Source of the DNA: Flaviflexus massiliensis
Lineage (GTDB): Bacteria; Actinomycetota; Actinomycetes; Actinomycetales; Actinomycetaceae
Length of the DNA stretch: 64,000 nt
Assembly: GCF_001375495.1 (NCBI RefSeq)
Contig: NZ_LN831058.1
Coordinates: 62,001-126,000, forward strand
Reading direction: 5' to 3'
Within the stretch, counting starts at the first letter, position 1. Each line of letters starts with the position of its first letter. A program made the position numbers and the translations under genes. Shown here piece by piece: positions 1-64,000 of the stretch. Below the pieces are notes generated by a model, which worked only from the letters and a program-made list of their open reading frames with translations, did not search any database and was not told the DNA's origin.

Positions 1-47
1 CTTTCAACACCGCAGTCACCAACTGCCAGAGCGAACTCGGCCTCTAA
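1..47 (+). CDS. C-terminal end of a tandem-family lipoprotein (partial)
   Basis: The first 47 bases continue a reading frame from outside the window and end at TAA (45-47). The 14 residues read FNTAVTNCQSELGL. This matches the ends of the proteins at 1534-2277 (FNEAVTTCQGELG) and 2695-3267 (FNEAVTSCQGELGL), including the conserved second cysteine and the ELG(L) finish. It is therefore the tail of a further member of the same tandem lipoprotein family. The rest of the protein cannot be seen. Function unknown. Confidence 0.8.
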   Translation, partial: FNTAVTNCQSELGL

Positions 48-182
48 TTCGGTAAAACGGCGGTCTGCGCGGGCACTCACTGCCCGCGCAGACCCATATC
101 TACCACCAAGCCCCAATCGACCATCGATTAAGAAGAAAAATGAAACTCGATGGAGATAAACGCACAATCTGAGGAGAAATAC

Positions 183-542
183 TTGTGTACCAACACGATG
201 AAGCGAACCCTGACAGCTCTCGGACTTGCCGTGGCACTGCCCTTTACTCTCGCAGCCTGCGGGGAAGAAGCGGCAAAGCCCAGTAAGGATGAAGTCAGCG
301 CGGCCATGGATGACCTCCTAGCGGCCTCGGGCATGAGTCCCGAAACACTGGAAGCAACGGGACTCAGCGAGGAGCAGTTCAACGGCTACCGCAACTGCAT
401 CGTTAACTCGATCTACGATGACGTCTCGGCCGAGTCCCTCCAGTACCTGGTTGACGGAGACTACGAGTCCCCCGTGTCGAAGGACGACAGCGACAAGATC
501 GACAGCGCCATCCAGACCTGCGCTTCCGAACTCGGAGTCTAG
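183..542 (+). CDS. Secreted lipoprotein, two-cysteine tandem family, one domain
   Basis: Unrecognised lipoprotein of about 119 residues. It has a positively charged start, a hydrophobic stretch and the lipobox LAAC, so it should be lipid-anchored outside the membrane. The rest is one copy of the family domain: a KPSKDEV opening, an NCIV cysteine followed by YDDVS, and a second cysteine near CASELGV at the end. The two cysteines probably form a disulfide (inference). I prefer the TTG start at 183 because GAGGAG lies at 171-176, six bases upstream. The ATG at 198 has no ribosome-binding site, and the ATG at 150 adds a non-signal-like leader. It has almost no acidic linker between lipobox and domain, unlike its paralogues downstream. 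Function unknown. Confidence 0.75.
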   Translation: MCTNTMKRTLTALGLAVALPFTLAACGEEAAKPSKDEVSAAMDDLLAASGMSPETLEATGLSEEQFNGYRNCIVNSIYDDVSAESLQYLVDGDYESPVSKDDSDKIDSAIQTCASELGV

Positions 543-815
543 GACCTAGGAGTATTCCGATGGGTGGGTGGCCGCTGGCATCATCGTTTGCGCCACTCAC
601 TAATTCTTATAGTCGATTCACACTGTGCCGCGCGGGTGAAGCGGTCGAGGACATTGCAGAACACCGATCCCTAACCACCATGCCAACCCCTCGAGACAAG
701 ACACTGACATTCCTAACAACCCAGTGAAGTCTACCTACCAATCGTTCACACCTGTCGAACATCGGGGCTATGGACGGTAAGCTTTCAATGGCGTCCAGAA
801 CCTGAGGAAGAGTAA

Positions 816-1334
816 ATGAAGCGGCCTTTTCGAACAGCTTTCCTGCTGCTCACCATCCCCCTAGCTCTCGCGGCTTGCTCCTCTGACAATGAGGAGGCCT
901 CATCCGAGACTTCCTCCGAACTCTCGGTGGACCCGACCGAGGACGATCTCAGCCCCGGAATCAACGACGTACCCCAACCCGGTCCCGACGACTCGTCAAA
1001 CGCTGAAGAACCCGAGCTCCCAGAGCCAACAGAGGATGCCGAGGAACCGGTCGACCCTGCGGATGGTCCCAGCAAGCAAGAGGTGGCTGACGGCCTGCGG
1101 GTGATGATGATGGAGGAGCTGGCTGTCACCGAAGAAGATCTTGAAGAGTCAGGTGCAACAGAACTCATGGAAGAGTTCTACACGTGCGCGACCGACTCCG
1201 TATACGACTCCGTCTCCACCGAGGCACTGGTGGCGCTCGCGGAATCAAATATTGATGCGGAGCTGTCCGAAGAGGACTCCTCCATTCTCAATACGGCAAC
1301 GATCGAGTGCGGAAACAGCATCTCAACCCGGTAG
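816..1334 (+). CDS. Secreted lipoprotein, two-cysteine tandem family, divergent member
   Basis: A 172-residue lipoprotein with the lipobox LAAC near residue 20. A purine-rich site (GAGGAAG) sits just before the ATG. Residues about 22-83 form a Ser/Glu/Asp/Pro-rich linker that looks disordered. Residues about 84-172 are a diverged copy of the family domain. It keeps PSKQEV, FYTC, VYDSVS and a second cysteine in IECGN, but it has lost the ELGL ending. About 270 bases without a gene separate it from the upstream paralogue, so it probably has its own promoter. Extracellular, membrane-anchored location is inferred from the lipobox. Function unknown. Confidence 0.8.
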   Translation: MKRPFRTAFLLLTIPLALAACSSDNEEASSETSSELSVDPTEDDLSPGINDVPQPGPDDSSNAEEPELPEPTEDAEEPVDPADGPSKQEVADGLRVMMMEELAVTEEDLEESGATELMEEFYTCATDSVYDSVSTEALVALAESNIDAELSEEDSSILNTATIECGNSISTR

Positions 1335-1533
1335 CTCTCCTCGCCCGTTTGACCGTCCCCAGCCTCGAACAATCAGCAAGGATCCAGCTCCCCTTCTTTT
1401 TGCACACGGATAGTCAGCAATCTGGCACCCCACTCCGTATGATCGAGAAAATGTGATCTGAGGAGCCTGATCGCCCATCCTGATGTTTATCAGGTGGAGC
1501 CTCCTTACAGGTCAGGGAACATTGGGGAAGCTC

Positions 1534-2277
1534 ATGAAGACAAAACTAGGTTTGCGTTCCTTGTACGCAGTGGCTCTGACCGTTGTCCTGCCACTTGGGT
1601 TGACAGCATGCGGAGACAACTCTGCCAACACCAGTAGCGAGACGTCTAGCGAGATCATCGAGGGTGAAGAGGACGATCCCACCGAATCCGTAGACGCACC
1701 GAGCAGCGGGGACAACAGCACCTCAACCGATAAACCCACGAAGGACGAAGTTGTCGATGGAATAGCGCAGATGCTGGCAGAGCACGGGCTCACCGACGAG
1801 TATATGGAAGCCAGCGGCGGCTCCGCCGAGCAACTCCACAACTACTACGTGTGCACCGTTGATGGCTTCTACGACGATGTCTCTACAGAGACACTCGAGA
1901 ACATCGCAAACGGGAAAGATGAGATGCCCGACGATGAACAGGCACTATTTGACGCGGCTGCCGACAATTGCGTGGGCGAACTCGGCCTCGAGGACGACAC
2001 TCAGCAAAGCGATGCGGCAAAGCCTTCCAAGCAGGAGGTTGTCGATGGAATTGCAAGGATCCTTGAAGAGGACGGTGTGACCCCGGAGTATTTGGAAGCC
2101 AACGGTATTACCAGCGAACAGCTCAACAGCTACTACACCTGCATCGTCGACGAGATCTACGACGTCATCTCCATCGAGGCGCTCACCGCCTTCGCCAACG
2201 GGCAGGACCAGATGCACACCGAGGACCAGGCACCCTTTAACGAAGCTGTCACCACCTGCCAAGGTGAGCTCGGCTAA
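1534..2277 (+). CDS. Secreted lipoprotein with two copies of the two-cysteine domain
   Basis: A 247-residue lipoprotein. The start at 1534 is chosen over the ATG at 1483 because it gives MKTKLGLRS, nearly identical to the start of the paralogue at 2695, and a normal signal peptide ending LTAC. GGGGAAG lies immediately upstream. A short acidic Ser/Glu/Asp linker is followed by two tandem copies of the family domain (coding bases about 1732-1986 and 2020-2274). Each copy has K-P-[ST]-K-[DQ]-E-V-V-D-G, a YY[VT]C motif, a YDxxS motif and a C-terminal C..ELG. The two units start 288 bases apart, an internal duplication. The second unit resembles the 2695 paralogue more than it resembles the first. 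Function unknown. Confidence 0.8.
   Translation: MKTKLGLRSLYAVALTVVLPLGLTACGDNSANTSSETSSEIIEGEEDDPTESVDAPSSGDNSTSTDKPTKDEVVDGIAQMLAEHGLTDEYMEASGGSAEQLHNYYVCTVDGFYDDVSTETLENIANGKDEMPDDEQALFDAAADNCVGELGLEDDTQQSDAAKPSKQEVVDGIARILEEDGVTPEYLEANGITSEQLNSYYTCIVDEIYDVISIEALTAFANGQDQMHTEDQAPFNEAVTTCQGELG
1732..2274 (+). repeat. Internal duplication of the two-cysteine lipoprotein domain
   Basis: Two in-frame copies of an approximately 85-residue unit lie within one lipoprotein gene, starting at 1732 and 2020. They share the opening K-P-x-K-x-E-V-V-D-G-I-A, the paired tyrosines before the first cysteine and the C-x-G-E-L-G end. This shows that the domain has duplicated within a gene as well as between genes. 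Confidence 0.75.
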
Positions 2278-2694
2278 ACAGAACTGAGCACAGCTCCTCA
2301 TCAAACTCCTTGCGAGCCCAAAGCTCCAACATCACGAGGCGGGATGCAACATCACCTGTTGTGTTCCGAGCCAATTTCACGTCCTCAGACACCGCGATCT
2401 TGACAATCAATCTGGACCACTGACGGCCCCTCACTATCGCTTCCGGCCAATAATTCAGGCCCTAAATCAACGCATATTTCATGAATACGCATGAATAAAA
2501 CTCAACTACTCAGCGCTTTGGGGAGTCGTAGCTTGATTGGATCTTTTCCTATCAGACTAGGAAAACACCGGTATCCAGGATTTGGGGATTGGGTTTTCAT
2601 GGGAACCGCTTTCCTAGCCAAAGCGTGACAGGCCACCGGGAATGTCCATACTGTCGAACCCGTAAATAAATCTTCATCAACTGTTGGAGTAATC
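2278..2694. other. 417-base intergenic region with two inverted repeats
   Basis: No gene is supported here. Close to the downstream lipoprotein gene there are two inverted repeats. One has eight-base arms TTTTCCTA (2544-2551) and TAGGAAAA (2558-2565). The other has six-base arms CGCTTT (2607-2612) and AAAGCG (2620-2625). Both contain TTTCCTA, so they may be two versions of one regulator's site. This is the longest spacer in the lipoprotein array and probably holds the promoter of the gene at 2695. Confidence 0.5.
2544..2565. promoter_or_regulatory. Perfect 8-base inverted repeat, operator candidate
   Basis: Arms TTTTCCTA (2544-2551) and TAGGAAAA (2558-2565) flank a six-base spacer, about 130 bases before the ATG of the lipoprotein gene at 2695. 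There is no T-run after it, so it is a better operator candidate than terminator. The binding protein is unknown. Confidence 0.35.
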
Positions 2695-3267
2695 ATGAAG
2701 ACGAAACTTGGTAAGCGTTCCATTTACGCAGCTGGCCTTGCGCTTGCGCTTCCTTTCGGCCTGGCAGCATGCGGGGACGACTCAGAAGATACCAATGACA
2801 AGACCACCGTCGAGGAAACCGAAAACACGGATACCGAGATTGACACGGACACGGACACCGAAGACGGCACCGACGAGACCGATTCGGTCGATGCTGATGA
2901 GGATGCAGACAACGGTGCAGACGGCCTCGGCACGGACGACGGTACCGACACGGACACCGATACCACTGACGACGGCACCGATGGTGACCTCAGCGCCTCG
3001 GGTGACAAGCCGTCCCCCGACGAGGTCGTTGATGGCCTTGCTGTGATCCTGGAAGATTACGGCGTCAGCGTCGAGTCGATGGAAGCTGCCGGCATCTCCG
3101 CCGAGCAGCTCGACAGCTACTACACCTGCATCGTTGACGATGTCTACGATGACGTTTCCGCCGAAACCCTCAACTCGATCGCTAACCAGCAGGATCAGAT
3201 GCTCCCTGATGACCAGGCCGCATTCAATGAGGCTGTCACCAGCTGCCAGGGTGAACTCGGCCTGTAA
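2695..3267 (+). CDS. Secreted lipoprotein, two-cysteine family, with long Asp/Thr linker
   Basis: A 190-residue lipoprotein. TTGGAG (2684-2689 region) precedes the ATG, and the signal peptide ends LAAC. Residues about 25-104 are a very low-complexity acidic linker built from Asp-Thr and Asp-Gly repeats. Residues about 105-190 are one family domain: KPSPDEVVDG, YYTCIVD, VYDDVS and CQGELGL. The linker would act as a long, strongly negative spacer between membrane and domain (inference). This gene is the last of the array and is followed by a strong hairpin terminator. Function unknown. Confidence 0.8.
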   Translation: MKTKLGKRSIYAAGLALALPFGLAACGDDSEDTNDKTTVEETENTDTEIDTDTDTEDGTDETDSVDADEDADNGADGLGTDDGTDTDTDTTDDGTDGDLSASGDKPSPDEVVDGLAVILEDYGVSVESMEAAGISAEQLDSYYTCIVDDVYDDVSAETLNSIANQQDQMLPDDQAAFNEAVTSCQGELGL

Positions 3268-3323
3268 ATAGCAAAGCCAACGGGCAGTCGCGTCGCGGAA
3301 TCACCGCATTACGCACTGACTGA

Positions 3324-3366
3324 GAAGGAGCGGGAAGCAACTATCGTCGTTGCTTCCCGCTCCTTC
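3324..3366 (+). terminator. 18-base-pair hairpin terminator ending the lipoprotein array
   Basis: A perfect 18-base inverted repeat, GAAGGAGCGGGAAGCAAC (3324-3341) and its complement (3349-3366), with a seven-base loop and a pyrimidine-rich CTTT following. It lies 57 bases after the last lipoprotein stop codon. Confidence 0.75.
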
Positions 3367-3460
3367 CTTTGTCCGCCTCTATCCGTTTCACTTTCTAATT
3401 CACTGTTCAGTTCTCTCCACTCATGACTTGAGCGAGCTCTTCTTCGTTTTGGTCGGACCT

Positions 3461-3492
3461 GCTGGGGACTAAAACTCCTTGGGGTCCCCAGC
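3461..3492. repeat. Inverted repeat upstream of glgE
   Basis: Nine-base arms GCTGGGGAC (3461-3469) and GTCCCCAGC (3484-3492) flank a 14-base loop, about 125 bases before the glgE start. It may be a regulatory element of the glgE operon leader or a second terminator. The 3268-3617 spacer contains no gene that I can support. Confidence 0.35.
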
Positions 3493-3617
3493 TGATCTAT
3501 CCTCTTTACCCAATCCGGTCCCTCACCGTCACAATGCGCACTGAAAGCTATTTCATGCATGGCGCAATCGACTCTTATTTAGCTACCTATGTCACAGTCT
3601 TTCGATAGGGTTGGGGC

Positions 3618-5705
3618 GTGAGTACTTCAAGCAATTCCCGGTCTGTCCGGAAGCCTGTAGCCCAGGATCGTCGTTCAGTAAGTCAGGGCGTGCCAGCAAC
3701 ACCGGTACGTCCCCAACCTGCGGCCTTTGCTCCTGTCGGTCGCATCCCCATTATCGATGTCTCCCCTGTCATTGAGGACGGCAGATGGGCCGCGAAGGGC
3801 ACCGTTGGTGAGGCTTTCCCGGTCCGTGCCACCGTTTTCCGTGAAGGTCACGATGCGTGGAGTGCGGAGGCGGTCCTCAACCGTCCCGATGGTTCGGAAG
3901 CTCAGCGTGTGCGCATGGTTGATATTCGCCCGGGCCTGGACCGCTACGAGGGTTGGTTGGTGCCGGACGTGGCGGGTGACTGGTCGTTCCATATCGAATC
4001 TTGGTCCGATCCCTACCGCACATGGGAACACGATGCGACACTGAAGATCGAGGCCGATGTTGATGCTCAGCTGATGATCGATGAGGGTGTCATCGTCCTG
4101 GAGAAGGCCCTGGCCAACATGCCGAAGGGGTCCCCCGAGGCGGAGGTCATCTCCGATGCTATTGGTGCTATGAAGGCTGGTGGCTCCCCCACCGAACTGC
4201 TCGCACACGGGATTTCATCGTCCGTTCACGAGGCCCTCGAGACGTACCCGCTGCGTGAAATGCTCACTTACTCCGCGCAGTACCCGGTCCGGGTCGACCG
4301 CACGGAAGCGCTCTATGGCTCGTGGTACGAGTTTTTCCCCCGTTCCACCGGGGCGTTCCAGAACGCTGATGGTAGCTGGGTATCCGGAACACTCAAGACC
4401 GCGACCGCCGAGCTGGATCGCATCAAGTCGATGGGCTTCACAGTCGCATACCTGACTCCCATCCACCCGATCGGCACCACGAACCGTAAGGGCCGGAATA
4501 ATACGTTGACTGCGGAACCCGGGGATCCCGGCTCTCCGTACGGTATTGGTGCCGCCGAGGGCGGTCACGACGCGATTCATCCCGAACTCGGCACCTTCGA
4601 TGATTTCGATAACTTCGTCAAGCGCGCTCGGGAACTTGATTTGGAGGTGGCGCTCGACATTGCCCTCCAGGCATCCCCGGACCACCCGTGGGTGAAGGAT
4701 CACCCAGAGTGGTTCACGACCCGTGCCGATGGATCGATTGCCTATGCCGAGAACCCGCCCAAGAAATACCAGGATATTTATCCTCTGAATTTCGATAACG
4801 ATCCCGAAGGGATCTACGTGGCGATCCGGGACATGCTCTTCCTGTGGGCAGACCACGGAGTCACATTCTTCCGCATCGACAATCCGCACACGAAGCCGCT
4901 CGTCTTCTGGCAGCGGATTCTGGCAGAGTTCCGCGAGAAGTACCCGGATGTCATCTTCCTGTCGGAGGCCTTTACAAAGCCGCCCATGCTCCAGACGCTG
5001 GGCGCTATCGGATTCCACCAGTCCTACAACTACTTCGCGTGGCGGAACGAGAAGACCGAGATCGAAGAGTATTTGATGGAGCTCGCCTACGAGACCGACC
5101 ATTTGGTGCGTCCCGCTTTCTGGCCGACAACGCACGATATTCTCACCCCCTACATGCAGCGCGGCGGAGTACCCGCCTTCGCGATCCGCGCGATCCTTGC
5201 CGCGACCGGCGCTCCCACGTGGGGCATCTACTCGGGCTACGAGTTGGCGGAAAACATTGCTCGCCCCGGGGCGGAAGAGCAGATCGACAACGAGAAGTAT
5301 CAGTTCAAGTCACGCGACTATTCTCTTGGCGAGTCAACGGGAATCACCCCGCTCCTCACCAAGCTCAACGAGATCAGGGCTGCCCATCCCGCCCTCCAGC
5401 GGCTCCGCAACGTCACGATCCACAAGACCTCGTCGGACAAGATCCTGTGCTTCTCCAAGAAGACGAGAGACGTGGAGGGCGTAGACGACACCGTCATCGT
5501 TGTCCTCAACCTCGACCCGTTCATCACCCACGACGCTCTGATCGATCTTGACTTCGCGGCCCTGGGAGTGAGCGACTATGCTGGTCGGTCCATCATTGTT
5601 GACGATGAGCTCACCGGTCAGACATTCGAATGGGGACAGCGTCCCTTCGTGCGTCTTGATCCGCACGGCTCAGCGGCACACATCCTGTCAGTGAGGGTTT
5701 CGTGA
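3618..5705 (+). CDS. glgE: Alpha-1,4-glucan:maltose-1-phosphate maltosyltransferase GlgE
   Basis: A 695-residue GH13_3 enzyme, normal length for GlgE. It transfers maltosyl units from alpha-maltose-1-phosphate to growing alpha-1,4-glucan in the cytoplasm. The catalytic motifs are visible: the nucleophile region FFRIDNPHTKP (Asp about 421), the acid/base region LSEAFTKP (Glu about 450) and the THDIL aspartate (about 507). The first 40 or so residues are a Ser/Pro/Arg-rich tail that is not part of the fold. Start GTG 3618 has AGGG seven bases upstream. The stop overlaps the treS start by four bases (GTGA), so translation is coupled. First gene of the glgE-treS-mak/glgB operon. Confidence 0.95.
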   Translation: MSTSSNSRSVRKPVAQDRRSVSQGVPATPVRPQPAAFAPVGRIPIIDVSPVIEDGRWAAKGTVGEAFPVRATVFREGHDAWSAEAVLNRPDGSEAQRVRMVDIRPGLDRYEGWLVPDVAGDWSFHIESWSDPYRTWEHDATLKIEADVDAQLMIDEGVIVLEKALANMPKGSPEAEVISDAIGAMKAGGSPTELLAHGISSSVHEALETYPLREMLTYSAQYPVRVDRTEALYGSWYEFFPRSTGAFQNADGSWVSGTLKTATAELDRIKSMGFTVAYLTPIHPIGTTNRKGRNNTLTAEPGDPGSPYGIGAAEGGHDAIHPELGTFDDFDNFVKRARELDLEVALDIALQASPDHPWVKDHPEWFTTRADGSIAYAENPPKKYQDIYPLNFDNDPEGIYVAIRDMLFLWADHGVTFFRIDNPHTKPLVFWQRILAEFREKYPDVIFLSEAFTKPPMLQTLGAIGFHQSYNYFAWRNEKTEIEEYLMELAYETDHLVRPAFWPTTHDILTPYMQRGGVPAFAIRAILAATGAPTWGIYSGYELAENIARPGAEEQIDNEKYQFKSRDYSLGESTGITPLLTKLNEIRAAHPALQRLRNVTIHKTSSDKILCFSKKTRDVEGVDDTVIVVLNLDPFITHDALIDLDFAALGVSDYAGRSIIVDDELTGQTFEWGQRPFVRLDPHGSAAHILSVRVS

Positions 5706-7525
5706 CCATTACTTCCAACTCTGCATCCAATAATTCACCCTTCGGCGACCTCGGCCGACCGGGCCTGAGTAATGACCCGAAATGGTATGAGACAGCAGTG
5801 TTCTATGAGGCGCTGTTGCGTGCCATGGAGGACTCGGATGGCTCCGGCATCGGCGATCTCCGCGGCTTCGTCAACCGCCTCGACTACCTGCAGTGGCTGG
5901 GAGTCGACTGTATTTGGATCCCACCCTTCTATCCGTCCCCCATGAAAGACGGCGGATACGACATTTCGAACTACACGGCGATCAAGTCCGAATACGGCAC
6001 GATAGACGACTTCATCTATCTCGTGGACGAAGCGCACGCACGCGGGATCAGGATCATTATCGACCTGGTGATCAACCACACCTCCGACCAACACCCGTGG
6101 TTCCAGGCTTCCCGCTCCAACCCGGAAGGACCCTACGGCGACTTCTACGTGTGGTCAGATACCGATGAAAAGTACGAGGATGCTCGCATTATCTTCATCG
6201 ACACCGAATCATCGAACTGGACGTTTGATCCGGTGCGCAGGCAATTCTTCTGGCACCGCTTCTTCTCCCACCAGCCCGACCTGAACTTCGAAAACCCCGC
6301 CGTCCAAGAAGCGGTTTTCGATGTGTTGCGCTACTGGTGCCGGATCGGCGTGGACGGGTTCCGTCTCGACGCGATCCCCTACCTCTTCGAGGAGGAGGGC
6401 ACAAACTGCGAAAACCTTCCCCAAACGCATGATTTCATTGCACGGCTGCGGGCGATGATGGATGAGGAGTTCCCGGGCCACATCCTGATCGCGGAGGCGA
6501 ATCAGTGGCCGGAGGACGTGGTGGAGTACTACGGTACCGAGGAAGCCCCCGAATGCCACATGTGCTTCCATTTCCCCGTCATGCCCCGCATCTACTATTC
6601 GCTACGCGAGCAGCGAGCCACCTCGATCAAGGAGATCCTGGCGGCCACGCCCGAGATCCCCAAGGGTGGGCAGTGGGGCACGTTCCTCCGCAATCACGAT
6701 GAGCTGACCCTCGAGATGGTCTCCACCGAGGAGCGTGCCGCAATGTACGGCTGGTATGCGGAAGATCCAAGGATGAGAGCAAATGTCGGTATTCGGCGCC
6801 GGCTCGCTCCCCTGCTCCGCAACTCCCGGCCCGAGATCGAACTCGCGAACGCACTCCTGCTCTCGCTCCCGGGCTCACCTTGCCTCTACTACGGGGACGA
6901 GATCGGGATGGGAGACAACATCTGGTTGCCGGACCGCGACAGTGTGCGCACACCCATGCAGTGGACCCCGGATCGGAATGCGGGCTTCTCGTCCGCTGAC
7001 CCGGGCAAGCTCTATCTGCCTCCCATTCAGTCGCTCGTTCACCACTACCAGTCGGTCAACGTCGAATCGCAGCTCGCCCAGCCCTCCTCACTCCTGCACT
7101 GGACGCGGGGCATGCTGGAGATCCGCAAACAGTACCCCGTGCTCGGCTCGGGTGCGTTCGAGATTCTCCCAACCAACAACGAGGCTGTTCTCGCGTTTCT
7201 TCGCTACGACGAATCCGATGCCATCCTCTGCATCATGAACATGGCGAACACGCCCCGTGCCACCACGATCACTCTCCCGGAGAAGTACGCGAACTGGCGG
7301 GTCACGGACGTGTTTGGTGGTGCTGGTTTCCCCGGCATTGAGGATGATGGCACCTACCTCTCCACGCTTGGCTCGAGGGACTTCTTCTGGCTCTCCATCT
7401 CCTCCCCCGAGCTCGTTGAGCCCGCACCGGTGGATGGGATGCCGGCGAAGGTGGAGCCGCAGCACGACCGCTACGAGGCAGCTGTCGTCCCCTCCCCCAT
7501 CCAGCCCGAAACAGAAAAGGACTGA
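5702..7525 (+). CDS. treS: Trehalose synthase / maltose isomerase TreS
   Basis: A 607-residue GH13_16 enzyme that interconverts trehalose and maltose and so feeds maltose to the maltokinase encoded next. The N-terminus [20 protein letters not shown] is characteristic of TreS. Catalytic residues are the GFRLDAIPY aspartate (about 223), the LIAEANQ glutamate (about 265) and the RNHDEL aspartate (about 333). The Cys-containing insert after the nucleophile (GTNCENLP) is typical of TreS. The last 25 or so residues are a low-complexity tail. The GTG start overlaps the glgE stop, and the gap to the next gene is five bases. Confidence 0.95.
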
Positions 7526-7530
7526 CTATC

Positions 7531-10500
7531 GTGTTTGCTTCGGATCTGGCCAAGTGGATGCACACCCAACGCTGGTTTGTATCCTCGGATAAGTCTGACA
7601 CTGTCACCGTCAGGGGCAGGTGGGTGATCGCCTCCGGCGACCCCCAGGTCGATATTTTCCTGATCGAATCTGGTTCCTCCACCTACGTCGTTCCCCTCGT
7701 TCTCAGCTCAACGGCATTCGAGCATCCGATGATCACCCGAGAGCGCGGCAAGCTCGTCTACGACGCGACCGAGCTCCGTTTCGGTCACCAGGCACTCCTT
7801 GAGGTGTGCCTGCCTCAGTGGGTTGAGGGTGAGGGTGACTGCAAGTCCCTGACCGGCAGATCCGAAGCTGACGCGATGCCGATCGCTACTTCCGCGAAGT
7901 ACACCGGGGAGCAGTCCAATACGTCGATCCGCTACCAGTTGAAATCCGGCGAGACCGTCATTCTCAAGGTCTTCCGGGTTCTCAACGCCGGACTCAATCC
8001 GGATGTCATCCTCACGCAGGCTCTGGCGGAGGCGGGCTCCTGCCACGTCGCTCCCCCGAAGGGCGCAGCTCTTGCCACCTGGGAGGAGGACGGGACCGAG
8101 GTCTCCGGCCACATCCTCGTAGTTCAGGAGTTTATGAGCGGAGCGCACGATGCCTGGCAGTTCATGACCGAACAGGCAGCCCGCGGCGATCTCAACCGGG
8201 ACTCCGTGTATGAACTCGGGGCCGCCACCCGGTCCATTCACGACACTCTCGCAACTGTGATGCCCACGGACGAGGTGACAGACGGGGCCCGCAAGAACCT
8301 GGTTGATGCGTGGCGCAGGCGCGCGGATGAGGCTCTTGCCAGCGCACCCGATCTTGAGCCCTACAGGGACCGCATCGAGGCAGTCTTTAGCTCCGCCGAG
8401 CAGTCGGAGAACTGGCCGGCCCTTCAGCGTATCCACGGCGACTACCACCTGGGTCAGGTCCTTGATGTTCCGGACCGCTCCTGGGTCATTCTGGACTTCG
8501 AGGGCGAACCGCTGCGCCCGCTTGCGGAGCGGACCGCACCGGACTTGGCGCTGCGTGATGTTGCGGGGATGCTTCGGTCCTTCGACTACGTCGGCGGCCA
8601 TATCTCCCGAGAGGGATCCGATCCGAAGAGCGCACAAGTTTGGGTGGACAAGGCACAGGCGGCCTTCCTCGACGGGTACGGGGAACTCCCAAAAGGCACG
8701 GATGAGCTCCTGCGTGCCCTCGAGCTCGACAAGGCGCTATACGAGGTGTCCTACGAAGGTGCACACCGGCCCGACTGGATCTCCGTCCCCACCGCGGCCG
8801 TCCACACCATTCTGGGGAGCGCTCCAAATCAGGCACCAGAAACGGCCACAGCCACCACGGCAGCGGTAGCGGAAGGCACAGAACAGGTAGCGTCTGAGAC
8901 GCAAGCGTCCACCGGCACCGGTGGTCAGGAGCGGGCGAGTGCACCCGATGCTACAAACCGCGCAGAGTTGCTGGATTCCGACTCCAAGACGGATGAGGAC
9001 GGGCTAGCCTTAGAGGACAAGAGGAAAGAGGTCACCATGGAACTTGAGCCCGTAAACGTGTCGCAGGATAACTTGGCGGCAGTCGCCTATGGCGACTTCC
9101 ATTCCCCTCACGACATTCTCGGCCCCCACATCGGCACCGGCTCTGTCACGATCCGGGTTGTCCGCCATCTTGCAACCGAGGTCACGATCGAAACCGATCG
9201 AGGCGACGTCGAAGCACGCCACGAATACAACGGCGTCTGGGTTGCGGTCATCCCCGGTGAGGACGTTCCCGACTACCGTGTACGGGCAACCTACTCGGAG
9301 GACCTCGAGACGGTCACGGACGACCCGTACCGGTTCCTGCCCTCCATGGGTGAAATGGACACGTACCTCATTGGCGAGGGCCGCCACGAAGAACTGTGGC
9401 ACGTCCTCGGTGCCCACGTGAAGTCCTACGACTCCCCTCTCGGCACAACCGACGGCACGGCCTTCACGGTGTGGGCTCCCAACGCGCGGGCTGTGCGCGT
9501 CGTGGGTGACTTCAACCATTGGAATGGCAAGGCCCACGCCATGCGTTCCCTTGGCACCTCCGGCATTTGGGAACTGTTCGTCCCGGGTGCGGAAGAAGGA
9601 CAGGCCTACAAGTTCGAAATCCAGTACCAGGATAGTTCCTGGCACCAAAAGGCAGACCCGATGGCGCGCCGCACCGAGAAGCCACCGCTGACCGCATCGA
9701 TCATTGCCCGCTCCCATTTTGAGTGGAGCGATGACGCGTGGATGTCGAAGCGTGCCTCCACAAACCCGCTCGATGGCCCGATCTCGATCTACGAGGTGCA
9801 CCTCGGATCATGGCGTATGGGACTGAGCTTCAAGGACATGGCCGAGCAGCTCATTGGGCACGTCAAGTACCTTGGCTTCACGCACGTGGAGTTCATGCCG
9901 GTGGCAGAGCACCCCTACGGTCCCTCGTGGGGCTACCAGGTGACCTCCTACTACGCTCCCTCGGCACGATTCGGCACACCCGATGAGCTCCGCTTCCTCA
10001 TTAACGAACTGCACAAGGCCGGTATCGGCGTCATCATGGACTGGGTTCCCGCCCACTTCCCCAAGGACGCTTGGGCACTCGCCCGTTTCGATGGCACCCC
10101 GCTCTACGAGGATCCGGATCCTCGCCGTGGCGAGCACCCCGACTGGGGCACCTACATCTTCAACTACGGACGTCACGAGGTGCGTAACTTCCTCGTTGCG
10201 AACGCACTCTACTGGTTGGATGAGTTCCACATTGACGGCATCCGTGTCGATGCTGTTGCTTCCCTCCTCTACCTGGATTACTCTCGCGAGGAAGGTCAGT
10301 GGCAGCCCAACGTGTACGGCGGCCGTGAAAATCTGGAAGCAATCTCCTTCCTCCAGGAAGCCAACGCCACCGCCTACCGTCACCACCCTGGCATCATGAT
10401 GATCGCCGAAGAATCGACCTCGTGGCCGGGCGTGACGGACATGACCGAGCGTGGCGGACTCGGTTTCGGACTCAAGTGGAACATGGGGTGGATGAACGAC

Positions 10501-11232
10501 ACCCTGGGCTATCTCGCTGAGGAACCGATCAACCGCCGCTACCACCACGGTGAAATCACCTTCTCCCTCGTCTATGCGTTCTCGGAACAGTTCCTGCTGC
10601 CGATCTCCCATGACGAAGTGGTGCACGGCAAGGGCTCCCTCTATTCAAAGATGCCGGGCGATGACTGGCAGAAGCGTGCCGGTGTCCGGTCCCTCCTCGC
10701 CTACCAGTGGGCTCACCCCGGCAAGCAACTCATCTTCATGGGCCAGGAGTTCGCTCAGATCGACGAATGGAACGAAGGCAAGGGCCTGGACTGGTGGTTG
10801 ACAGAAAACCCCGGTCACAACCAGGTCACGTCCCTCGTGGCCGAGCTCAACCAACTCTACGTTGAGCACCCCGCCCTCTGGTCCGATGACTTCACGAACC
10901 ACGGTTTCGAGTGGATCGAGGCTGCCGATGGTGACCACAACGTTCTGTCCTTCGTCCGCAAATCCAAGGATGAGAAGGACTGGCTCGTTGCCGTCATCAA
11001 CTTCGCCGGCACCCCGCACGAAAACTACCGGGTCGGTTTGCCCTTCCCAGGTGAATGGGTCGAGATCCTCAACACGGACGACGAGAAGTACGGCGGCTCG
11101 GGAGTGGTCAACACCGAGGTGAAGACCGATCCGATCGGGTGGAATGGGCGAGCACAGTCCACTGCCCTTCGTGTTCCGCCGCTAGGCGCAGTCTGGCTCA
11201 CGCCACGCTCCCTCTCTCGCGACAGTAAGTAA
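7531..11232 (+). CDS. glgB: Maltokinase-GlgB fusion (maltose kinase plus branching enzyme)
   Basis: A 1233-residue fusion. Residues 1-435 are a maltokinase (Mak/Pep2): an N-terminal cap, then the kinase motifs HGDYHLGQ (Asp about 304) and DFEGEP (Asp about 322). It phosphorylates maltose to the GlgE substrate. Residues about 436-502 are an Ala/Thr/Glu-rich linker. Residues 503-1233 are a full 1,4-alpha-glucan branching enzyme. Its CBM48 domain is followed by a GH13 barrel with Asp about 907 (GIRVDAVAS), Glu about 960 (IAEES) and Asp about 1028 (SHDEVVHG). Start is GTG 7531. An internal ATG at 9037, behind a purine-rich site, could produce a separate 731-residue GlgB. Fused and separate arrangements are both known in actinobacteria. 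With GlgE and TreS this completes the GlgE pathway. Confidence 0.93.
9012..9039 (+). promoter_or_regulatory. Internal ribosome-binding site and ATG for a free GlgB
   Basis: Within the maltokinase-GlgB fusion, at the boundary between linker and branching enzyme, lies a run of purines (AGAGGACAAGAGGAAAGAGG, 9012-9031) five bases before an in-frame ATG at 9037. Translation from it would give a 731-residue protein of ordinary GlgB length. The site looks like the original glgB start retained after fusion. Confidence 0.5.
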
Positions 11233-11267
11233 CGGTCTAACCTCCACGGGGAGGAAATGACACCAGT

Positions 11268-11299
11268 GTTGGGCGGTACTCATTCGAGTACCGCCCAAC
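11268..11299. terminator. 13-base-pair hairpin, probable bidirectional terminator
   Basis: Arms GTTGGGCGGTACT (11268-11280) and AGTACCGCCCAAC (11287-11299) with loop CATTCG. It lies 36 bases after the maltokinase-GlgB stop on plus and 39 bases beyond the helicase pseudogene stop on minus, between convergent genes. The plus side is followed by CAGTTTCTTTA. Confidence 0.65.
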
Positions 11300-11337
11300 C
11301 AGTTTCTTTACGCCATAACCGTAAGAATCATTGCGAA

Positions 11338-14300
11338 CTACGCTGCGACCCTCGCGATATTGAAGACTTCCGCCGGCATAGGCTGATCCAGTTTCCACGT
11401 CACGTGCATGGGTTGCGACCCCTCGTGGCCTAGGTAGGTCACAGGACCGAGGAACATGTACGGTTCGGCTGCACCGGTCAGGGTTGTTGGCAGCTTCGAC
11501 CTGCGTACGAAGAGGAGCGGCCTGGTGGTTGAGAGGCCCTGATAGATTTGTCCCCCTTTCGCTCTCGGGTGTCGTGTTCCCTTGAGAATCCCATCCGAAT
11601 TCGGACGGCGTCATCGCATAGTCGCGGTACATGGTTTGTGGGGAGAAGTGCTTCTCGGTCTTTTCCAGGGTCACAAGGAGCGCTGCGGAGTCGGTGGACT
11701 GCGACAGGAGGACACCCTCAACCTTGCCCTTGGGTGCGGTTCTCGTCTTTCCCTCATGCATCCCCAGTCCCGCATATAGCTCATCCCTCGTGTAAACACC
11801 GTGAGTACGCAGAGGGGACCCGGCTATCGGAGGTTCGGCGAGGATGTTGTCGCGGGAACGATCCGACACGATCTCCCACATTTGGTCCAATTCGGTCGCG
11901 ATCTGCGGGTAGCTGCGCAGGACCGCGAGCGCCTCATCCAGCTCAACGGTTCGATCATCAATCGTGCCGTCGTTCCAGAAGCTAAAGATCAGCATCCATG
12001 CGAGCCGGGATTCTTCTACACTCATGTCCTTCTCGGTCGCGGATCCGTGTAGGAGCTCGCGATAGCTTGCGTATCTGATGGGATCGTTGACGTGACGGAG
12101 CGTGAAGAGGCGGTTGTTGAGGTATCGGAATTGTTCTTCGTCGAACAAGCTCCTCAGGTTTTTCTGCACGCCCGAGTATGCAAGTAGTGAGATCCAGGTG
12201 CGTCGAATACTTTGCTTGCCGTCCTTGGTTACAAGTGAATCTGTGCTTGCTCGGTAGATGCTCTCGATGCTGCGACCTGTCTCGGTTAAGAAATTACCGA
12301 GCTGTTGGGTGGGTAGGCGCGAGTCTTCCCCGCCTCGATAATCTGCAAAGAAGTCGGCGATCACCGCATTGAGTTTCGTTGTTGGAAGCTGGAGAGAATC
12401 CTTGAGGTTATTGGTGACTTCCTTCTGAACAGACTCATCGAGCTCGATGAGGCATCCTGCCGGAGTATCGGGGAACTCCTCCTTCACGGTCTTTTCGGTC
12501 AGAATCCCACCGCGAGCAAAGATCGAGAACTTCCGATCAAACTGGAATTGCGAAGAGTGGTTACCGACGAAGTCCAAGACGGTCAGGACCGCCTTCTTTT
12601 CTGAGCGGCGCAGTCCCCTGCCAAGCTGCTGTTGGAAGAGCGTGGGTGACTGGGTGGGGCCGAGCATGAGGATCGTGTCGACTTCGGGAATATCAATGCC
12701 CTCGTTGAAGATATCGACGGTGAAGATGATTGCGAGGGGATCTTCCGGATTGGCGAGGCGCTTGATTTCCTGTCGGCGTCTTTCTTCAGAATCCTCCCCA
12801 ACGAGAGCTGTTGCCGGGATACCCGCCCTGTTGAATACCTCCGCCATGTACTTCGCGTGCTTCTTCGATGCACAGAATCCAAGCGCAATCATGCGACGCG
12901 GGTCGGCAATCTTTTCTTCAAGTTCGTCGAAGATTGCACGTAGGCGAGCATCCGCCGACGCCCCTTCCACGTACACGGATTCAAGGCTGGCGGTGTCGTA
13001 CTTCCCCTTGGCTGACTCTGGCCGCCAACAAGTCGGTATCATCCTTAATCCCGAAGTAGCGGAAGGGCACGAGTAGGTCAGCGTCGAGTGCATCCCACAG
13101 CCTCAGTTCGGTCGCGATCCTGCCATCAAAGAACTTGGTGGCAACATTGACGCCGTCGCCTCGCTCGGGAGTAGCGGTGAGACCCACGAGCTCGCGCGGC
13201 GTGAAGTGTTCAATCACCTTCCCGTAAGTCGGTGCGCTGGCGTGATGGAATTCGTCGATGATGACGACATCGAAGTGATCCGTTGGGAGCGAGGTTAGTT
13301 TCTCGCCACGCAGTGTTTGGATGGAGGCAAAGACGTGCTTCCAATTTCTTGGTCTCATCCCATCAGCAAATATCTCCCCAAAGTCGCGGTCCCGCAGCGT
13401 TGATTGGAAAGCTAAACGAGCTTGCTGAAGGATCTGGGTACGGTGCGCGATAAACAGGAGGGTGGGGTTGTCCAGACTTTGCCGCAAATACTTGAAGTCG
13501 AGGTCGGAGAGGATGGTCTTGCCCGTACCGGTGGCTGCAACGACGAGATTCTTATGGTGACCGCGGCTCCGTTCGGCTGCCAAATGATCAAGCATGATCG
13601 CCTGGTGGGGCCGAGCATAAACATCGAGGAAGGTCGTATCGATCGCCGCCATGCGCCGATCAACCGATTTCGATGCTCTGCGCAGAGCATCGTCTAACTG
13701 CTCGTATTGGTCGGACGAATAGGAGACAAACTCGGGGTCATTCCAATAACCGTCGAACGCTGCACGGAACTGCTGGAGCGCTCCAGGAGTTTGAACGCTG
13801 GAGAGGCGCACATTCCATTCCAAGCCATCGGTCATGGCAGCCGCAGACAGATTCGACGAACCAACATAGCCCGTACTGAAACCGGTATTTCGTTCAAACA
13901 GCCAAGCCTCTGCGTGAAGCCTGGTCGTATTGTTTTGGTAGCTAATCTTGATCTCTGCACCGAGATCGTGCAGGGCCTGGACCGCCTTGGCGTCGGTCGC
14001 ACCCATGTAGGTCGTGGCAATGATGCGAACTGGGACACCCCGTTCCTGGGCTTTTCCCAGCGCGTCCCGGAGAACACTGATGCCAGAAAGTTTAAGGAAA
14101 GAGCAAAGGAGATCAACGCGGTCGGCTGATGCGAGCTCATGTTCCAGTTCCCTGCTGAGAGAGGGCTGCTTCGGCGCATTTGTCAGAAGCGTGACGTCCG
14201 AAAGCGGGGTGCTGGGGCGGATAACCGCTTCCTGGTTTGAGCGCTTGAGTGCGACCAGCTGGGCAATCGACTGTTTGTCGCCAACCGTGATCTCGTCATC

Positions 14301-14540
14301 CGGATCAAAACTACGCAGGGCGCGATTGATGATATAGATCTGCTCTTCGGTCTTCACAATTGTGAGCTGCTGTTCAAGACGTTGCGCAACATAGGTGGTG
14401 AGAACCCTGATGCGTTCAGCATCCTCCACTTTTTCAAAGTCCGGTATTGCCCCTTCTGGGAACCTCTCACGCGGCAATCGCCGCGAGTGAAGGAGCTCGT
14501 AAAGCCCGTAATGAAGCCTGCCCTCATCGCCAACATTCAT
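11338..14540 (-). pseudogene. PLD/DEAD-box helicase with DUF3427, two frameshifts
   Basis: A DNA helicase of the PLD-nuclease/SF2/DUF3427 family, expected length about 1060 residues. The first open frame (14540 to 12981) carries a PLD-like domain, Walker A ATGTGKT, the box DEFHH and LTATPERGDG. It leaves frame near the C-run at 13004-13007. The matching continuation KYDTASLE, with QLGRGLRR (helicase motif VI), is in another frame. A second shift near the C-run at 11552-11556 moves the last 70 or so residues (QIYQGL to FNIARVAA, stop 11338-11340) into a third frame. The PLD motif reads HAEAWLF where the family has HAKAWLF, so the catalytic lysine is also lost. Both shifts are at homopolymers, so sequencing error is possible, but the Lys loss favours decay. 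No restriction partner is nearby. Confidence 0.8.
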
Positions 14541-14883
14541 AGATGCGGCTTATCGATTTTCACCGCAATTGCAGCATGTCCACGTAACTCGGATCAAACA
14601 AAAGATCCTGGGTTTACCTTGCCCACTTACGTATTCTCAAGCGTGTTTCATGACCTCTACAATCGCTGGCTTCTCTCGCTTCGGTTCCTGCGCTCACCGT
14701 CGTAACACATTTTCTCTAACGCTCTGGTGCAAGAGTTACTCTTAGTTATGTAATGATCAACAGATTGCTTCGACTTCCGTGCATAACTGCTGGTTGTAAA
14801 GCCGTCACCTTTGTGCATAATCTGCAATCCGTTACAGTTTGTGTAGAAGTAACCAATAGTTTCTGTCACCAAGGATGGTACGG
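14541..14883. other. 343-base divergent intergenic region before the LacI gene
   Basis: No gene is supported. The left half is the upstream region of the helicase pseudogene. The right half is AT-richer than its surroundings and carries the repeats and promoter-like boxes listed separately. Confidence 0.5.
14779..14853 (+). promoter_or_regulatory. Candidate promoter and operator of the lacI/alpha-glucosidase operon
   Basis: Possible -35 TTGTAA (14794-14799) and -10 TAATCT (14818-14823) with an 18-base spacer. GTGCATAA occurs twice in direct orientation (14779-14786 and 14813-14820). An inverted pair GTTAC (14831-14835) and GTAAC (14849-14853) lies just downstream. Either element could be the autoregulatory site of the LacI-type protein encoded next. 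This is inference from position. Confidence 0.35.
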
Positions 14884-15897
14884 ATGGCGAAGAAGGTTCG
14901 CTTGTCGGATGTGGCCGAAAAGGCCGGTGTTTCGACAGCCACGGTGTCTCGTGTTCTCAACTCAAAGTCGACCGTGGCAAGCGGGACGAGGCAGTTGGTG
15001 CTCGAGGCTCTCACCGCCCTCGGCTACGAGAAGCCAAACGAGTTGCGGGAGGCGAGCGGATCCCGCATCGGCATCGTCGCGCCCGACCTCAACACGACAA
15101 CGACTCCCCTCTTCATTCAGGAAGCCGTGTCGCTCGCTACCGCGAGCGGTTACGCTCCGATTCTTCTCACCAGAACTTCTGGGAACAGTGCCGAATCGTA
15201 CCTGCAAATGCTCATCAAACAGCAGGTTTCCGGGGTTCTGTTCCTGACCGGTTTCGAGCAGGATGATGCCGAGACCGTGTACCGCTATCTCCAGCACGGT
15301 GACCGTGACATTCCGTTCGTGACTATCAACGGCCGCAACCCCAACATCGGGGTTCCCGACTTCTCCACGGATCACGTTGAGGCGGCACGCGAATCAGTCC
15401 AATACCTCTTCCACTCCGGCCACCGCTCCATTGGACTCATGACCGGCCCCGAGCGCTTCCGGCCGGCCCAGAACACGGCGATGGGATATCGGCAGGCGAT
15501 GATGGAGCTGTGCCCAGCTAGCGATCAGCATGTTATTCACACCCTGTATTCCTCAGAGGATGGGGAACGGGCCGTGGACCAGCTGTTGGACCTGGGGATG
15601 ACAGCGGTGATCTGCGGTTCGGACCTGCTGGCTCTCGGCGCACTGCGACGGGTACGGGAGAGGGACATGAGGGTGCCGGAAGATGTGTCCATTGTTGGCC
15701 ACGACGATTCCAGTCTCATGTCGTTTACCTCCCCTCCCCTCACAAGCAACAGGGAACCCATTCGAGAGATTGTTGCTGTCGCAATCGGTACCCTGGTGGA
15801 AATGATGACGGGTGGGAATCCGCCACGCGTGCCGATGACTTTCCGTTCCGAACTGATTACGCGCGGATCAACCGGTTCCGCACCGAGGGAAACATGA
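14884..15897 (+). CDS. LacI-family transcriptional regulator
   Basis: A 337-residue regulator. The N-terminal helix-turn-helix is clear (LSDVAEKAGVSTATVSRVLN, residues about 6-25), followed by a hinge and a periplasmic-binding-protein-like sensor domain from about residue 60. The ATG at 14884 is preferred over the ATG at 14875 because AAGGA (14871-14875) has correct spacing only for the former. It ends in ATGA, overlapping the start of a GH13 alpha-glucosidase. It is therefore probably the local repressor of alpha-glucoside use, with a sugar inducer (inference from context). Confidence 0.9.
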   Translation: MAKKVRLSDVAEKAGVSTATVSRVLNSKSTVASGTRQLVLEALTALGYEKPNELREASGSRIGIVAPDLNTTTTPLFIQEAVSLATASGYAPILLTRTSGNSAESYLQMLIKQQVSGVLFLTGFEQDDAETVYRYLQHGDRDIPFVTINGRNPNIGVPDFSTDHVEAARESVQYLFHSGHRSIGLMTGPERFRPAQNTAMGYRQAMMELCPASDQHVIHTLYSSEDGERAVDQLLDLGMTAVICGSDLLALGALRRVRERDMRVPEDVSIVGHDDSSLMSFTSPPLTSNREPIREIVAVAIGTLVEMMTGGNPPRVPMTFRSELITRGSTGSAPRET

Positions 15898-17522
15898 TTC
15901 TTTCTCAGCCCAGCAGTGACCAATGGTGGTCCTCTGCCGTTATTTACCAGATCTATCCCCGCTCCTTTAAGTCCACGACAGATGGCGTGGGTGACCTCCC
16001 TGGAATTACATCGAAGCTACCGTATTTGGCGGGTTTGGGAGTGGATGCGGTGTGGATTTCACCGTTCTACACCTCCCCGCAAAAGGACCACGGCTACGAC
16101 GTATCCGACTACCGGGATGTCGATCCTTTATTTGGAACTCTCGAGGATGCCACCACCCTCCTAGCTCGCGCCAAGGAGCTCGGCATCAAGGTCATCGTCG
16201 ACCTGGTTCCCAATCACACCTCGGATCAGCATCCCTGGTTCCAAAAGGCATTGAAAGCTGGCCCGGGATCGCCCGAGCGAAACCTCTATTGGTTTAGGGA
16301 CGGCAGGGGTGAGAACGGTGAGCTCCCGCCCACGAACTGGCGCAGTGTCTTTGGTGGCCCTGCCTGGACTCAAGTTGAGGACGGACAGTGGTATCTGCAT
16401 CTCTTTGACTCCTCCCAACCGGATCTGAACTGGGAGAACCCGCTCGTACGAGAAGAGTTTGAATCCATTCTACGTTTCTGGCTCGAACGTGGAGTCGCAG
16501 GATTCCGTGTCGATGTGGCCCACGGGCTTATGAAGGACCCGGCCCTGCCGGACTGGGATCACGACTGGGAAATGGTCTCCGGCCTCGATGACGACAGCGT
16601 GCCCGCCCCTCCGATGTGGGACCGGGACGAAGTCCACGATATTTACCGCGACTGGCGAAAGATCGTTGATTCGTACGGCGGGATGATGTGCGCTGAGGCG
16701 TGGGTGCACGACGATGAGAGGCGCTCCCTCTACGTTCGTCCCGATGAATTCCAGCAGTGCTTCAACTTCTCCTTCCTCGCCAGCCCCTGGGATAGGGCGT
16801 CCCTCCAAGAAGTCATTGCTCAGTCCTACGAGGTCAACAACCGGGTCGGTGCACCAACGACCTGGGTGTTCAACAATCACGATGTTGTTCGGCTCCCTTC
16901 TCGCATGGGACTGCCCGTCACAGGCAAGGGACCCAACGGTATTTTCCCCACCGATCCGCAGCCAGATCTTGAACTCGGTTCACGACGAGCACGTGCGGCA
17001 CAGCTCCTCATGCTTGCACTGCCCGGTTCCGCATACCTTTACAACGGTGAGGAGCTGGGACTTCCCGAGCACACATCCCTCGCGGACGAGTACCGACAGG
17101 ACCCGAACTTCCGGCGCACAGAAGGCACCGAGGCCGGGCGAGATGGTTGCCGCATTCCACTGCCCTGGGACAGCACTCTGCCCGGTGCTGGCTTCTCCCC
17201 CACGGGAGAAACCTGGCTGCCCCAGCCTGATGGCTGGGAGGAGTATGCACCCGACAGACAAATCGTAAATCCAGACTCCGTGCACACGATGATCACTACT
17301 GCCCTGAAACTCAGGAAAGAACACGGACTTGGGACTGCACAGATCAAAGACCACACCACCGAGGACGCACTCGAGTACCAGGTCGGCGACATCCGTGTCA
17401 TCACCGCATTCGATCGCGAACTACCGGTGCCGGACGGCTGGCAGGTCCTCCTTTCTTCCCAACCCGTGACGGACACGATTGGACCGAATACGACCTGCTG
17501 GCTTCAAAAAACCGAAAGCTAA
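15894..17522 (+). CDS. GH13 alpha-glucosidase
   Basis: A 542-residue cytoplasmic GH13 enzyme releasing glucose from alpha-glucosides such as maltose, maltooligosaccharides or isomaltose. Motifs: [14 protein letters not shown], nucleophile in GFRVDVAHG (Asp about 207), acid/base in MCAEAWV (Glu about 268) and FNNHDVVR (Asp about 330). No signal peptide. The linkage preference cannot be fixed from sequence alone, but the DLVPNHTS pattern fits alpha-1,4-glucosidases of the actinobacterial AglA type. It is translationally coupled to the LacI regulator by ATGA. No sugar transporter genes are next to it, so uptake must be encoded elsewhere. Confidence 0.88.
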   Translation: MILSQPSSDQWWSSAVIYQIYPRSFKSTTDGVGDLPGITSKLPYLAGLGVDAVWISPFYTSPQKDHGYDVSDYRDVDPLFGTLEDATTLLARAKELGIKVIVDLVPNHTSDQHPWFQKALKAGPGSPERNLYWFRDGRGENGELPPTNWRSVFGGPAWTQVEDGQWYLHLFDSSQPDLNWENPLVREEFESILRFWLERGVAGFRVDVAHGLMKDPALPDWDHDWEMVSGLDDDSVPAPPMWDRDEVHDIYRDWRKIVDSYGGMMCAEAWVHDDERRSLYVRPDEFQQCFNFSFLASPWDRASLQEVIAQSYEVNNRVGAPTTWVFNNHDVVRLPSRMGLPVTGKGPNGIFPTDPQPDLELGSRRARAAQLLMLALPGSAYLYNGEELGLPEHTSLADEYRQDPNFRRTEGTEAGRDGCRIPLPWDSTLPGAGFSPTGETWLPQPDGWEEYAPDRQIVNPDSVHTMITTALKLRKEHGLGTAQIKDHTTEDALEYQVGDIRVITAFDRELPVPDGWQVLLSSQPVTDTIGPNTTCWLQKTES

Positions 17523-17586
17523 AGAGCTAGCTCTCCCGTTCCGACGTTCATCGCCATATCACTCGGACCTGGGGAAGAAGTAGAGA

Positions 17587-17640
17587 AGTGGTAGGACTCG
17601 AGTGCGGTAGCGATTGCTACAACACACGACCCCTACCACT
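17587..17640 (+). terminator. Branched inverted repeat between convergent genes
   Basis: Outer arms AGTGGTAG (17587-17594) and CTACCACT (17633-17640) enclose an inner hairpin GTAGC (17607-17611), loop GATT and GCTAC (17616-17620). It lies 64 bases after the alpha-glucosidase stop and before the convergent thioredoxin/TPR gene. A terminator role is likely from position, but the T-tail is weak. Confidence 0.5.
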
Positions 17641-17746
17641 TTCAGTCTCAAACTCTTAGCTCAACACTTGTTCTGAGGTTCGTTTCAGATCTGAGTCAGG
17701 TCCGAAGCTTTCCTATACTGCTACCGGCTTGTTGCGGGCGTTGGAA

Positions 17747-18676
17747 TTACATGAGGGAGTTGGCGAGCTGCCTGCGAGCCTCGGAGACGAGGGGATCGTG
17801 GTGTCCGACGATCGTAAAGTATTCGACAAGGCGGGCACGGACCGTGTCGCGGTCGTCCCCCGAGGTTGCCTGGACGACTGCGAGGAGGCGTGCGAAGGCA
17901 GACTCGGGGCGGTTGGCTGCCATCTCAATATCGGACACCTTGATTTGGACTTCCCAGTCGCCTGCCTCAGCGTTTTGGGCTTCAGCCATGACTGCCTGCA
18001 CGTCGTAGTCCTGGACACGCTGCATGAGTTCCACCCTCATGAGCTCCACCTTGGCGAAGTCATCGCCCGGGTTTTCTTTCAGCGCCTTCGTGTAGGCTTC
18101 GTGCGCCTTCTCGAAGTCACCGGCTTCGAGTGCGGCATTGGCTTCTTGGACGTAGGCGGGAAGCTCCGGTTCGGGCATTGCCCCGTTCTCGTCACCATCG
18201 AGCTTGCCGAAGACACCGAGCTGCTGGGCGGCCTGAAGGACGGAGTCCACTGCCTTGGTCACGTCCTCGGCTTCCATTGTCCCCTGGAAGAGGGGAACCG
18301 GGTTACCGCCAAGGACCGCGAGGGTCGTCGGAACAGCTTGGACCTGGAAGGCGGCAACAACTTCAGGAACCGTGTCAGCATCGACAACACCAAGGCCGAC
18401 ACGGCCTCCGCGGGCCAGAACATCGCTGCTGAGGGTGCCAACGAGCTTGATGGAGCCTTCGGAGCGGGGTGACTTGAAGGCGATGATGAGGGGGACGTGG
18501 AGGGAGAGTTCCAGAAACGACTGAATATTCTCCATGGTCACGTCACGGACGATCGGGCCGGGTATCACCTGTTCCCCGTTTTCGTTCGTGGTTTGCTCCC
18601 TCACGCGTGCCTGCTCCTTGGCAGGGGCAAGTGCCGAGAGATCAACTGCGCCTCGCATATTCAGTGGCTGGGTCAT
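17747..18676 (-). CDS. YbbN/CnoX-like thioredoxin-fold TPR protein without CxxC
   Basis: A 309-residue cytoplasmic protein. The N-terminal half (residues about 45-145) is thioredoxin-like, with cis-proline region VQAVPTTLAV. The active-site position reads FKSPRSEGS, so the CxxC pair is absent and it cannot act as a disulfide reductase. The second half has TPR-like helices (YVQEANAALEAGDFEKAHEA and following). This layout matches the co-chaperone YbbN/CnoX. ATG 18676 is preferred over 18724 because the longer start would overlap the upstream lipoprotein gene, and AGGA lies about eight bases before it. Third gene of a minus-strand set of three. Confidence 0.8.
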   Translation of the reverse strand: MTQPLNMRGAVDLSALAPAKEQARVREQTTNENGEQVIPGPIVRDVTMENIQSFLELSLHVPLIIAFKSPRSEGSIKLVGTLSSDVLARGGRVGLGVVDADTVPEVVAAFQVQAVPTTLAVLGGNPVPLFQGTMEAEDVTKAVDSVLQAAQQLGVFGKLDGDENGAMPEPELPAYVQEANAALEAGDFEKAHEAYTKALKENPGDDFAKVELMRVELMQRVQDYDVQAVMAEAQNAEAGDWEVQIKVSDIEMAANRPESAFARLLAVVQATSGDDRDTVRARLVEYFTIVGHHDPLVSEARRQLANSLM

Positions 18677-18686
18677 CTCATCATTC

Positions 18687-19754
18687 CTATTCTGTGGTCT
18701 CGTCAGGGTTCGTCGATGCGTCATCCGTCACGTTGGTGAGAACCGGGTCAGCGGTGGCAATGACGTGAACGTTTCCTTCACCCCGAGCTGGAATATAGAA
18801 CGCGACCGTCACGTAGTAGGTGGACGTGAGCGTTCCTTGAACATCGTATGTGGAATCGGCTTCCCCGGTCATCCACCGTGCCAGTTCGTCTCCCACGGTG
18901 ATCGTGGAGCCCGCGGTCGTCCGGTCAATGACAACGTCGTATTCGAGAGCACCCATCGTCACGGCCCCACCATCCTCGGTCGCCATGGAGAGCGGCCCGT
19001 GGTTGAGCGCACGAGCATCGATAGTCACGTTCCCGGTCTCACCAAGCGACTCAGCAATGGAGTCACGCTGCGCCTGAAGGGACGAGGACAGAGCATCGTC
19101 CTCGAAGGTCACGTTCGTGTCATCCCCGCGCAAGCGCTCCGCGTACTCGGTGATGGCTTGGAGGGGGCTCGTGGCCAGGCCCTCGGCCGAGTCTCCCGGG
19201 ATCGCATCCGTGTCGGTCGCGAAGGTGATGTCAACTTCTGCTGGCACGAGGTCCGCATATCCCCACAGCTTGTAGTTCGACCTGCCGTTGGCCTGCGACA
19301 GCACAACGAGCTGGTCGTTGGAACCGGTGTCGGGGTTCTGCGTGAAGACCATGGCAACGCGCGGGAAGTCTGCCGATGTTGACCAAGTGGAGTCGGCATC
19401 GGTCAACGGAACGGGCGACAGGTCCTCGATCCCGAAGCGTTCAGCGTTCGCAAACTCTGCCTCGATGACCTGGCGGGCGGGGCCGTTGATGCGTTCCAGG
19501 ATGTTCTCCGTGGTCCGCTCTTCGTAGGCCTGGTCGAGGGATGCTGCGATCGCCTCGAGCACCTGGTCGGCTCGTTGCGACTGGCCGTCTCCTTCGGTGA
19601 TCGTCGCGTCTTCTTCCGGGCTCTCCGTGTCCGTGGCGGACGTTGAGGGGGTTTCAACGGACGGGGTTGGGATCTCGTCTCCGGTGTCGGAGCACGCGCT
19701 CAGCACGAGCGCCGTAGCCGCGGCGAAGGCCCAAAATTTACTCTTTTTCATCAT
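18687..19754 (-). CDS. Hypothetical lipoprotein with acidic linker
   Basis: A 355-residue lipoprotein with lipobox LSAC at about residue 21. A Ser/Thr/Glu/Asp/Pro-rich linker (residues about 22-58) is followed by an unrecognised globular domain (about 60-335) and a short acidic tail. AGGAG is six bases before the ATG. Its start lies three bases beyond the stop of the acidic-tailed membrane protein, and the thioredoxin/TPR gene starts ten bases after it, so the three form one operon. Family-level resemblance to actinobacterial lipoproteins of unknown function is likely, but I cannot name a domain with confidence. Confidence 0.75.
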   Translation of the reverse strand: MMKKSKFWAFAAATALVLSACSDTGDEIPTPSVETPSTSATDTESPEEDATITEGDGQSQRADQVLEAIAASLDQAYEERTTENILERINGPARQVIEAEFANAERFGIEDLSPVPLTDADSTWSTSADFPRVAMVFTQNPDTGSNDQLVVLSQANGRSNYKLWGYADLVPAEVDITFATDTDAIPGDSAEGLATSPLQAITEYAERLRGDDTNVTFEDDALSSSLQAQRDSIAESLGETGNVTIDARALNHGPLSMATEDGGAVTMGALEYDVVIDRTTAGSTITVGDELARWMTGEADSTYDVQGTLTSTYYVTVAFYIPARGEGNVHVIATADPVLTNVTDDASTNPDETTE

Positions 19755-19757
19755 GTC

Positions 19758-21101
19758 TTACTCCTTCGGCCCAAAGCCCCACAGCGAACGCCAGTCGTCC
19801 GAGGAACCTCGCTCATCGTTGTCGGATTGTGCGGCTGAATCTGCCTGCGTCCCGGAGTTCTGCTTCGTCAAAGAGTCTGAGGATTCCTCATCATCTGATT
19901 CTCCCACGTGAGGCTCGTCTGACGCATCGTCAACCCAGTCACCGTCCAGGTTTCCTTCAGTCCCTTCCAAGGACTCATTCACATCATCAACAAAGGACTC
20001 ATTGCTATCCTCGGCACCCGATTCAGCCGTGGTCACGAACTCAGCATCCGTCTCGTCAGCACCGTCCACCGACTCATCGTCAGCCGTTGCATCGCCAGAC
20101 ACTGAGTCTTCATCAGCCGTCACGTCATCAGCTGTGCCGTCATCAATCATGTCTTCAGCTACCACCGCGTCAGCATCCCCAGCTTCAACGGAGTCAGTAT
20201 CAACGGACTCAGAATCGGTTGAGTCAGAATCTGAGTTCTTCTCTGCTTCGACAGTGTCAGTCTCGGTTCCCTCGGCACGGAACTGCTCGGCGCGGGGGCT
20301 TGCGGGGAGGATGCTTGCACCGTAGCTGCCACCGGTTTCTTCGCGGACGGATCCGCGTACCTGGCTGGAGGTCGCTCCATCCGCATCCTCATCCGCCTTG
20401 GAGGTTGTGGTGATGGCGGGAATGACGGTGGTGTCGGTCGAATCGGCGCGCCCCATGCGTTCGGAGCGTTCCACGCTTTCACGACGACGCTTCTGCACGG
20501 TCTTCTGCTGGCTCTGGAACAGGAACAGGGCACTGCCTGCCGCCAGAAGAACAATGCCGACAATGACGAGGGGGATGGCCCAGGGCGTTGAGACGTCACG
20601 TTCCCACGTGATCGTCAGCTCGGGCGTGGTGCCGTCCTGGCCGAGGGCAATGAGGGTCCAGTCTCCCTCGGGAACCGTGAAGTACAGTTCAGCGGCATCT
20701 TCTCCGGAGATGAAGTTCTCCGGGTTGAACAGGTCGGAGCCCTGCAGGGACAGTTCACCCTCGGGGGCAACGTCCGGATCTGGGAGGGTCGTTGCGAGAG
20801 TTTGCCAGTCTTCGAGACCGTTGACGGTCACGTGCGGTTCCTCCCCCAACCACAGGGCTGCCGTGGCACTGGAAGCCACCACCATCTCCACCGTGGTTCC
20901 CGGGGCACGAGCGGAAACGCGCACGGTGTCGTTAACGAGCTCCAGCACCCCAGCATCGGTGGCGATGATGCCGGACTCGGAGTCCGATGCGGTGTTCGCA
21001 ACAATGGTTGTGCTTGGCTTCCACCACGTGGCGGAGCCGATTCCCACCACCATGAGCGCCACACCAATAACGAGCAGCAGGGCTGCTGGCAGTCGTTTCA
21101 C
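19758..21101 (-). CDS. Two-helix membrane protein with long acidic cytoplasmic tail
   Basis: About 447 residues. GTG 21101 is chosen over the longer frame to 21251 because GAGGAGGAA lies six bases upstream and it begins directly with KRLPAALLLVIGV, a membrane helix. An extracytoplasmic domain of about 180 residues follows, then a second helix (WAIPLVIVGIVLLAAGSALF) and a basic patch (KRRRESVER). The last 190 or so residues are very acidic, dominated by Asp, Ser, Glu, Val and Thr repeats, and surely disordered. The topology predicts an outside domain and an inside acidic tail. It heads an operon with a lipoprotein and a thioredoxin/TPR protein. It is divergent from a DivIVA-like gene, which may share its promoter region (21102-21249). 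Function unknown. Confidence 0.75.
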   Translation of the reverse strand: MKRLPAALLLVIGVALMVVGIGSATWWKPSTTIVANTASDSESGIIATDAGVLELVNDTVRVSARAPGTTVEMVVASSATAALWLGEEPHVTVNGLEDWQTLATTLPDPDVAPEGELSLQGSDLFNPENFISGEDAAELYFTVPEGDWTLIALGQDGTTPELTITWERDVSTPWAIPLVIVGIVLLAAGSALFLFQSQQKTVQKRRRESVERSERMGRADSTDTTVIPAITTTSKADEDADGATSSQVRGSVREETGGSYGASILPASPRAEQFRAEGTETDTVEAEKNSDSDSTDSESVDTDSVEAGDADAVVAEDMIDDGTADDVTADEDSVSGDATADDESVDGADETDAEFVTTAESGAEDSNESFVDDVNESLEGTEGNLDGDWVDDASDEPHVGESDDEESSDSLTKQNSGTQADSAAQSDNDERGSSDDWRSLWGFGPKE

Positions 21102-21249
21102 GTCGTTCCTCCTCGGTTTATCAGTGCCCAAGCATAGTTGTATAACGATTTCATAAAGTAGTCTTTTGCAAAGAGCGTACTCAGGTTCACACTTCCGCGC
21201 GGCCCAAACTGACCTCACCGCGTACCCTTGAACTAACGAAAGGACTGTC

Positions 21250-22632
21250 ATGGAGGAATCTCAGTTTCCGATTGTCATGCGCGGATATGATCGCGCACAG
21301 GTCGATCAGAAGCTCCACTCTTTAAGCGCTACCCTCACCGAAACTCGGTCGCAGGTTGCCCGGCTCGACTCGGAGGTCCTCAAGCTGTCCGGTGAGCTCG
21401 CCGAGGCACGCAGGGAACTAACGGAGAACGATCGCCCCTCCTATTCGGGGCTGGGTGCACGCGTGGAGCGCCTACTGCGCTCCACCGAGGAGCAGGCTCT
21501 CGATATTGTGACCCGGGCTAATGCCGATGCGGAGAAGACTCTCAATCGCGCCAGCCAGCAAGCCACCTCCCTGACCGAGAACGCCGAACGCCAGGCCGCC
21601 GAGCTCCTTGCGAAGGCGCGGCGGGATGCGGATGATGAACGGAAGTCATCGACCGCGACCGCCACCACCGAGCTCGATAATGCTCGGGTGAAGGCCGAGG
21701 AGCTCGTGGCCTCTGCCGAGCGCGAGGCCCACCGCCTCCGCACAGAAGCGAACCACGATGTGGCGGAGCAGAGGAGCAAGACCGAATCTGAGCTGCGAAG
21801 CCTCCGTGCATCCACGAACGACGAACTTGCCTCTCTCCGTTCCACTCAGGAGCGTGAGCTTGCCGAAGAACTCGCCAACCACCAGAACCGGCTTCACTCC
21901 GAGTCCGCTAGCCACAACGAGCGCCTCTCGGGTGAGATCACGGAGCAGCGGGATCGTCTCGCCCAGGAGCTTGCCGCACACAAGCAGCTCATTGAGAAGG
22001 AGCAGACCGAGCATCGCCAGCGGATCTCGTCCGAGCGTGCGAATCACGAAGCGGAGATCGCGAAGGAACGCACAAGCCACAGGCAGCTCATTGAGAGGGA
22101 GCGTGCTGAGCATGCGGCGCTGATCTCGAACGAGCGGACCGCGCACGAGAACCGGATCTCAACCGAGACTGCCCAGCAACGGGAAGAACTTGCTCGGGCT
22201 GCCAAGGAATCCGCCGAGATGATTGCGGCCGAGGAAGCCTCCCAACGGGAGGCGCTCAACGCGATGGTGTCGGAGGCTGAGAAGAAGGCGAACGATGCTG
22301 AACGGCGCCTGTCGGAGGCCGTGCAGCGTGCCGAAGCTTTGCGGACCACGTCCCAGTCGGATGCCTCTCAGCGCATTGCTCAGGCGACTGCCGAGGCGGA
22401 GGAAATTCTGGCCGAGGCTCGCGCGCAGGCCGGCGCCATCCTCTCCGAGGCGAGGGAGGCGGCTCGCAATGAGCGGGAGTCGGCATCCGAGCACGTCGCT
22501 CAGCTCACCGCGCAACGCGATTCCCTGACCTCCTACCTGGAGGACATGAGGTCTCTTCTCTCCTCCGAGCAGAACAAGACACTCACCGATCTCACTTCCT
22601 CCGAATCCGATTCAGAAGGCTCTCACCAGTAG
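21250..22632 (+). CDS. DivIVA-domain coiled-coil protein
   Basis: A 460-residue protein. The N-terminus FPIVMRGYDRAQVDQKL is the DivIVA membrane-curvature domain start. Residues about 30-440 are almost entirely charged heptad-like helix rich in Glu, Ala, Arg and Gln, and the tail is Ser/Glu-rich. Proteins of this layout (DivIVA/Wag31, Scy, FilP) organise polar growth and division in actinobacteria. This one is longer than Wag31 and closer in style to FilP or Scy. AAAGGAC lies before the ATG. A coiled-coil scaffold role is confident; the exact orthologue is not. Confidence 0.82.
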   Translation: MEESQFPIVMRGYDRAQVDQKLHSLSATLTETRSQVARLDSEVLKLSGELAEARRELTENDRPSYSGLGARVERLLRSTEEQALDIVTRANADAEKTLNRASQQATSLTENAERQAAELLAKARRDADDERKSSTATATTELDNARVKAEELVASAEREAHRLRTEANHDVAEQRSKTESELRSLRASTNDELASLRSTQERELAEELANHQNRLHSESASHNERLSGEITEQRDRLAQELAAHKQLIEKEQTEHRQRISSERANHEAEIAKERTSHRQLIERERAEHAALISNERTAHENRISTETAQQREELARAAKESAEMIAAEEASQREALNAMVSEAEKKANDAERRLSEAVQRAEALRTTSQSDASQRIAQATAEAEEILAEARAQAGAILSEAREAARNERESASEHVAQLTAQRDSLTSYLEDMRSLLSSEQNKTLTDLTSSESDSEGSHQ

Positions 22633-22677
22633 AGAGCTCCTACGTCGGGAAATAAACGCGGGTGATCTTGGGGCGGG

Positions 22678-23469
22678 CTACAGCTGCTGAGTTGTGAAGT
22701 CCGCCAGGATCTCTCCCAGTTCGCTCGGGGTTTCCAGCGGTGCGAAATGCCCGGCGGCTGCAATGGTCTTCGTGACCGCGGTCGCCGGGTATTCCTTTGC
22801 CAGGCGGTCAATCATTGTGGGTGACATGGTAGGGTCTTCATCTCCCCGCACCAGCAGGAGTGCACGGATGCCATCCTTGAGAACATCATGACGATCGGGG
22901 CGCGCGGCCATGGCCCTTTGCATCCATGCCAGGGACTGCGGGTTTACTTCACGCAAGCGGCGTTGAATATCGGCGTAGATCTCTGGCCTCCCCTGCTGGG
23001 TTGCCTTCGCGGTCATCCCATCCGCCATCCCCAGCACCGAGGACGCATCCCCCTCATCGGCCTTCCTTGCGGCCTCACGACGGTTCTTTGCCGCTTCCTC
23101 GGTGTCGGCACCGATGTTGGTGTCGATGAGGGCCACTCCCTCGTGTCCCACGCCGAGAGAAACCACGGCTGCAGTGACCGCTCCACCCATGGATACCCCA
23201 CCGATATGGAATCTCCGGGCTCTGAGTTCTTCCAGGTCGTGAGCGATTGCCCGGGCGTAGGTGTCGAGGCTCGGCTCCTGTACACCCAGCATCCCATCGA
23301 GCTCGTGGCCGGGGAGGGACTCACCGAATCCGGGAGCATCGAAGGTGATGACGGAGGGGAGGTAGGTGCGCACCTTGTTGAACATAGTCGAGTCGAAGGG
23401 CATGGCGTGCAGGAGTACCCAGGGGGTGGTGGTGCGATCACCGGTCCAGCGATATGAGAGGTAGGTCAT
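22678..23469 (-). CDS. Alpha/beta hydrolase
   Basis: A 263-residue alpha/beta-hydrolase fold protein. The triad is visible: the nucleophile elbow GVSMGG (Ser about 93), an acid in RGDED (Asp about 210-212) and AGHFAPLE (His about 241). The oxyanion motif is probably LHAMPFD. There is no signal peptide, so it is cytoplasmic. It is convergent with the DivIVA-like gene, with 45 bases between. The substrate cannot be told from sequence. Confidence 0.85.
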   Translation of the reverse strand: MTYLSYRWTGDRTTTPWVLLHAMPFDSTMFNKVRTYLPSVITFDAPGFGESLPGHELDGMLGVQEPSLDTYARAIAHDLEELRARRFHIGGVSMGGAVTAAVVSLGVGHEGVALIDTNIGADTEEAAKNRREAARKADEGDASSVLGMADGMTAKATQQGRPEIYADIQRRLREVNPQSLAWMQRAMAARPDRHDVLKDGIRALLLVRGDEDPTMSPTMIDRLAKEYPATAVTKTIAAAGHFAPLETPSELGEILADFTTQQL

Positions 23470-23564
23470 GGTCTCACCCTAACGGGATTGGTTTTTTCGC
23501 TCCAGAGAAAGAAACATCTTCGCGGTGTTACCGGGCTTCGATTTTCACACTTGTTAGGTGGGTT

Positions 23565-23870
23565 TTAGAACGTGTATCCGCGGGTGTTGCGTGCCCGCCA
23601 GCATGCGCTGTGCCAGTGCCTACGATCTTCCAGGCCGGCCTGGGCTCCCCACAGTGTTTCTTCCGTCCATGCCACGATATGCGGGGTGCCGATCGCTATG
23701 ATCTGTTGGCATCCTGGGCACCGGTATTCTTTCTCGCCACGGGGGATGTTGCGCACGTTGAAGGTGAGCCCTCCCGGCCCGGTTTCCTTCCGCACCCCAC
23801 CCGTAATCCGATCCATGTTCAGGGGAATATGTCCCTGATGGTACGGGCGGCGACGAGACTTCCTGCCCAT
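23565..23870 (-). CDS. Small zinc-ribbon-like protein coupled to nucS
   Basis: 101 residues with a basic N-terminus (GRKSRRRPY) and a probable metal site: Cys51 and Cys54 (CPGC), His64, His87 and Cys90 in the pattern RHWHSAC. Similar actinobacterial proteins are often labelled ATP/GTP-binding without support; no P-loop is present here. The ATG shares a base with the nucS stop (TAATG), so it is translated together with NucS. A DNA-related role is a reasonable guess from this coupling, not shown by sequence. Confidence 0.75.
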   Translation of the reverse strand: MGRKSRRRPYHQGHIPLNMDRITGGVRKETGPGGLTFNVRNIPRGEKEYRCPGCQQIIAIGTPHIVAWTEETLWGAQAGLEDRRHWHSACWRARNTRGYTF

Positions 23871-24565
23871 TAGAACAACCGATCCTCCACGTTATCTGTG
23901 CCCTTCATTGCACCATAGTCGAGGACAAGGCAGCGGATGCCACGATCTTCAGCGAGCACTCGTGCCTGGGGCTTGATTTCCTGGGCGGCAAAGATCCCCG
24001 CCACCGGGGCGAGCAGCGGGTCCCGGTTAAGGAGTTCGAGGTAGCGGGTGAGTTGTTCAACACCGTCAATCTCTCCCCTGCGCTTAATTTCAATCGCAAT
24101 ATGCTTCTCTTCAGCATCCTTGACCAGGAGGTCAACGGGGCCGATTGCGGTCGGGAATTCCCTGCGCACAAGGCGTGTACCGGGACCGATGAGTTCGACC
24201 TGCTCAGCGAGCAGCTCCTGCAGGTGTGCTTCGACCCCGTCCTTGACGAGACCGGGGTCCTCGCCGAGCTGGTAGCTCATTTCTTCGATGATGGAGAAGA
24301 TCTTGATGTTGAGGGCGTCATTGGTTTTTGCGTTGGCGACAAGCCAGACGGCTTCGATGCCGGCCTCGGCCTCTTCCTCAGACGGCTCCGCCTCCGTCAA
24401 CTTACACGGGGCACTCATCCAGTTAAGCGGCTTATACGAGCCACCGTCGGAGTGGATGAGAACCGAACCATCGGCCTTGATCATGATGAGCCGGGGGGCT
24501 TTCGCCAGGTAGGCATCGAGGCGGCCGGAATATTCTACGGAGCATTCAGCAAAGACAACACGCAC
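23870..24565 (-). CDS. nucS: Mismatch endonuclease NucS
   Basis: A 231-residue NucS/EndoMS, the key enzyme of the non-canonical mismatch repair of actinobacteria that lack MutS/MutL. GTG 24565 gives the family start [16 protein letters not shown]. The longer frame to 24733 has no family support. The nuclease motif is present: GPVDLL (Asp), then [13 protein letters not shown] (Glu and Lys). The C-terminus ends DRLF, the beta-clamp-binding type tail of the family. It overlaps the zinc-ribbon gene downstream by one base. Confidence 0.93.
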
Positions 24566-24643
24566 GCCCTCCAGTCTACATAGTGGGGTGCCGGCCCCAG
24601 GGTGGGGTTCTCCACGAAGCAGAGATAGGAAATCCAGGCAGAA

Positions 24644-24857
24644 ACGGGTAACGGGGAAGATCGAGACTTCGGTGTCTCGCTCCCGCGTCCTGGATTCGAT
24701 TGTCGGTTCTCGCTCCCCTATGGCCTTCCCCAACGTTCCTTATGAAACAGTGCACCCGCCAATCAAGTGGCGGGGGTTCGAGAGAGGGTATAGAGGCTGC
24801 AGAGGGTGTCTTATATGCCTGTGGGGTCTTTGGCGGGGCTTGCCCCCTCCCTCCAGC
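24644..24857 (-). repeat. Direct repeat copy 1: duplicated gene end (remnant)
   Basis: About 214 bases matching 24920-25133 with an offset of exactly 276. Read on minus, its start encodes a remnant of the DUF2550 protein tail (GASP, then PTGI and TAA at 24811-24813), as copy 2 does. It also carries the hairpin CCCGCCA/TGGCGGG at 24755-24774. It looks like a duplicated gene end plus terminator. Confidence 0.75.
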
Positions 24858-24919
24858 CTGTCTCTTTTACACCACTTGATGTGGATAAAAGACAGGAGGG
24901 AAATCTTGCCGGGGGTCGC

Positions 24920-25133
24920 GCGGGTACGGGGGAAGATCGAGCCTTCGTTGTCCCGCCCCCGCGTCCTGGATTCTTTTGTGGGTTCCCGCCCCCCTATGCC
25001 CTTCCCCAACGTTCCTTATGAAACAGTGCCCCCGCCAATCAAGTGGCGGGTGTTCGAGAGAGGTTATAGAGGCTGCAGAGGTTGTCTTATATGCCTGTGG
25101 GTTCTTCGACGGGGCTTGCCCCGTCCATCCAGC
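24920..25133 (-). repeat. Direct repeat copy 2: live 3' end of the DUF2550 gene
   Basis: Matches copy 1 with a 276-base offset. Its right 47 bases are the last 15 codons and stop of the DUF2550 gene. The rest is that gene's downstream region, with the hairpin CCCGCCA/TGGCGGG at 25031-25050, a probable terminator of the ATP synthase operon on minus. Confidence 0.75.
25031..25050 (-). terminator. Hairpin downstream of the atp-DUF2550 operon
   Basis: Arms CCCGCCA (25031-25037) and TGGCGGG (25044-25050), loop ATCAAG, 37 bases beyond the DUF2550 stop. The same hairpin is kept without a stem mismatch in the duplicate at 24755-24774. The T-tail is weak. Confidence 0.45.
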
Positions 25134-25503
25134 TCACCACACCGGCTGCCGAGTCGTTGGTCATGGCCCACAGCCAGTGCTGACCATTACATTCGAAATG
25201 GACAACGACCGTTCCGGTCGCTTCGTTACGCTGGTGATAGTCGATGACATTGAGTCGGTTCCGGGAGAAGGCGAGGACAGGCTTAGTGGAGATGGAGCCG
25301 GTCTTGTACCAGCGCAGATATTCCGCTCCGAAGATGGCGACACCGGATCGCCACTGGTTACTGTCTGGAACACTGATGGCCGCGGGGAAGGAACCGACCC
25401 TGCGGAAGAGTGCCCGGGTGCGGATCATGGCCCAGATGGCGAATGCCCCGGCAACCACGAGCAGCGCCACAATGACACTGAGTGCGATAGCCGGGGCATC
25501 CAT
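25087..25503 (-). CDS. DUF2550 family membrane protein
   Basis: 138 residues: an N-terminal membrane helix (IALSVIVALLVVAGAFAIWA, about 6-25), then a soluble domain with WRSGVAIFGAEYLRWYKTGS typical of DUF2550. This actinobacterial family regularly follows atpC, as here (12 bases after it). Function unknown; it may relate to ATP synthase or envelope processes by context only. Its last 15 codons lie in a duplicated sequence (copy at 24811-24857). Confidence 0.85.
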   Translation of the reverse strand: MDAPAIALSVIVALLVVAGAFAIWAMIRTRALFRRVGSFPAAISVPDSNQWRSGVAIFGAEYLRWYKTGSISTKPVLAFSRNRLNVIDYHQRNEATGTVVVHFECNGQHWLWAMTNDSAAGVVSWMDGASPVEEPTGI

Positions 25504-25515
25504 ACGTTTTCCAAT

Positions 25516-28174
<2,659 letters not shown>

Positions 28175-28176
28175 TA

Positions 28177-29805
28177 TTAGTCCTTCTTCGAGCGGGCGAG
28201 CTGCTCGACTTCGTGCTCAGCTTCCTGCTCGGGTACTTCGGGAGACATGTCAACGTCCTTGGCTGCAACGAATTCCTTCTGGAACTCTTCAACGCCGCGG
28301 CGCAGCTCGTCAATGGTCTCGTCCTCGAGCTTGCCGGTGTCACGAATCGCGTCGAGCGCCTTCGTGTTGCGGCGGAGGTAGTCGAGCATGCCGGCCTCAA
28401 AGTTGTGCACCTGCTCAACCGGGATGGGATCCAGGTAGCCGTTGGTGCCTGCCCACACGGACGCAACCTGATCCTCAACCGCGTACGGGGTGTACTGGGG
28501 CTGCTTGAGGATCTCCATGAGCCGCTCACCGCGAGTGAGCTGGCGGCGGGTCGTCGCATCGAGGTCGGAAGCGAACATAGCGAACGCTTCCTGTGCACGG
28601 TACTGGGCGAGCGTGATCTTGAGGGTACCGGAAACCTTCTTCATCGCCTTGATCTGCGCGTCACCACCGACACGGGACACGGAAATACCGACGTCCACGG
28701 CCGGGCGTTGGTTCGCGTTGAACAGGTCCGATTGGAGGAAGATCTGACCGTCCGTAATTGAAATAACGTTGGTCGGAATGTAGGCCGAGACGTCGTTCGC
28801 CTTCGTCTCGATGATCGGCAGGCCCGTCATCGAACCGCCACCGAGCTCATCGGAGAGCTTCGCGCACCTCTCGAGCAGGCGAGAGTGTAGGTAGAACACG
28901 TCACCGGGGTATGCTTCACGGCCCGGGGGACGGCGCAGCAGGAGGGAAACGGAACGGTAGGCCTCGGCCTGCTTCGACAGGTCGTCGAAGATGATGAGGA
29001 CGTGCTTGCCGCCGTACATCCAGTGCTGGCCAATGGCCGAACCGGTATAGGGGGCGAGGTACTTGAAGCCTGCCGGGTCGGATGCCGGGGAGGCCACGAT
29101 CGTCGTGTACTCGAGGGCACCTGCTTCCTCGAGGGCGCCGCGCACGGATGCGATCGTCGAGCCCTTCTGGCCAACGGCAACGTAGATGCAACGGACCTGC
29201 TTGTCGGGGTCACCCGAGTCCCAGTTGGCCTTCTGGTTGAGGATCGTGTCGATCGCGAGAGCGGTCTTACCTGTCTGGCGGTCACCAATGATCAGCTGGC
29301 GCTGGCCACGACCGATCGGGATCATCGCGTCGATTGCCTTGAGGCCGGTCTGGAGGGGTTCGTGCACGGACTTGCGGTCCATGACGCCCGGGGCCTGAAG
29401 TTCGAGGGCACGCGAGCCATCGATGCCCTGGATGTCGCCCTGCCCATCGAGGGGCTGTCCGAGCGGGTCCACGACCCTACCCAGGTAGCCGTCACCTACG
29501 GGGACGGACAGGACCTTACCGGTACGGCGGACCTCCTGGCCCTCTTCGATACCGGAGAAGTCACCGAGAACCACGCAACCGATTTCGCGGTCTTCGAGGT
29601 TCATGGCCAGACCCTCTGTTCCGTCTTCGAAACGGAGAAGTTCGTTAGCCATGGCGCCGGGGAGGCCTTCAACGCGGGCAATCCCGTCAGCGGTCATGGT
29701 GACGTGACCGACCTCTTCCGTGACTGCCTCTGCCGGTTCGTAACTATCGACGAAGCCGGCGAGCGCTGCCCGGATGTCCTCGGGCTGGATTGTCAGCTCA
29801 GCCAT
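28177..29805 (-). CDS. atpA: ATP synthase F1 alpha subunit
   Basis: 542 residues. Non-catalytic nucleotide-binding subunit of F1. Walker A GDRQTGKT at residues 174-181; VGQKGSTIA and the arginine-finger segment ISVSRVGG are present. The last 30 residues are an acidic/charged tail, a length common in actinobacteria. Lies between atpH and atpG. Confidence 0.96.
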
Positions 29806-29843
29806 TGATATTCCTTTTCTTTGCGGGTTACCGCGGTAGTCTT

Positions 29844-30650
29844 CTAGTCCGCGAAAACGGACTTCACGTGGTTGATGCGGGAAGCGAGAGAGCCGTCAAT
29901 GACGTCCGGTCCGATTGAAATACGCACTCCGCCGATCAGTGCCGGGTCAATACCGACATGGATTTCGACGGGCTTGCCGTATTTCTTGGTGAGGATCTCG
30001 GTCAGGCGCTGCTCCTGCTCGACGGCCAGGGGCGCGGCTGCGGTGACGATGGCGACGAGGTGTTGACTCCTGCGTCCAGCGTCCCCAATCCAGTGCCTCA
30101 GCTGGCGAATAATGTGCTCATCGTTCGCGACCCCGTATTCTAGGAGTGCGACCGTCTCGGGACTCCAGCTACCGAAGATGCGGTTGACGAGGCTGATGCG
30201 GCGGTCTGCAGCAATATCTCGATCATCCAGGTTCCGGCGGAGCTCGCCGGCTTCGCTCAGCGTGCGGCTAGCCCGGTACAGCTCTTCTTCGACACCCTGG
30301 AGGCGGCCGGAGATCTGGGCTGACATGAGAAGCGTTTCCACACCGGACCGGGCGATCGCTTCCACGATATCCTCGGGCCTGCGGAAGGGTTCCCGTGCCA
30401 GTCCGGAAAGGAAGTCCTTCACCTCACCGGACACCTTGCCCTCAAAGAGGCGGGATACGAGCTCGGCCCGTGCCTCCGGGGAGCGTGCCGGGTCGGTTAT
30501 CACCCGTGCAACCGCCGTCTCGGAACCGAGAAGCTTCTCTGCCGCGAAGAGCTCCTTAGCCCAGCCAATCGCCGCATCGGGACGGTTGGCGACGACACCT
30601 TCCCACGTGGTGAGAAGCCTTTGGAGTGCTTGCTCGCTACCCAGTCTCAT
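29844..30650 (-). CDS. atpH: ATP synthase F1 delta subunit
   Basis: About 268 residues, peripheral stalk subunit linking F1 to subunit b. The C-terminal beta domain ends [23 protein letters not shown], the family signature. At 268 residues it is longer than proteobacterial delta (about 177), as usual in actinobacteria. Start: GTG 30653 and ATG 30650 are adjacent behind GGAGG; I take the ATG. Either way it overlaps the atpF stop. Confidence 0.92.
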
Positions 30651-31198
30651 CACGCCTCCGTGTTCGCGGGGGTTGATGCTTCCAGTTCGTCAAGGAAGCG
30701 GTCGACGACCTGACGCGACACGTCGCTGTCGGCCACGTTGGCTTCCACGATGCGACCCGCAAGGGTCGTGGCAAGCGTGCCAACCTCGGTACGCAGGGAG
30801 TGCTCCGCAGCGAGACGGTCGGCTTCGATCTGGCGCTGAGCCGAATCGAGCATGCGCTGACCTTCCGCGGCTGCCTTCGAGCGCGCATCGGCAATGATTG
30901 CCTTCGCGTTCTCTTGAGCATCCTCGCGGATACGTGCGGCATCCTTGCGAGCAGCGGTTACCTCGTCGGCAAGCTGCTCACGCTCAGCCTTGATTTCTTC
31001 TCGTGCCCGTTCTGCTGCCAGAAGCCCATCTTCGATCTTCTCTCTACGCTCATCGAGCAGTGAGATGAAGGTCGGCCATGCCAACTTGTAGACAACAAAC
31101 GCAACAATAACGAATGCGACCGTGCCCCAGAGGAGGTCATAGGAGGCCGGAACGAGCAACGAGGGGTCCCAGTTGAACCACTCGGCGCTGTTGTTCAT
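30650..31198 (-). CDS. atpF: ATP synthase Fo b subunit
   Basis: 182 residues. One membrane helix near the N-terminus (LLWGTVAFVIVAFVVYKLAW, about 22-41), then a long charged helix that dimerises as the peripheral stalk. Two bases separate it from the atpE stop, and it overlaps atpH. Confidence 0.94.
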   Translation of the reverse strand: MNNSAEWFNWDPSLLVPASYDLLWGTVAFVIVAFVVYKLAWPTFISLLDERREKIEDGLLAAERAREEIKAEREQLADEVTAARKDAARIREDAQENAKAIIADARSKAAAEGQRMLDSAQRQIEADRLAAEHSLRTEVGTLATTLAGRIVEANVADSDVSRQVVDRFLDELEASTPANTEA

Positions 31199-31200
31199 GA

Positions 31201-32201
<1,001 letters not shown>

Positions 32202-32429
32202 CGACGGTGCGTGGAAACCGGAATCTTCCGCGGCGAGACGCAGACGCCCGGCCTGGGCTACGAGCTCAAACGAGGCGTTAGCGAACAGGATGGCCCCCAG
32301 AAAACTTAAGAGGTGGAAGAGCTCGGGTGACTGATCGACATAGATCTGCCAGCTCTTGCGGACGAAATCATCGTACCGGAAATAATCTCGAGATTGTGAG
32401 TCCGACCGAACAGTTTCAGGACGAATGTC

Positions 32430-32843
32430 CTAGGCACGGGTGGTGGCGATCGTGAATGTGTCGATCGCAAGAGACACGACGATCGCCGACACAAACCCTA
32501 GTAAAAGCGCCATATCCGCCAAAAAGGCGTAGCCCTGGAGGGAAACAAACACGACAAACAGGACAACAATTTTGAGTAAATATCCGCCCAACATGACGGC
32601 CATGTCATTAATTTTGGGATTCTTCTCTGTGAGGATCATCACCGCAAGAGTGAGTCCCATGGCGGTCCCGGCAATCCCAACTCCGATAAGAAAGCCCCAC
32701 AGAGCAGGCTCTCCGCTCGCCAGGTAGGCCCACAGCCCACCACCAAGAGCCAGCACCAGGTAGGCGATCAGGGTGCGCACCGAGATCGTTCGGTACAGGT
32801 CAAGACCGGTTGGCACATATCCAGGTTCACGGTCCTTCTTCAT
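32430..32843 (-). CDS. atpI: ATP synthase protein I-like membrane protein
   Basis: 137 residues with four predicted membrane helices (for example LIAYLVLALGGGLWAYLA and GFLIGVGIAGTAMGLTLAVMI). Position between wecA and atpB matches AtpI, which assists c-ring assembly or acts as an ion helper in other bacteria. The sequence is poorly conserved, as usual for AtpI. Overlaps the wecA stop by four bases. Confidence 0.75.
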   Translation of the reverse strand: MKKDREPGYVPTGLDLYRTISVRTLIAYLVLALGGGLWAYLASGEPALWGFLIGVGIAGTAMGLTLAVMILTEKNPKINDMAVMLGGYLLKIVVLFVVFVSLQGYAFLADMALLLGFVSAIVVSLAIDTFTIATTRA

Positions 32844-34387
32844 GCTCGCTCACCTCTATCGTCATCATGCAACTTGCCCGGCCAGATCCCATCCGTCTGC
32901 TCGCAGCCAACCCCCGGCATATCCCCCAGTGTCTCACCTTCCGGAAGTTCAGTTTCCAGCCACTCCATGCTGTGCAATTCCGTCAGTTCCTCATCCTTCT
33001 CGGAAGCAGCATGAGTTCCCGATGAAATCGGCTCGCGCTCACCTGTATCTGACGAATCTAGCCCCTCGTCCTCGGCGCGCGAGAAGCTGGTGGAATCGTG
33101 CGCTCCCGCACCGGCGGGCTGCAGGGCCGCGACAGTCGATGACCGGGTCTCGGCAGTCGATGCCCGGTTCGCATTAACTACGGCAGTTGTAGCTGTGGAG
33201 TCCGGGTTTGCGTGGTCCCCTGCTCGGTCGTGACCTGCGGCGGCTGCTTCGGCACCGCCGGTGGCTGCAACCGCAAGGTTGGTGGTGTGCTCCGGAGCAG
33301 CCTCTGTCTTCCCTCTCATCTCCCATCTCGTGTACGCAACCACGAGTAGGAGGCCGACCGCGCCCGCGATGGAAACGGGAAGTGGGTCAAAGAAAGCGAG
33401 GGCAACGGCGATAAAGGAAAACAGTGCGGACCAGGCGTAAATGACCTGGACGGCACCGCGGTGAGAGTTGCCGGCACGGAGAAGACGGTGGTGGAGATGG
33501 CCGGAATCGGCAGTGAAGGGCGACTGCCCCTTGAGGAGGCGCCTCAACACGGCGTACGCAAAGTCGAGCAGTGGAATGAGGAGCACGCCGATCGGCAAAA
33601 TGATCGGCATGAATGCGGGGATTGTTCGGGTCGTGGCGATGCTGGGATCGATCTGTCCCGTGACCACGATGCCCGCGGCGGCACATACCAGGCCGAGCAT
33701 GAGGGCGCCCGAGTCGCCCATGAAGATCGTTGCTGGATTGAAATTGTGCGGTAGGAAACCGATGCAGATTCCCACGAGCGCAGCAACGACGACAACGGCG
33801 ATCGAGGAGTAGTCACCCGGCGAGGATTCTCGGGTCAGCATGTACGTGTAGACAAAGAAGGCAAAGGAGCCTATGCCGACCACCCCGGCCGCAAGCCCAT
33901 CCAGGCCATCAATAAAGTTGATTGCATTCGCGACGATTACGACGACGATGATCGTGAGGAACAGGGTGAGCCTCGTGGACCCAACGGTCAGTCCCCACAC
34001 GGGAACGGACACGAACTGGATGCCCTGCCAGGCCATGATTCCCGCCGCAAGGATTTCCCCCGCCAGCTTCGCATACCAGTCGAGCTCCCAAATATCATCG
34101 ATGATGCCGATCAGGCACATGAGCGCGGCACCCACCAAAATGCCCCAAGCCACCGAACCACCAGCAAATTCCTGGCTCAGGTACGGTATTTGGCTGGCCA
34201 CCGCAAAGGACACGGCAAGGCCGATGAGCATCGCCAACCCACCGAGGCGCGGAATCGGCACGGTGTGGACGTCACGGTCACGGACCTGCGTGATCGCTCC
34301 GCTCGCCAATGCGATACGCCGCACAACAGGCACCATCAGATAGGTGACTGCCGCAGCGATCAGCATGACGAGCAGATAGACTCTCAC
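32840..34387 (-). CDS. wecA: Polyprenyl-phosphate GlcNAc-1-phosphate transferase (WecA/Rfe-like)
   Basis: 515 residues. About 11 membrane helices in residues 1-365. Family motifs: HTVPIPRLGG, GIIDDIWELD, NAINFIDGLDGLAAG and FMGDSGA, plus the HLHHRLL histidines. It starts cell-wall glycan (arabinogalactan or teichoic-type) synthesis by loading sugar phosphate onto polyprenyl phosphate. Residues about 370-515 are a cytoplasmic tail rich in Ala, Thr, Ser and Glu, disordered and unusual in length. GTG start overlaps the tsaC stop. This location beside atp is standard in actinobacteria. Confidence 0.88.
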   Translation of the reverse strand: MRVYLLVMLIAAAVTYLMVPVVRRIALASGAITQVRDRDVHTVPIPRLGGLAMLIGLAVSFAVASQIPYLSQEFAGGSVAWGILVGAALMCLIGIIDDIWELDWYAKLAGEILAAGIMAWQGIQFVSVPVWGLTVGSTRLTLFLTIIVVVIVANAINFIDGLDGLAAGVVGIGSFAFFVYTYMLTRESSPGDYSSIAVVVVAALVGICIGFLPHNFNPATIFMGDSGALMLGLVCAAAGIVVTGQIDPSIATTRTIPAFMPIILPIGVLLIPLLDFAYAVLRRLLKGQSPFTADSGHLHHRLLRAGNSHRGAVQVIYAWSALFSFIAVALAFFDPLPVSIAGAVGLLLVVAYTRWEMRGKTEAAPEHTTNLAVAATGGAEAAAAGHDRAGDHANPDSTATTAVVNANRASTAETRSSTVAALQPAGAGAHDSTSFSRAEDEGLDSSDTGEREPISSGTHAASEKDEELTELHSMEWLETELPEGETLGDMPGVGCEQTDGIWPGKLHDDDRGERA

Positions 34388-35022
34388 GGCTCGACGTTCT
34401 CCTCGAGTTCAACAACGGCCGCGATGTCCTCGCGGGAGATGGCGCCCTGCCGGAGAATGCGCGCCGGCTGGGAGGTGACGTCAACGATTGTGGAGGCAAC
34501 TCCCCCACCGGCCTTCCCACCATCCAGGTACAGGCCGACGGACTCACCAAGCATGCTGCTTGCCTCTTCGATGGTCGTAGCGGCCGGCTGGGAGTGGATA
34601 TTGGCCGATGACACGGCAAGTGGGCCGGTGCGCTTCAGCAGGTTGAGTGCCACTTCGCTGTCCGGCATGCGCAGAGCCACGGTTCCCTCGGTCTCCCCAA
34701 GATCCCAGGCAAGCGATGGCTGCGCCAAAACAATGAGTGTGAGGGCGCCGGGCCAGAACTTCTCAATGAGGTCCCGTGCCGCCTGCGGCAGTCCGTCCGC
34801 CAGTGCCTCCGCCGTTTCCTTGGTGCCGACCAGAACCGGGGGCGGCATCTGCCTGCCCCTGCCCTTGGCTTCCAAGAGATTGTTGACCGCTGCCGGGTTA
34901 AAGGCATCAGCCCCAATCCCGTACACGGTGTCGGTTGGGAGCACGATGAGCTTCCCGTTGGATACGGCGACGGATGCAGCATCCAGGGCGCCACTATCGG
35001 TTATGCAGTCTCGAATATCCAC
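34384..35022 (-). CDS. L-threonylcarbamoyladenylate synthase (Sua5/YrdC/YciO)
   Basis: 212 residues. Makes threonylcarbamoyl-AMP, the precursor of the t6A37 tRNA modification. Motifs: GKLIVLPTDTVYGIGADA, KGRGRQMPPPVLVG and PLAVSSANIHSQPAATT. GTG 35022 is preferred. The longer frame to 35166 would run 130 bases into prmC with a non-homologous leader. Thirteen bases follow the prmC stop. Confidence 0.9.
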   Translation of the reverse strand: MDIRDCITDSGALDAASVAVSNGKLIVLPTDTVYGIGADAFNPAAVNNLLEAKGRGRQMPPPVLVGTKETAEALADGLPQAARDLIEKFWPGALTLIVLAQPSLAWDLGETEGTVALRMPDSEVALNLLKRTGPLAVSSANIHSQPAATTIEEASSMLGESVGLYLDGGKAGGGVASTIVDVTSQPARILRQGAISREDIAAVVELEENVEP

Positions 35023-35035
35023 AGTCTCTACTTTC

Positions 35036-35845
35036 TCACACCGCGTACAAAAACCGGGGTCTCCCCGCCAAGTCCAGCTCGGTCCGCCCGGACATTCCCA
35101 CTTCCTGTGCGCAGACGACCAGGGCCTCACCCTGCGTATCGTCGTGCTCCATGATGAGCACCCCACGGGGCTTGAGGAGCTGCCTAGCTCGTACTACGAG
35201 GGCCCGAGGGATCTCCAACCCATCATCCCCGCCGCCCCACAGTGCCACGGCCGGATCTAGTCCCACTTCGGCAGGCAGTTGCCGCCTGGGTACGTAGGGT
35301 GGATTCGACACAACAACGTCAACCATGCCCTCGAGCTCGCTCAGTGCGGTGCGAGCATCACCCTGGTGCACCTCAACCCCGTAGGGCTGCGCATTACGCG
35401 TGGCGGCGGCAAAGGCGGTGTCATCCAGTTCAACGGCCACGACCCTGGCTCCCGGAACTTCATCGGCGATGGCAATGGCGATCGCTCCCGAACCGGTGCA
35501 CAGGTCAACAACGAGGGGGCTTGGTCCTGCGCGGCGGGCCGCATCGACCGCAGCCCCCGCAACCAGTTCCGTTTCGGGCCGCACGATAAACACACCGGGG
35601 TCTGCCGGTAGCTCCAGATTCCGGAAGTGCATGACCCCCGTCAGGTGCTGGAGCGGGATCCGGCGGGCACGCCGCTCAACCAGCTCCCTGAAGGACTCGA
35701 TCTGTTCCGGGGTGGGTTCAGGTGCGAGCAGGAGGCTCTGCCCCGCTACGTGCTCGGCAAGCCACCGTGCATCGGCGTGAGGCGACTCGATCCCGGCTTC
35801 CGCCAGGATCGATTCCGCCCACGAGCGCTGAGAACGCCAGGTCAC
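35036..35845 (-). CDS. prmC: Peptide chain release factor N5-glutamine methyltransferase
   Basis: 269 residues. Methylates the GGQ glutamine of release factors, including the neighbouring PrfA. SAM-binding region [16 protein letters not shown] and catalytic NPPY ([10 protein letters not shown]) are intact. GTG start overlaps the prfA stop by four bases. Confidence 0.94.
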
Positions 35846-36942
35846 TCCCCCGCGTGCTCCAGGCGCTCCAGCTCGTCCATCTCACGAGCCGAGTCGATGA
35901 CGGGACCGAGCTCGCCGCCGAGGACGGTGTCCAGGTTGTATGCCTTGAATCCGGTCCGGTGATCGGAGATGCGGTTCTCGGGGAAGTTGTAGGTGCGGAT
36001 GCGTTCCGAACGGTCCACGGTACGAACCTGGGAACGGCGCTGCTCTGCCTCTTCCGCGGCGGCGGCTTCCTGCTGGGCAGCAAGCAGGCGTGCTCGCAGC
36101 ACGCGCATCGCAGCATCGCGGTTCTTGTGCTGGGACTTCTCGTCCTGCATGGACACCACGATTCCCGTGGGAACGTGGGTGATGCGGACAGCGGAGTCGG
36201 TGGTATTAACGGACTGCCCGCCCGGCCCTGAGGAGCGGTACACGTCGATGCGGAGATCGTTCGGATCGATCTCGACCTCGCCCGGGTCATCAACTTCCGG
36301 GAAGACCAGCACGCCGGCTGCGGACGTGTGGATGCGGCCCTGGGATTCGGTGACGGGAACGCGCTGCACGCGGTGCACGCCGGCCTCGTACTTCAGGTGT
36401 GCCCACACGCCATCAGCCGGATCCTCGGGTGGCTGGGGGCTCTTGACCGCGACCTGGATGACCTTGTAGCCACCGAGGTCGGATTCGGTTGCGGACAGGG
36501 TCTGTGTCTGCCATCCCTTGATCTCCGCATACCTCAGGTACATGCGGAGCAGGTCGCCAGCGAATAGGGCGGACTCTTCTCCGCCTTCACCCGCCTTGAC
36601 TTCGAGAATCACGTCGCGTGAATCGTCCGGGTCGCGCGGGATCAGCACGTTGCGCAGCTCGTCATCAAGCTCCGAAAAACGCTTCTCCAGCCCCGGCAGT
36701 TCATCGGCAAACAGCTCGCCGTCTTCCCCTCCTGCGGACACGATCTCCTTCGCCTCCGACAGATCGTCGCGCGCTGTCTTCCACTCCCGGTAGACGCGTA
36801 CTACGCGCCCCAGTTCTGCGTAGCGGCGACCGAGCGAACGAAGCTTGTCGGGGCTGGACAGCACCTCGGGGGACGCCATCTGTTCCTCAATCTGATGGAA
36901 CTCGGCAAGCATCTGCTCGGGGACGGACGTGTTCTGACTCAT
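35842..36942 (-). CDS. prfA: Peptide chain release factor 1
   Basis: 366 residues. Recognises UAA and UAG and releases the peptide. The GGQ motif is at residues 241-243 ([11 protein letters not shown]). The C-terminal region carries the family ending [18 protein letters not shown]. Usual length for RF1. Separated from rpmE by a hairpin terminator, so it probably has its own promoter or depends on read-through. Confidence 0.95.
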
Positions 36943-36991
36943 GGTGATCCTTAAAAGCTATGCGGAAGAAACAGGTGGAAGTAAATACGGA

Positions 36992-37020
36992 AGGCGCCGG
37001 CGAGAAACTCGCCGGCGCCT
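36992..37020 (-). terminator. 13-base-pair GC-rich hairpin after rpmE
   Basis: Arms AGGCGCCGGCGAG (36992-37004) and CTCGCCGGCGCCT (37008-37020) with loop AAA. On minus it is followed by TCCGTATTTACTT. It lies 11 bases beyond the rpmE stop. Confidence 0.75.
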
Positions 37021-37030
37021 CGTAGAAAAG

Positions 37031-37243
37031 CTACTTCTTGCGCTTGCCGTAACGTGCCTCGAAGCGAGCCACGCGACCACCGGTGTCGAGAATCTTCTGC
37101 TTGCCGGTGTAGAAGGGGTGGCAGGCCGAGCAAACATCGGCGCGGATTTCGCCAGACGCAACGGTCGAGCGGGTGGTGAACTTGTTACCGCAGGTGCAGG
37201 TGACCTCGGTGACGAAGTATTCAGGGTGGATTCCCTGCTTCAT
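37031..37243 (-). CDS. rpmE: 50S ribosomal protein L31 (zinc-binding form)
   Basis: 70 residues. Start [10 protein letters not shown] is the L31 signature. Cys16, Cys18, Cys38 and Cys41 are all present, so this is the zinc-containing version, which is normally used when zinc is sufficient. A strong hairpin follows its stop. Confidence 0.96.
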
Positions 37244-37363
37244 GAGCTATCTCCTTGGATCGTTAGTGCCCCGGGTCCTTCCCAACTCCTGATCATGCAG
37301 GAGGCCGTTTCAAGAAACGTGGTTGGTGAACCGGAAGCCGTCAGGTAATTATGGTGCCGAAGT

Positions 37364-37387
37364 GGTCCGCCCCGCAAGGGGCGGACC
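37364..37387 (-). terminator. 10-base-pair hairpin after rho
   Basis: Arms GGTCCGCCCC (37364-37373) and GGGGCGGACC (37378-37387), loop GCAA, starting seven bases beyond the rho stop on minus. The T-tail is weak. Confidence 0.6.
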
Positions 37388-37394
37388 TGTGAGA

Positions 37395-39182
37395 CTACTC
37401 TCCAGACTTCTGCATGGACTTGGCGATGGTCATGAGGAACTCGCCATTCGATTCGGTCTTGCGGAGGCGTCCGAGCAGGAAGTCGGACGATTCCTGAACC
37501 TCGAGGGTGCCGAGAGCGCGACGCAACTGCCACACGATCTTGAGCTCCTCGGGGCTGAAGAGAAGCTCTTCGCGGCGGGTGCCGGACGCATTGACGTCGA
37601 CGGCGGGGAAGATGCGGCGGTCGGCGAGCTGACGGGACAGGCGCAGTTCCATGTTGCCCGTGCCCTTAAACTCTTCGAAGATCACCTCGTCCATCTTCGA
37701 TCCCGTCTCCACGAGTGCGGAGGCGACGATCGTGAGGGACCCCCCGTTTTCGACGTTGCGGGCCGCACCGAAGAAGCGCTTGGGCGGGTAGAGAGCCGCA
37801 GCATCCACACCACCGGACAGAATCCTGCCCGAGGCGGGTGCAGCCAGGTTGTAGGCACGGCCGAGGCGCGTGATCGAGTCGAGGAGAACAACAACGTCCT
37901 GGCCGAGTTCAACGAGGCGCTTCGCGCGCTCAATTGCCAGCTCGGCAACGAGGGTGTGTTCGGCGGCAGGGCGGTCGAAGGTGGAGGCAATAACCTCGCC
38001 CTTGACCATGCGCTGCATGTCCGTCACTTCTTCCGGGCGCTCATCCACCAGCACAACCATGAGGTGCACGTCGGGGTTGTTGACCGCGATCGCGTTCGCG
38101 ATCTGCTGCATGATCATGGTCTTGCCCGCCTTCGGGGGCGAGACAATGAGTCCGCGCTGGCCCTTACCGATGGGGGCAACGAGGTCGATGACGCGCGGGG
38201 TAATCGCCTTCGGCGAGGTTTCCATGCGCAGCATTTCATTCGGGTACAGCGGTGTGAGCTTACCGAACTCGGGGCGCTTCAGAAGGTCCTCGAGCGACAG
38301 TCCGTTGACGGAGTCGATCTGGACGAGCGGGTTGAACTTGTGGCGCAGGCGTCCCTGGCGGCCCTGGCCCGAGGATTCGCCCAGGTCGCGGACGGCACCA
38401 ACAATGGCATCGCCGCGGCGCAACTTGTTCTTCTTAATGAGGGCCTGCGAGACGTAGGCGTCGTTCGAACCGGGAAGATAGCCCGCGGTCCTCAGGTAGG
38501 CGTTGTTGCCGTCGATGTCGAGGATGCCAGCAACCTTGAGGAGCACATCTCCGTCGCGCACCTGATCGTTAAAGTCCGAATCACCATCGCCCTGACGGTC
38601 CTGACGATCGTTGCGCTGGTTGGAACGACGATCATTACGATCATTGCGATCATTGCGTTCGTTACGGTCCTGGCGCTCATTGCGCTCATTGCGGTTCTGC
38701 GAATCGCGGCGGCCGGAGCGTTCGCGGCGGCGATCATTGCGTCGCCTCGTGCCCTCACCGCTGTCGTCCGAATCCTGGTCGCGTTCGGTGCGGTTCCGGT
38801 CGTCTCCGCGGGAGCGCCTGTGGCTGGCTTCAGCCTTGCGGGAGGCTGCCTCACCCAGTGCTTCGAGGGCTGCGAGCTTGTCTTCTGGCAGTTCGGAACC
38901 GCTGTCGTTCGATGCGGGCTCGGACGCTGCCGGTTCGGGAATTTCAATGGTGGGCAGAGCGGACTCTTCCCGAGCGGACTCGGTCTTGTCGTTGTCCTGC
39001 TTCGGGGCCTGCTCGGCGGCTACCTTACGGCCGGCGTCGCGGGCCTTGCGGATAGCGGTGATGTAGTCATTACGGCGGGCTTTCGCATCAAGTTGAAGCC
39101 CCATCGTGTTGGCCAGCTCTTGGAGCTCGCCAAGTCGCATAGCCGTGAGTGCTTTGCGAGGAGCGGAGGAATTTTCGCTCAC
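37395..39182 (-). CDS. rho: Transcription termination factor Rho with Arg/Asn/Asp-rich insert
   Basis: 595 residues, much longer than E. coli Rho (419). N-terminal Rho domain (about 10-50), acidic linker (50-120), then a basic/acidic insert (about 121-199) made of repeated Arg-Asn-Asp, Arg-Asn-Glu and Arg-Gln-Asp triplets. The RNA-binding domain (about 205-280) and ATPase core follow, with P-loop PPKAGKT (349-355) and [11 protein letters not shown]. Such inserts are known in high-GC actinobacterial Rho and may raise RNA affinity or promote condensation (inference). Start GTG 39182. Hairpins lie in its leader. Confidence 0.94.
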
Positions 39183-39193
39183 TAGTTTCCTTC

Positions 39194-39286
39194 CTCGAAT
39201 CCCGCGTCATGGCGGGCGAGATGTCATTGCTTTCCAGCGCTCATTGGGAGATAAATGTAACTCAATGCCCCAAAGAACAAGCGCTG
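39194..39286 (-). promoter_or_regulatory. Two hairpins in the rho 5' leader
   Basis: Close to the start codon, CTCG and CGAG flank CCCGC (39201-39205) and GCGGG (39212-39216). Further up, CAGCGCT (39235-39241) pairs with AGCGCTG (39280-39286), with TTGGG and CCCAA nested inside. rho autoregulates through its leader in E. coli; a similar role here is inferred only from position. Confidence 0.35.
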
Positions 39287-39372
39287 AGGGATGGCACCGT
39301 GCGCGGGCTAAGCCACAGCGCGTCAAGCGGTGATGAGGTCAGCCTACCAGGTTGAGCAGAAAATACACCTAT

Positions 39373-40263
39373 TTACGCAACAATGTGAGCACCCTGGCCA
39401 ATTCCAGGGGTTGTCACAGCAAAACCGCGTGCCTCAAGGATTCGGCAGGTCTGGGGATCCAGCTCGTCAAGAACGAGGATCGCGGGACCCGCCCCGGAGA
39501 CCACTGCCGGCCATCCCGCCGACCTCAGCGCATCCAGCACCTCGGCCGTGGCAGGCATGGAACTGGAGCGGTACTCCTGGTGCAGGCGATCCCGCGTGGC
39601 CTCGTGCAAGAGATCAAGGTTGTGCCCGAGAGCGTGCACCAGAAGGGCCGTACGGGAGGCGTTGAATGCCGCATCGACGTGCGGAACCGAGGTGGGAAGC
39701 GCAGCGCGTGCCGTTGCCGTGGCGAGAACTTCCTTCGGCACGAGCAGGGTGGTGCGTAGCTCGGGGTGAAGGTCGAGGCTAACAGCGTGGGAACGTCCCG
39801 CTTCCGACCAGGAGACAACCGCTCCCCCGTAGATCGCGGGCGCGGCATTATCCGGATGCCCCTCGAACTCGGTTGCGATCGTGAGGACGTCATCCTTCGT
39901 GAACAGGTCGGGTCGGCCGAGGAATCCCGCCGCCAGGGTCAAACCTGCCACGACGGCAGCCGCGGAGGAGCCGAGTCCCCGGGACTGTGAAATACCGTTC
40001 CGGCAGGTCATCTTCACCCCTGCGAGCGGCAGCCCAGCGAATTCAAAGCCGCGCATGAGTGCGCGCACAACGAGATGCGATTCATCGGTCGGTAGTTCGC
40101 CCTGGCCCTCGCCCAGAATCTCGACGGTGGTCTTGCCGGCAAGCAGGGTTGCTTCAACTTCGTCGTAAATACCGTGGGCCATGCCCATGGAGTCGAAGCC
40201 GGGGCCGAGGTTCCCGGAGGTCGCGGGAACCCTCACTGTCAGGGTTTCGGTCACCTGCCGCAT
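39373..40263 (-). CDS. thrB: Homoserine kinase
   Basis: 296 residues, GHMP kinase family. Phosphorylates homoserine, giving the substrate for ThrC encoded next to it. ATP-binding motif SRGLGSSAAAVVAG (about 94-107); the N-terminal VPATSGNLGPGFDS is typical. One base after the thrC stop, part of hom-thrC-thrB. Confidence 0.95.
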   Translation of the reverse strand: MRQVTETLTVRVPATSGNLGPGFDSMGMAHGIYDEVEATLLAGKTTVEILGEGQGELPTDESHLVVRALMRGFEFAGLPLAGVKMTCRNGISQSRGLGSSAAAVVAGLTLAAGFLGRPDLFTKDDVLTIATEFEGHPDNAAPAIYGGAVVSWSEAGRSHAVSLDLHPELRTTLLVPKEVLATATARAALPTSVPHVDAAFNASRTALLVHALGHNLDLLHEATRDRLHQEYRSSSMPATAEVLDALRSAGWPAVVSGAGPAILVLDELDPQTCRILEARGFAVTTPGIGQGAHIVA

Positions 40264-40264
40264 C

Positions 40265-41365
40265 TTAAAGCCCCAGGACCTTCACAGCAGCATCAACCGA
40301 GGAGTCAATGACATCGGGGTCGACATTGCGGTCCGCCAGTGCGGTGGCGGTGTCCTTGAGTCCGTTGCCGGTCACGGTGCACACGATTGTCGCTCCTTCG
40401 GCAACCTTGCCTGCCTTCGCGGTCTTGATGAGTCCGGCAATGGAGCTGGCTGAGGCGGGTTCTACGAACACGCCAACTTCGGAGGCCAGCAGGGCCTGAG
40501 CTTCGAGGATCTCCTCGTCGGTCACGCGGTCAATGAAGCCACCCGAATTGTCACGTGCCTCTTCCGCGTACTTCCAGGAGGCGGGGTTACCGATGCGGAT
40601 CGCGGTCGCGATCGTTTCCGGGTTCTCAACCGGGTGTCCAAGAACGAGCGGGGCTGAGTTCCAGGCCTGGAAGCCCCACATCTGCGGCACCGTATCCACG
40701 ACCTTCTCCAGGTGCAGTGCGGACTCGTCAAAGGAAGCGAGAGTGGTGCGGCCAGCGTACTCGTTATAGCCCATCCAGTAGGCGGAAATATTGCCGGCGT
40801 TGCCCACCGGGAGCACGTGAATATCCGGTGCCTTCCCGAGGGCATCCACGATCTCGAAGGATGCGGTCTTCTGTCCCTGGAGACGGTAGGGGTTGACCGA
40901 GTTCACGAGGTCCACCGGGTACTGCTCGGTGAGCTCCCGGGTGATCCGGAGGCAGTCATCAAAGTTGCCATCCACAGCGACCAGCTGTGCGCCGTGGACG
41001 ATGGCCTGGGCGAGCTTGCCAGCAGCAATCTTTCCCGCGGGCAAAATAACCGCGCACCCCAGTCCCGCGGCCACGGCGTAGGCGGCTGCGGATGCGGAGG
41101 TGTTTCCGGTCGATGCGCAGGCGATGATCTCGGTACCCGCGGCCTTGACCTTGGACACGGCGGTTGTCATGCCGCGGTCCTTGAACGAACCCGTCGGGTT
41201 CATGCCCTCAACCTTGACGTGCACGTCAGCGCCCACGAGGTCGGACAGGTGCGGTGCCGGGACGAGCGGCGTACCACCCTCAAACAGGGTGACAACAGGA
41301 TCGTTGTCCTCGAAAGGTAGCCGTTCCCGGTATTCGTTAATAAGACCGCGCCACTGGTGTGCCAT
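40265..41365 (-). CDS. thrC: Threonine synthase
   Basis: 366 residues, PLP-dependent fold type II. Converts O-phosphohomoserine to threonine. The Schiff-base lysine is in [10 protein letters not shown] (Lys about 62). The phosphate-binding loop is [19 protein letters not shown] overlaps the hom stop (TGATG). Confidence 0.95.
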
Positions 41366-42639
41366 CAGTTACCTTCCACCCTCATGACCTGCAGAACGCC
41401 CTTCGCGTAGTCTGCCTTTTCAATTACTTCGATTGCCGACTTTACGCTCGAGGTACGTGCCGTGTGCGTTGTGACAATCAGCTTTGCGACACCATCCTCG
41501 ATCTGGGTCTGGCGCACCGCCATAATCGACACCCCGTTATCGGCAAAGGCCCCGGTCAGCTGAGTGAGCACACCGGTCCGGTCGGTCACCGCCACCTCGA
41601 TACGGAACGAGGACTCGCCCTCCTCGGGCTGGAGGATGGGCAGGTCAGCGTAGGCGAGCTCCCGGGGAGCCTGACCGCCATGCACCCGGTGCGAAGCGCC
41701 GGCCACCACATCTGAAAGGACCGCGGAGGCGGTTGGGGCACCGCCCGCACCGCGACCGTAGAACATGAGCCTGCCAGCACCGGTTGCTTCGATGACAATG
41801 GAGTTGAAGGAGCCGCGCACGCCGGCGAGCGGGTGGTCGAGCGGGACGAGGGTCGGTTCGACGCTCAGTTCAATACCGTTCTCGCGGCGCGATGCGATGC
41901 CGAGGAGCTTGATTGCGTAGCCATCGGCCTTGGCCGCGGCAATGTTTTCGGCCGTGATCTGCCGGATTCCCGTGGTCGGCACATCCTTGATCGACACTCG
42001 GGTGTGGAAGGCGAGGGAGGCGAGGATCGCGATCTTCGCGGCAGCATCGTGACCATCCACGTCCGCGGTCGGATCTGCTTCAGCAAATCCCAGGTCCTGT
42101 GCGAGCTTGAGGGCTTCGTCGAAGGAGAGGCCGTTGTTCTCCATCTCGTCGAGAATAAAGTTTGTGGTGCCGTTGAGGATGCCGGCAACGGTCTCGACGC
42201 GGTCGCCCGCAAGTGATTCCCGCAGGCCGTACACGACGGGCACAGCACCCGCGACCGCAGCCTCGTAGTAGACGTCAACGTCGGCCTTAGCCGCGGCTTC
42301 GTAGATCTCGGGACCGTATTCGGCAAGGAGTGCCTTGTTTCCGGTGACGACGGTGGCGCCGTTCTCGATCGCCTTGTGAACGAGTGAGCGTGCGGGCTCG
42401 ATGCCACCAATCAGTTCGATGACGATGTCGGCTTTGGCTGTCAGTGCCTCGAGGTCGTCCGTCAGCAGTGAGCGATCAATGTCGGGATCGCGCGGTGCGT
42501 CAACGTTGCGCACACCGATTCCAACGAGTTCGAGCTCAGCTCCAACACGGGCCGTGAAGTCCTTGCTCTGGGCCTTCAGTGCTTTCGCGACCGCTTTACC
42601 AACGGTCCCACATCCGAGCAGGGCAATCTTGACTGACAT
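41365..42639 (-). CDS. hom: Homoserine dehydrogenase
   Basis: 424 residues. NAD(P)-dependent reduction of aspartate semialdehyde to homoserine. Nucleotide-binding GCGTVG near the N-terminus. Catalytic region with NGTTNFIL and [11 protein letters not shown]-terminal ACT domain (about 345-424, [20 protein letters not shown]) for threonine feedback control. ATG 42639 follows CGGAGGAAT; the longer frame to 42825 overlaps lysA and is not homologous. Thirty-four bases after lysA. Confidence 0.95.
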
Positions 42640-42673
42640 TATTCCTCCGATAGGTGGCTGTGGACTGTGAAGA

Positions 42674-44017
42674 TTACAGGTCCGGGAAGAGTCCGAGGAC
42701 ATCTTCCCAGGTTTCGGGTCGTACGAGCCAGGCCGTCCCCCTGTCGGACACGGCCAGCACACCCGGGCGGCGTACCGTGTTGTAGTTGGAAGCCATGGAG
42801 CGACCATAGGCACCGGTCGCGGCAACGAGAAGCAGGTCGCCGGCGGTCACGTCCCGTGGGAGCGCAACATCCTTGACGACGATGTCGCCCGATTCGCAGT
42901 GCATGCCCACCACACGAGTGGGAACGAGCTCAGCATCCGAGTCCCGGTTCAGGAGCGCGGTGTAGTCGGCCCCGTACAGGGCAGGGCGGGCGTTGTCGCT
43001 CATCCCGCCATCAACCGATACGTAGCGGCGCACCCCATCATCGGTCATGACATCCTTGGTCGCACCCACCCGGTAGAGGGTCATGCCGGCGGGGCCGGAG
43101 ATGGAGCGGCCGGGTTCGATCGACATGCGAGGAACGGGAATACCTGCCTTCTCGCAGGCTTCTTCAAGAGCCTGGCGGATCCCCGCAATCATGTCGGCCT
43201 CGCTCACGGGGGCCGGGTCTTCACCCGTGTACTGGATGCCATAGCCGCCACCGAGGTCAACCTCGGGAACGGCAATTCCGTCCTCGTGGAGCTCACCGGC
43301 GAAAGCAATCACCGCATCGGCTGCCGCAGCGAAACCGCTCGGGTCAAGGATCTGGCTACCAATGTGGGAGTGCAGGCCCAGGAATGAAAGATGCTCGTTC
43401 TTTGCGATGGCTCGCACGACGTCGCGGGCAGCACCGGTGGCTAGGGACAGGCCAAACTTCTGGTCCTCGTGCGCGGTGGCAATGAACTCGTGCCCACCCG
43501 CGTGCACACCCGTTGTTACTCGCACAAAGCAGGGAGCAACGACATCGAGGTCGGCCGCGATCCGTGCAATCTGGTCAACCTCACCCGGCGAGTCGACAAC
43601 AATGCGACCAATGTTATTGGTGAGCGCGAGGCGCAGGGTTTCATCCGACTTGGAGTTGCCGTGCAACCCAATCTTTTCCCCCCGCACTCCCCCGGCAAGC
43701 GCTGAACGCAGCTCTCCTTCGGAGGCGGTGTCGATACCGAGTCCCGCCTCCACCATCCACCGTGCAACAGCAGGCGTGAGGAAGGACTTTCCTGCGTAGT
43801 AAACATCCCCGCCCGCCATGGCTTCAGTCCAGGCACGGGCACGATCAATCATGTCGTCCTGATCAACCAGGTAGAGCGGAGTGCCCAGTTGCGCGAGCTC
43901 ATCGAGATGGTGTCCGGCCAGTGTCACGGTTCCATCGGACTCGCGGCGAAGGTTGGTGGGCCAGGGACCGTTGCCCGGTTCCGGGGCGGGAACGTATGCG
44001 AGGGGCGCGAAAGCCAT
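42674..44017 (-). CDS. lysA: Diaminopimelate decarboxylase
   Basis: 447 residues, PLP-dependent fold type III. Last step of lysine synthesis. The PLP lysine is in YYAGKSFL (Lys about 77). Also HSHIGSQILD, EPGRSISGPAG and the catalytic Cys region GMHCESGDI. Its ATG follows the argS stop directly (TAAATG). The argS-lysA-hom-thrC-thrB order is conserved in actinobacteria. Confidence 0.95.
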   Translation of the reverse strand: MAFAPLAYVPAPEPGNGPWPTNLRRESDGTVTLAGHHLDELAQLGTPLYLVDQDDMIDRARAWTEAMAGGDVYYAGKSFLTPAVARWMVEAGLGIDTASEGELRSALAGGVRGEKIGLHGNSKSDETLRLALTNNIGRIVVDSPGEVDQIARIAADLDVVAPCFVRVTTGVHAGGHEFIATAHEDQKFGLSLATGAARDVVRAIAKNEHLSFLGLHSHIGSQILDPSGFAAAADAVIAFAGELHEDGIAVPEVDLGGGYGIQYTGEDPAPVSEADMIAGIRQALEEACEKAGIPVPRMSIEPGRSISGPAGMTLYRVGATKDVMTDDGVRRYVSVDGGMSDNARPALYGADYTALLNRDSDAELVPTRVVGMHCESGDIVVKDVALPRDVTAGDLLLVAATGAYGRSMASNYNTVRRPGVLAVSDRGTAWLVRPETWEDVLGLFPDL

Positions 44018-45694
44018 TTACATCTTCTCCGGAGCGCTCACACCAACAAGATCGAGTCCGTTGGCGAGAACCTGCGTCGTGGCATCGTTCAGCCACAGAC
44101 GAGCAACGTGGCCCTCGTTCACCTCTTCGTCGGCACGCGGGGTGACGCGGGTCTGGCCGTACCAGGTGTGGTAGGCGGCTGCGAGCTCCTCGAGGTAGCG
44201 TGCAACGCGGTGCGGTTCACGCAGGGCAGCGCCCTGGGCAACAACTTCCGGGTATTGGGCGAGAACGCCGAGGAGGGACTTGTCGGCCGGGTGATCGAGG
44301 GCCGAAGGATTGAAGTCATCCCTATTCACGCCGTGCTCTGCGGCGTTGCGGGCAACGGAGCGTGTCCGTGCGTGGGCGTACTGAACGTAATAAACCGGGT
44401 TCTCGTTCGTGTGGGATGCAAGAACATCCAGATCGAGTTCCAGCGTGGTGTCGACCGAGGAGCGGACGAGGGAGTAGCGAGCGGCATCGACGCCCACCGC
44501 GTCGACCAGGTCCTCGAGCGTAATGATCGTGCCGGCACGCTTGGACATGCGGACGGGTTCCCCGTCCTTAACCAGGTTGACCATCTGGCCAATGAGGATC
44601 TCCAGGTTCTGGCGGTCACCCGCCGTGTCTCCAAAGGCCCTCGCCATCGCGTACATGCGCCCGATGTAGCCGTGGTGGTCTGCACCGAGCATGATGATGA
44701 CGTGGTCGGCTCCACGTTCCCTCTTGTCGAGGTAGTAGGCGATGTCGCCGGCGAAGTAGGCCGCCTCACCGTCGGACTTGATGACGACACGGTCCTTGTC
44801 ATCCCCGAACGAGGTCGTCTCAATCCAGGTGGCCCCGTCCTTATCGTAGACGTGTCCACGCTCGCGCAATACCGCAATAGACCTCTCAACGGCACCGGAC
44901 TCGTGGAGGGAGTCCTCGTGGAAGTACACATCGAATTCGACCCCGAAGTCGGCGAGTGCCTCCTTGATTTCACCAAACATGAGCTCAACGCCGCGGGAGC
45001 GGAACACTTCCTGTGCCTCGGCCTCGGGCAGAGTCAGCGGGTCGGGTTCACCGGCTTCCTGGCAGGCGGCCATGACGCGGCTGGCAATGTCGGAAATGTA
45101 GGCGCCTCCGTAACCGTTCTCGGGGGCCTCTTCACCGCGAGCGCGAGCCAGCAACGATTCGGAGAAGCGGTCGATCTGCGCACCGTGGTCGTTGAAGTAG
45201 TATTCGCGGGTCACGGTCGCTCCGGCCGCTTCGAGCAGTCGGGCGAGCGAGTCGCCAACCGCCGCCCATCGCACGCCACCCAGGTGAATGGGGCCAGTGG
45301 GGTTGGCGGATACGAATTCGAGGTTGACGGTGCCCGGGGTGGAGTCGCTCCGCCCGTACTCGCGGCCAGCGCTCAGGATCGTGCGGGCAAGCTCGCCCGC
45401 CGCGCCCGCGGCGAGGCGAATGTTGACGAAGCCGGGCCCTGCCACGCTTGCTTCGTCAATGCCGTCCTCTTGCTCCAGTCGCTGCGCAATGGTGGTGCCG
45501 AGTTCGCGCGGGTTGGTTCCCGCCTTTTTGGCAAGCTGCATGGCAACGTTTGTTGCCCAGTCCCCGTGGTCGCGGTTGCGGGGGCGTTCAACTTTCACCG
45601 TGGGGAGGTCGGCTTCGGCAAGGTTGATCGTGCCGTCTGCGACTGCCCCGTTGAGTACGGATTCAATGAGCGCGCTGAGTTCATCTGGAGTCAT
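44018..45694 (-). CDS. argS: Arginyl-tRNA synthetase
   Basis: 558 residues, class I synthetase. HIGH-type motif in [14 protein letters not shown]-type motif in RMSKRAGT, C-terminal anticodon-binding domain with [10 protein letters not shown]. First gene of the minus-strand argS-lysA-hom-thrC-thrB run. Its start is 137 bases from a divergent tRNA-Arg gene, so the two probably share a promoter region. Confidence 0.95.
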
Positions 45695-45831
45695 GGGAAC
45701 AGTCTAGCGAGGCGTCTCGTTTCGAAACACATTGGGGCCTCAAGTGTGGGCGAGGCCGCCCGCACTGAATGGTATGTCACAGGGTGCCGGTTGTTGCGGG
45801 GCATGCGTATCCTGATAAAGTCAGTAATCGC

Positions 45832-45904
45832 GCCCCGGTAGCTCAGGGGATAGAGCGTCTGCCTCCGGAGCAGAAGGTCGTAGGTTCGAATCCTATCCGG
45901 GGTA
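45832..45904 (+). tRNA. tRNA-Arg, anticodon CCG
   Basis: Full cloverleaf of 73 bases. Acceptor GCCCCGG pairs with CCGGGGT (one G-U), D arm GCTC/GAGC, anticodon stem TCTGC/GCAGA with loop CTCCGGA, giving anticodon CCG at 45865-45867. T arm GTAGG/CCTAT with loop TTCGAAT. The discriminator is A, and CCA is not encoded. It reads the CGG codon and is divergent from argS. Confidence 0.97.
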
Positions 45905-45960
45905 CCGCAGGTCCGGCACGTAACCACCACGGTTTTTGCCAGCACGGTATCCACGTGCGC

Positions 45961-46036
45961 GTTACCAACCCACAGGGTTGTTGATAACCATCCGATTATT
46001 AGCGGAATATTTCCAGCTTTAGCTGGTTATTTCCTT
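45961..46036 (+). terminator. Two hairpins downstream of tRNA-Arg
   Basis: First, CAACCC (45966-45971) and GGGTTG (45975-45980), flanked by GTTA and TAAC. Then CCAGC (46013-46017), loop TTTA, GCTGG (46022-46026), followed by TTATTTCCTTTATT. The second has the form of an intrinsic terminator. The rest of the 45905-46227 spacer holds no gene, integrase or att-like duplication that I can see. Confidence 0.55.
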
Positions 46037-46227
46037 TATTCGCCCAGCTTTTCCATGTTCAGATACCTTCCATTCGTGCTATCCGTGGCTGAGCGCGGCT
46101 CTAAAGCAACCGGGATCCTTTGGCTCCGTGATTTCCCCATGGGGAGGAAGTACCGCTTTGATTGGGAACTACCCATTGAATTGATGTGCCCTCCCCATTG
46201 GAAGGAAGTTCCTCCCCTTCCACGCTC

Positions 46228-47958
46228 CTACTCTTCAAAGGGCAGGATGCTGGCGTAGGTTTCAATTTCAGTTTGGATTGCTTGCAGGGACTCGCGGTCG
46301 AGTCCCGGATCGCCAATGACACTCACCCAGCCGGCAACGACAACATCTCCGAAGTTGTGGCCGTACTGAGCCGGTACGCGGTCGGCTCCCAGGAGATCGA
46401 CGGCGACTTGGATGCCCGTCACAACCGGCATCCACCTCATCGAGGAGCTAATGTCGGCGCTACGCTGATCATCCTCGAGCCAATCGGGTTTACTGAAGAA
46501 GAGATCCGCGGAGAACCAGGTGACGGGATCGGTGGGGTGTTGGAGGAAGAGGACTCTGGGCTCCTCCCAAGGGCCGTCGAGGTTATTCGCATCGGCCATG
46601 GTTGACATCCACCGCACTTCGCGTCCCTCATCCAACACCGGGAGACTCTCGGGGCTGCCGGGGTCACGTGCTGCCTGAAGTTCCTGCCACATGTCCGAGC
46701 TGTTTGTCGGCCCCACAAAGAGTGCACCATCTGTACGGGAGCGCAGATCATCAAGGTCAATAAAGACTGACTGGCCGCCGTGGGCACCGAGGCTCAGCCC
46801 ATATATAAAGAGCCTGGGGCGTTCTTCTTCTGGGATTTCCAGCCACCGTTCTTCCACCGCTTCGAAGAGTACGGTCGCACCATCCACCGGTGCATCCGGA
46901 TCAAAAAGGAAGGACACCCAGCTGGGTGTGAAGGCGTATTGCATGGCGGCGATGGCAGTATCGCCACCATAAAGATATTCGAGAGAGTCCACGGTTTGAG
47001 GTTCCAACCATCCCGAGCCCGTCGTGATCCCTACCACGAGGATTTCCCGCTCGAATGCACCGGTTCTTTCAAGTTCTGACACAACGAGATCAGCTCGTTC
47101 CTCGAGAGTCTCAGCGGACTTTTTCCCGGCATAAACCCTGATCGGTTCAATTGCGGGCTCCCCCGTTAGTTCTTCGATATCAGCCTTGGTTGGTCCTTCA
47201 CCAATGAACATCGAGCCGTGACGACCGAGGTCCTCCCATTCGATAACCGAGCCCGGACCCGCCGACCGGAAGTCGGAATCGGGTGGACTGAGCTCCGCGA
47301 TTGGCTCACCGTTACTGCTCGTAAACCATCGTTCCATGCTGAAGAACAGGATCGAGCCCAGCATTGACATGACAAGAAGGACGATGCCCACGCATACGAG
47401 GGTCGCGTATAGGGTACGCATTCGCGTTTCGAGGCGGTGGTACATGCGCATGACCGATTTGCCAATGACGAGAAGAAGCACTGAAACGAGCAGGAAGGAC
47501 ACGGCGAATGGCCAGAACTGGATCGCATTCAACGGCTCGAGAGAAACAAGGCTGCGGACCTCGTTTTGCCAATCGAGAATGAGTGTTGCGAGGCCGGCCA
47601 GGGCAACCACCCAGGCGATCCCGTAAGCAATCCACCACGGCCTGGCCACGACCGGCGTATCGTCCCTGCCCCAGATCATTTTGCGAATGAGGACGAGGAG
47701 AAGAACTCCGATGAGGTAGCCGGCGGCAAAGGCAAAGCCAGCAACGACCCCTTGGAGGAGTGCGGGACGGGGCAGGAGCGAGGGTGTCATGGAGAGAATC
47801 GTGAAGACGAAACCGCCGACCGCTCCACCCGGGTCGAGATACCACCAGGACCGGTCCAGCGACGGGCTCCTCGGGGGTATTTCCCCGCGTTCGCTCTCTT
47901 CCTTAGACGCTTGCGAAGAATCGGTGCTCACGGTCATGGCTTCTTCCCCATCAGTCAT
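46228..47958 (-). CDS. Membrane alpha/beta-hydrolase family protein
   Basis: 576 residues. Four or five membrane helices in residues about 45-215 are followed by a soluble alpha/beta-hydrolase-like domain, probably extracytoplasmic. The nucleophile elbow is YGLSLGAHGG. A C-terminal histidine near AQYGHNFGD and aspartates around HPTDP could complete the triad. This two-part layout is a known actinobacterial family (Abhydrolase_9 with an N-terminal membrane part). Start: ATG 47958 behind GGAAGG; ATG 47937 is an alternative. Substrate unknown; envelope lipid or ester hydrolysis is a guess. Confidence 0.82.
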   Translation of the reverse strand: MTDGEEAMTVSTDSSQASKEESERGEIPPRSPSLDRSWWYLDPGGAVGGFVFTILSMTPSLLPRPALLQGVVAGFAFAAGYLIGVLLLVLIRKMIWGRDDTPVVARPWWIAYGIAWVVALAGLATLILDWQNEVRSLVSLEPLNAIQFWPFAVSFLLVSVLLLVIGKSVMRMYHRLETRMRTLYATLVCVGIVLLVMSMLGSILFFSMERWFTSSNGEPIAELSPPDSDFRSAGPGSVIEWEDLGRHGSMFIGEGPTKADIEELTGEPAIEPIRVYAGKKSAETLEERADLVVSELERTGAFEREILVVGITTGSGWLEPQTVDSLEYLYGGDTAIAAMQYAFTPSWVSFLFDPDAPVDGATVLFEAVEERWLEIPEEERPRLFIYGLSLGAHGGQSVFIDLDDLRSRTDGALFVGPTNSSDMWQELQAARDPGSPESLPVLDEGREVRWMSTMADANNLDGPWEEPRVLFLQHPTDPVTWFSADLFFSKPDWLEDDQRSADISSSMRWMPVVTGIQVAVDLLGADRVPAQYGHNFGDVVVAGWVSVIGDPGLDRESLQAIQTEIETYASILPFEE

Positions 47959-48158
47959 CCTCCATCCTTCCGGGTAATCCGTTCAGAACGGTTGCATCTC
48001 GCACCAGGAAATCTCTCATCTCGCTGCAGGCGCACGACACTTCAGGATCATATCCGCCAACTACCGCAATATAGCCGCACAACGCCATAAATCAATGTGA
48101 ACGACGGACGCCATTACCCCGGTAAAGCACCTAGGAATCCAGCCCCGTGGCAAAGCCG

Positions 48159-48944
48159 CTAGGAAGAAGACGTTCCGAACCGTGAATCGATGAGATTACG
48201 AGCAAGTGTTGGTCGGTCGGTCACGATCCCATCCACGCCAAGGTCAAGGAGCTCGATCATGTCCTTCACTTCGTTGACCGTCCACACGTGCACTGCCAGT
48301 CCCCGCTCGTGAGCGAGATCCACGAGGTCCTGGGTGACAATGCGTAGGCCGCGGAACTTCATGGGGATCTGAACGCAGACCGCGCCCCGCTCGGGCCCCG
48401 GCACCGCCTTCACGAGATACCGGCGCATCTTCTTGGGTGCCCATGAGGCAAGGACAAGCCTCGCGATCGCTGCCGTGCCCATGCTCGTCGAGATTCCCGG
48501 CACCAGTTTCCGCACTCGTCGCAGCCGCTTCTCCGAGAAGGAGGCAAGCAGAATCCGGTCGTGGTATTTTCCGGATTTGAGGAGTTTCACCATGGGAGCA
48601 AGCCCCGAATTGGCCTTGATATCAACATTGAAGTCAAGGTCGGGGAATTCGGTGAGCGCACGCTCGAGAGTCATGGGGGAATTGCCCGACTCATCCTTCA
48701 GCTCCCGAACTTCCGACCAGCCGTGTAGCGAGACGCGGCCGGAACCGTTCGTGGTGCGGTCCAGCAGCGGGTCGTGGAGCAGGACAAGGACACCGTCGGC
48801 GGTGGCATGAGCGTCGGTTTCGATATAGGTGAAGCCCTGGCTTCTCATTCCCTCAAATGCTGCGACCGAGTTTTCTGGATATTCATCGGCCCCACCACGG
48901 TGTGCGAGCACAATCGGCCTATCTGCACTTTCCCACGATCTCAT
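48159..48944 (-). CDS. Glycerophosphodiester phosphodiesterase
   Basis: About 261 residues, GDPD family TIM barrel. Hydrolyses glycerophosphodiesters to glycerol-3-phosphate and an alcohol. Motifs: LAHRGGADEYPENS, YIETDAHATADGVLVLLHD and WTVNEVKDM. No signal peptide, so it is cytoplasmic. ATG 48944 is preferred over an in-frame TTG at 48965; neither has a strong ribosome-binding site. Confidence 0.88.
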   Translation of the reverse strand: MRSWESADRPIVLAHRGGADEYPENSVAAFEGMRSQGFTYIETDAHATADGVLVLLHDPLLDRTTNGSGRVSLHGWSEVRELKDESGNSPMTLERALTEFPDLDFNVDIKANSGLAPMVKLLKSGKYHDRILLASFSEKRLRRVRKLVPGISTSMGTAAIARLVLASWAPKKMRRYLVKAVPGPERGAVCVQIPMKFRGLRIVTQDLVDLAHERGLAVHVWTVNEVKDMIELLDLGVDGIVTDRPTLARNLIDSRFGTSSS

Positions 48945-48965
48945 GGACCCATTGTTCCACTTCAA

Positions 48966-49252
48966 ATAAGGGAACTGGCCTTTCCAGATAAATATCCACT
49001 ATTAGGTGATCATTTATGATCACGAGCGAAAAACGGTATACCAGCTAGGTTTGAGTGCACCAGCAGACCCAATTATGGGATGACCTGCACAAATCGTCAC
49101 GTTACAAACTTTTCGAATAGAGAAGATGATCGGACTCTAGATAGCGTCAGATTTTACAGATAAAAAGTGAATAACGGCGGGGTCCAATCAAAAGCCAAGA
49201 AGAGTCAATCCAAGACCGAGCACACGGTAAATGACGGTCTTCAATCGGTGTG
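48966..49252. other. 287-base spacer, no gene seen
   Basis: AT-richer than its surroundings, particularly 49010-49180. No reading frame, tRNA or clear hairpin terminator was found. It separates the M23 peptidase end from the glycerophosphodiesterase start, both on minus, and must hold the latter's promoter. Confidence 0.5.
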
Positions 49253-50179
49253 CTAGCTGCAGACTTCGGAAATGTCCCGCGCACCGTTTTCTGTCAGGAA
49301 CGTCAGCGGATCAATCGTGGTGCCGTCTTCATCGGTGTGGATTTCCAGGTGGAGGTGGGCTCCGGTCGAGCGACCGTTATTACCCACGTCGGCGATGTGC
49401 TCTCCCGCGGTGACGATGTCGCCTTCCTTGACGTGGAGTCCATCGTCGTACATGTGCACGTACCAGGACCAGAACACCTGACCATCCATCTCGTGCTTGA
49501 TGATGATGAGATTGGAGGAACGTCCGTCCTTACCCACACCAACATATTCCACGGTGCCAGCGGCAACAGCATAGATCGGAGTGCCCTGCGCTGCCGCAAA
49601 GTCGGTACCGAGGTGCTGCTGGTAGCCGCCACCGAAAGGACTCCAACGCGCGCCGTATCCGGAAGTGAGGCGGTAGTTGCCCTTGGCGACCGGCATGACC
49701 AGCCCCGCGTCATATTCGGGGGACATGGCGGCGAGCATTCCGTTTGCACCCTCAACAGGTTCGCACGTGGGCTCCTGCGCAGCAGCAGCCTCCTGGGTGG
49801 CGAGGAAACGGTCAAGCTCGACCGCATCGTCACTACCTGCAAGCGACCTCGGAACCGAGGCATCGGTCGTTGCCGTGAACGTGGAAAGAGACGAGGTGAC
49901 GGGAGGAGCCTGGTTGACGGCGGCGGCCGGCTGACCGGTTCCCGACAGCACCGTGGAGGCACCGAATCCTGCAAAGAGTGACGTGGCGGAGGCGTACATG
50001 GCCTGCATGCGCAACTTGCGACGGGCGCGCTGCTTCGCGGCCTGTCGAGCCAGGCGCAGGTCACGACGGGAAACTGCGATCGGTAGTGCCGGCAGTTTCT
50101 CGGTCACCTGCTGATCGGGCATGGCCACGGCCTGCTCGATTGGCTTCGACGCACTTCTCGGCGCGCTGTGCTTTCCCAC
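49253..50179 (-). CDS. M23 family peptidoglycan endopeptidase
   Basis: About 308 residues. GTG 50179 gives the start VGKHSAPRSA, common in actinobacterial wall proteins; the longer frame to 50263 is not needed. A basic cytoplasmic segment (ARQAAKQRARRKLR) precedes a membrane helix (about 60-80). A linker follows, then the LytM/M23 domain with HLGTDFAA (HxxxD) and HLHLEIH (HxH) zinc ligands, all intact. It should cut peptide crosslinks in the wall from outside the membrane. Two cysteines (TCEPVEG and C-terminal EVCS) may form a disulfide. Confidence 0.88.
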   Translation of the reverse strand: MGKHSAPRSASKPIEQAVAMPDQQVTEKLPALPIAVSRRDLRLARQAAKQRARRKLRMQAMYASATSLFAGFGASTVLSGTGQPAAAVNQAPPVTSSLSTFTATTDASVPRSLAGSDDAVELDRFLATQEAAAAQEPTCEPVEGANGMLAAMSPEYDAGLVMPVAKGNYRLTSGYGARWSPFGGGYQQHLGTDFAAAQGTPIYAVAAGTVEYVGVGKDGRSSNLIIIKHEMDGQVFWSWYVHMYDDGLHVKEGDIVTAGEHIADVGNNGRSTGAHLHLEIHTDEDGTTIDPLTFLTENGARDISEVCS

Positions 50180-50303
50180 GAACTCACTCTCACATTGATA
50201 ACAGGAGGTAACGAATAGATAACGCTGCCTTTTGATCATAGCGATTTCATGGGAGGTCAGCATCCCCCAAAAATGTCAGACTCATCAAGTTTGCGGGGCG
50301 ACT

Positions 50304-51341
50304 TTAGTCCCGCTGCATCGAGTCCCTCACCTCGCCGACCAGCTCTTCCAGGATGTCCTCGAGGAATAGCACCCCGATTGACCTATCCTCCTCATCCCTC
50401 ACCTCGACAAGGTGAATTCCGTCACGTTTCATGATGGCAAGGGCGGATTCCACTTCGTTCTCGGCGGGGATCGTGGACATGGTGCGGATCTTGAAGGAGG
50501 GCAGGGGCCGATTCCTGTTGGGGCCCGCCGCCCCAATGACGTCCTTGAGGTGCAGGTAGCCGGCGAAGCGTCCACTTGTTTCTGCGACAACGAAACGTGA
50601 ATAGCCGGTCTGCGCGACGAGTTCCTCGATGTCGGCGGGCGTCACGTCAGTACTCACGGTCGTGACCTCGTCGCGAGGCACCATGACTTCCGCGACCGTC
50701 AGGTCCGAGAATTCAATGGCTCCGGACAGGAGCCCAATCTCATCATCGAGCACTCCTGCTCGCTGGGAGGTTTCGACGATTGAGGCAACCTCGTCAGCCG
50801 TGAACGCCGAGGCGACCTCGTCCTTCGGTTCGTATCCGAACAGCTTGACGATGTGGTTGGCGAGCCAGTTGAGGGCAACGACGATGGGCTTGAAAATGCG
50901 GGTGATGAGAACGAGCGGTGGGGCGAGGATGAGGGCGGAAGTTTCGGGAACCGTGACCGCCAGGTTCTTCGGCACCATCTCACCGATGACAACGTGGAGG
51001 TAGACCACGACAACGAGGGCGATGATGAAGGCAACGGTGTGCGATGCCGCGCTTGGGATACCCATCGCCGTGAAGGGACCCATGAGAGCGGACGCGATCG
51101 CAGGCTCAGCCACGGCACCGAGGGAGGTGGAGCAGAGGGTGACACCAAGCTGGCATGCGGCGAGCATGAGCGTAACGTTCTCGAGTGCCCACAAGACGAT
51201 CTTCGCTCGCTTTGACCCTTCGTCAGCAAGCGGTTCGATCCGCGAGCGCCGCGCCGACATGATCGCAAACTCCGCACCAACAAAGAATGCGTTGAGGGCC
51301 AGGAGAATGAGTCCAATAATGAGTGCGGTTGTCGTGCTCAT
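50304..51341 (-). CDS. CNNM/CorC-like membrane protein with CBS domains
   Basis: 345 residues. N-terminal CNNM (DUF21) domain with three to four membrane helices (residues about 1-175, NAFFVGAEFAIMSARRSRIE, IGEMVPKNLAV). A CBS pair follows (about 210-335, VMVPRDEVTTV and EDILEELVGEV). Family members act in magnesium or cobalt efflux or sensing. It lacks the C-terminal CorC/HlyC domain that its neighbour has. Overlaps the neighbour by four bases (ATGA). Confidence 0.88.
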   Translation of the reverse strand: MSTTTALIIGLILLALNAFFVGAEFAIMSARRSRIEPLADEGSKRAKIVLWALENVTLMLAACQLGVTLCSTSLGAVAEPAIASALMGPFTAMGIPSAASHTVAFIIALVVVVYLHVVIGEMVPKNLAVTVPETSALILAPPLVLITRIFKPIVVALNWLANHIVKLFGYEPKDEVASAFTADEVASIVETSQRAGVLDDEIGLLSGAIEFSDLTVAEVMVPRDEVTTVSTDVTPADIEELVAQTGYSRFVVAETSGRFAGYLHLKDVIGAAGPNRNRPLPSFKIRTMSTIPAENEVESALAIMKRDGIHLVEVRDEEDRSIGVLFLEDILEELVGEVRDSMQRD

Positions 51342-52645
51342 TCCTGCTCCTCCCCTGCCTTGGCACGGGCTCTGATCGAGGAGACTCTCCTGCCGTCAAG
51401 AGCTTCAACGGTGAGGACCACGTCCTCACCGATCACCTGGTCTCCGACCTCGGGTAGCCTGCCCAGTTCGGTCATAATGTATCCGGCCAACGTTTCGTAG
51501 GGCCCCTCATCCGGAACATTCAGTCCCGATTCGCGAGCGAGCTCATCCGGCCTCATGTCTCCCGGGATCACCCAGCCATTGGCGGAGAAGCGGGCCCGTA
51601 GCCTCCTCGGATCGTGCTCGTCAGCAACCTCACCAACGACTTCTTCAACGCAGTCTTCGAGAGTGACGATTCCGGAGGTGCCCCCGTACTCGTCGAGCAC
51701 GAGCGCCATCTGCCCCGTGTCGCGCAGTTGAACGATGAGGGGTGCGAGCGCCACCGTTTCGGGCACGCGTTCGATCGGTTTGAGAAGAGACGAGGATGTC
51801 ACCGGCACGTCTCCCCTGCGTTCATAGGGAATGGAGACGGCACTGCGGAGATTAACGAAGCCCCGCACATCATCCAGGTCATCTCCAACTACGGGGAAAC
51901 GGGAGTATCCCGTGGTGCGAGCAAGCGCAACAACGTCGGCGGCCGTTGCGGTCTGTTCAATCCACTTGACCCTGCCCCTGTCGGTCATCACATCGACCGC
52001 AGTCAGGCGACCAATGCCGATGGAGCGGGTGAGGAGCCGAGCGGTCGAGATATCGAGCGTGCCCATCTTCGCGCTCCTGCGCACGAGAGCAACGAGTTCC
52101 GTGGCGGAGCGAGCACCCGAGAGCTCCTCGGCGGGTTCGATACCGAACTTTCGAATAATCCAGTTCGCTGAGGAGTTGAGTCCGACAATGAGGGGGCGCA
52201 ACAGCCTCGTGAAGACACCCTGAATCGGGGCCACAACACCCGCGGTACTCAGGGGGTCCGACAGTGCGAAGTTCTTCGGCACCAGCTCGCCAAAGAGCAT
52301 TGAAAACAGGTTGATGACGATGAGGGAGATGACGACGGCGATGCCGGTGGCGGCCGCTTCCGCGGCCCCTGCCGATGCGATCGGTCCGGTCAGGAGGTTG
52401 GCGAGCGCCTGCTGGGAGGTGTAGCCGAGCAGGATCGTCGTGATCGTGATGCCCACCTGGGCGGAGGAAAGCTCGAGGGAAAGTCTTTTCAGTGCTTTCT
52501 GAGCGGATATCGCCCGCTGGTCACCGTCGGCCGCCTTGCGTTCGATCGTGCCCGGATCCAGGGCAACGAGGGAGAACTCGGCTGCCACAAAAACTGCCGT
52601 GCCGGCCGTGAGGACAACGCCGAAAATCAGGAGGAGGTAGTCCAT
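51338..52645 (-). CDS. CNNM/CorC-like membrane protein with CBS and CorC domains
   Basis: 435 residues. Same CNNM-CBS plan as the next gene (TAVFVAAEFSLVALDPG, FGELVPKNFAL, DVMTDRGRVKWIE, TLEDCVEEVVGEVADEHD) plus a C-terminal CorC/HlyC domain (about 345-425). The pair may work as a heteromer, as paired CNNM genes are common in actinobacteria (inference). First gene of the pair, divergent from kgd. Confidence 0.88.
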   Translation of the reverse strand: MDYLLLIFGVVLTAGTAVFVAAEFSLVALDPGTIERKAADGDQRAISAQKALKRLSLELSSAQVGITITTILLGYTSQQALANLLTGPIASAGAAEAAATGIAVVISLIVINLFSMLFGELVPKNFALSDPLSTAGVVAPIQGVFTRLLRPLIVGLNSSANWIIRKFGIEPAEELSGARSATELVALVRRSAKMGTLDISTARLLTRSIGIGRLTAVDVMTDRGRVKWIEQTATAADVVALARTTGYSRFPVVGDDLDDVRGFVNLRSAVSIPYERRGDVPVTSSSLLKPIERVPETVALAPLIVQLRDTGQMALVLDEYGGTSGIVTLEDCVEEVVGEVADEHDPRRLRARFSANGWVIPGDMRPDELARESGLNVPDEGPYETLAGYIMTELGRLPEVGDQVIGEDVVLTVEALDGRRVSSIRARAKAGEEQE

Positions 52646-52948
52646 AGTGATTTGATGCTACCTTCTTCTTGACTGACCACTGCGTTAATGCGCCAAGACA
52701 CCGCTAACCTCACGTCGTGCTCATCCCTGGAACGGTCTCAAAACGGTTTCGGAAGGAGGGCAGAAAAAGGGCGATACGAGGACCTGATAAGACGCAATCG
52801 TGACCGTTACTTGACGCATGTCCCAATTTTGATTTCAAAGACGAATTTTTGAGACGGAAATACGTGCCCGATGAGATCTCTGTCATGAGTGTCACCTAAA
52901 CTGGGCATGTTCCGCATTTCATACACCTCGAAAGTAGGGCGACCAAAA
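52646..52948. other. 303-base divergent region before kgd
   Basis: No gene is supported. It holds the promoters of the CNNM pair (minus) and kgd (plus). AGGG at 52936-52939 is the likely ribosome-binding site of kgd at GTG 52949. Confidence 0.5.
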
Positions 52949-55900
52949 GTGTCCGACAACAATGTACGACCGGACGAGGATTTCGGTGCGAATCAATGGT
53001 TCATCGACGAACTGTACTCCGAATATCTCCAGGATCGTGGAGCCGTGCAGCCGCAGTGGCGCGAGCTGTTCCGGCGCTGGGAAAGAGAAGGCCGCCAAGC
53101 GACCGTGGAAGCTCCCCAGAAATCTGCCGCACCTGCCAGCGATTCCGCTCGCAAGGCACAGCAGAAGCCTGATAGCAGACAGTCAGCGAGTGACCAGATT
53201 CAGGTGAGGTCAGACCTGCCTCCCGCCCCCACCGTGGTCGCGGTTCCCGCCACCACCCCCTATGCCGAACAGTACGATCTCGCACCAGCCCACGAAGAGG
53301 ACAGTGCCGACCAGACCACGAAGCTGCGTGGCGCGGCTGGACGCACCGTAACCAACATGGAGTCCTCACTGACGATCCCGGTGGCCACCTCCGTGCGTGC
53401 CGTTCCCGCCAAGGTCCTCTTTGAGAACCGTGCGGTCATCAACTCTCATCTCAAGCGCAGCCGCGGCGGCAAGGTTTCCTTCACCCACCTCATCGGCTAC
53501 GCCATGGTCGAGGCCCTCGTTGAGGTCCCGGACATGAACAGGTCCTATTCGCAGACGGACGATGGCAAGCCTGCCGTTTACGAGCCCGCGCACGTAAACT
53601 TTGGTCTCGCCATTGACCTGCCCAAGCCGGACGGCACCCGCAACCTCGTCGTGCCCTCGGTCAAGGCCGCAGAAAGCATGGACTTTGTGCAGTTCTGGAG
53701 CGCCTACGAGGAGCTCGTCAACAAGGCGCGCCAAAACAAGCTCTCCGTTGATGACTTCCAGGGCACAACCGCAACCCTTACCAACCCGGGTGGTATCGGC
53801 ACAGTGCACTCCATCCCGAGGCTCATGAACGGCCAGGGCACAATCGTGGGCGTTGGCGCCATGAACTTCCCTGCCGAGTTCGCCGGTTCCTCGGACAAGG
53901 TTCTCGCACGCCTCGGCATATCCCGCGTTGTCACCCTGACCTCCACCTACGATCACCGGATCATCCAGGGCGCCGCCTCGGGTGAATTCTTGCGGGCCAT
54001 GGAAGAGAAGCTGACCGGCCGTGACGGTTTCTACGATCGTGTCTTCACCGCCCTCCACGTCCCCTACGAGCCGGTGCGTTGGCAGAAGGACATCGAGTAC
54101 GACGCGAAGCGTGAATTGGGCAAGCCCGCCCGCATCGCTGAACTCATCCACGCCTACCGGTCCCGCGGGCACCTGATCGCGGACACGGATCCGCTCGCGT
54201 TCCGCAACCGCCGCCACCCCGACCTTGACATCAACCGCTACGGGCTCACCCTGTGGGATCTGGACCGCTCCTTTCCCACGGGTGGTTTCGCCGGCACCTC
54301 GCACCTGCTGCTGCGCGAGATCATCGAACAGTTGCGCGAATCGTACTGCCGCAACATCGGCATCGAATACATGCACATTCAGGACCCGGCCCAACGCGAA
54401 TGGTTCCAGGCCCGCCTCGAACGCCCCCACATTGAGCTCACCGCCGAGGATCGCCTCCAGATTCTGCGCAAGCTCAACGAGGCCGAAGCATTCGAAACCT
54501 TCCTCCAAACCAAGTACGTGGGTCAGAAGCGCTTCTCCCTCGAGGGCGGCGAATCCCTCATCCCGCTTCTCGATGCGATCCTCGACTCGGCAGCTGATTC
54601 TGGGCTGGAAGAGGTTGCGATCGCCATGGCCCACCGCGGCCGCCTCAACGTGCTGACCAACATTGCCGGCAAGTCCTACCGTCAGGTCTTCACCGAGTTT
54701 GACGGCACGCAGGATCCGCGCTCCGTTCAGGGCACGGGCGACGTCAAGTATCACCTCGGAACAGAAGGGACGTACACGGCACGTTCGGGTTCGACCACCG
54801 AGGTCTACCTCGCCGCTAACCCCTCCCACCTCGAAGCTGCCGACGGCGTCCTGGAAGGCGTTGTGCGCGCCAAGCAGGACCGCATCGACCTCGGGGAGGA
54901 AGGCTTCTCTGTCCTGCCCGTCCTCATCCACGGCGACGCTGCGTTCTCCGGCCAGGGTGTGGTGACCGAAACGTTGAACTTGAGCCAGTTGCGCGGCTAC
55001 CGCACGGGCGGCACGGTCCACATCATCGTCAACAACCAGATTGGGTTCACCACCTCCCCCGCCTCGGGCCGGTCCTCCTACTACCCGACCGATATCGCGA
55101 AGGGTCTTCAGCTCCCGATCTTCCACGTCAACGGTGACGATCCCGAGTCCGTGACCGAGGTTGCTCGCCTCGCATTCGAGTACCGGGAGACCTTCCACAA
55201 GGACGTCATCATCGACATGGTCTGCTACCGCAAACGCGGACACAACGAGGGTGACGACCCGTCGATGACCCAGCCCGTCATGTACGGCCTCATCGAATCG
55301 AAGCAGACCCCACGTCAGCTCTACACCGAATCCCTGCTCGGCCGCGGTGCCCTGACCGATGCTCAGGTTGAGGAGCTCGAAACGGACTTCCACAACATCC
55401 TGTCCGCAGCCTTCGACGAGGTACGCGAATCGGAGAAGGAAACCGGTTACGGCTTCCCCCACGTCGCCACCCCGGACACCGTTGCCGGCCTGGAACTGCC
55501 CGCAGCCCAGCAGGAAGATGCTGGCACGATCGTGGGCTGGACCTCGTCCACCACACCCGACGTCATCGCCCGCATCGGCGAAGCACACGTCCGCGCCCCC
55601 GAGGGCTTTACTCTGCACCCGAAGATCGCTCAGCTCTTCGAACGCAGGAACAAGATGGCGGTCGAGGGGAACATCGACTGGGGCTTTGCCGAACTTATTG
55701 CGTTCGGCTCCCTCCTCATCGAACAGACTCCGGTCCGCATGTCCGGCCAGGACTCGCGCCGCGGCACCTTCGTCCAGCGCCACGCCACCGCTCACGACCT
55801 GGATACGGGTGCCGAGTGGGTGCCGCTGCGCCACCTGACGGAAGACCAGGCCAAGCTCTGGCTGTACGACTCGTCCCTGTCCGAATACGCCGTCCTCGGC

Positions 55901-56692
55901 TTCGAATACGGTTACTCGGTGGAGCGTCCCGATGCTCTCGTCCTGTGGGAAGCACAGTTCGGTGACTTCGCGAACGGTGCGCAGATCATCATCGACGAGT
56001 TCATTAGCTCCGCTGAACAGAAGTGGAACCAGAATTCCTCCCTCGTCATGCTCCTCCCCCACGGCTACGAAGGGCAGGGACCCGACCACTCGTCGGCCCG
56101 CATCGAGCGCTTCCTGCAGCTGTGCGCGGAAGAGAACATGATTGTCATCCAACCGTCAACGCCGGCCAACTACTTCCATGCGCTCCGCACCCAGGCGTAC
56201 GCACGCCCCCGCAAGCCCCTCATCGTTGCCACCCCGAAGCAGCTTCTGCGTCGCAAGGCAGCACAGTCCGCAATCGAGGACTTCACCTCGGGTGGCTTCA
56301 AGCAGGTCATTGGCGAAACAAACCTCAACCTGGATCCCGCAGGTGTCGACCGCGTGCTCCTCTGCTCCGGTCGCGTCTACTACGACCTGGTGGATGCTCG
56401 CGAGAAGCGTGGCGACACGAAGACCGCAATCATTCGTCTAGAACAGCTCTACCCGGAGCCGACCGAGCAGGTGAAGGAAGCCCTTGCTGCCTACGGCAAT
56501 GCTGAGCTCATCTGGGTTCAGGACGAGCCCGCGAACCAGGGCGCATGGCCGTTCCTGGCACTTAACGTGTTCCCCGAGATCGGGCAGGTGCGTCGCGTCT
56601 CCCGTTCGGCCGCAGCCTCCCCCGCAACCGGTCTCTCCACGCGCCACGTTGCAGAAGCGAAGGACCTCATGGATAGGGCCTTCGAACGCTAA
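52949..56692 (+). CDS. kgd: Multifunctional 2-oxoglutarate decarboxylase/dehydrogenase KGD
   Basis: 1247 residues from GTG 52949; the upstream ATG at 52889 adds a non-homologous leader. A short N-terminal E1 segment (GANQWFIDELYSEYLQD), a linker, an E2-type acyltransferase domain (about 130-360; TYDHRIIQGA, His about 336), then thiamine-dependent E1 with GDAAFSGQG (Asp about 663) and NNQIGF (Asn about 695-696), and the transketolase C-terminal part. No lipoyl domain is present. This is the actinobacterial E1-E2 fusion that decarboxylates 2-oxoglutarate and works with shared E2/E3 partners. A hairpin terminator follows. Confidence 0.95.
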   Translation: MSDNNVRPDEDFGANQWFIDELYSEYLQDRGAVQPQWRELFRRWEREGRQATVEAPQKSAAPASDSARKAQQKPDSRQSASDQIQVRSDLPPAPTVVAVPATTPYAEQYDLAPAHEEDSADQTTKLRGAAGRTVTNMESSLTIPVATSVRAVPAKVLFENRAVINSHLKRSRGGKVSFTHLIGYAMVEALVEVPDMNRSYSQTDDGKPAVYEPAHVNFGLAIDLPKPDGTRNLVVPSVKAAESMDFVQFWSAYEELVNKARQNKLSVDDFQGTTATLTNPGGIGTVHSIPRLMNGQGTIVGVGAMNFPAEFAGSSDKVLARLGISRVVTLTSTYDHRIIQGAASGEFLRAMEEKLTGRDGFYDRVFTALHVPYEPVRWQKDIEYDAKRELGKPARIAELIHAYRSRGHLIADTDPLAFRNRRHPDLDINRYGLTLWDLDRSFPTGGFAGTSHLLLREIIEQLRESYCRNIGIEYMHIQDPAQREWFQARLERPHIELTAEDRLQILRKLNEAEAFETFLQTKYVGQKRFSLEGGESLIPLLDAILDSAADSGLEEVAIAMAHRGRLNVLTNIAGKSYRQVFTEFDGTQDPRSVQGTGDVKYHLGTEGTYTARSGSTTEVYLAANPSHLEAADGVLEGVVRAKQDRIDLGEEGFSVLPVLIHGDAAFSGQGVVTETLNLSQLRGYRTGGTVHIIVNNQIGFTTSPASGRSSYYPTDIAKGLQLPIFHVNGDDPESVTEVARLAFEYRETFHKDVIIDMVCYRKRGHNEGDDPSMTQPVMYGLIESKQTPRQLYTESLLGRGALTDAQVEELETDFHNILSAAFDEVRESEKETGYGFPHVATPDTVAGLELPAAQQEDAGTIVGWTSSTTPDVIARIGEAHVRAPEGFTLHPKIAQLFERRNKMAVEGNIDWGFAELIAFGSLLIEQTPVRMSGQDSRRGTFVQRHATAHDLDTGAEWVPLRHLTEDQAKLWLYDSSLSEYAVLGFEYGYSVERPDALVLWEAQFGDFANGAQIIIDEFISSAEQKWNQNSSLVMLLPHGYEGQGPDHSSARIERFLQLCAEENMIVIQPSTPANYFHALRTQAYARPRKPLIVATPKQLLRRKAAQSAIEDFTSGGFKQVIGETNLNLDPAGVDRVLLCSGRVYYDLVDAREKRGDTKTAIIRLEQLYPEPTEQVKEALAAYGNAELIWVQDEPANQGAWPFLALNVFPEIGQVRRVSRSAAASPATGLSTRHVAEAKDLMDRAFER

Positions 56693-56742
56693 ACAACACC
56701 CGTCCCATCAGCACGCTGGTTCGACAACAATCGTGTTGACAC

Positions 56743-56772
56743 ACCGCCGGCGGCCCACGGGCCGTCGGCGGT
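56743..56772 (+). terminator. GC-rich hairpin after kgd
   Basis: Arms ACCGCCGGCGGCCC (56743-56756) and GGGCCGTCGGCGGT (56759-56772), one G-T pair, tiny loop, followed by TCCTTA. It lies 50 bases after the kgd stop and just before the SGNH-like gene. Confidence 0.6.
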
Positions 56773-56794
56773 TCCTTATGAGAGACTTGGAAAG

Positions 56795-57385
56795 GTGAGT
56801 ACTGAGGAATTACGGATCATGGTCGTAGGCGACGAGCTTGTCGCCGGTCGCGGGGATGCTCGCGCGATGGGATGGACGGGGCGCGTGCTCGCACGCACAG
56901 ATTCCCCCATTCCCCTCACCGCCATGGTCCTTCCCGTTCCCGGTGAAAACTCCAAGCAACTGTCGGAGCGGTGGGAGTCCGAAGTGATGGCCCGCTACTC
57001 CCCCGAGGCCGATAACCGGCTCGTTATTGGGACGGGGTCACACGATCTTGACCACGGCATCTCCCTCATCAGAGCCCGCCTCAACCTCGCCAACGTCCTT
57101 GACCAGGCGACCCGGCAGCACATGAAGTCATTCATTGTTGGCCCCCCGCCCCGGGCGGATGTGCCTGCCAAGGCATTGAGCGAACTATCAAATGCTTACC
57201 GTGATGTGGCGGAGCGTCGCGGTGTCCCCTACGTCGACACCTACCACCCACTCGCCTCACACGACCAGTGGCAGACTGACATGGCTCAGCCTGGCGCCTA
57301 CACACCCCAGCAGGCAGGCTACGGTCTCCTCGCGTGGCTGGTGCTCCACAACGGATGGCACCACTGGCTGGGAATCAACGCTTAG
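56795..57385 (+). CDS. SGNH/GDSL-fold protein lacking catalytic residues
   Basis: 196 residues from GTG 56795. The N-terminus VVGDELVAGRGDARAMGWTGRV follows the GDSL-hydrolase block I, but the nucleophile serine position holds Glu (GDEL). The block III region reads VIGTGSHDL. The final DxxH block reads YTPQQAGYG, without the catalytic Asp and His. The fold is likely SGNH, but the usual esterase chemistry is not supported. No signal peptide. It may bind a ligand or act as a scaffold (inference). Gene end is marked by a strong hairpin at 57440. Confidence 0.7.
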   Translation: MSTEELRIMVVGDELVAGRGDARAMGWTGRVLARTDSPIPLTAMVLPVPGENSKQLSERWESEVMARYSPEADNRLVIGTGSHDLDHGISLIRARLNLANVLDQATRQHMKSFIVGPPPRADVPAKALSELSNAYRDVAERRGVPYVDTYHPLASHDQWQTDMAQPGAYTPQQAGYGLLAWLVLHNGWHHWLGINA

Positions 57386-57439
57386 CTAGCCCCGCACGAT
57401 GAGCTTACGATGCTCCGTGCGGTCCAGTCATAGACATTT

Positions 57440-57484
57440 AACGGTGAGGTCCGCCCCTGAATTACGAGGGCGGACCTCACCGTT
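57440..57484 (+). terminator. 17-base-pair hairpin terminator
   Basis: Arms AACGGTGAGGTCCGCCC (57440-57456) and GGGCGGACCTCACCGTT (57468-57484), 11-base loop, followed by TTAG. A second, imperfect inverted repeat CCGCAC/GTGCGG lies just before it (57394-57422 region). It separates the SGNH gene from the convergent TorD-like gene. Confidence 0.75.
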
Positions 57485-57612
57485 TTAGATCGTGGTGTTG
57501 TGCTCTCGGTTTCGTCGTGACCATTTCTTCATGATCCCGATTGATGTCTTATTTTCAGGACTCAATCTCGAAAAACCCGCGCTACTTACGAGGAAAGCAT
57601 TTCCTCAGGAGG

Positions 57613-58170
57613 TTAGTTTGACAGCGATGACTGGTGTCCCGTCTCGGTTGCGAGGAAGACGAGGAAGATTCGGGACAGGGTGCGCCACACGTGGGACTTG
57701 GCCTGTTCGATGTTCTCGTTCAGGAGCTTGACCAGAGACATCTCCAGTCCGCCTTCGAGATGGAGGAACTCTTCCTTACGGATCTCGCGACCACCCTCAA
57801 CATCACCCGCGGCCCAGGCTGCCGACTCCTTGCGGCACAGATCCCGCATCGTCACCAGGCTGTCGTAGTGCGGCTTGTCGCCCAGCAGAGTGTCATGGTC
57901 GGCGAGGAACGCGTCGCGATCATCTTCGAACGTGCGCCTGCGTGCGCCACGCGAATAGACATCGAGGCTCATGAGGGGTCCGTGGGCGAGTGATTCTTGC
58001 CCGATCTCCTGGAAGTGTTCCCTCATGAATTCACCAAATTCGCCCTCGCGGACGGACTTGATGAACGCTTCATCGCCGTCCCACAGTTCCATCATGAGCC
58101 CCCAGCAGAGGCCGCGTTGCTGGGCAATACGAGAAATTCGGCCAGCGAAATCAGGAACACTTGTCGACAA
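57613..58170 (-). CDS. Helical protein, tentative TorD/NarJ-like chaperone
   Basis: 185 residues from TTG 58170, chosen because AAGGAGA lies at the right distance upstream; the longer frame to 58260 has a non-conserved leader. All-helical and charged. The order of elements (FIKSVREGEFGEFM early, a middle segment with DVYSRG, a C-terminal KEEFLHLEGGLEMSL ... FLVFLATE) recalls TorD/NarJ chaperones that insert molybdenum cofactor into oxidoreductases. This is a weak resemblance and no molybdoenzyme is nearby. I cannot name it with confidence. Confidence 0.5.
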   Translation of the reverse strand: MSTSVPDFAGRISRIAQQRGLCWGLMMELWDGDEAFIKSVREGEFGEFMREHFQEIGQESLAHGPLMSLDVYSRGARRRTFEDDRDAFLADHDTLLGDKPHYDSLVTMRDLCRKESAAWAAGDVEGGREIRKEEFLHLEGGLEMSLVKLLNENIEQAKSHVWRTLSRIFLVFLATETGHQSSLSN

Positions 58171-58266
58171 TGTCTCTCCTTGAGAAGACCAAAGGGGTGG
58201 AAAACTGAGGGCCGGATAAGAGCATGGCCGCACCCAAAAGAGGGGACGGCCATGCCACATCCGATG

Positions 58267-58341
58267 CTATGCGTTGGGACGCTTACCGTGATTGGCTGCG
58301 TTCTTCCTACGCGACTTGCGCTTGCGACCACGACGGGACAT
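58267..58341 (-). CDS. Small ribosomal protein bL37-like (24 residues)
   Basis: A tiny gene easily missed. ATG 58341 follows GAGGAGGAACC, and the stop TAG is at 58267-58269. The product is 24 residues, nearly all Arg, Lys and Asn, with the ending ANHGKRPNA. This matches the actinobacterial 50S protein bL37 described in mycobacterial ribosomes. It follows rsrA by about 70 bases, a common actinobacterial neighbourhood. The strong ribosome-binding site and sequence type make it a confident gene. Confidence 0.85.
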   Translation of the reverse strand: MSRRGRKRKSRRKNAANHGKRPNA

Positions 58342-58410
58342 GGTTCCTCCTCAGTTAAACAACACCTGACATGATACCATGCCGGGCCCAATGGGTTTAT
58401 TTGCGAAAGC

Positions 58411-58686
58411 CTAATGACGCGTGAGATCGGTGACGACCTTGGCACGCAACGAGTCGGGTGCGGACTCGGCGCACGACCGGCGAATCACTTCCCTCATGTG
58501 CTTCTCTGCCTCGGCAGCTTCGGTGCAGGTGGGGCAGTTTTCTGCATGTGCGCGGAGACGACCCTCCTGCTCCTCGGTCATTTCCCGATCAAGCAGTTCA
58601 AATAGGTGGTCTCTTACTTCTTCGCAGGTGCATTCTTCTTGCACGCTGGTGCCGAGCTCACGCGCGACATCGTTGATGTTCTTCAT
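58411..58686 (-). CDS. rsrA: Mycothiol-type anti-sigma factor RsrA
   Basis: 91 residues, zinc-associated anti-sigma (ZAS) protein. The redox zinc motif HAENCPTC supplies His47, Cys51 and Cys54. Cys19, Cys21 and Cys72 are also present and may join the disulfide switch. Under thiol oxidation it should release SigR, encoded just upstream and overlapping by four bases (ATGA). It regulates the thiol-oxidative stress response. Confidence 0.92.
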
Positions 58687-59300
58687 ACCTTCGCCTCCGT
58701 GGCATATCCTCGTTCGGCAGCGTACTGGGCAAGGAGTTCCCGAAGCTGGGACCTGCCCCTGTGGAGTCGTGACATCACCGTACCGAGGGGGATCTCGAGG
58801 ATCGACGCGATTTCCTTGTACGCGAATCCTTCAACATCAGCCAGGTATACGGCGAGGCGACGATCTTCGGGGAGGGCCGCGAGCGCTTCCTTGATTTCTT
58901 CATCGGGGAGCGCACTCATTGCTTCGGCTTCTGCGGATCGCATTCCGCGTGCCTCGTGTGTTGAGGCTTCCAGCATCTGCCAGTCTTCCAGCTCACCGGC
59001 GTCGTATTTTTGCGGTTCTCGCTGCTTCTTACGGTAGGACGAGATAAAGGTGTTGTTGAGGATCCGGTACATCCAGGCGCGAAGGTTTGTTCCTTCCTTA
59101 AATTGGTGGAAGGAACTGTATGCTTTCGCGTACGTTTCCTGCACCAGGTCCTCGGCATCGGCCGGGTTCCTGGTGAGGCGCATGGCAGCACCGTAGAGCT
59201 GATCGAGGAACGGCATCGCGTCCTGTTCGAAACGGACGCGACGTTCCTCATCGGTTTCGTCTTCCGGTGCCCGGTGAATTTCCTCTGTCATCTTTCCCAT
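58683..59300 (-). CDS. sigR: ECF sigma factor SigR/SigH
   Basis: 205 residues. Region 2 ([25 protein letters not shown] and [14 protein letters not shown]) and region 4 ([23 protein letters not shown]) are complete. Paired with RsrA it forms the actinobacterial thiol-stress switch. ATG 59300 is taken as start; ATG 59291 is an alternative, and neither has a strong ribosome-binding site. A GGAAT-type SigR promoter was not found in the short upstream gap, so autoregulation is not supported here. Confidence 0.93.
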
Positions 59301-59345
59301 ACTACCGTTGTTGGTCTCATGGCTGGGAACGAGCGACCCAAGCCT

Positions 59346-60488
59346 TTAATTCCCGAGCTCATTACCGTCACGCCAGGCGCGAACAGTCTTTCCACTGATG
59401 AGTACCCCTGTTAGTGGTTTCCCGTGGGCGGGAGAAGCCGGTGGGTCGATGCCGAGGGCGCGGGCTGGAGCGAGCATCGTGGCTCGCGCAAGCACATCGG
59501 CAGCGACACCGTATTCGAGCAGGCGGATGACTTGGTCGGCCAGTGTTGATGCTCCCCCTGCAATGGTGGAGGTGCCGGTGAGGGTAGCGACACCATCGGT
59601 CATCGTCACGTCCAGTCCGCCCAACACATAGTCCCCATTGGGCATTCCCGCACACGCAAGTGCATCCGTGACGAGGGCGAGACCCGGCTCGGTTGGATGA
59701 TCAAGGTAGGTGAGGCAGTCGGCTACGAGTTCGGTCGCCACGTGCACCCCGTCCCCAATAATTTCAACCACAGCCCTGTTGTTCTTGGCGGCGTGGAGGA
59801 ATTCGCGCACGGGCCCAGGATTCCTGTGATCCAACCCCGGCATCGCATTAAACAGGTGGGTTGTGGTTTGTCCGGGGCTCCGACCAACAACGTTGTTTGC
59901 ATGCTCGATCGCAACTCTGGTCTGTTCCGAGTTTGCGTTCGTGTGTCCCCACGACACGATTACACCGTATGCGTGGAGTAGCTCGACTGCCCGATCTGAA
60001 TTGTCTAGCTCCGGCGCGATCGTCACGGTCTTGATCCATCCCCGTCCCGCTTCCAACCACTGCCGAAGATCGTCGAGGTCGATGGGGCGGATAACGTCGG
60101 GGTTCTGGGCACCGGCCTTCTTGCGACTGACGTAGGGGCCCTCAAGGTGAATGCCAATCAAGGTACCCCGGTCGCAGGCATCTGCCAGTACTCGAATGCT
60201 CGGCAGAGGATCCTCGGTAGATACGAGGGAGGCAATGAGGTGGGTGGTTCCAGCTCGTGCGTGGGTGGCAGCGCCCCGATCAATGTCTTCCCCGTCGAGG
60301 CTGTCGGGGAAGGACACTCCCCTGCCGCCGTGGCAATGCAGGTCGATGAAGCCGGGAAAGAAGTAGGCCTGGGTCCCCGGATCATCCCGTGCGGGAGACA
60401 TCTCGATAACAATTCCGTCGTCGATGGTGAGGGTGGAGCCGAGAACATTTCCCGCGGCATCCATGACCGTGGCCGACAGTGTCTCCAT
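59346..60488 (-). CDS. nagA: N-acetylglucosamine-6-phosphate deacetylase
   Basis: 380 residues, amidohydrolase TIM barrel. Converts GlcNAc-6-phosphate to glucosamine-6-phosphate. Metal and catalytic motifs: GFIDLHCHGG, HLEGPYVS, SWGHTNAN and THLFNAMP; the catalytic Asp is in LVTDALACAG. It lies downstream of nagB with a 108-base gap, so it is likely co-transcribed. Confidence 0.94.
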   Translation of the reverse strand: METLSATVMDAAGNVLGSTLTIDDGIVIEMSPARDDPGTQAYFFPGFIDLHCHGGRGVSFPDSLDGEDIDRGAATHARAGTTHLIASLVSTEDPLPSIRVLADACDRGTLIGIHLEGPYVSRKKAGAQNPDVIRPIDLDDLRQWLEAGRGWIKTVTIAPELDNSDRAVELLHAYGVIVSWGHTNANSEQTRVAIEHANNVVGRSPGQTTTHLFNAMPGLDHRNPGPVREFLHAAKNNRAVVEIIGDGVHVATELVADCLTYLDHPTEPGLALVTDALACAGMPNGDYVLGGLDVTMTDGVATLTGTSTIAGGASTLADQVIRLLEYGVAADVLARATMLAPARALGIDPPASPAHGKPLTGVLISGKTVRAWRDGNELGN

Positions 60489-60596
60489 GACTATCCGTTA
60501 TCTCCCGCCACAGCACCGTGGCCGGTTCGAGGTAAGAACTGGATTGGTACGGGTCTTGGCCGGCACCTCGCGGCACCGATCAAAACCCACTCGTGA

Positions 60597-61352
60597 TTAG
60601 AGGCTGATTTGGCGGTAGTAGGTGAGAAGCTCGAGCTGGCTGACAGCATCCTTGTCGGCGAAGATCGTGACGCTAGGATGATGCTGGAGGACCGTGGCTG
60701 GCCACCGCTGGCTGACCCCGCCCTCCATGAGCTGCTTCAATGCCCGTGCCTTTGTCTCACCGAATGCGACAACGATGATGTCTTTGGCGGACATGATTGT
60801 GCCAAGTCCCTGGGTAATGCAGTGGCTGGGAACCAGGTCGGGGTTCCCGTCAAAGAAACGAGCATTGTCTTGCCGCGTTGTCTTCGTCAACACGTCAACG
60901 TGGGTGCGGGACGAAAGTGAACTGGCCGGTTCGTTGAATCCGATGTGGCCGTTTTGGCCCAGTCCGAGAATCTGGATATCAACGCCGTCACCGATCTCCC
61001 GATCGTATTCGGCTGCCGCGAGGTGCGGATTCTCTGCGAGCCCATCGGGGGTGTGCAGGTCTTCCTCGAACAGACCGGTCCTGTCATCGCCCACCAGTTC
61101 GCGGCGCAGCACGTTACGGTAGCGCTCCTCGTGGTCGGCGGGAATACCCACGTATTCATCGAGTGCCCATGCCGTACTGCCTCGCAGGGAGAAGGTTCCC
61201 TCGGCCCGTGCTTCACGCAGGTATTTGTAGAGCGGGAGGGGGCTGGAGCCTGTCGCAACACCCAGCTTCATGCCCGGGGTGGCCTTGTCGACGATGTGTT
61301 GGGCAGCGATCTTCGATGCCTCGTCCGCGCTCTCGCGAATTACTATCTTCAT
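60597..61352 (-). CDS. nagB: Glucosamine-6-phosphate deaminase
   Basis: 251 residues. Converts glucosamine-6-phosphate to fructose-6-phosphate and ammonia, completing amino-sugar entry into glycolysis with NagA. Motifs: LGVATGSSPLPLYKYL, WALDEYVG, ILGLGQNGHIGFNEP and HCITQGLGTIMSA. No PTS or regulator gene for amino sugars is in the window. Confidence 0.95.
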   Translation of the reverse strand: MKIVIRESADEASKIAAQHIVDKATPGMKLGVATGSSPLPLYKYLREARAEGTFSLRGSTAWALDEYVGIPADHEERYRNVLRRELVGDDRTGLFEEDLHTPDGLAENPHLAAAEYDREIGDGVDIQILGLGQNGHIGFNEPASSLSSRTHVDVLTKTTRQDNARFFDGNPDLVPSHCITQGLGTIMSAKDIIVVAFGETKARALKQLMEGGVSQRWPATVLQHHPSVTIFADKDAVSQLELLTYYRQISL

Positions 61353-61820
61353 GCCGTAAGTCTGCCTTTCAGCGCATCAACAAACCAAGACACACTCGAT
61401 CAAAGGAAAGTAGATCCCGTGTCATATGCACCGAACCACGCTCAGTCATCGAATGTCACACGCGCCTGTTATGGCTCGTGCCCGTGCCCCTCGTAACTGG
61501 TGGGACTGTCAGATTCTCCCACCAAGACACTAAGAAGCTCAACATTTCTCCCGCCCGGTCGCCGAGATGCTCAGGTTTAGGATGCCCTATCTTCTCACGA
61601 TCCTCCCGCTAATGGATGGAACCATGGGCTACAAAACAAAATCACCTTGATCGGCACTCAAACTTCCCGATCGAATAAGAGGCCGCCTAGCATCACCGCA
61701 ACTGCCTGCAGCACACCAACAGGATCTGACCACCTTATTTAGGTCAATGACCTCGATTTCCTTAGAGCAGAATTAGGCTTTCCGGTTTATTTTTTCCCCC
61801 GTCTGGTAAACAATGGACTC
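61353..61820. other. 468-base divergent spacer with one hairpin
   Basis: No gene is supported. It contains the nagB promoter on minus and the DoxX gene promoter on plus. An 8-base inverted repeat, TGGTGGGA (61498-61505) and TCCCACCA (61517-61524) with an 11-base spacer, stands alone about 145 bases from nagB. It does not match the NagR/DasR consensus that I know. Confidence 0.45.
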
Positions 61821-62369
61821 ATGACTATCATCACAGCACTCGCACGTCCCCTTCTCGCAGTACCGTTCATCGCCTCCGGTGTTGACGCCGTCCGTAACGC
61901 CCCCGATCATGTCGAAACGGTCGAGCGCGTCAATCCCACTTTTGAGCAGCTTGGAATCGGTGAGCTTTCTGCCGGGACCATCACGACCCTCACCCGTGCC
62001 GTGGGTGCCGTCCGTATCGTCGCCGGCATTGGCATGGCCCTTGGAAAGAAGCCCCGCATCGCAGCCCTCACCCTTGCTGGCACCGAGCTTGCCCTCGGTG
62101 CTGTCCGCAATCCGGTTTGGCTGTCGGAGGGTGAAGAACGCAAGCAGCACATCGCTGGGCTCGTGAGCTCAATCGGCCTCGCCGGTGGTGCACTCGTGGC
62201 AGCCGGTGACCGCCGCGGCAAGCCCTCGCTCGGATGGCGCCTTGAGAACCACCGTTCGCACAAGGATGACCTGAACGCGCTGGCAGAGGACTACGAAATC
62301 CGTCTTGACGAACAACGGGCTAAACTTGAAGACAAAATCGCCAAGGTCAAGGAGAAGGCAAAGTCTTAA
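61821..62369 (+). CDS. DoxX family membrane protein
   Basis: 182 residues. DoxX-type start (ALARPLLAVPFIASGVDAVR) and three to four membrane helices up to about residue 130. A charged, coiled-coil-like tail follows (RLDEQRAKLEDKIAKVKEKAKS). In mycobacteria, DoxX family proteins belong to a membrane oxidoreductase complex; the tail here is an unusual addition. Its stop lies close to the beginning of aroA homology. Confidence 0.82.
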   Translation: MTIITALARPLLAVPFIASGVDAVRNAPDHVETVERVNPTFEQLGIGELSAGTITTLTRAVGAVRIVAGIGMALGKKPRIAALTLAGTELALGAVRNPVWLSEGEERKQHIAGLVSSIGLAGGALVAAGDRRGKPSLGWRLENHRSHKDDLNALAEDYEIRLDEQRAKLEDKIAKVKEKAKS

Positions 62370-62383
62370 GCAGAAGTTCAGCT

Positions 62384-63652
62384 CCGCTCGACCCGTGGCC
62401 GGCTCCCTATCGGGAACAACCGGTTCGCGGGCTCGTTACTGTTCCAGGGTCGAAGTCGCTGACGGCCCGGCAGCTTGTTATTTCCGCTCTCGCATCAAAG
62501 CCCTCCACGATTGAGGGGGCACTGCGTTCGCGAGACACCGATCTCATGATCGAAGCCTTGCAGAAAATGGGGATCACGATCGATGTGGAGCAGGAATCGC
62601 TCACCATCACCCCCGGCCCCCTGACGGGTGCCAGCATCGATGTCGGGCTGGCAGGAACCGTGTATCGGTTCCTCGTTGCCGCATCGGTTCTCGCCTCGGG
62701 TCCCGTCCATTTCGACGGCGATGAGGCTATGTACGCTCGCCCGATCGAGCCAGTGCTCGATGCCTTAGAGCAGTTGGGTGCAACGATTGATGCGGGGGTT
62801 GGTCCCAAGGGAAGAACCCTGCCTCTCACCGTCACCGGCCCCGTCAAGGGTTCTTCGGTCACGGTCGATTCATCCGGTTCCTCGCAGTTCCTGACCTCGC
62901 TCCTGCTGGTCGGCTCGCAGCTACCGGACGGTCTCACAATCAATCTCACAGGTGACCAGATCCCGTCCCTGCCCCACGTGGAGATGACGATCGATGCTCT
63001 GCGCCGGGCCGGCGCCACCATCGACGTCCGCCGCGATCCCATCTCGTTCACGGTTGCCCCCGGCGCCCTGAACCCGGGCCGGGTCACGATCGAACCGGAC
63101 CTGTCGAACGCCTCCCCGTTCCTCGCCGCAGCGGCGGTCACGGGTGGTTCCGTCTCGGTCCCCCACTGGCCCACGTCCACCACCCAGGGTGGTGCCCAGA
63201 TCATTCCGATCCTGGAGATGATGGGAGCAACATCATCCCTCAAGGATGGTGTCATGACCGTCACCGGCACCGGCACACTCAAGGGCATTGACCAGGACAT
63301 GAGTGAGTGCGGGGAACTGACCCCCACGGTTGCGGCCGTGGCCGCTCTCGCGGGCACCCCCACACGTCTTTCGGGAATTGCTCACCTGCGCGGTCACGAA
63401 ACCGACCGACTGGCAGCCATCTCCACCGAAATCACAAAGCTGGGTGGCACGTGCGTGGAGACCCGCGACGGGCTCTACATCGAGCCGGCACCGCTCACGG
63501 GCGGGATCGTGGATTCCTACGAGGACCACCGCATGGCAACGTTCGGTGCGATCCTTGGTTTGCGTGTGGAAGGACTGTCCGTCAAGGACATTGCCTGCAC
63601 GTCCAAGACCCTCCCCGACTTCCCCAGCATGTGGGCGCAGCTCGTTCAATGA
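62384..63652 (+). CDS. aroA: 5-enolpyruvylshikimate-3-phosphate synthase (start unresolved)
   Basis: EPSP synthase of the shikimate pathway. The family homology begins at about 62384-62396 with DPWPAP, then VTVPGSKS (substrate-binding Lys and Ser), LRSRDTDLM, GLAGTVYRF, HLRGHETDRL and YEDHRMA, about 420 residues in all. The first ATG in frame is 62546, which would delete the essential PGSKS segment. The open frame extends back to 62330 without any ATG, GTG or TTG. The left boundary given here marks homology, not a start codon. A sequencing error, a non-canonical start or frameshifting from the DoxX gene could explain it. Overlaps rsgA by four bases (ATGA). Confidence 0.85.
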   Translation, partial: PLDPWPAPYREQPVRGLVTVPGSKSLTARQLVISALASKPSTIEGALRSRDTDLMIEALQKMGITIDVEQESLTITPGPLTGASIDVGLAGTVYRFLVAASVLASGPVHFDGDEAMYARPIEPVLDALEQLGATIDAGVGPKGRTLPLTVTGPVKGSSVTVDSSGSSQFLTSLLLVGSQLPDGLTINLTGDQIPSLPHVEMTIDALRRAGATIDVRRDPISFTVAPGALNPGRVTIEPDLSNASPFLAAAAVTGGSVSVPHWPTSTTQGGAQIIPILEMMGATSSLKDGVMTVTGTGTLKGIDQDMSECGELTPTVAAVAALAGTPTRLSGIAHLRGHETDRLAAISTEITKLGGTCVETRDGLYIEPAPLTGGIVDSYEDHRMATFGAILGLRVEGLSVKDIACTSKTLPDFPSMWAQLVQ

Positions 63653-64000
63653 GGGATACGGGTACGGACGATCCCCGGGTTCGTGTGCGCCCCAATCGGC
63701 GCGGCTCACGACCCCGGACCAAAATCCGTCCTGACTTTGAGGATGCTCTAACCGCCCGGGTATACAGGGTTGACCGCGGCCGCTACCACCTCGTCATGGA
63801 GGATGGTACGGCCGTGGTCGCGGTCAAGGCACGCGAGCTCGGCCGGGGCTCGATCGTTGTGGGTGACCAGGTGTCCGTCGTCGGTGACACAAGCGGGAAG
63901 AAAGACACTCTCGCTCGCATTGTCCGTGTGCTCCCCCGCTCCGGCATGCTCCGCCGGACCGCCGAGGAGGGGGAAGCGGCAGGCACCGAGCGGGTCATTG
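63649..64000 (+). CDS. rsgA: Ribosome small subunit-dependent GTPase RsgA (partial, N-terminal)
   Basis: The gene runs off the right edge; 117 codons are visible. After a basic N-terminus (VRPNRRGSRPRTKIRPDFEDA) comes the OB-fold (AVVAVKARELGRGSIVVGDQVSVV) and the beginning of the RVLPRSGMLRRT ... ERVI stretch that precedes the GTPase domain in RsgA. It matures the 30S subunit. ATG 63649 overlaps the aroA stop. aroA-rsgA is a common actinobacterial pair. Confidence 0.88.
   Translation, partial: MRDTGTDDPRVRVRPNRRGSRPRTKIRPDFEDALTARVYRVDRGRYHLVMEDGTAVVAVKARELGRGSIVVGDQVSVVGDTSGKKDTLARIVRVLPRSGMLRRTAEEGEAAGTERVI

What the first reader, a model, noticed from the sequence alone, without database searches (positions are those of the whole stretch)
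9012..9039. Internal translation start may release free GlgB from the maltokinase-GlgB fusion
Exactly at the linker/GlgB boundary there is a strong purine-rich site five bases before an in-frame ATG. Initiation there yields a 731-residue, normal-length branching enzyme. One gene could thus make both a fused and a free GlgB.
Basis: partly seen in the sequence, partly recalled or inferred. Interest (0 to 1): 0.6.

Follow-up and report, generated by a model that had tools for sequence, protein, structure and literature searches.

The report
Hidden start inside fused glycogen gene
A bacterial gene that joins two glycogen enzymes into one protein carries, at the joint, a second start signal that evolution appears to have kept in more than one lineage, so the cell can probably also make the second enzyme (the branching enzyme GlgB) on its own.

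Summary
In the Mak-GlgB fused ORF (window 7531-11232, 1233 codons), GAGGAAAGAGG (9021-9031) precedes, by 5 nt, an in-frame ATG (9037-9039, codon 503) that would give a 731-aa GlgB. Of 1284 other internal ATGs in 204 genes of this genome, 7 have as strong an SD. All 6 genus genomes are fused with an in-frame ATG there; the SD is strong in 5, moderate in G002. In those 5, third codon positions just before the ATG are invariant while second positions are 60% identical, the reverse of protein constraint; rare codons that turn over elsewhere are kept. On a GlgB tree the fused state needs 9 changes, 7 forced by well-supported branches; 35 of 42 fused genes have an in-frame ATG/GTG with SD <= -6 in the linker. 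A distant genus (9 genomes) keeps its SD codon too. Best reading: a leaky fusion giving Mak-GlgB plus free GlgB, the only branching enzyme found in 6 of 6 genomes. No product has been seen. Internal in-frame starts are a known kind; I found no description of this recurrent form in the papers searched.

The parts
3618..5705 (+). glgE, maltosyltransferase, first gene of the likely operon
   Evidence: Pfam GlgE_dom_N_S, GLGE_C
5702..7525 (+). treS, trehalose synthase
   Evidence: TIGR02456 889 bits, over cut-off
7531..11232 (+). fused mak-glgB ORF, 1233 codons, GTG start with SD energy -5.9
   Evidence: start energy
7531..8820 (+). maltokinase (Mak/Pep2) part
   Evidence: Pfam Mak_N_cap residues 9-80, over cut-off; TIGR02457 putative maltokinase partial match, 171.6 bits, under its cut-off of 375
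8821..9036 (+). low-complexity linker, unalignable among genus genomes except its last about 60 nt
   Evidence: mean ungapped identity in 5 genomes 0.83 at -15..-1, 0.55-0.59 at -60..-16, 0.27-0.39 further up to -150
9005..9010 (+). TAGCCT element (TAGCMT) at a fixed 26 nt before the ATG in 5 of 6 genus genomes; role unknown
   Evidence: no sigma-70 consensus pair found by scan
9021..9031 (+). internal Shine-Dalgarno GAGGAAAGAGG
   Evidence: duplex energy -10.0; third positions invariant in 5 genomes
9037..9039 (+). internal in-frame start codon ATG (codon 503)
   Evidence: ATG in 6 of 6 genus genomes
9037..11232 (+). GlgB branching enzyme, 731 codons, predicted free product
   Evidence: Pfam GlgB_N, CBM_48, Alpha-amylase, Alpha-amylase_C; TIGR01515 908 bits, over cut-off; 3k1d E 9.8e-274

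Best explanation
The fused mak-glgB reading frame contains glgB's own translation initiation region. Ribosomes that start at the weaker upstream GTG make the 1233-aa Mak-GlgB. Other ribosomes load on the internal SD at 9021-9031 and start at ATG 9037, making free 731-aa GlgB. Shown here: the site, its predicted strength, its nucleotide-level conservation, its presence in most fused genes examined. Inferred: that ribosomes use it, and that the point is to supply extra GlgB, the only branching enzyme found in the genome, for glucan made by the separate GlgC/GlgA route as well as by GlgE, while a share of GlgB stays tethered to the kinase that makes maltose-1-phosphate.
For: Site strength and rarity: 7 of 1284. 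In 5 of 6 genus genomes no same-length window of its own ORF does as well, p about 0.001 each (related genomes, so not independent). Nucleotide-level selection in the 5 alignable genomes: third-base identity 1.00 against second-base 0.60 at -15..-1; only 3 of 1138 five-codon windows in the Mak and GlgB domains have invariant third bases. The SD lysine is AAA in 5 of 5, while elsewhere AAA is kept in 4 of 38 pairings and 0 of 12 all-Lys columns have more than 2 AAA. Of 13 columns with Met in all 5, this one has mean SD -10.5, the next best -5.4. The g1 internal SD (-9.2 to -11.7 in 5 of 6) is stronger than that of separate glgB genes beside mak (4 of 84 distinct ones reach -9.2, median -5.5) and than the mak start in 5 of 6; a decaying relic should be weaker. 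Second genus g36: GGAAGGT before ATG in 9 of 9; GGT 9 of 9 while 0 of 83 all-Gly columns have more than 4 GGT. 42 fused genes in 23 groups: 35 have an in-frame ATG/GTG with SD <= -6 in the linker; Fisher p 1.2e-13 against ORF windows, 7e-5 against all positions of the same linkers. The start lies among the 15% least structured places of its ORF in 21 of 23 fused genes. GlgA-type and GlgC matches elsewhere in 6 of 6 genomes (over cut-off in 6 and 5). The fused gene is the only match over the GlgB cut-off in 6 of 6, and no GH57 family member in 6 of 6.
Against: No protein, ribosome-profiling or transcript data. G002, the most divergent genus member, has only a moderate SD (-6.1, window p 0.30), weaker than its mak start (-7.8). 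One of 42 fused genes (L250) has no ATG/GTG in the linker and 6 have SD weaker than -6. Of 23 groups, 13 have window p above 0.05 when taken alone, and in the composition-controlled test only one (Kocuria rosea, 0.034) is below 0.05, g1 itself being 0.061 (neighbouring positions share one SD and blunt that test). The 23 groups are mostly genera, several in one family, so they are not 23 independent fusions and the Fisher values are too small. In g36 the contrast with the rest of the linker is slight (0.81 against 0.65-0.77) and GAA in 9 of 9 is not very special (4 of 40 all-Glu columns have 8 GAA). An SD inside a coding region does not always drive initiation.
Confidence: 0.77

Rival explanations
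1. Relic: the SD and ATG are left over from the time when glgB was a separate gene and now do little.
For: The fused state is scattered on the tree and sites resemble those of separate glgB genes (ATGGAAGAGTG-like motif in both states). For the young fusions inside genus g4 decay may not have had time.
Against: In g1 synonymous sites are strongly diverged (codon identity 0.52-0.62 where the residue is shared) and the linker further up is unalignable, yet third positions at the site are frozen and the SD is stronger than in separate genes. The SD codon is also kept in g36.
Confidence: 0.12
2. Translational pause: the internal SD slows ribosomes between the two domains so that Mak folds first; the ATG is incidental.
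For: It lies between the domains; SD-like pausing has been proposed in the literature (recalled, no call).
Against: A pause needs no start codon at a fixed spacing, yet the ATG is kept in 6 of 6 and 9 of 9 genomes, and SDs are placed preferentially before start codons within linkers (p 7e-5 over 23 groups, with the caveats given above).
Confidence: 0.06
3. Nested gene: an internal promoter as well as an internal start makes glgB an independent transcription unit inside the ORF (TAGCMT at -32..-27 as a -10 box). This would add to, not replace, internal initiation.
For: TAGCMT at a fixed distance in 5 of 6 genomes, written with rare Leu codons (CTA 4, TTA 1) although CTA is kept elsewhere in only 2 of 33 pairings; CTCCRA 17 nt upstream in 4 of 5 (read by eye from the rows).
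Against: No sigma-70 consensus pair found; the -35 is unlike consensus; absent from G002; not tested in other groups.
Confidence: 0.2
4. Protein-level constraint: residues around Met503 are conserved for GlgB folding, and the SD is a by-product.
For: Met and a preceding Lys recur in 5 genomes.
Against: Residues vary (RKEV, VKEV, GKEV, RKGA) while bases are kept; third positions 1.00 against second positions 0.60.
Confidence: 0.03

Closest known systems
Cas11 made from an internal in-frame start in cas8/cas10 (type I-B, I-C, I-D CRISPR)
   Same: One gene gives a long product and a free C-terminal product from an internal ATG, with a potential SD (passages of PMC11899642).
   Different: There the short product was supported by mass spectrometry and a start mutation. 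Here it would be a whole enzyme of a recurrent metabolic fusion, and nothing is shown at protein level.
Isoform ORFs with internal starts found by Ribo-RET in M. tuberculosis
   Same: Truncated isoforms started inside annotated ORFs in an actinobacterium; two checked by western blot with start mutants (passages of PMC9094748).
   Different: Those authors expect many isoforms to reflect pervasive translation; the present site carries nucleotide-level conservation.
TreS-Mak (TreS-Pep2) fusions of the GlgE pathway
   Same: Fusion of neighbouring GlgE-pathway enzymes, known in many bacteria (passages of PMC4306142, PMC6509496, PMC11046441).
   Different: Here Mak is fused to GlgB, not TreS; the passages I saw do not mention Mak-GlgB.
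NCBIfam NF011293 (PRK14705), 1224 positions, named 1,4-alpha-glucan branching enzyme
   Same: Same Mak-GlgB length and order; 8 of 396 genomes of the order score over its cut-off, all 8 of genus g36.
   Different: The window protein scores 1348 bits against a cut-off of 2376; the model says nothing of two products.
Stand-alone GlgB with solved structure 3k1d (M. tuberculosis, recalled)
   Same: The predicted free product aligns with this chain almost from its first residues.
   Different: There glgB is a separate gene (recalled).

Membership tests
Gene with internal in-frame translation start (two products from one frame) | In-frame start codon with SD at functional spacing inside a longer ORF | tested here: met
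Gene with internal in-frame translation start (two products from one frame) | Start site under selection at nucleotide level | tested here: met
   for 5 of 6 genus genomes; for 9 genomes of g36; G002 not testable by codon alignment
Gene with internal in-frame translation start (two products from one frame) | Both products present in cells and the short one lost on start-codon change | not testable with these tools
   needs western blot, N-terminomics or ribosome profiling
NF011293 / PRK14705 fused Mak-GlgB family | Mak followed by GlgB in one frame | tested here: met
NF011293 / PRK14705 fused Mak-GlgB family | Score over the curated cut-off (2376 bits) | tested here: not met
   1348 bits
GlgB branching enzyme (TIGR01515) | Score over the curated cut-off | tested here: met
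   908 bits against 463.95
Internal promoter | Sigma-70 -35/-10 pair upstream of the internal start | tested here: not met
   0 found in 8700-9200; other promoter types not covered

The most novel reading that the evidence does not exclude
Mak-GlgB fusion is a leaky fusion as a rule. Such fusions arise again and again by loss of the stop between neighbours, and each time selection keeps, and in g1 strengthens, the downstream gene's start, so that tethered and free enzyme are made together from one gene. If so, many annotated multidomain enzymes in bacteria may be two-product genes, recognisable by frozen third codon positions at the domain joint.
Probability: 0.45. Interest if true: 0.72.

Novelty: new variant of a known kind. 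Interest (0 to 1): 0.55.

Why it matters
Gene fusions are usually read as making one obligatory bifunctional protein and are used to infer interaction and stoichiometry. Here the sequence record suggests that the fused and the free form are both wanted, in at least two distant genera. It would change the annotation of these GlgE-pathway fusions, give a simple rule for finding other leaky fusions, and offer a direct test of why a cell would tether only part of its branching enzyme to the kinase that makes maltose-1-phosphate.

Tried and rejected
Chance match: rejected by place and conservation, although the single-genome rarity is modest (7 of 1284). Assembly error creating a false fusion: rejected, 6 of 6 genus genomes are fused. 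The search tool's open_frame column as a sign of fusion proved misleading: of 53 family loci fetched as candidates (L139-L191), 7 are fused, 45 are separate (39 with mak in glgB's frame but a stop between, 6 in another frame) and in 1 no mak was found. So my sample gives no frequency of fusion, and the same-frame excess among separate pairs (48 of 87) is biased by that choice.

A tiny upstream ORF (ATGGAAGAG...TGA) overlapping the ATG was considered from the recurring ATGGAAGAGTG motif, by eye; dropped because its distance varies (16 or 17 nt) and the reading is not kept. A programmed frameshift ending at the +1-frame TAG (at -32 in 5 of 5 strong-site genomes) is not excluded, but I saw no shared slippery site by eye. 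One search counted genus g53 as three groups through a label slip; one search corrects it and replaces that Fisher value (8.6e-8).

Paper searches for a described Mak-GlgB fusion. For internal starts in fusions: no papers; 20 of 103 listed. sought analogues. I saw listings, and passages only of PMC4306142, PMC11046441, PMC6509496, PMC9094748 and PMC11899642; no paper was read whole. The passages shown do not describe a Mak-GlgB fusion. Most subscription papers are not in that library.

Rows dropped before counts: G002 was left out of the five-genome codon tests (part A) because its linker does not align; it is in the 6-genome and group counts. Duplicate loci of one genome (L019, L023; 5 of the 24 fused loci) were counted once. 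The separate-gene count was first made with duplicates (4 of 87) and repeated on distinct DNA (4 of 84).

Full report
What is there. The window's genome is most likely of the Actinomycetaceae (inferred: the best named matches are two Actinomyces, and Schaalia and Varibaculum are among the next; the genus itself is unnamed in my tools). A likely operon glgE (3618-5705), treS (5702-7525), mak-glgB (7531-11232) encodes the GlgE pathway; the same order is seen in all 20 loci examined. Mak and GlgB share one uninterrupted frame of 1233 codons with a linker of about 70 residues. At the joint stands GAGGAAAGAGG-TCACC-ATG (9021-9039). The ATG is codon 503; the remaining 731 codons carry GlgB_N, CBM_48, the catalytic and the C-terminal domain and align with the solved branching enzyme 3k1d from its residue 10 on.

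Is it more than chance? In 204 genes from 464 kb of the same genome (the window), 7 of 1284 other internal ATGs have an SD as strong (<= -10.0), and 10.5% of 200 genes have a site that strong within their first 40 codons. The mak start itself is a GTG with -5.9. So the internal site is predicted to be the better start of the two, but taken alone it would be one of a number of such matches in the genome.

Conservation in the genus. All 6 genus genomes held have the fusion. Linkers run from 38 to 143 residues by the measure and do not align except near the ATG: mean ungapped identity among 5 genomes is 0.83 at -15..-1, 0.55-0.59 at -60..-16 and 0.27-0.39 from there to -150. At -15..-1 third codon positions are identical in all pairs (1.00), first in 0.88, second in 0.60. 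Only 3 of 1138 five-codon windows elsewhere have third positions invariant in all 5. Lys AAA is used 5 of 5 times in the SD, while elsewhere AAA survives in 4 of 38 pairings. Of the 13 all-Met columns, the site has mean SD -10.5 and the next -5.4. G002, the sixth, has an in-frame ATG with a moderate SD (-6.1; window p 0.30) and was not in the codon tests.

Other fusions. Of 152 loci classified by frame and stops, 25 were fused, 23 after removing duplicates. On a GlgB tree of 115 rows (21 fused) the fused state needs 9 changes, 7 forced by well-supported branches; gains and losses cannot be told apart and the root is a midpoint. With 19 further fused genes from the order search (24 of 30 loci fused, 5 already held) there are 42 fused genes in 23 groups (genera, one split in two, and two named species): 35 have an in-frame ATG or GTG with SD <= -6 in the linker, 6 a weaker one, 1 none. 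Against same-length windows of each ORF the combined p is 1.2e-13; against all in-frame positions of the same linkers, which controls for base make-up, it is 7e-5; without g1, 5e-12 and 1.6e-4. These values treat genera as independent, which they are not, so they overstate the case. One by one, 13 of 23 groups have window p above 0.05, and in the composition-controlled test only one is below 0.05. In genus g36, 9 of 9 genomes keep GGAAGGT before ATG, GGT being used 9 of 9 times while 0 of 83 all-Gly columns have more than 4 GGT; but identity there is 0.81 against 0.65-0.77 in the flanking stretches, a slight contrast.

Relic or working site? Separate glgB genes beside mak have weaker SDs (median -5.5 of 84 distinct ones; 4 at or below -9.2) than g1's internal sites (-9.2 to -11.7 in 5 of 6). 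Together with frozen third positions amid strong synonymous divergence (codon identity 0.52-0.62), this argues for use and for selection on strength, as one would expect where initiating ribosomes must compete with elongating ones (inference). Among separate pairs mak often stops in glgB's frame a short way before its start (48 of 87 in frame, biased sample), so one stop mutation could make the fusion; this would explain the recurrence (inference).

Why free GlgB? All 6 genomes match GlgA-type (over cut-off in 6) and GlgC (over cut-off in 5) models away from this operon. The fused gene is the only match over the GlgB cut-off in each of the 6 (G001 has one further partial piece with a stop), and none has a GH57 family member, while that search rang in 9 of 14 control genomes. 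So the fused gene appears to be the only source of branching enzyme. A cell that makes glucan by two routes may need more GlgB than maltokinase, and untethered. This is inference.

Open point. TAGCMT at exactly -32..-27 in 5 of 6 genomes, using rare Leu codons, is conserved at nucleotide level. It could be a -10 box, a stop for +1-shifted ribosomes, or a leftover of mak's stop. A sigma-70 scan found nothing.

Verdict. Mechanistically it is a new case of a known kind (internal in-frame starts, as for Cas11). The new part is the recurrence and apparent selection of such starts in metabolic gene fusions.

Noticed in passing
window 9005-9010 (and 8982-8987): TAGCCT element at a fixed 26 nt before the internal ATG, written with rare Leu codons in 5 of 6 genus genomes; CTCCRA lies 17 nt further upstream in 4 of 5. 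Promoter-like or a relic stop; unexplained.
   Followed up: partly
window 150-3267: Four successive small ORFs (150-542, 816-1334, 1483-2277, 2695-3267) look like tandem paralogous lipoproteins (L-A/T-A-C near the N-terminus, a repeated PSKDEV-like stretch); none of the 4 has a Pfam match at E 0.001.
   Followed up: partly
window 11237-14540, minus strand: Two overlapping ORFs carry pieces of what looks like one PLD/ResIII helicase-DUF3427 protein, as if one gene were split by a frameshift.
   Followed up: partly
G001:C1:2648825-2649502: A second, partial GlgB-like stretch (69% identity to query 1007-1230) with a stop inside, perhaps a GlgB remnant.
   Followed up: no
separate and fused glgB starts of the family (for example L181, L144, L056, L050): A recurring ATGGAAGAGTG-like motif lies 16-17 nt before the glgB ATG in several genera, fused or not (by eye); it looks more conserved than an SD needs to be.
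   Followed up: partly
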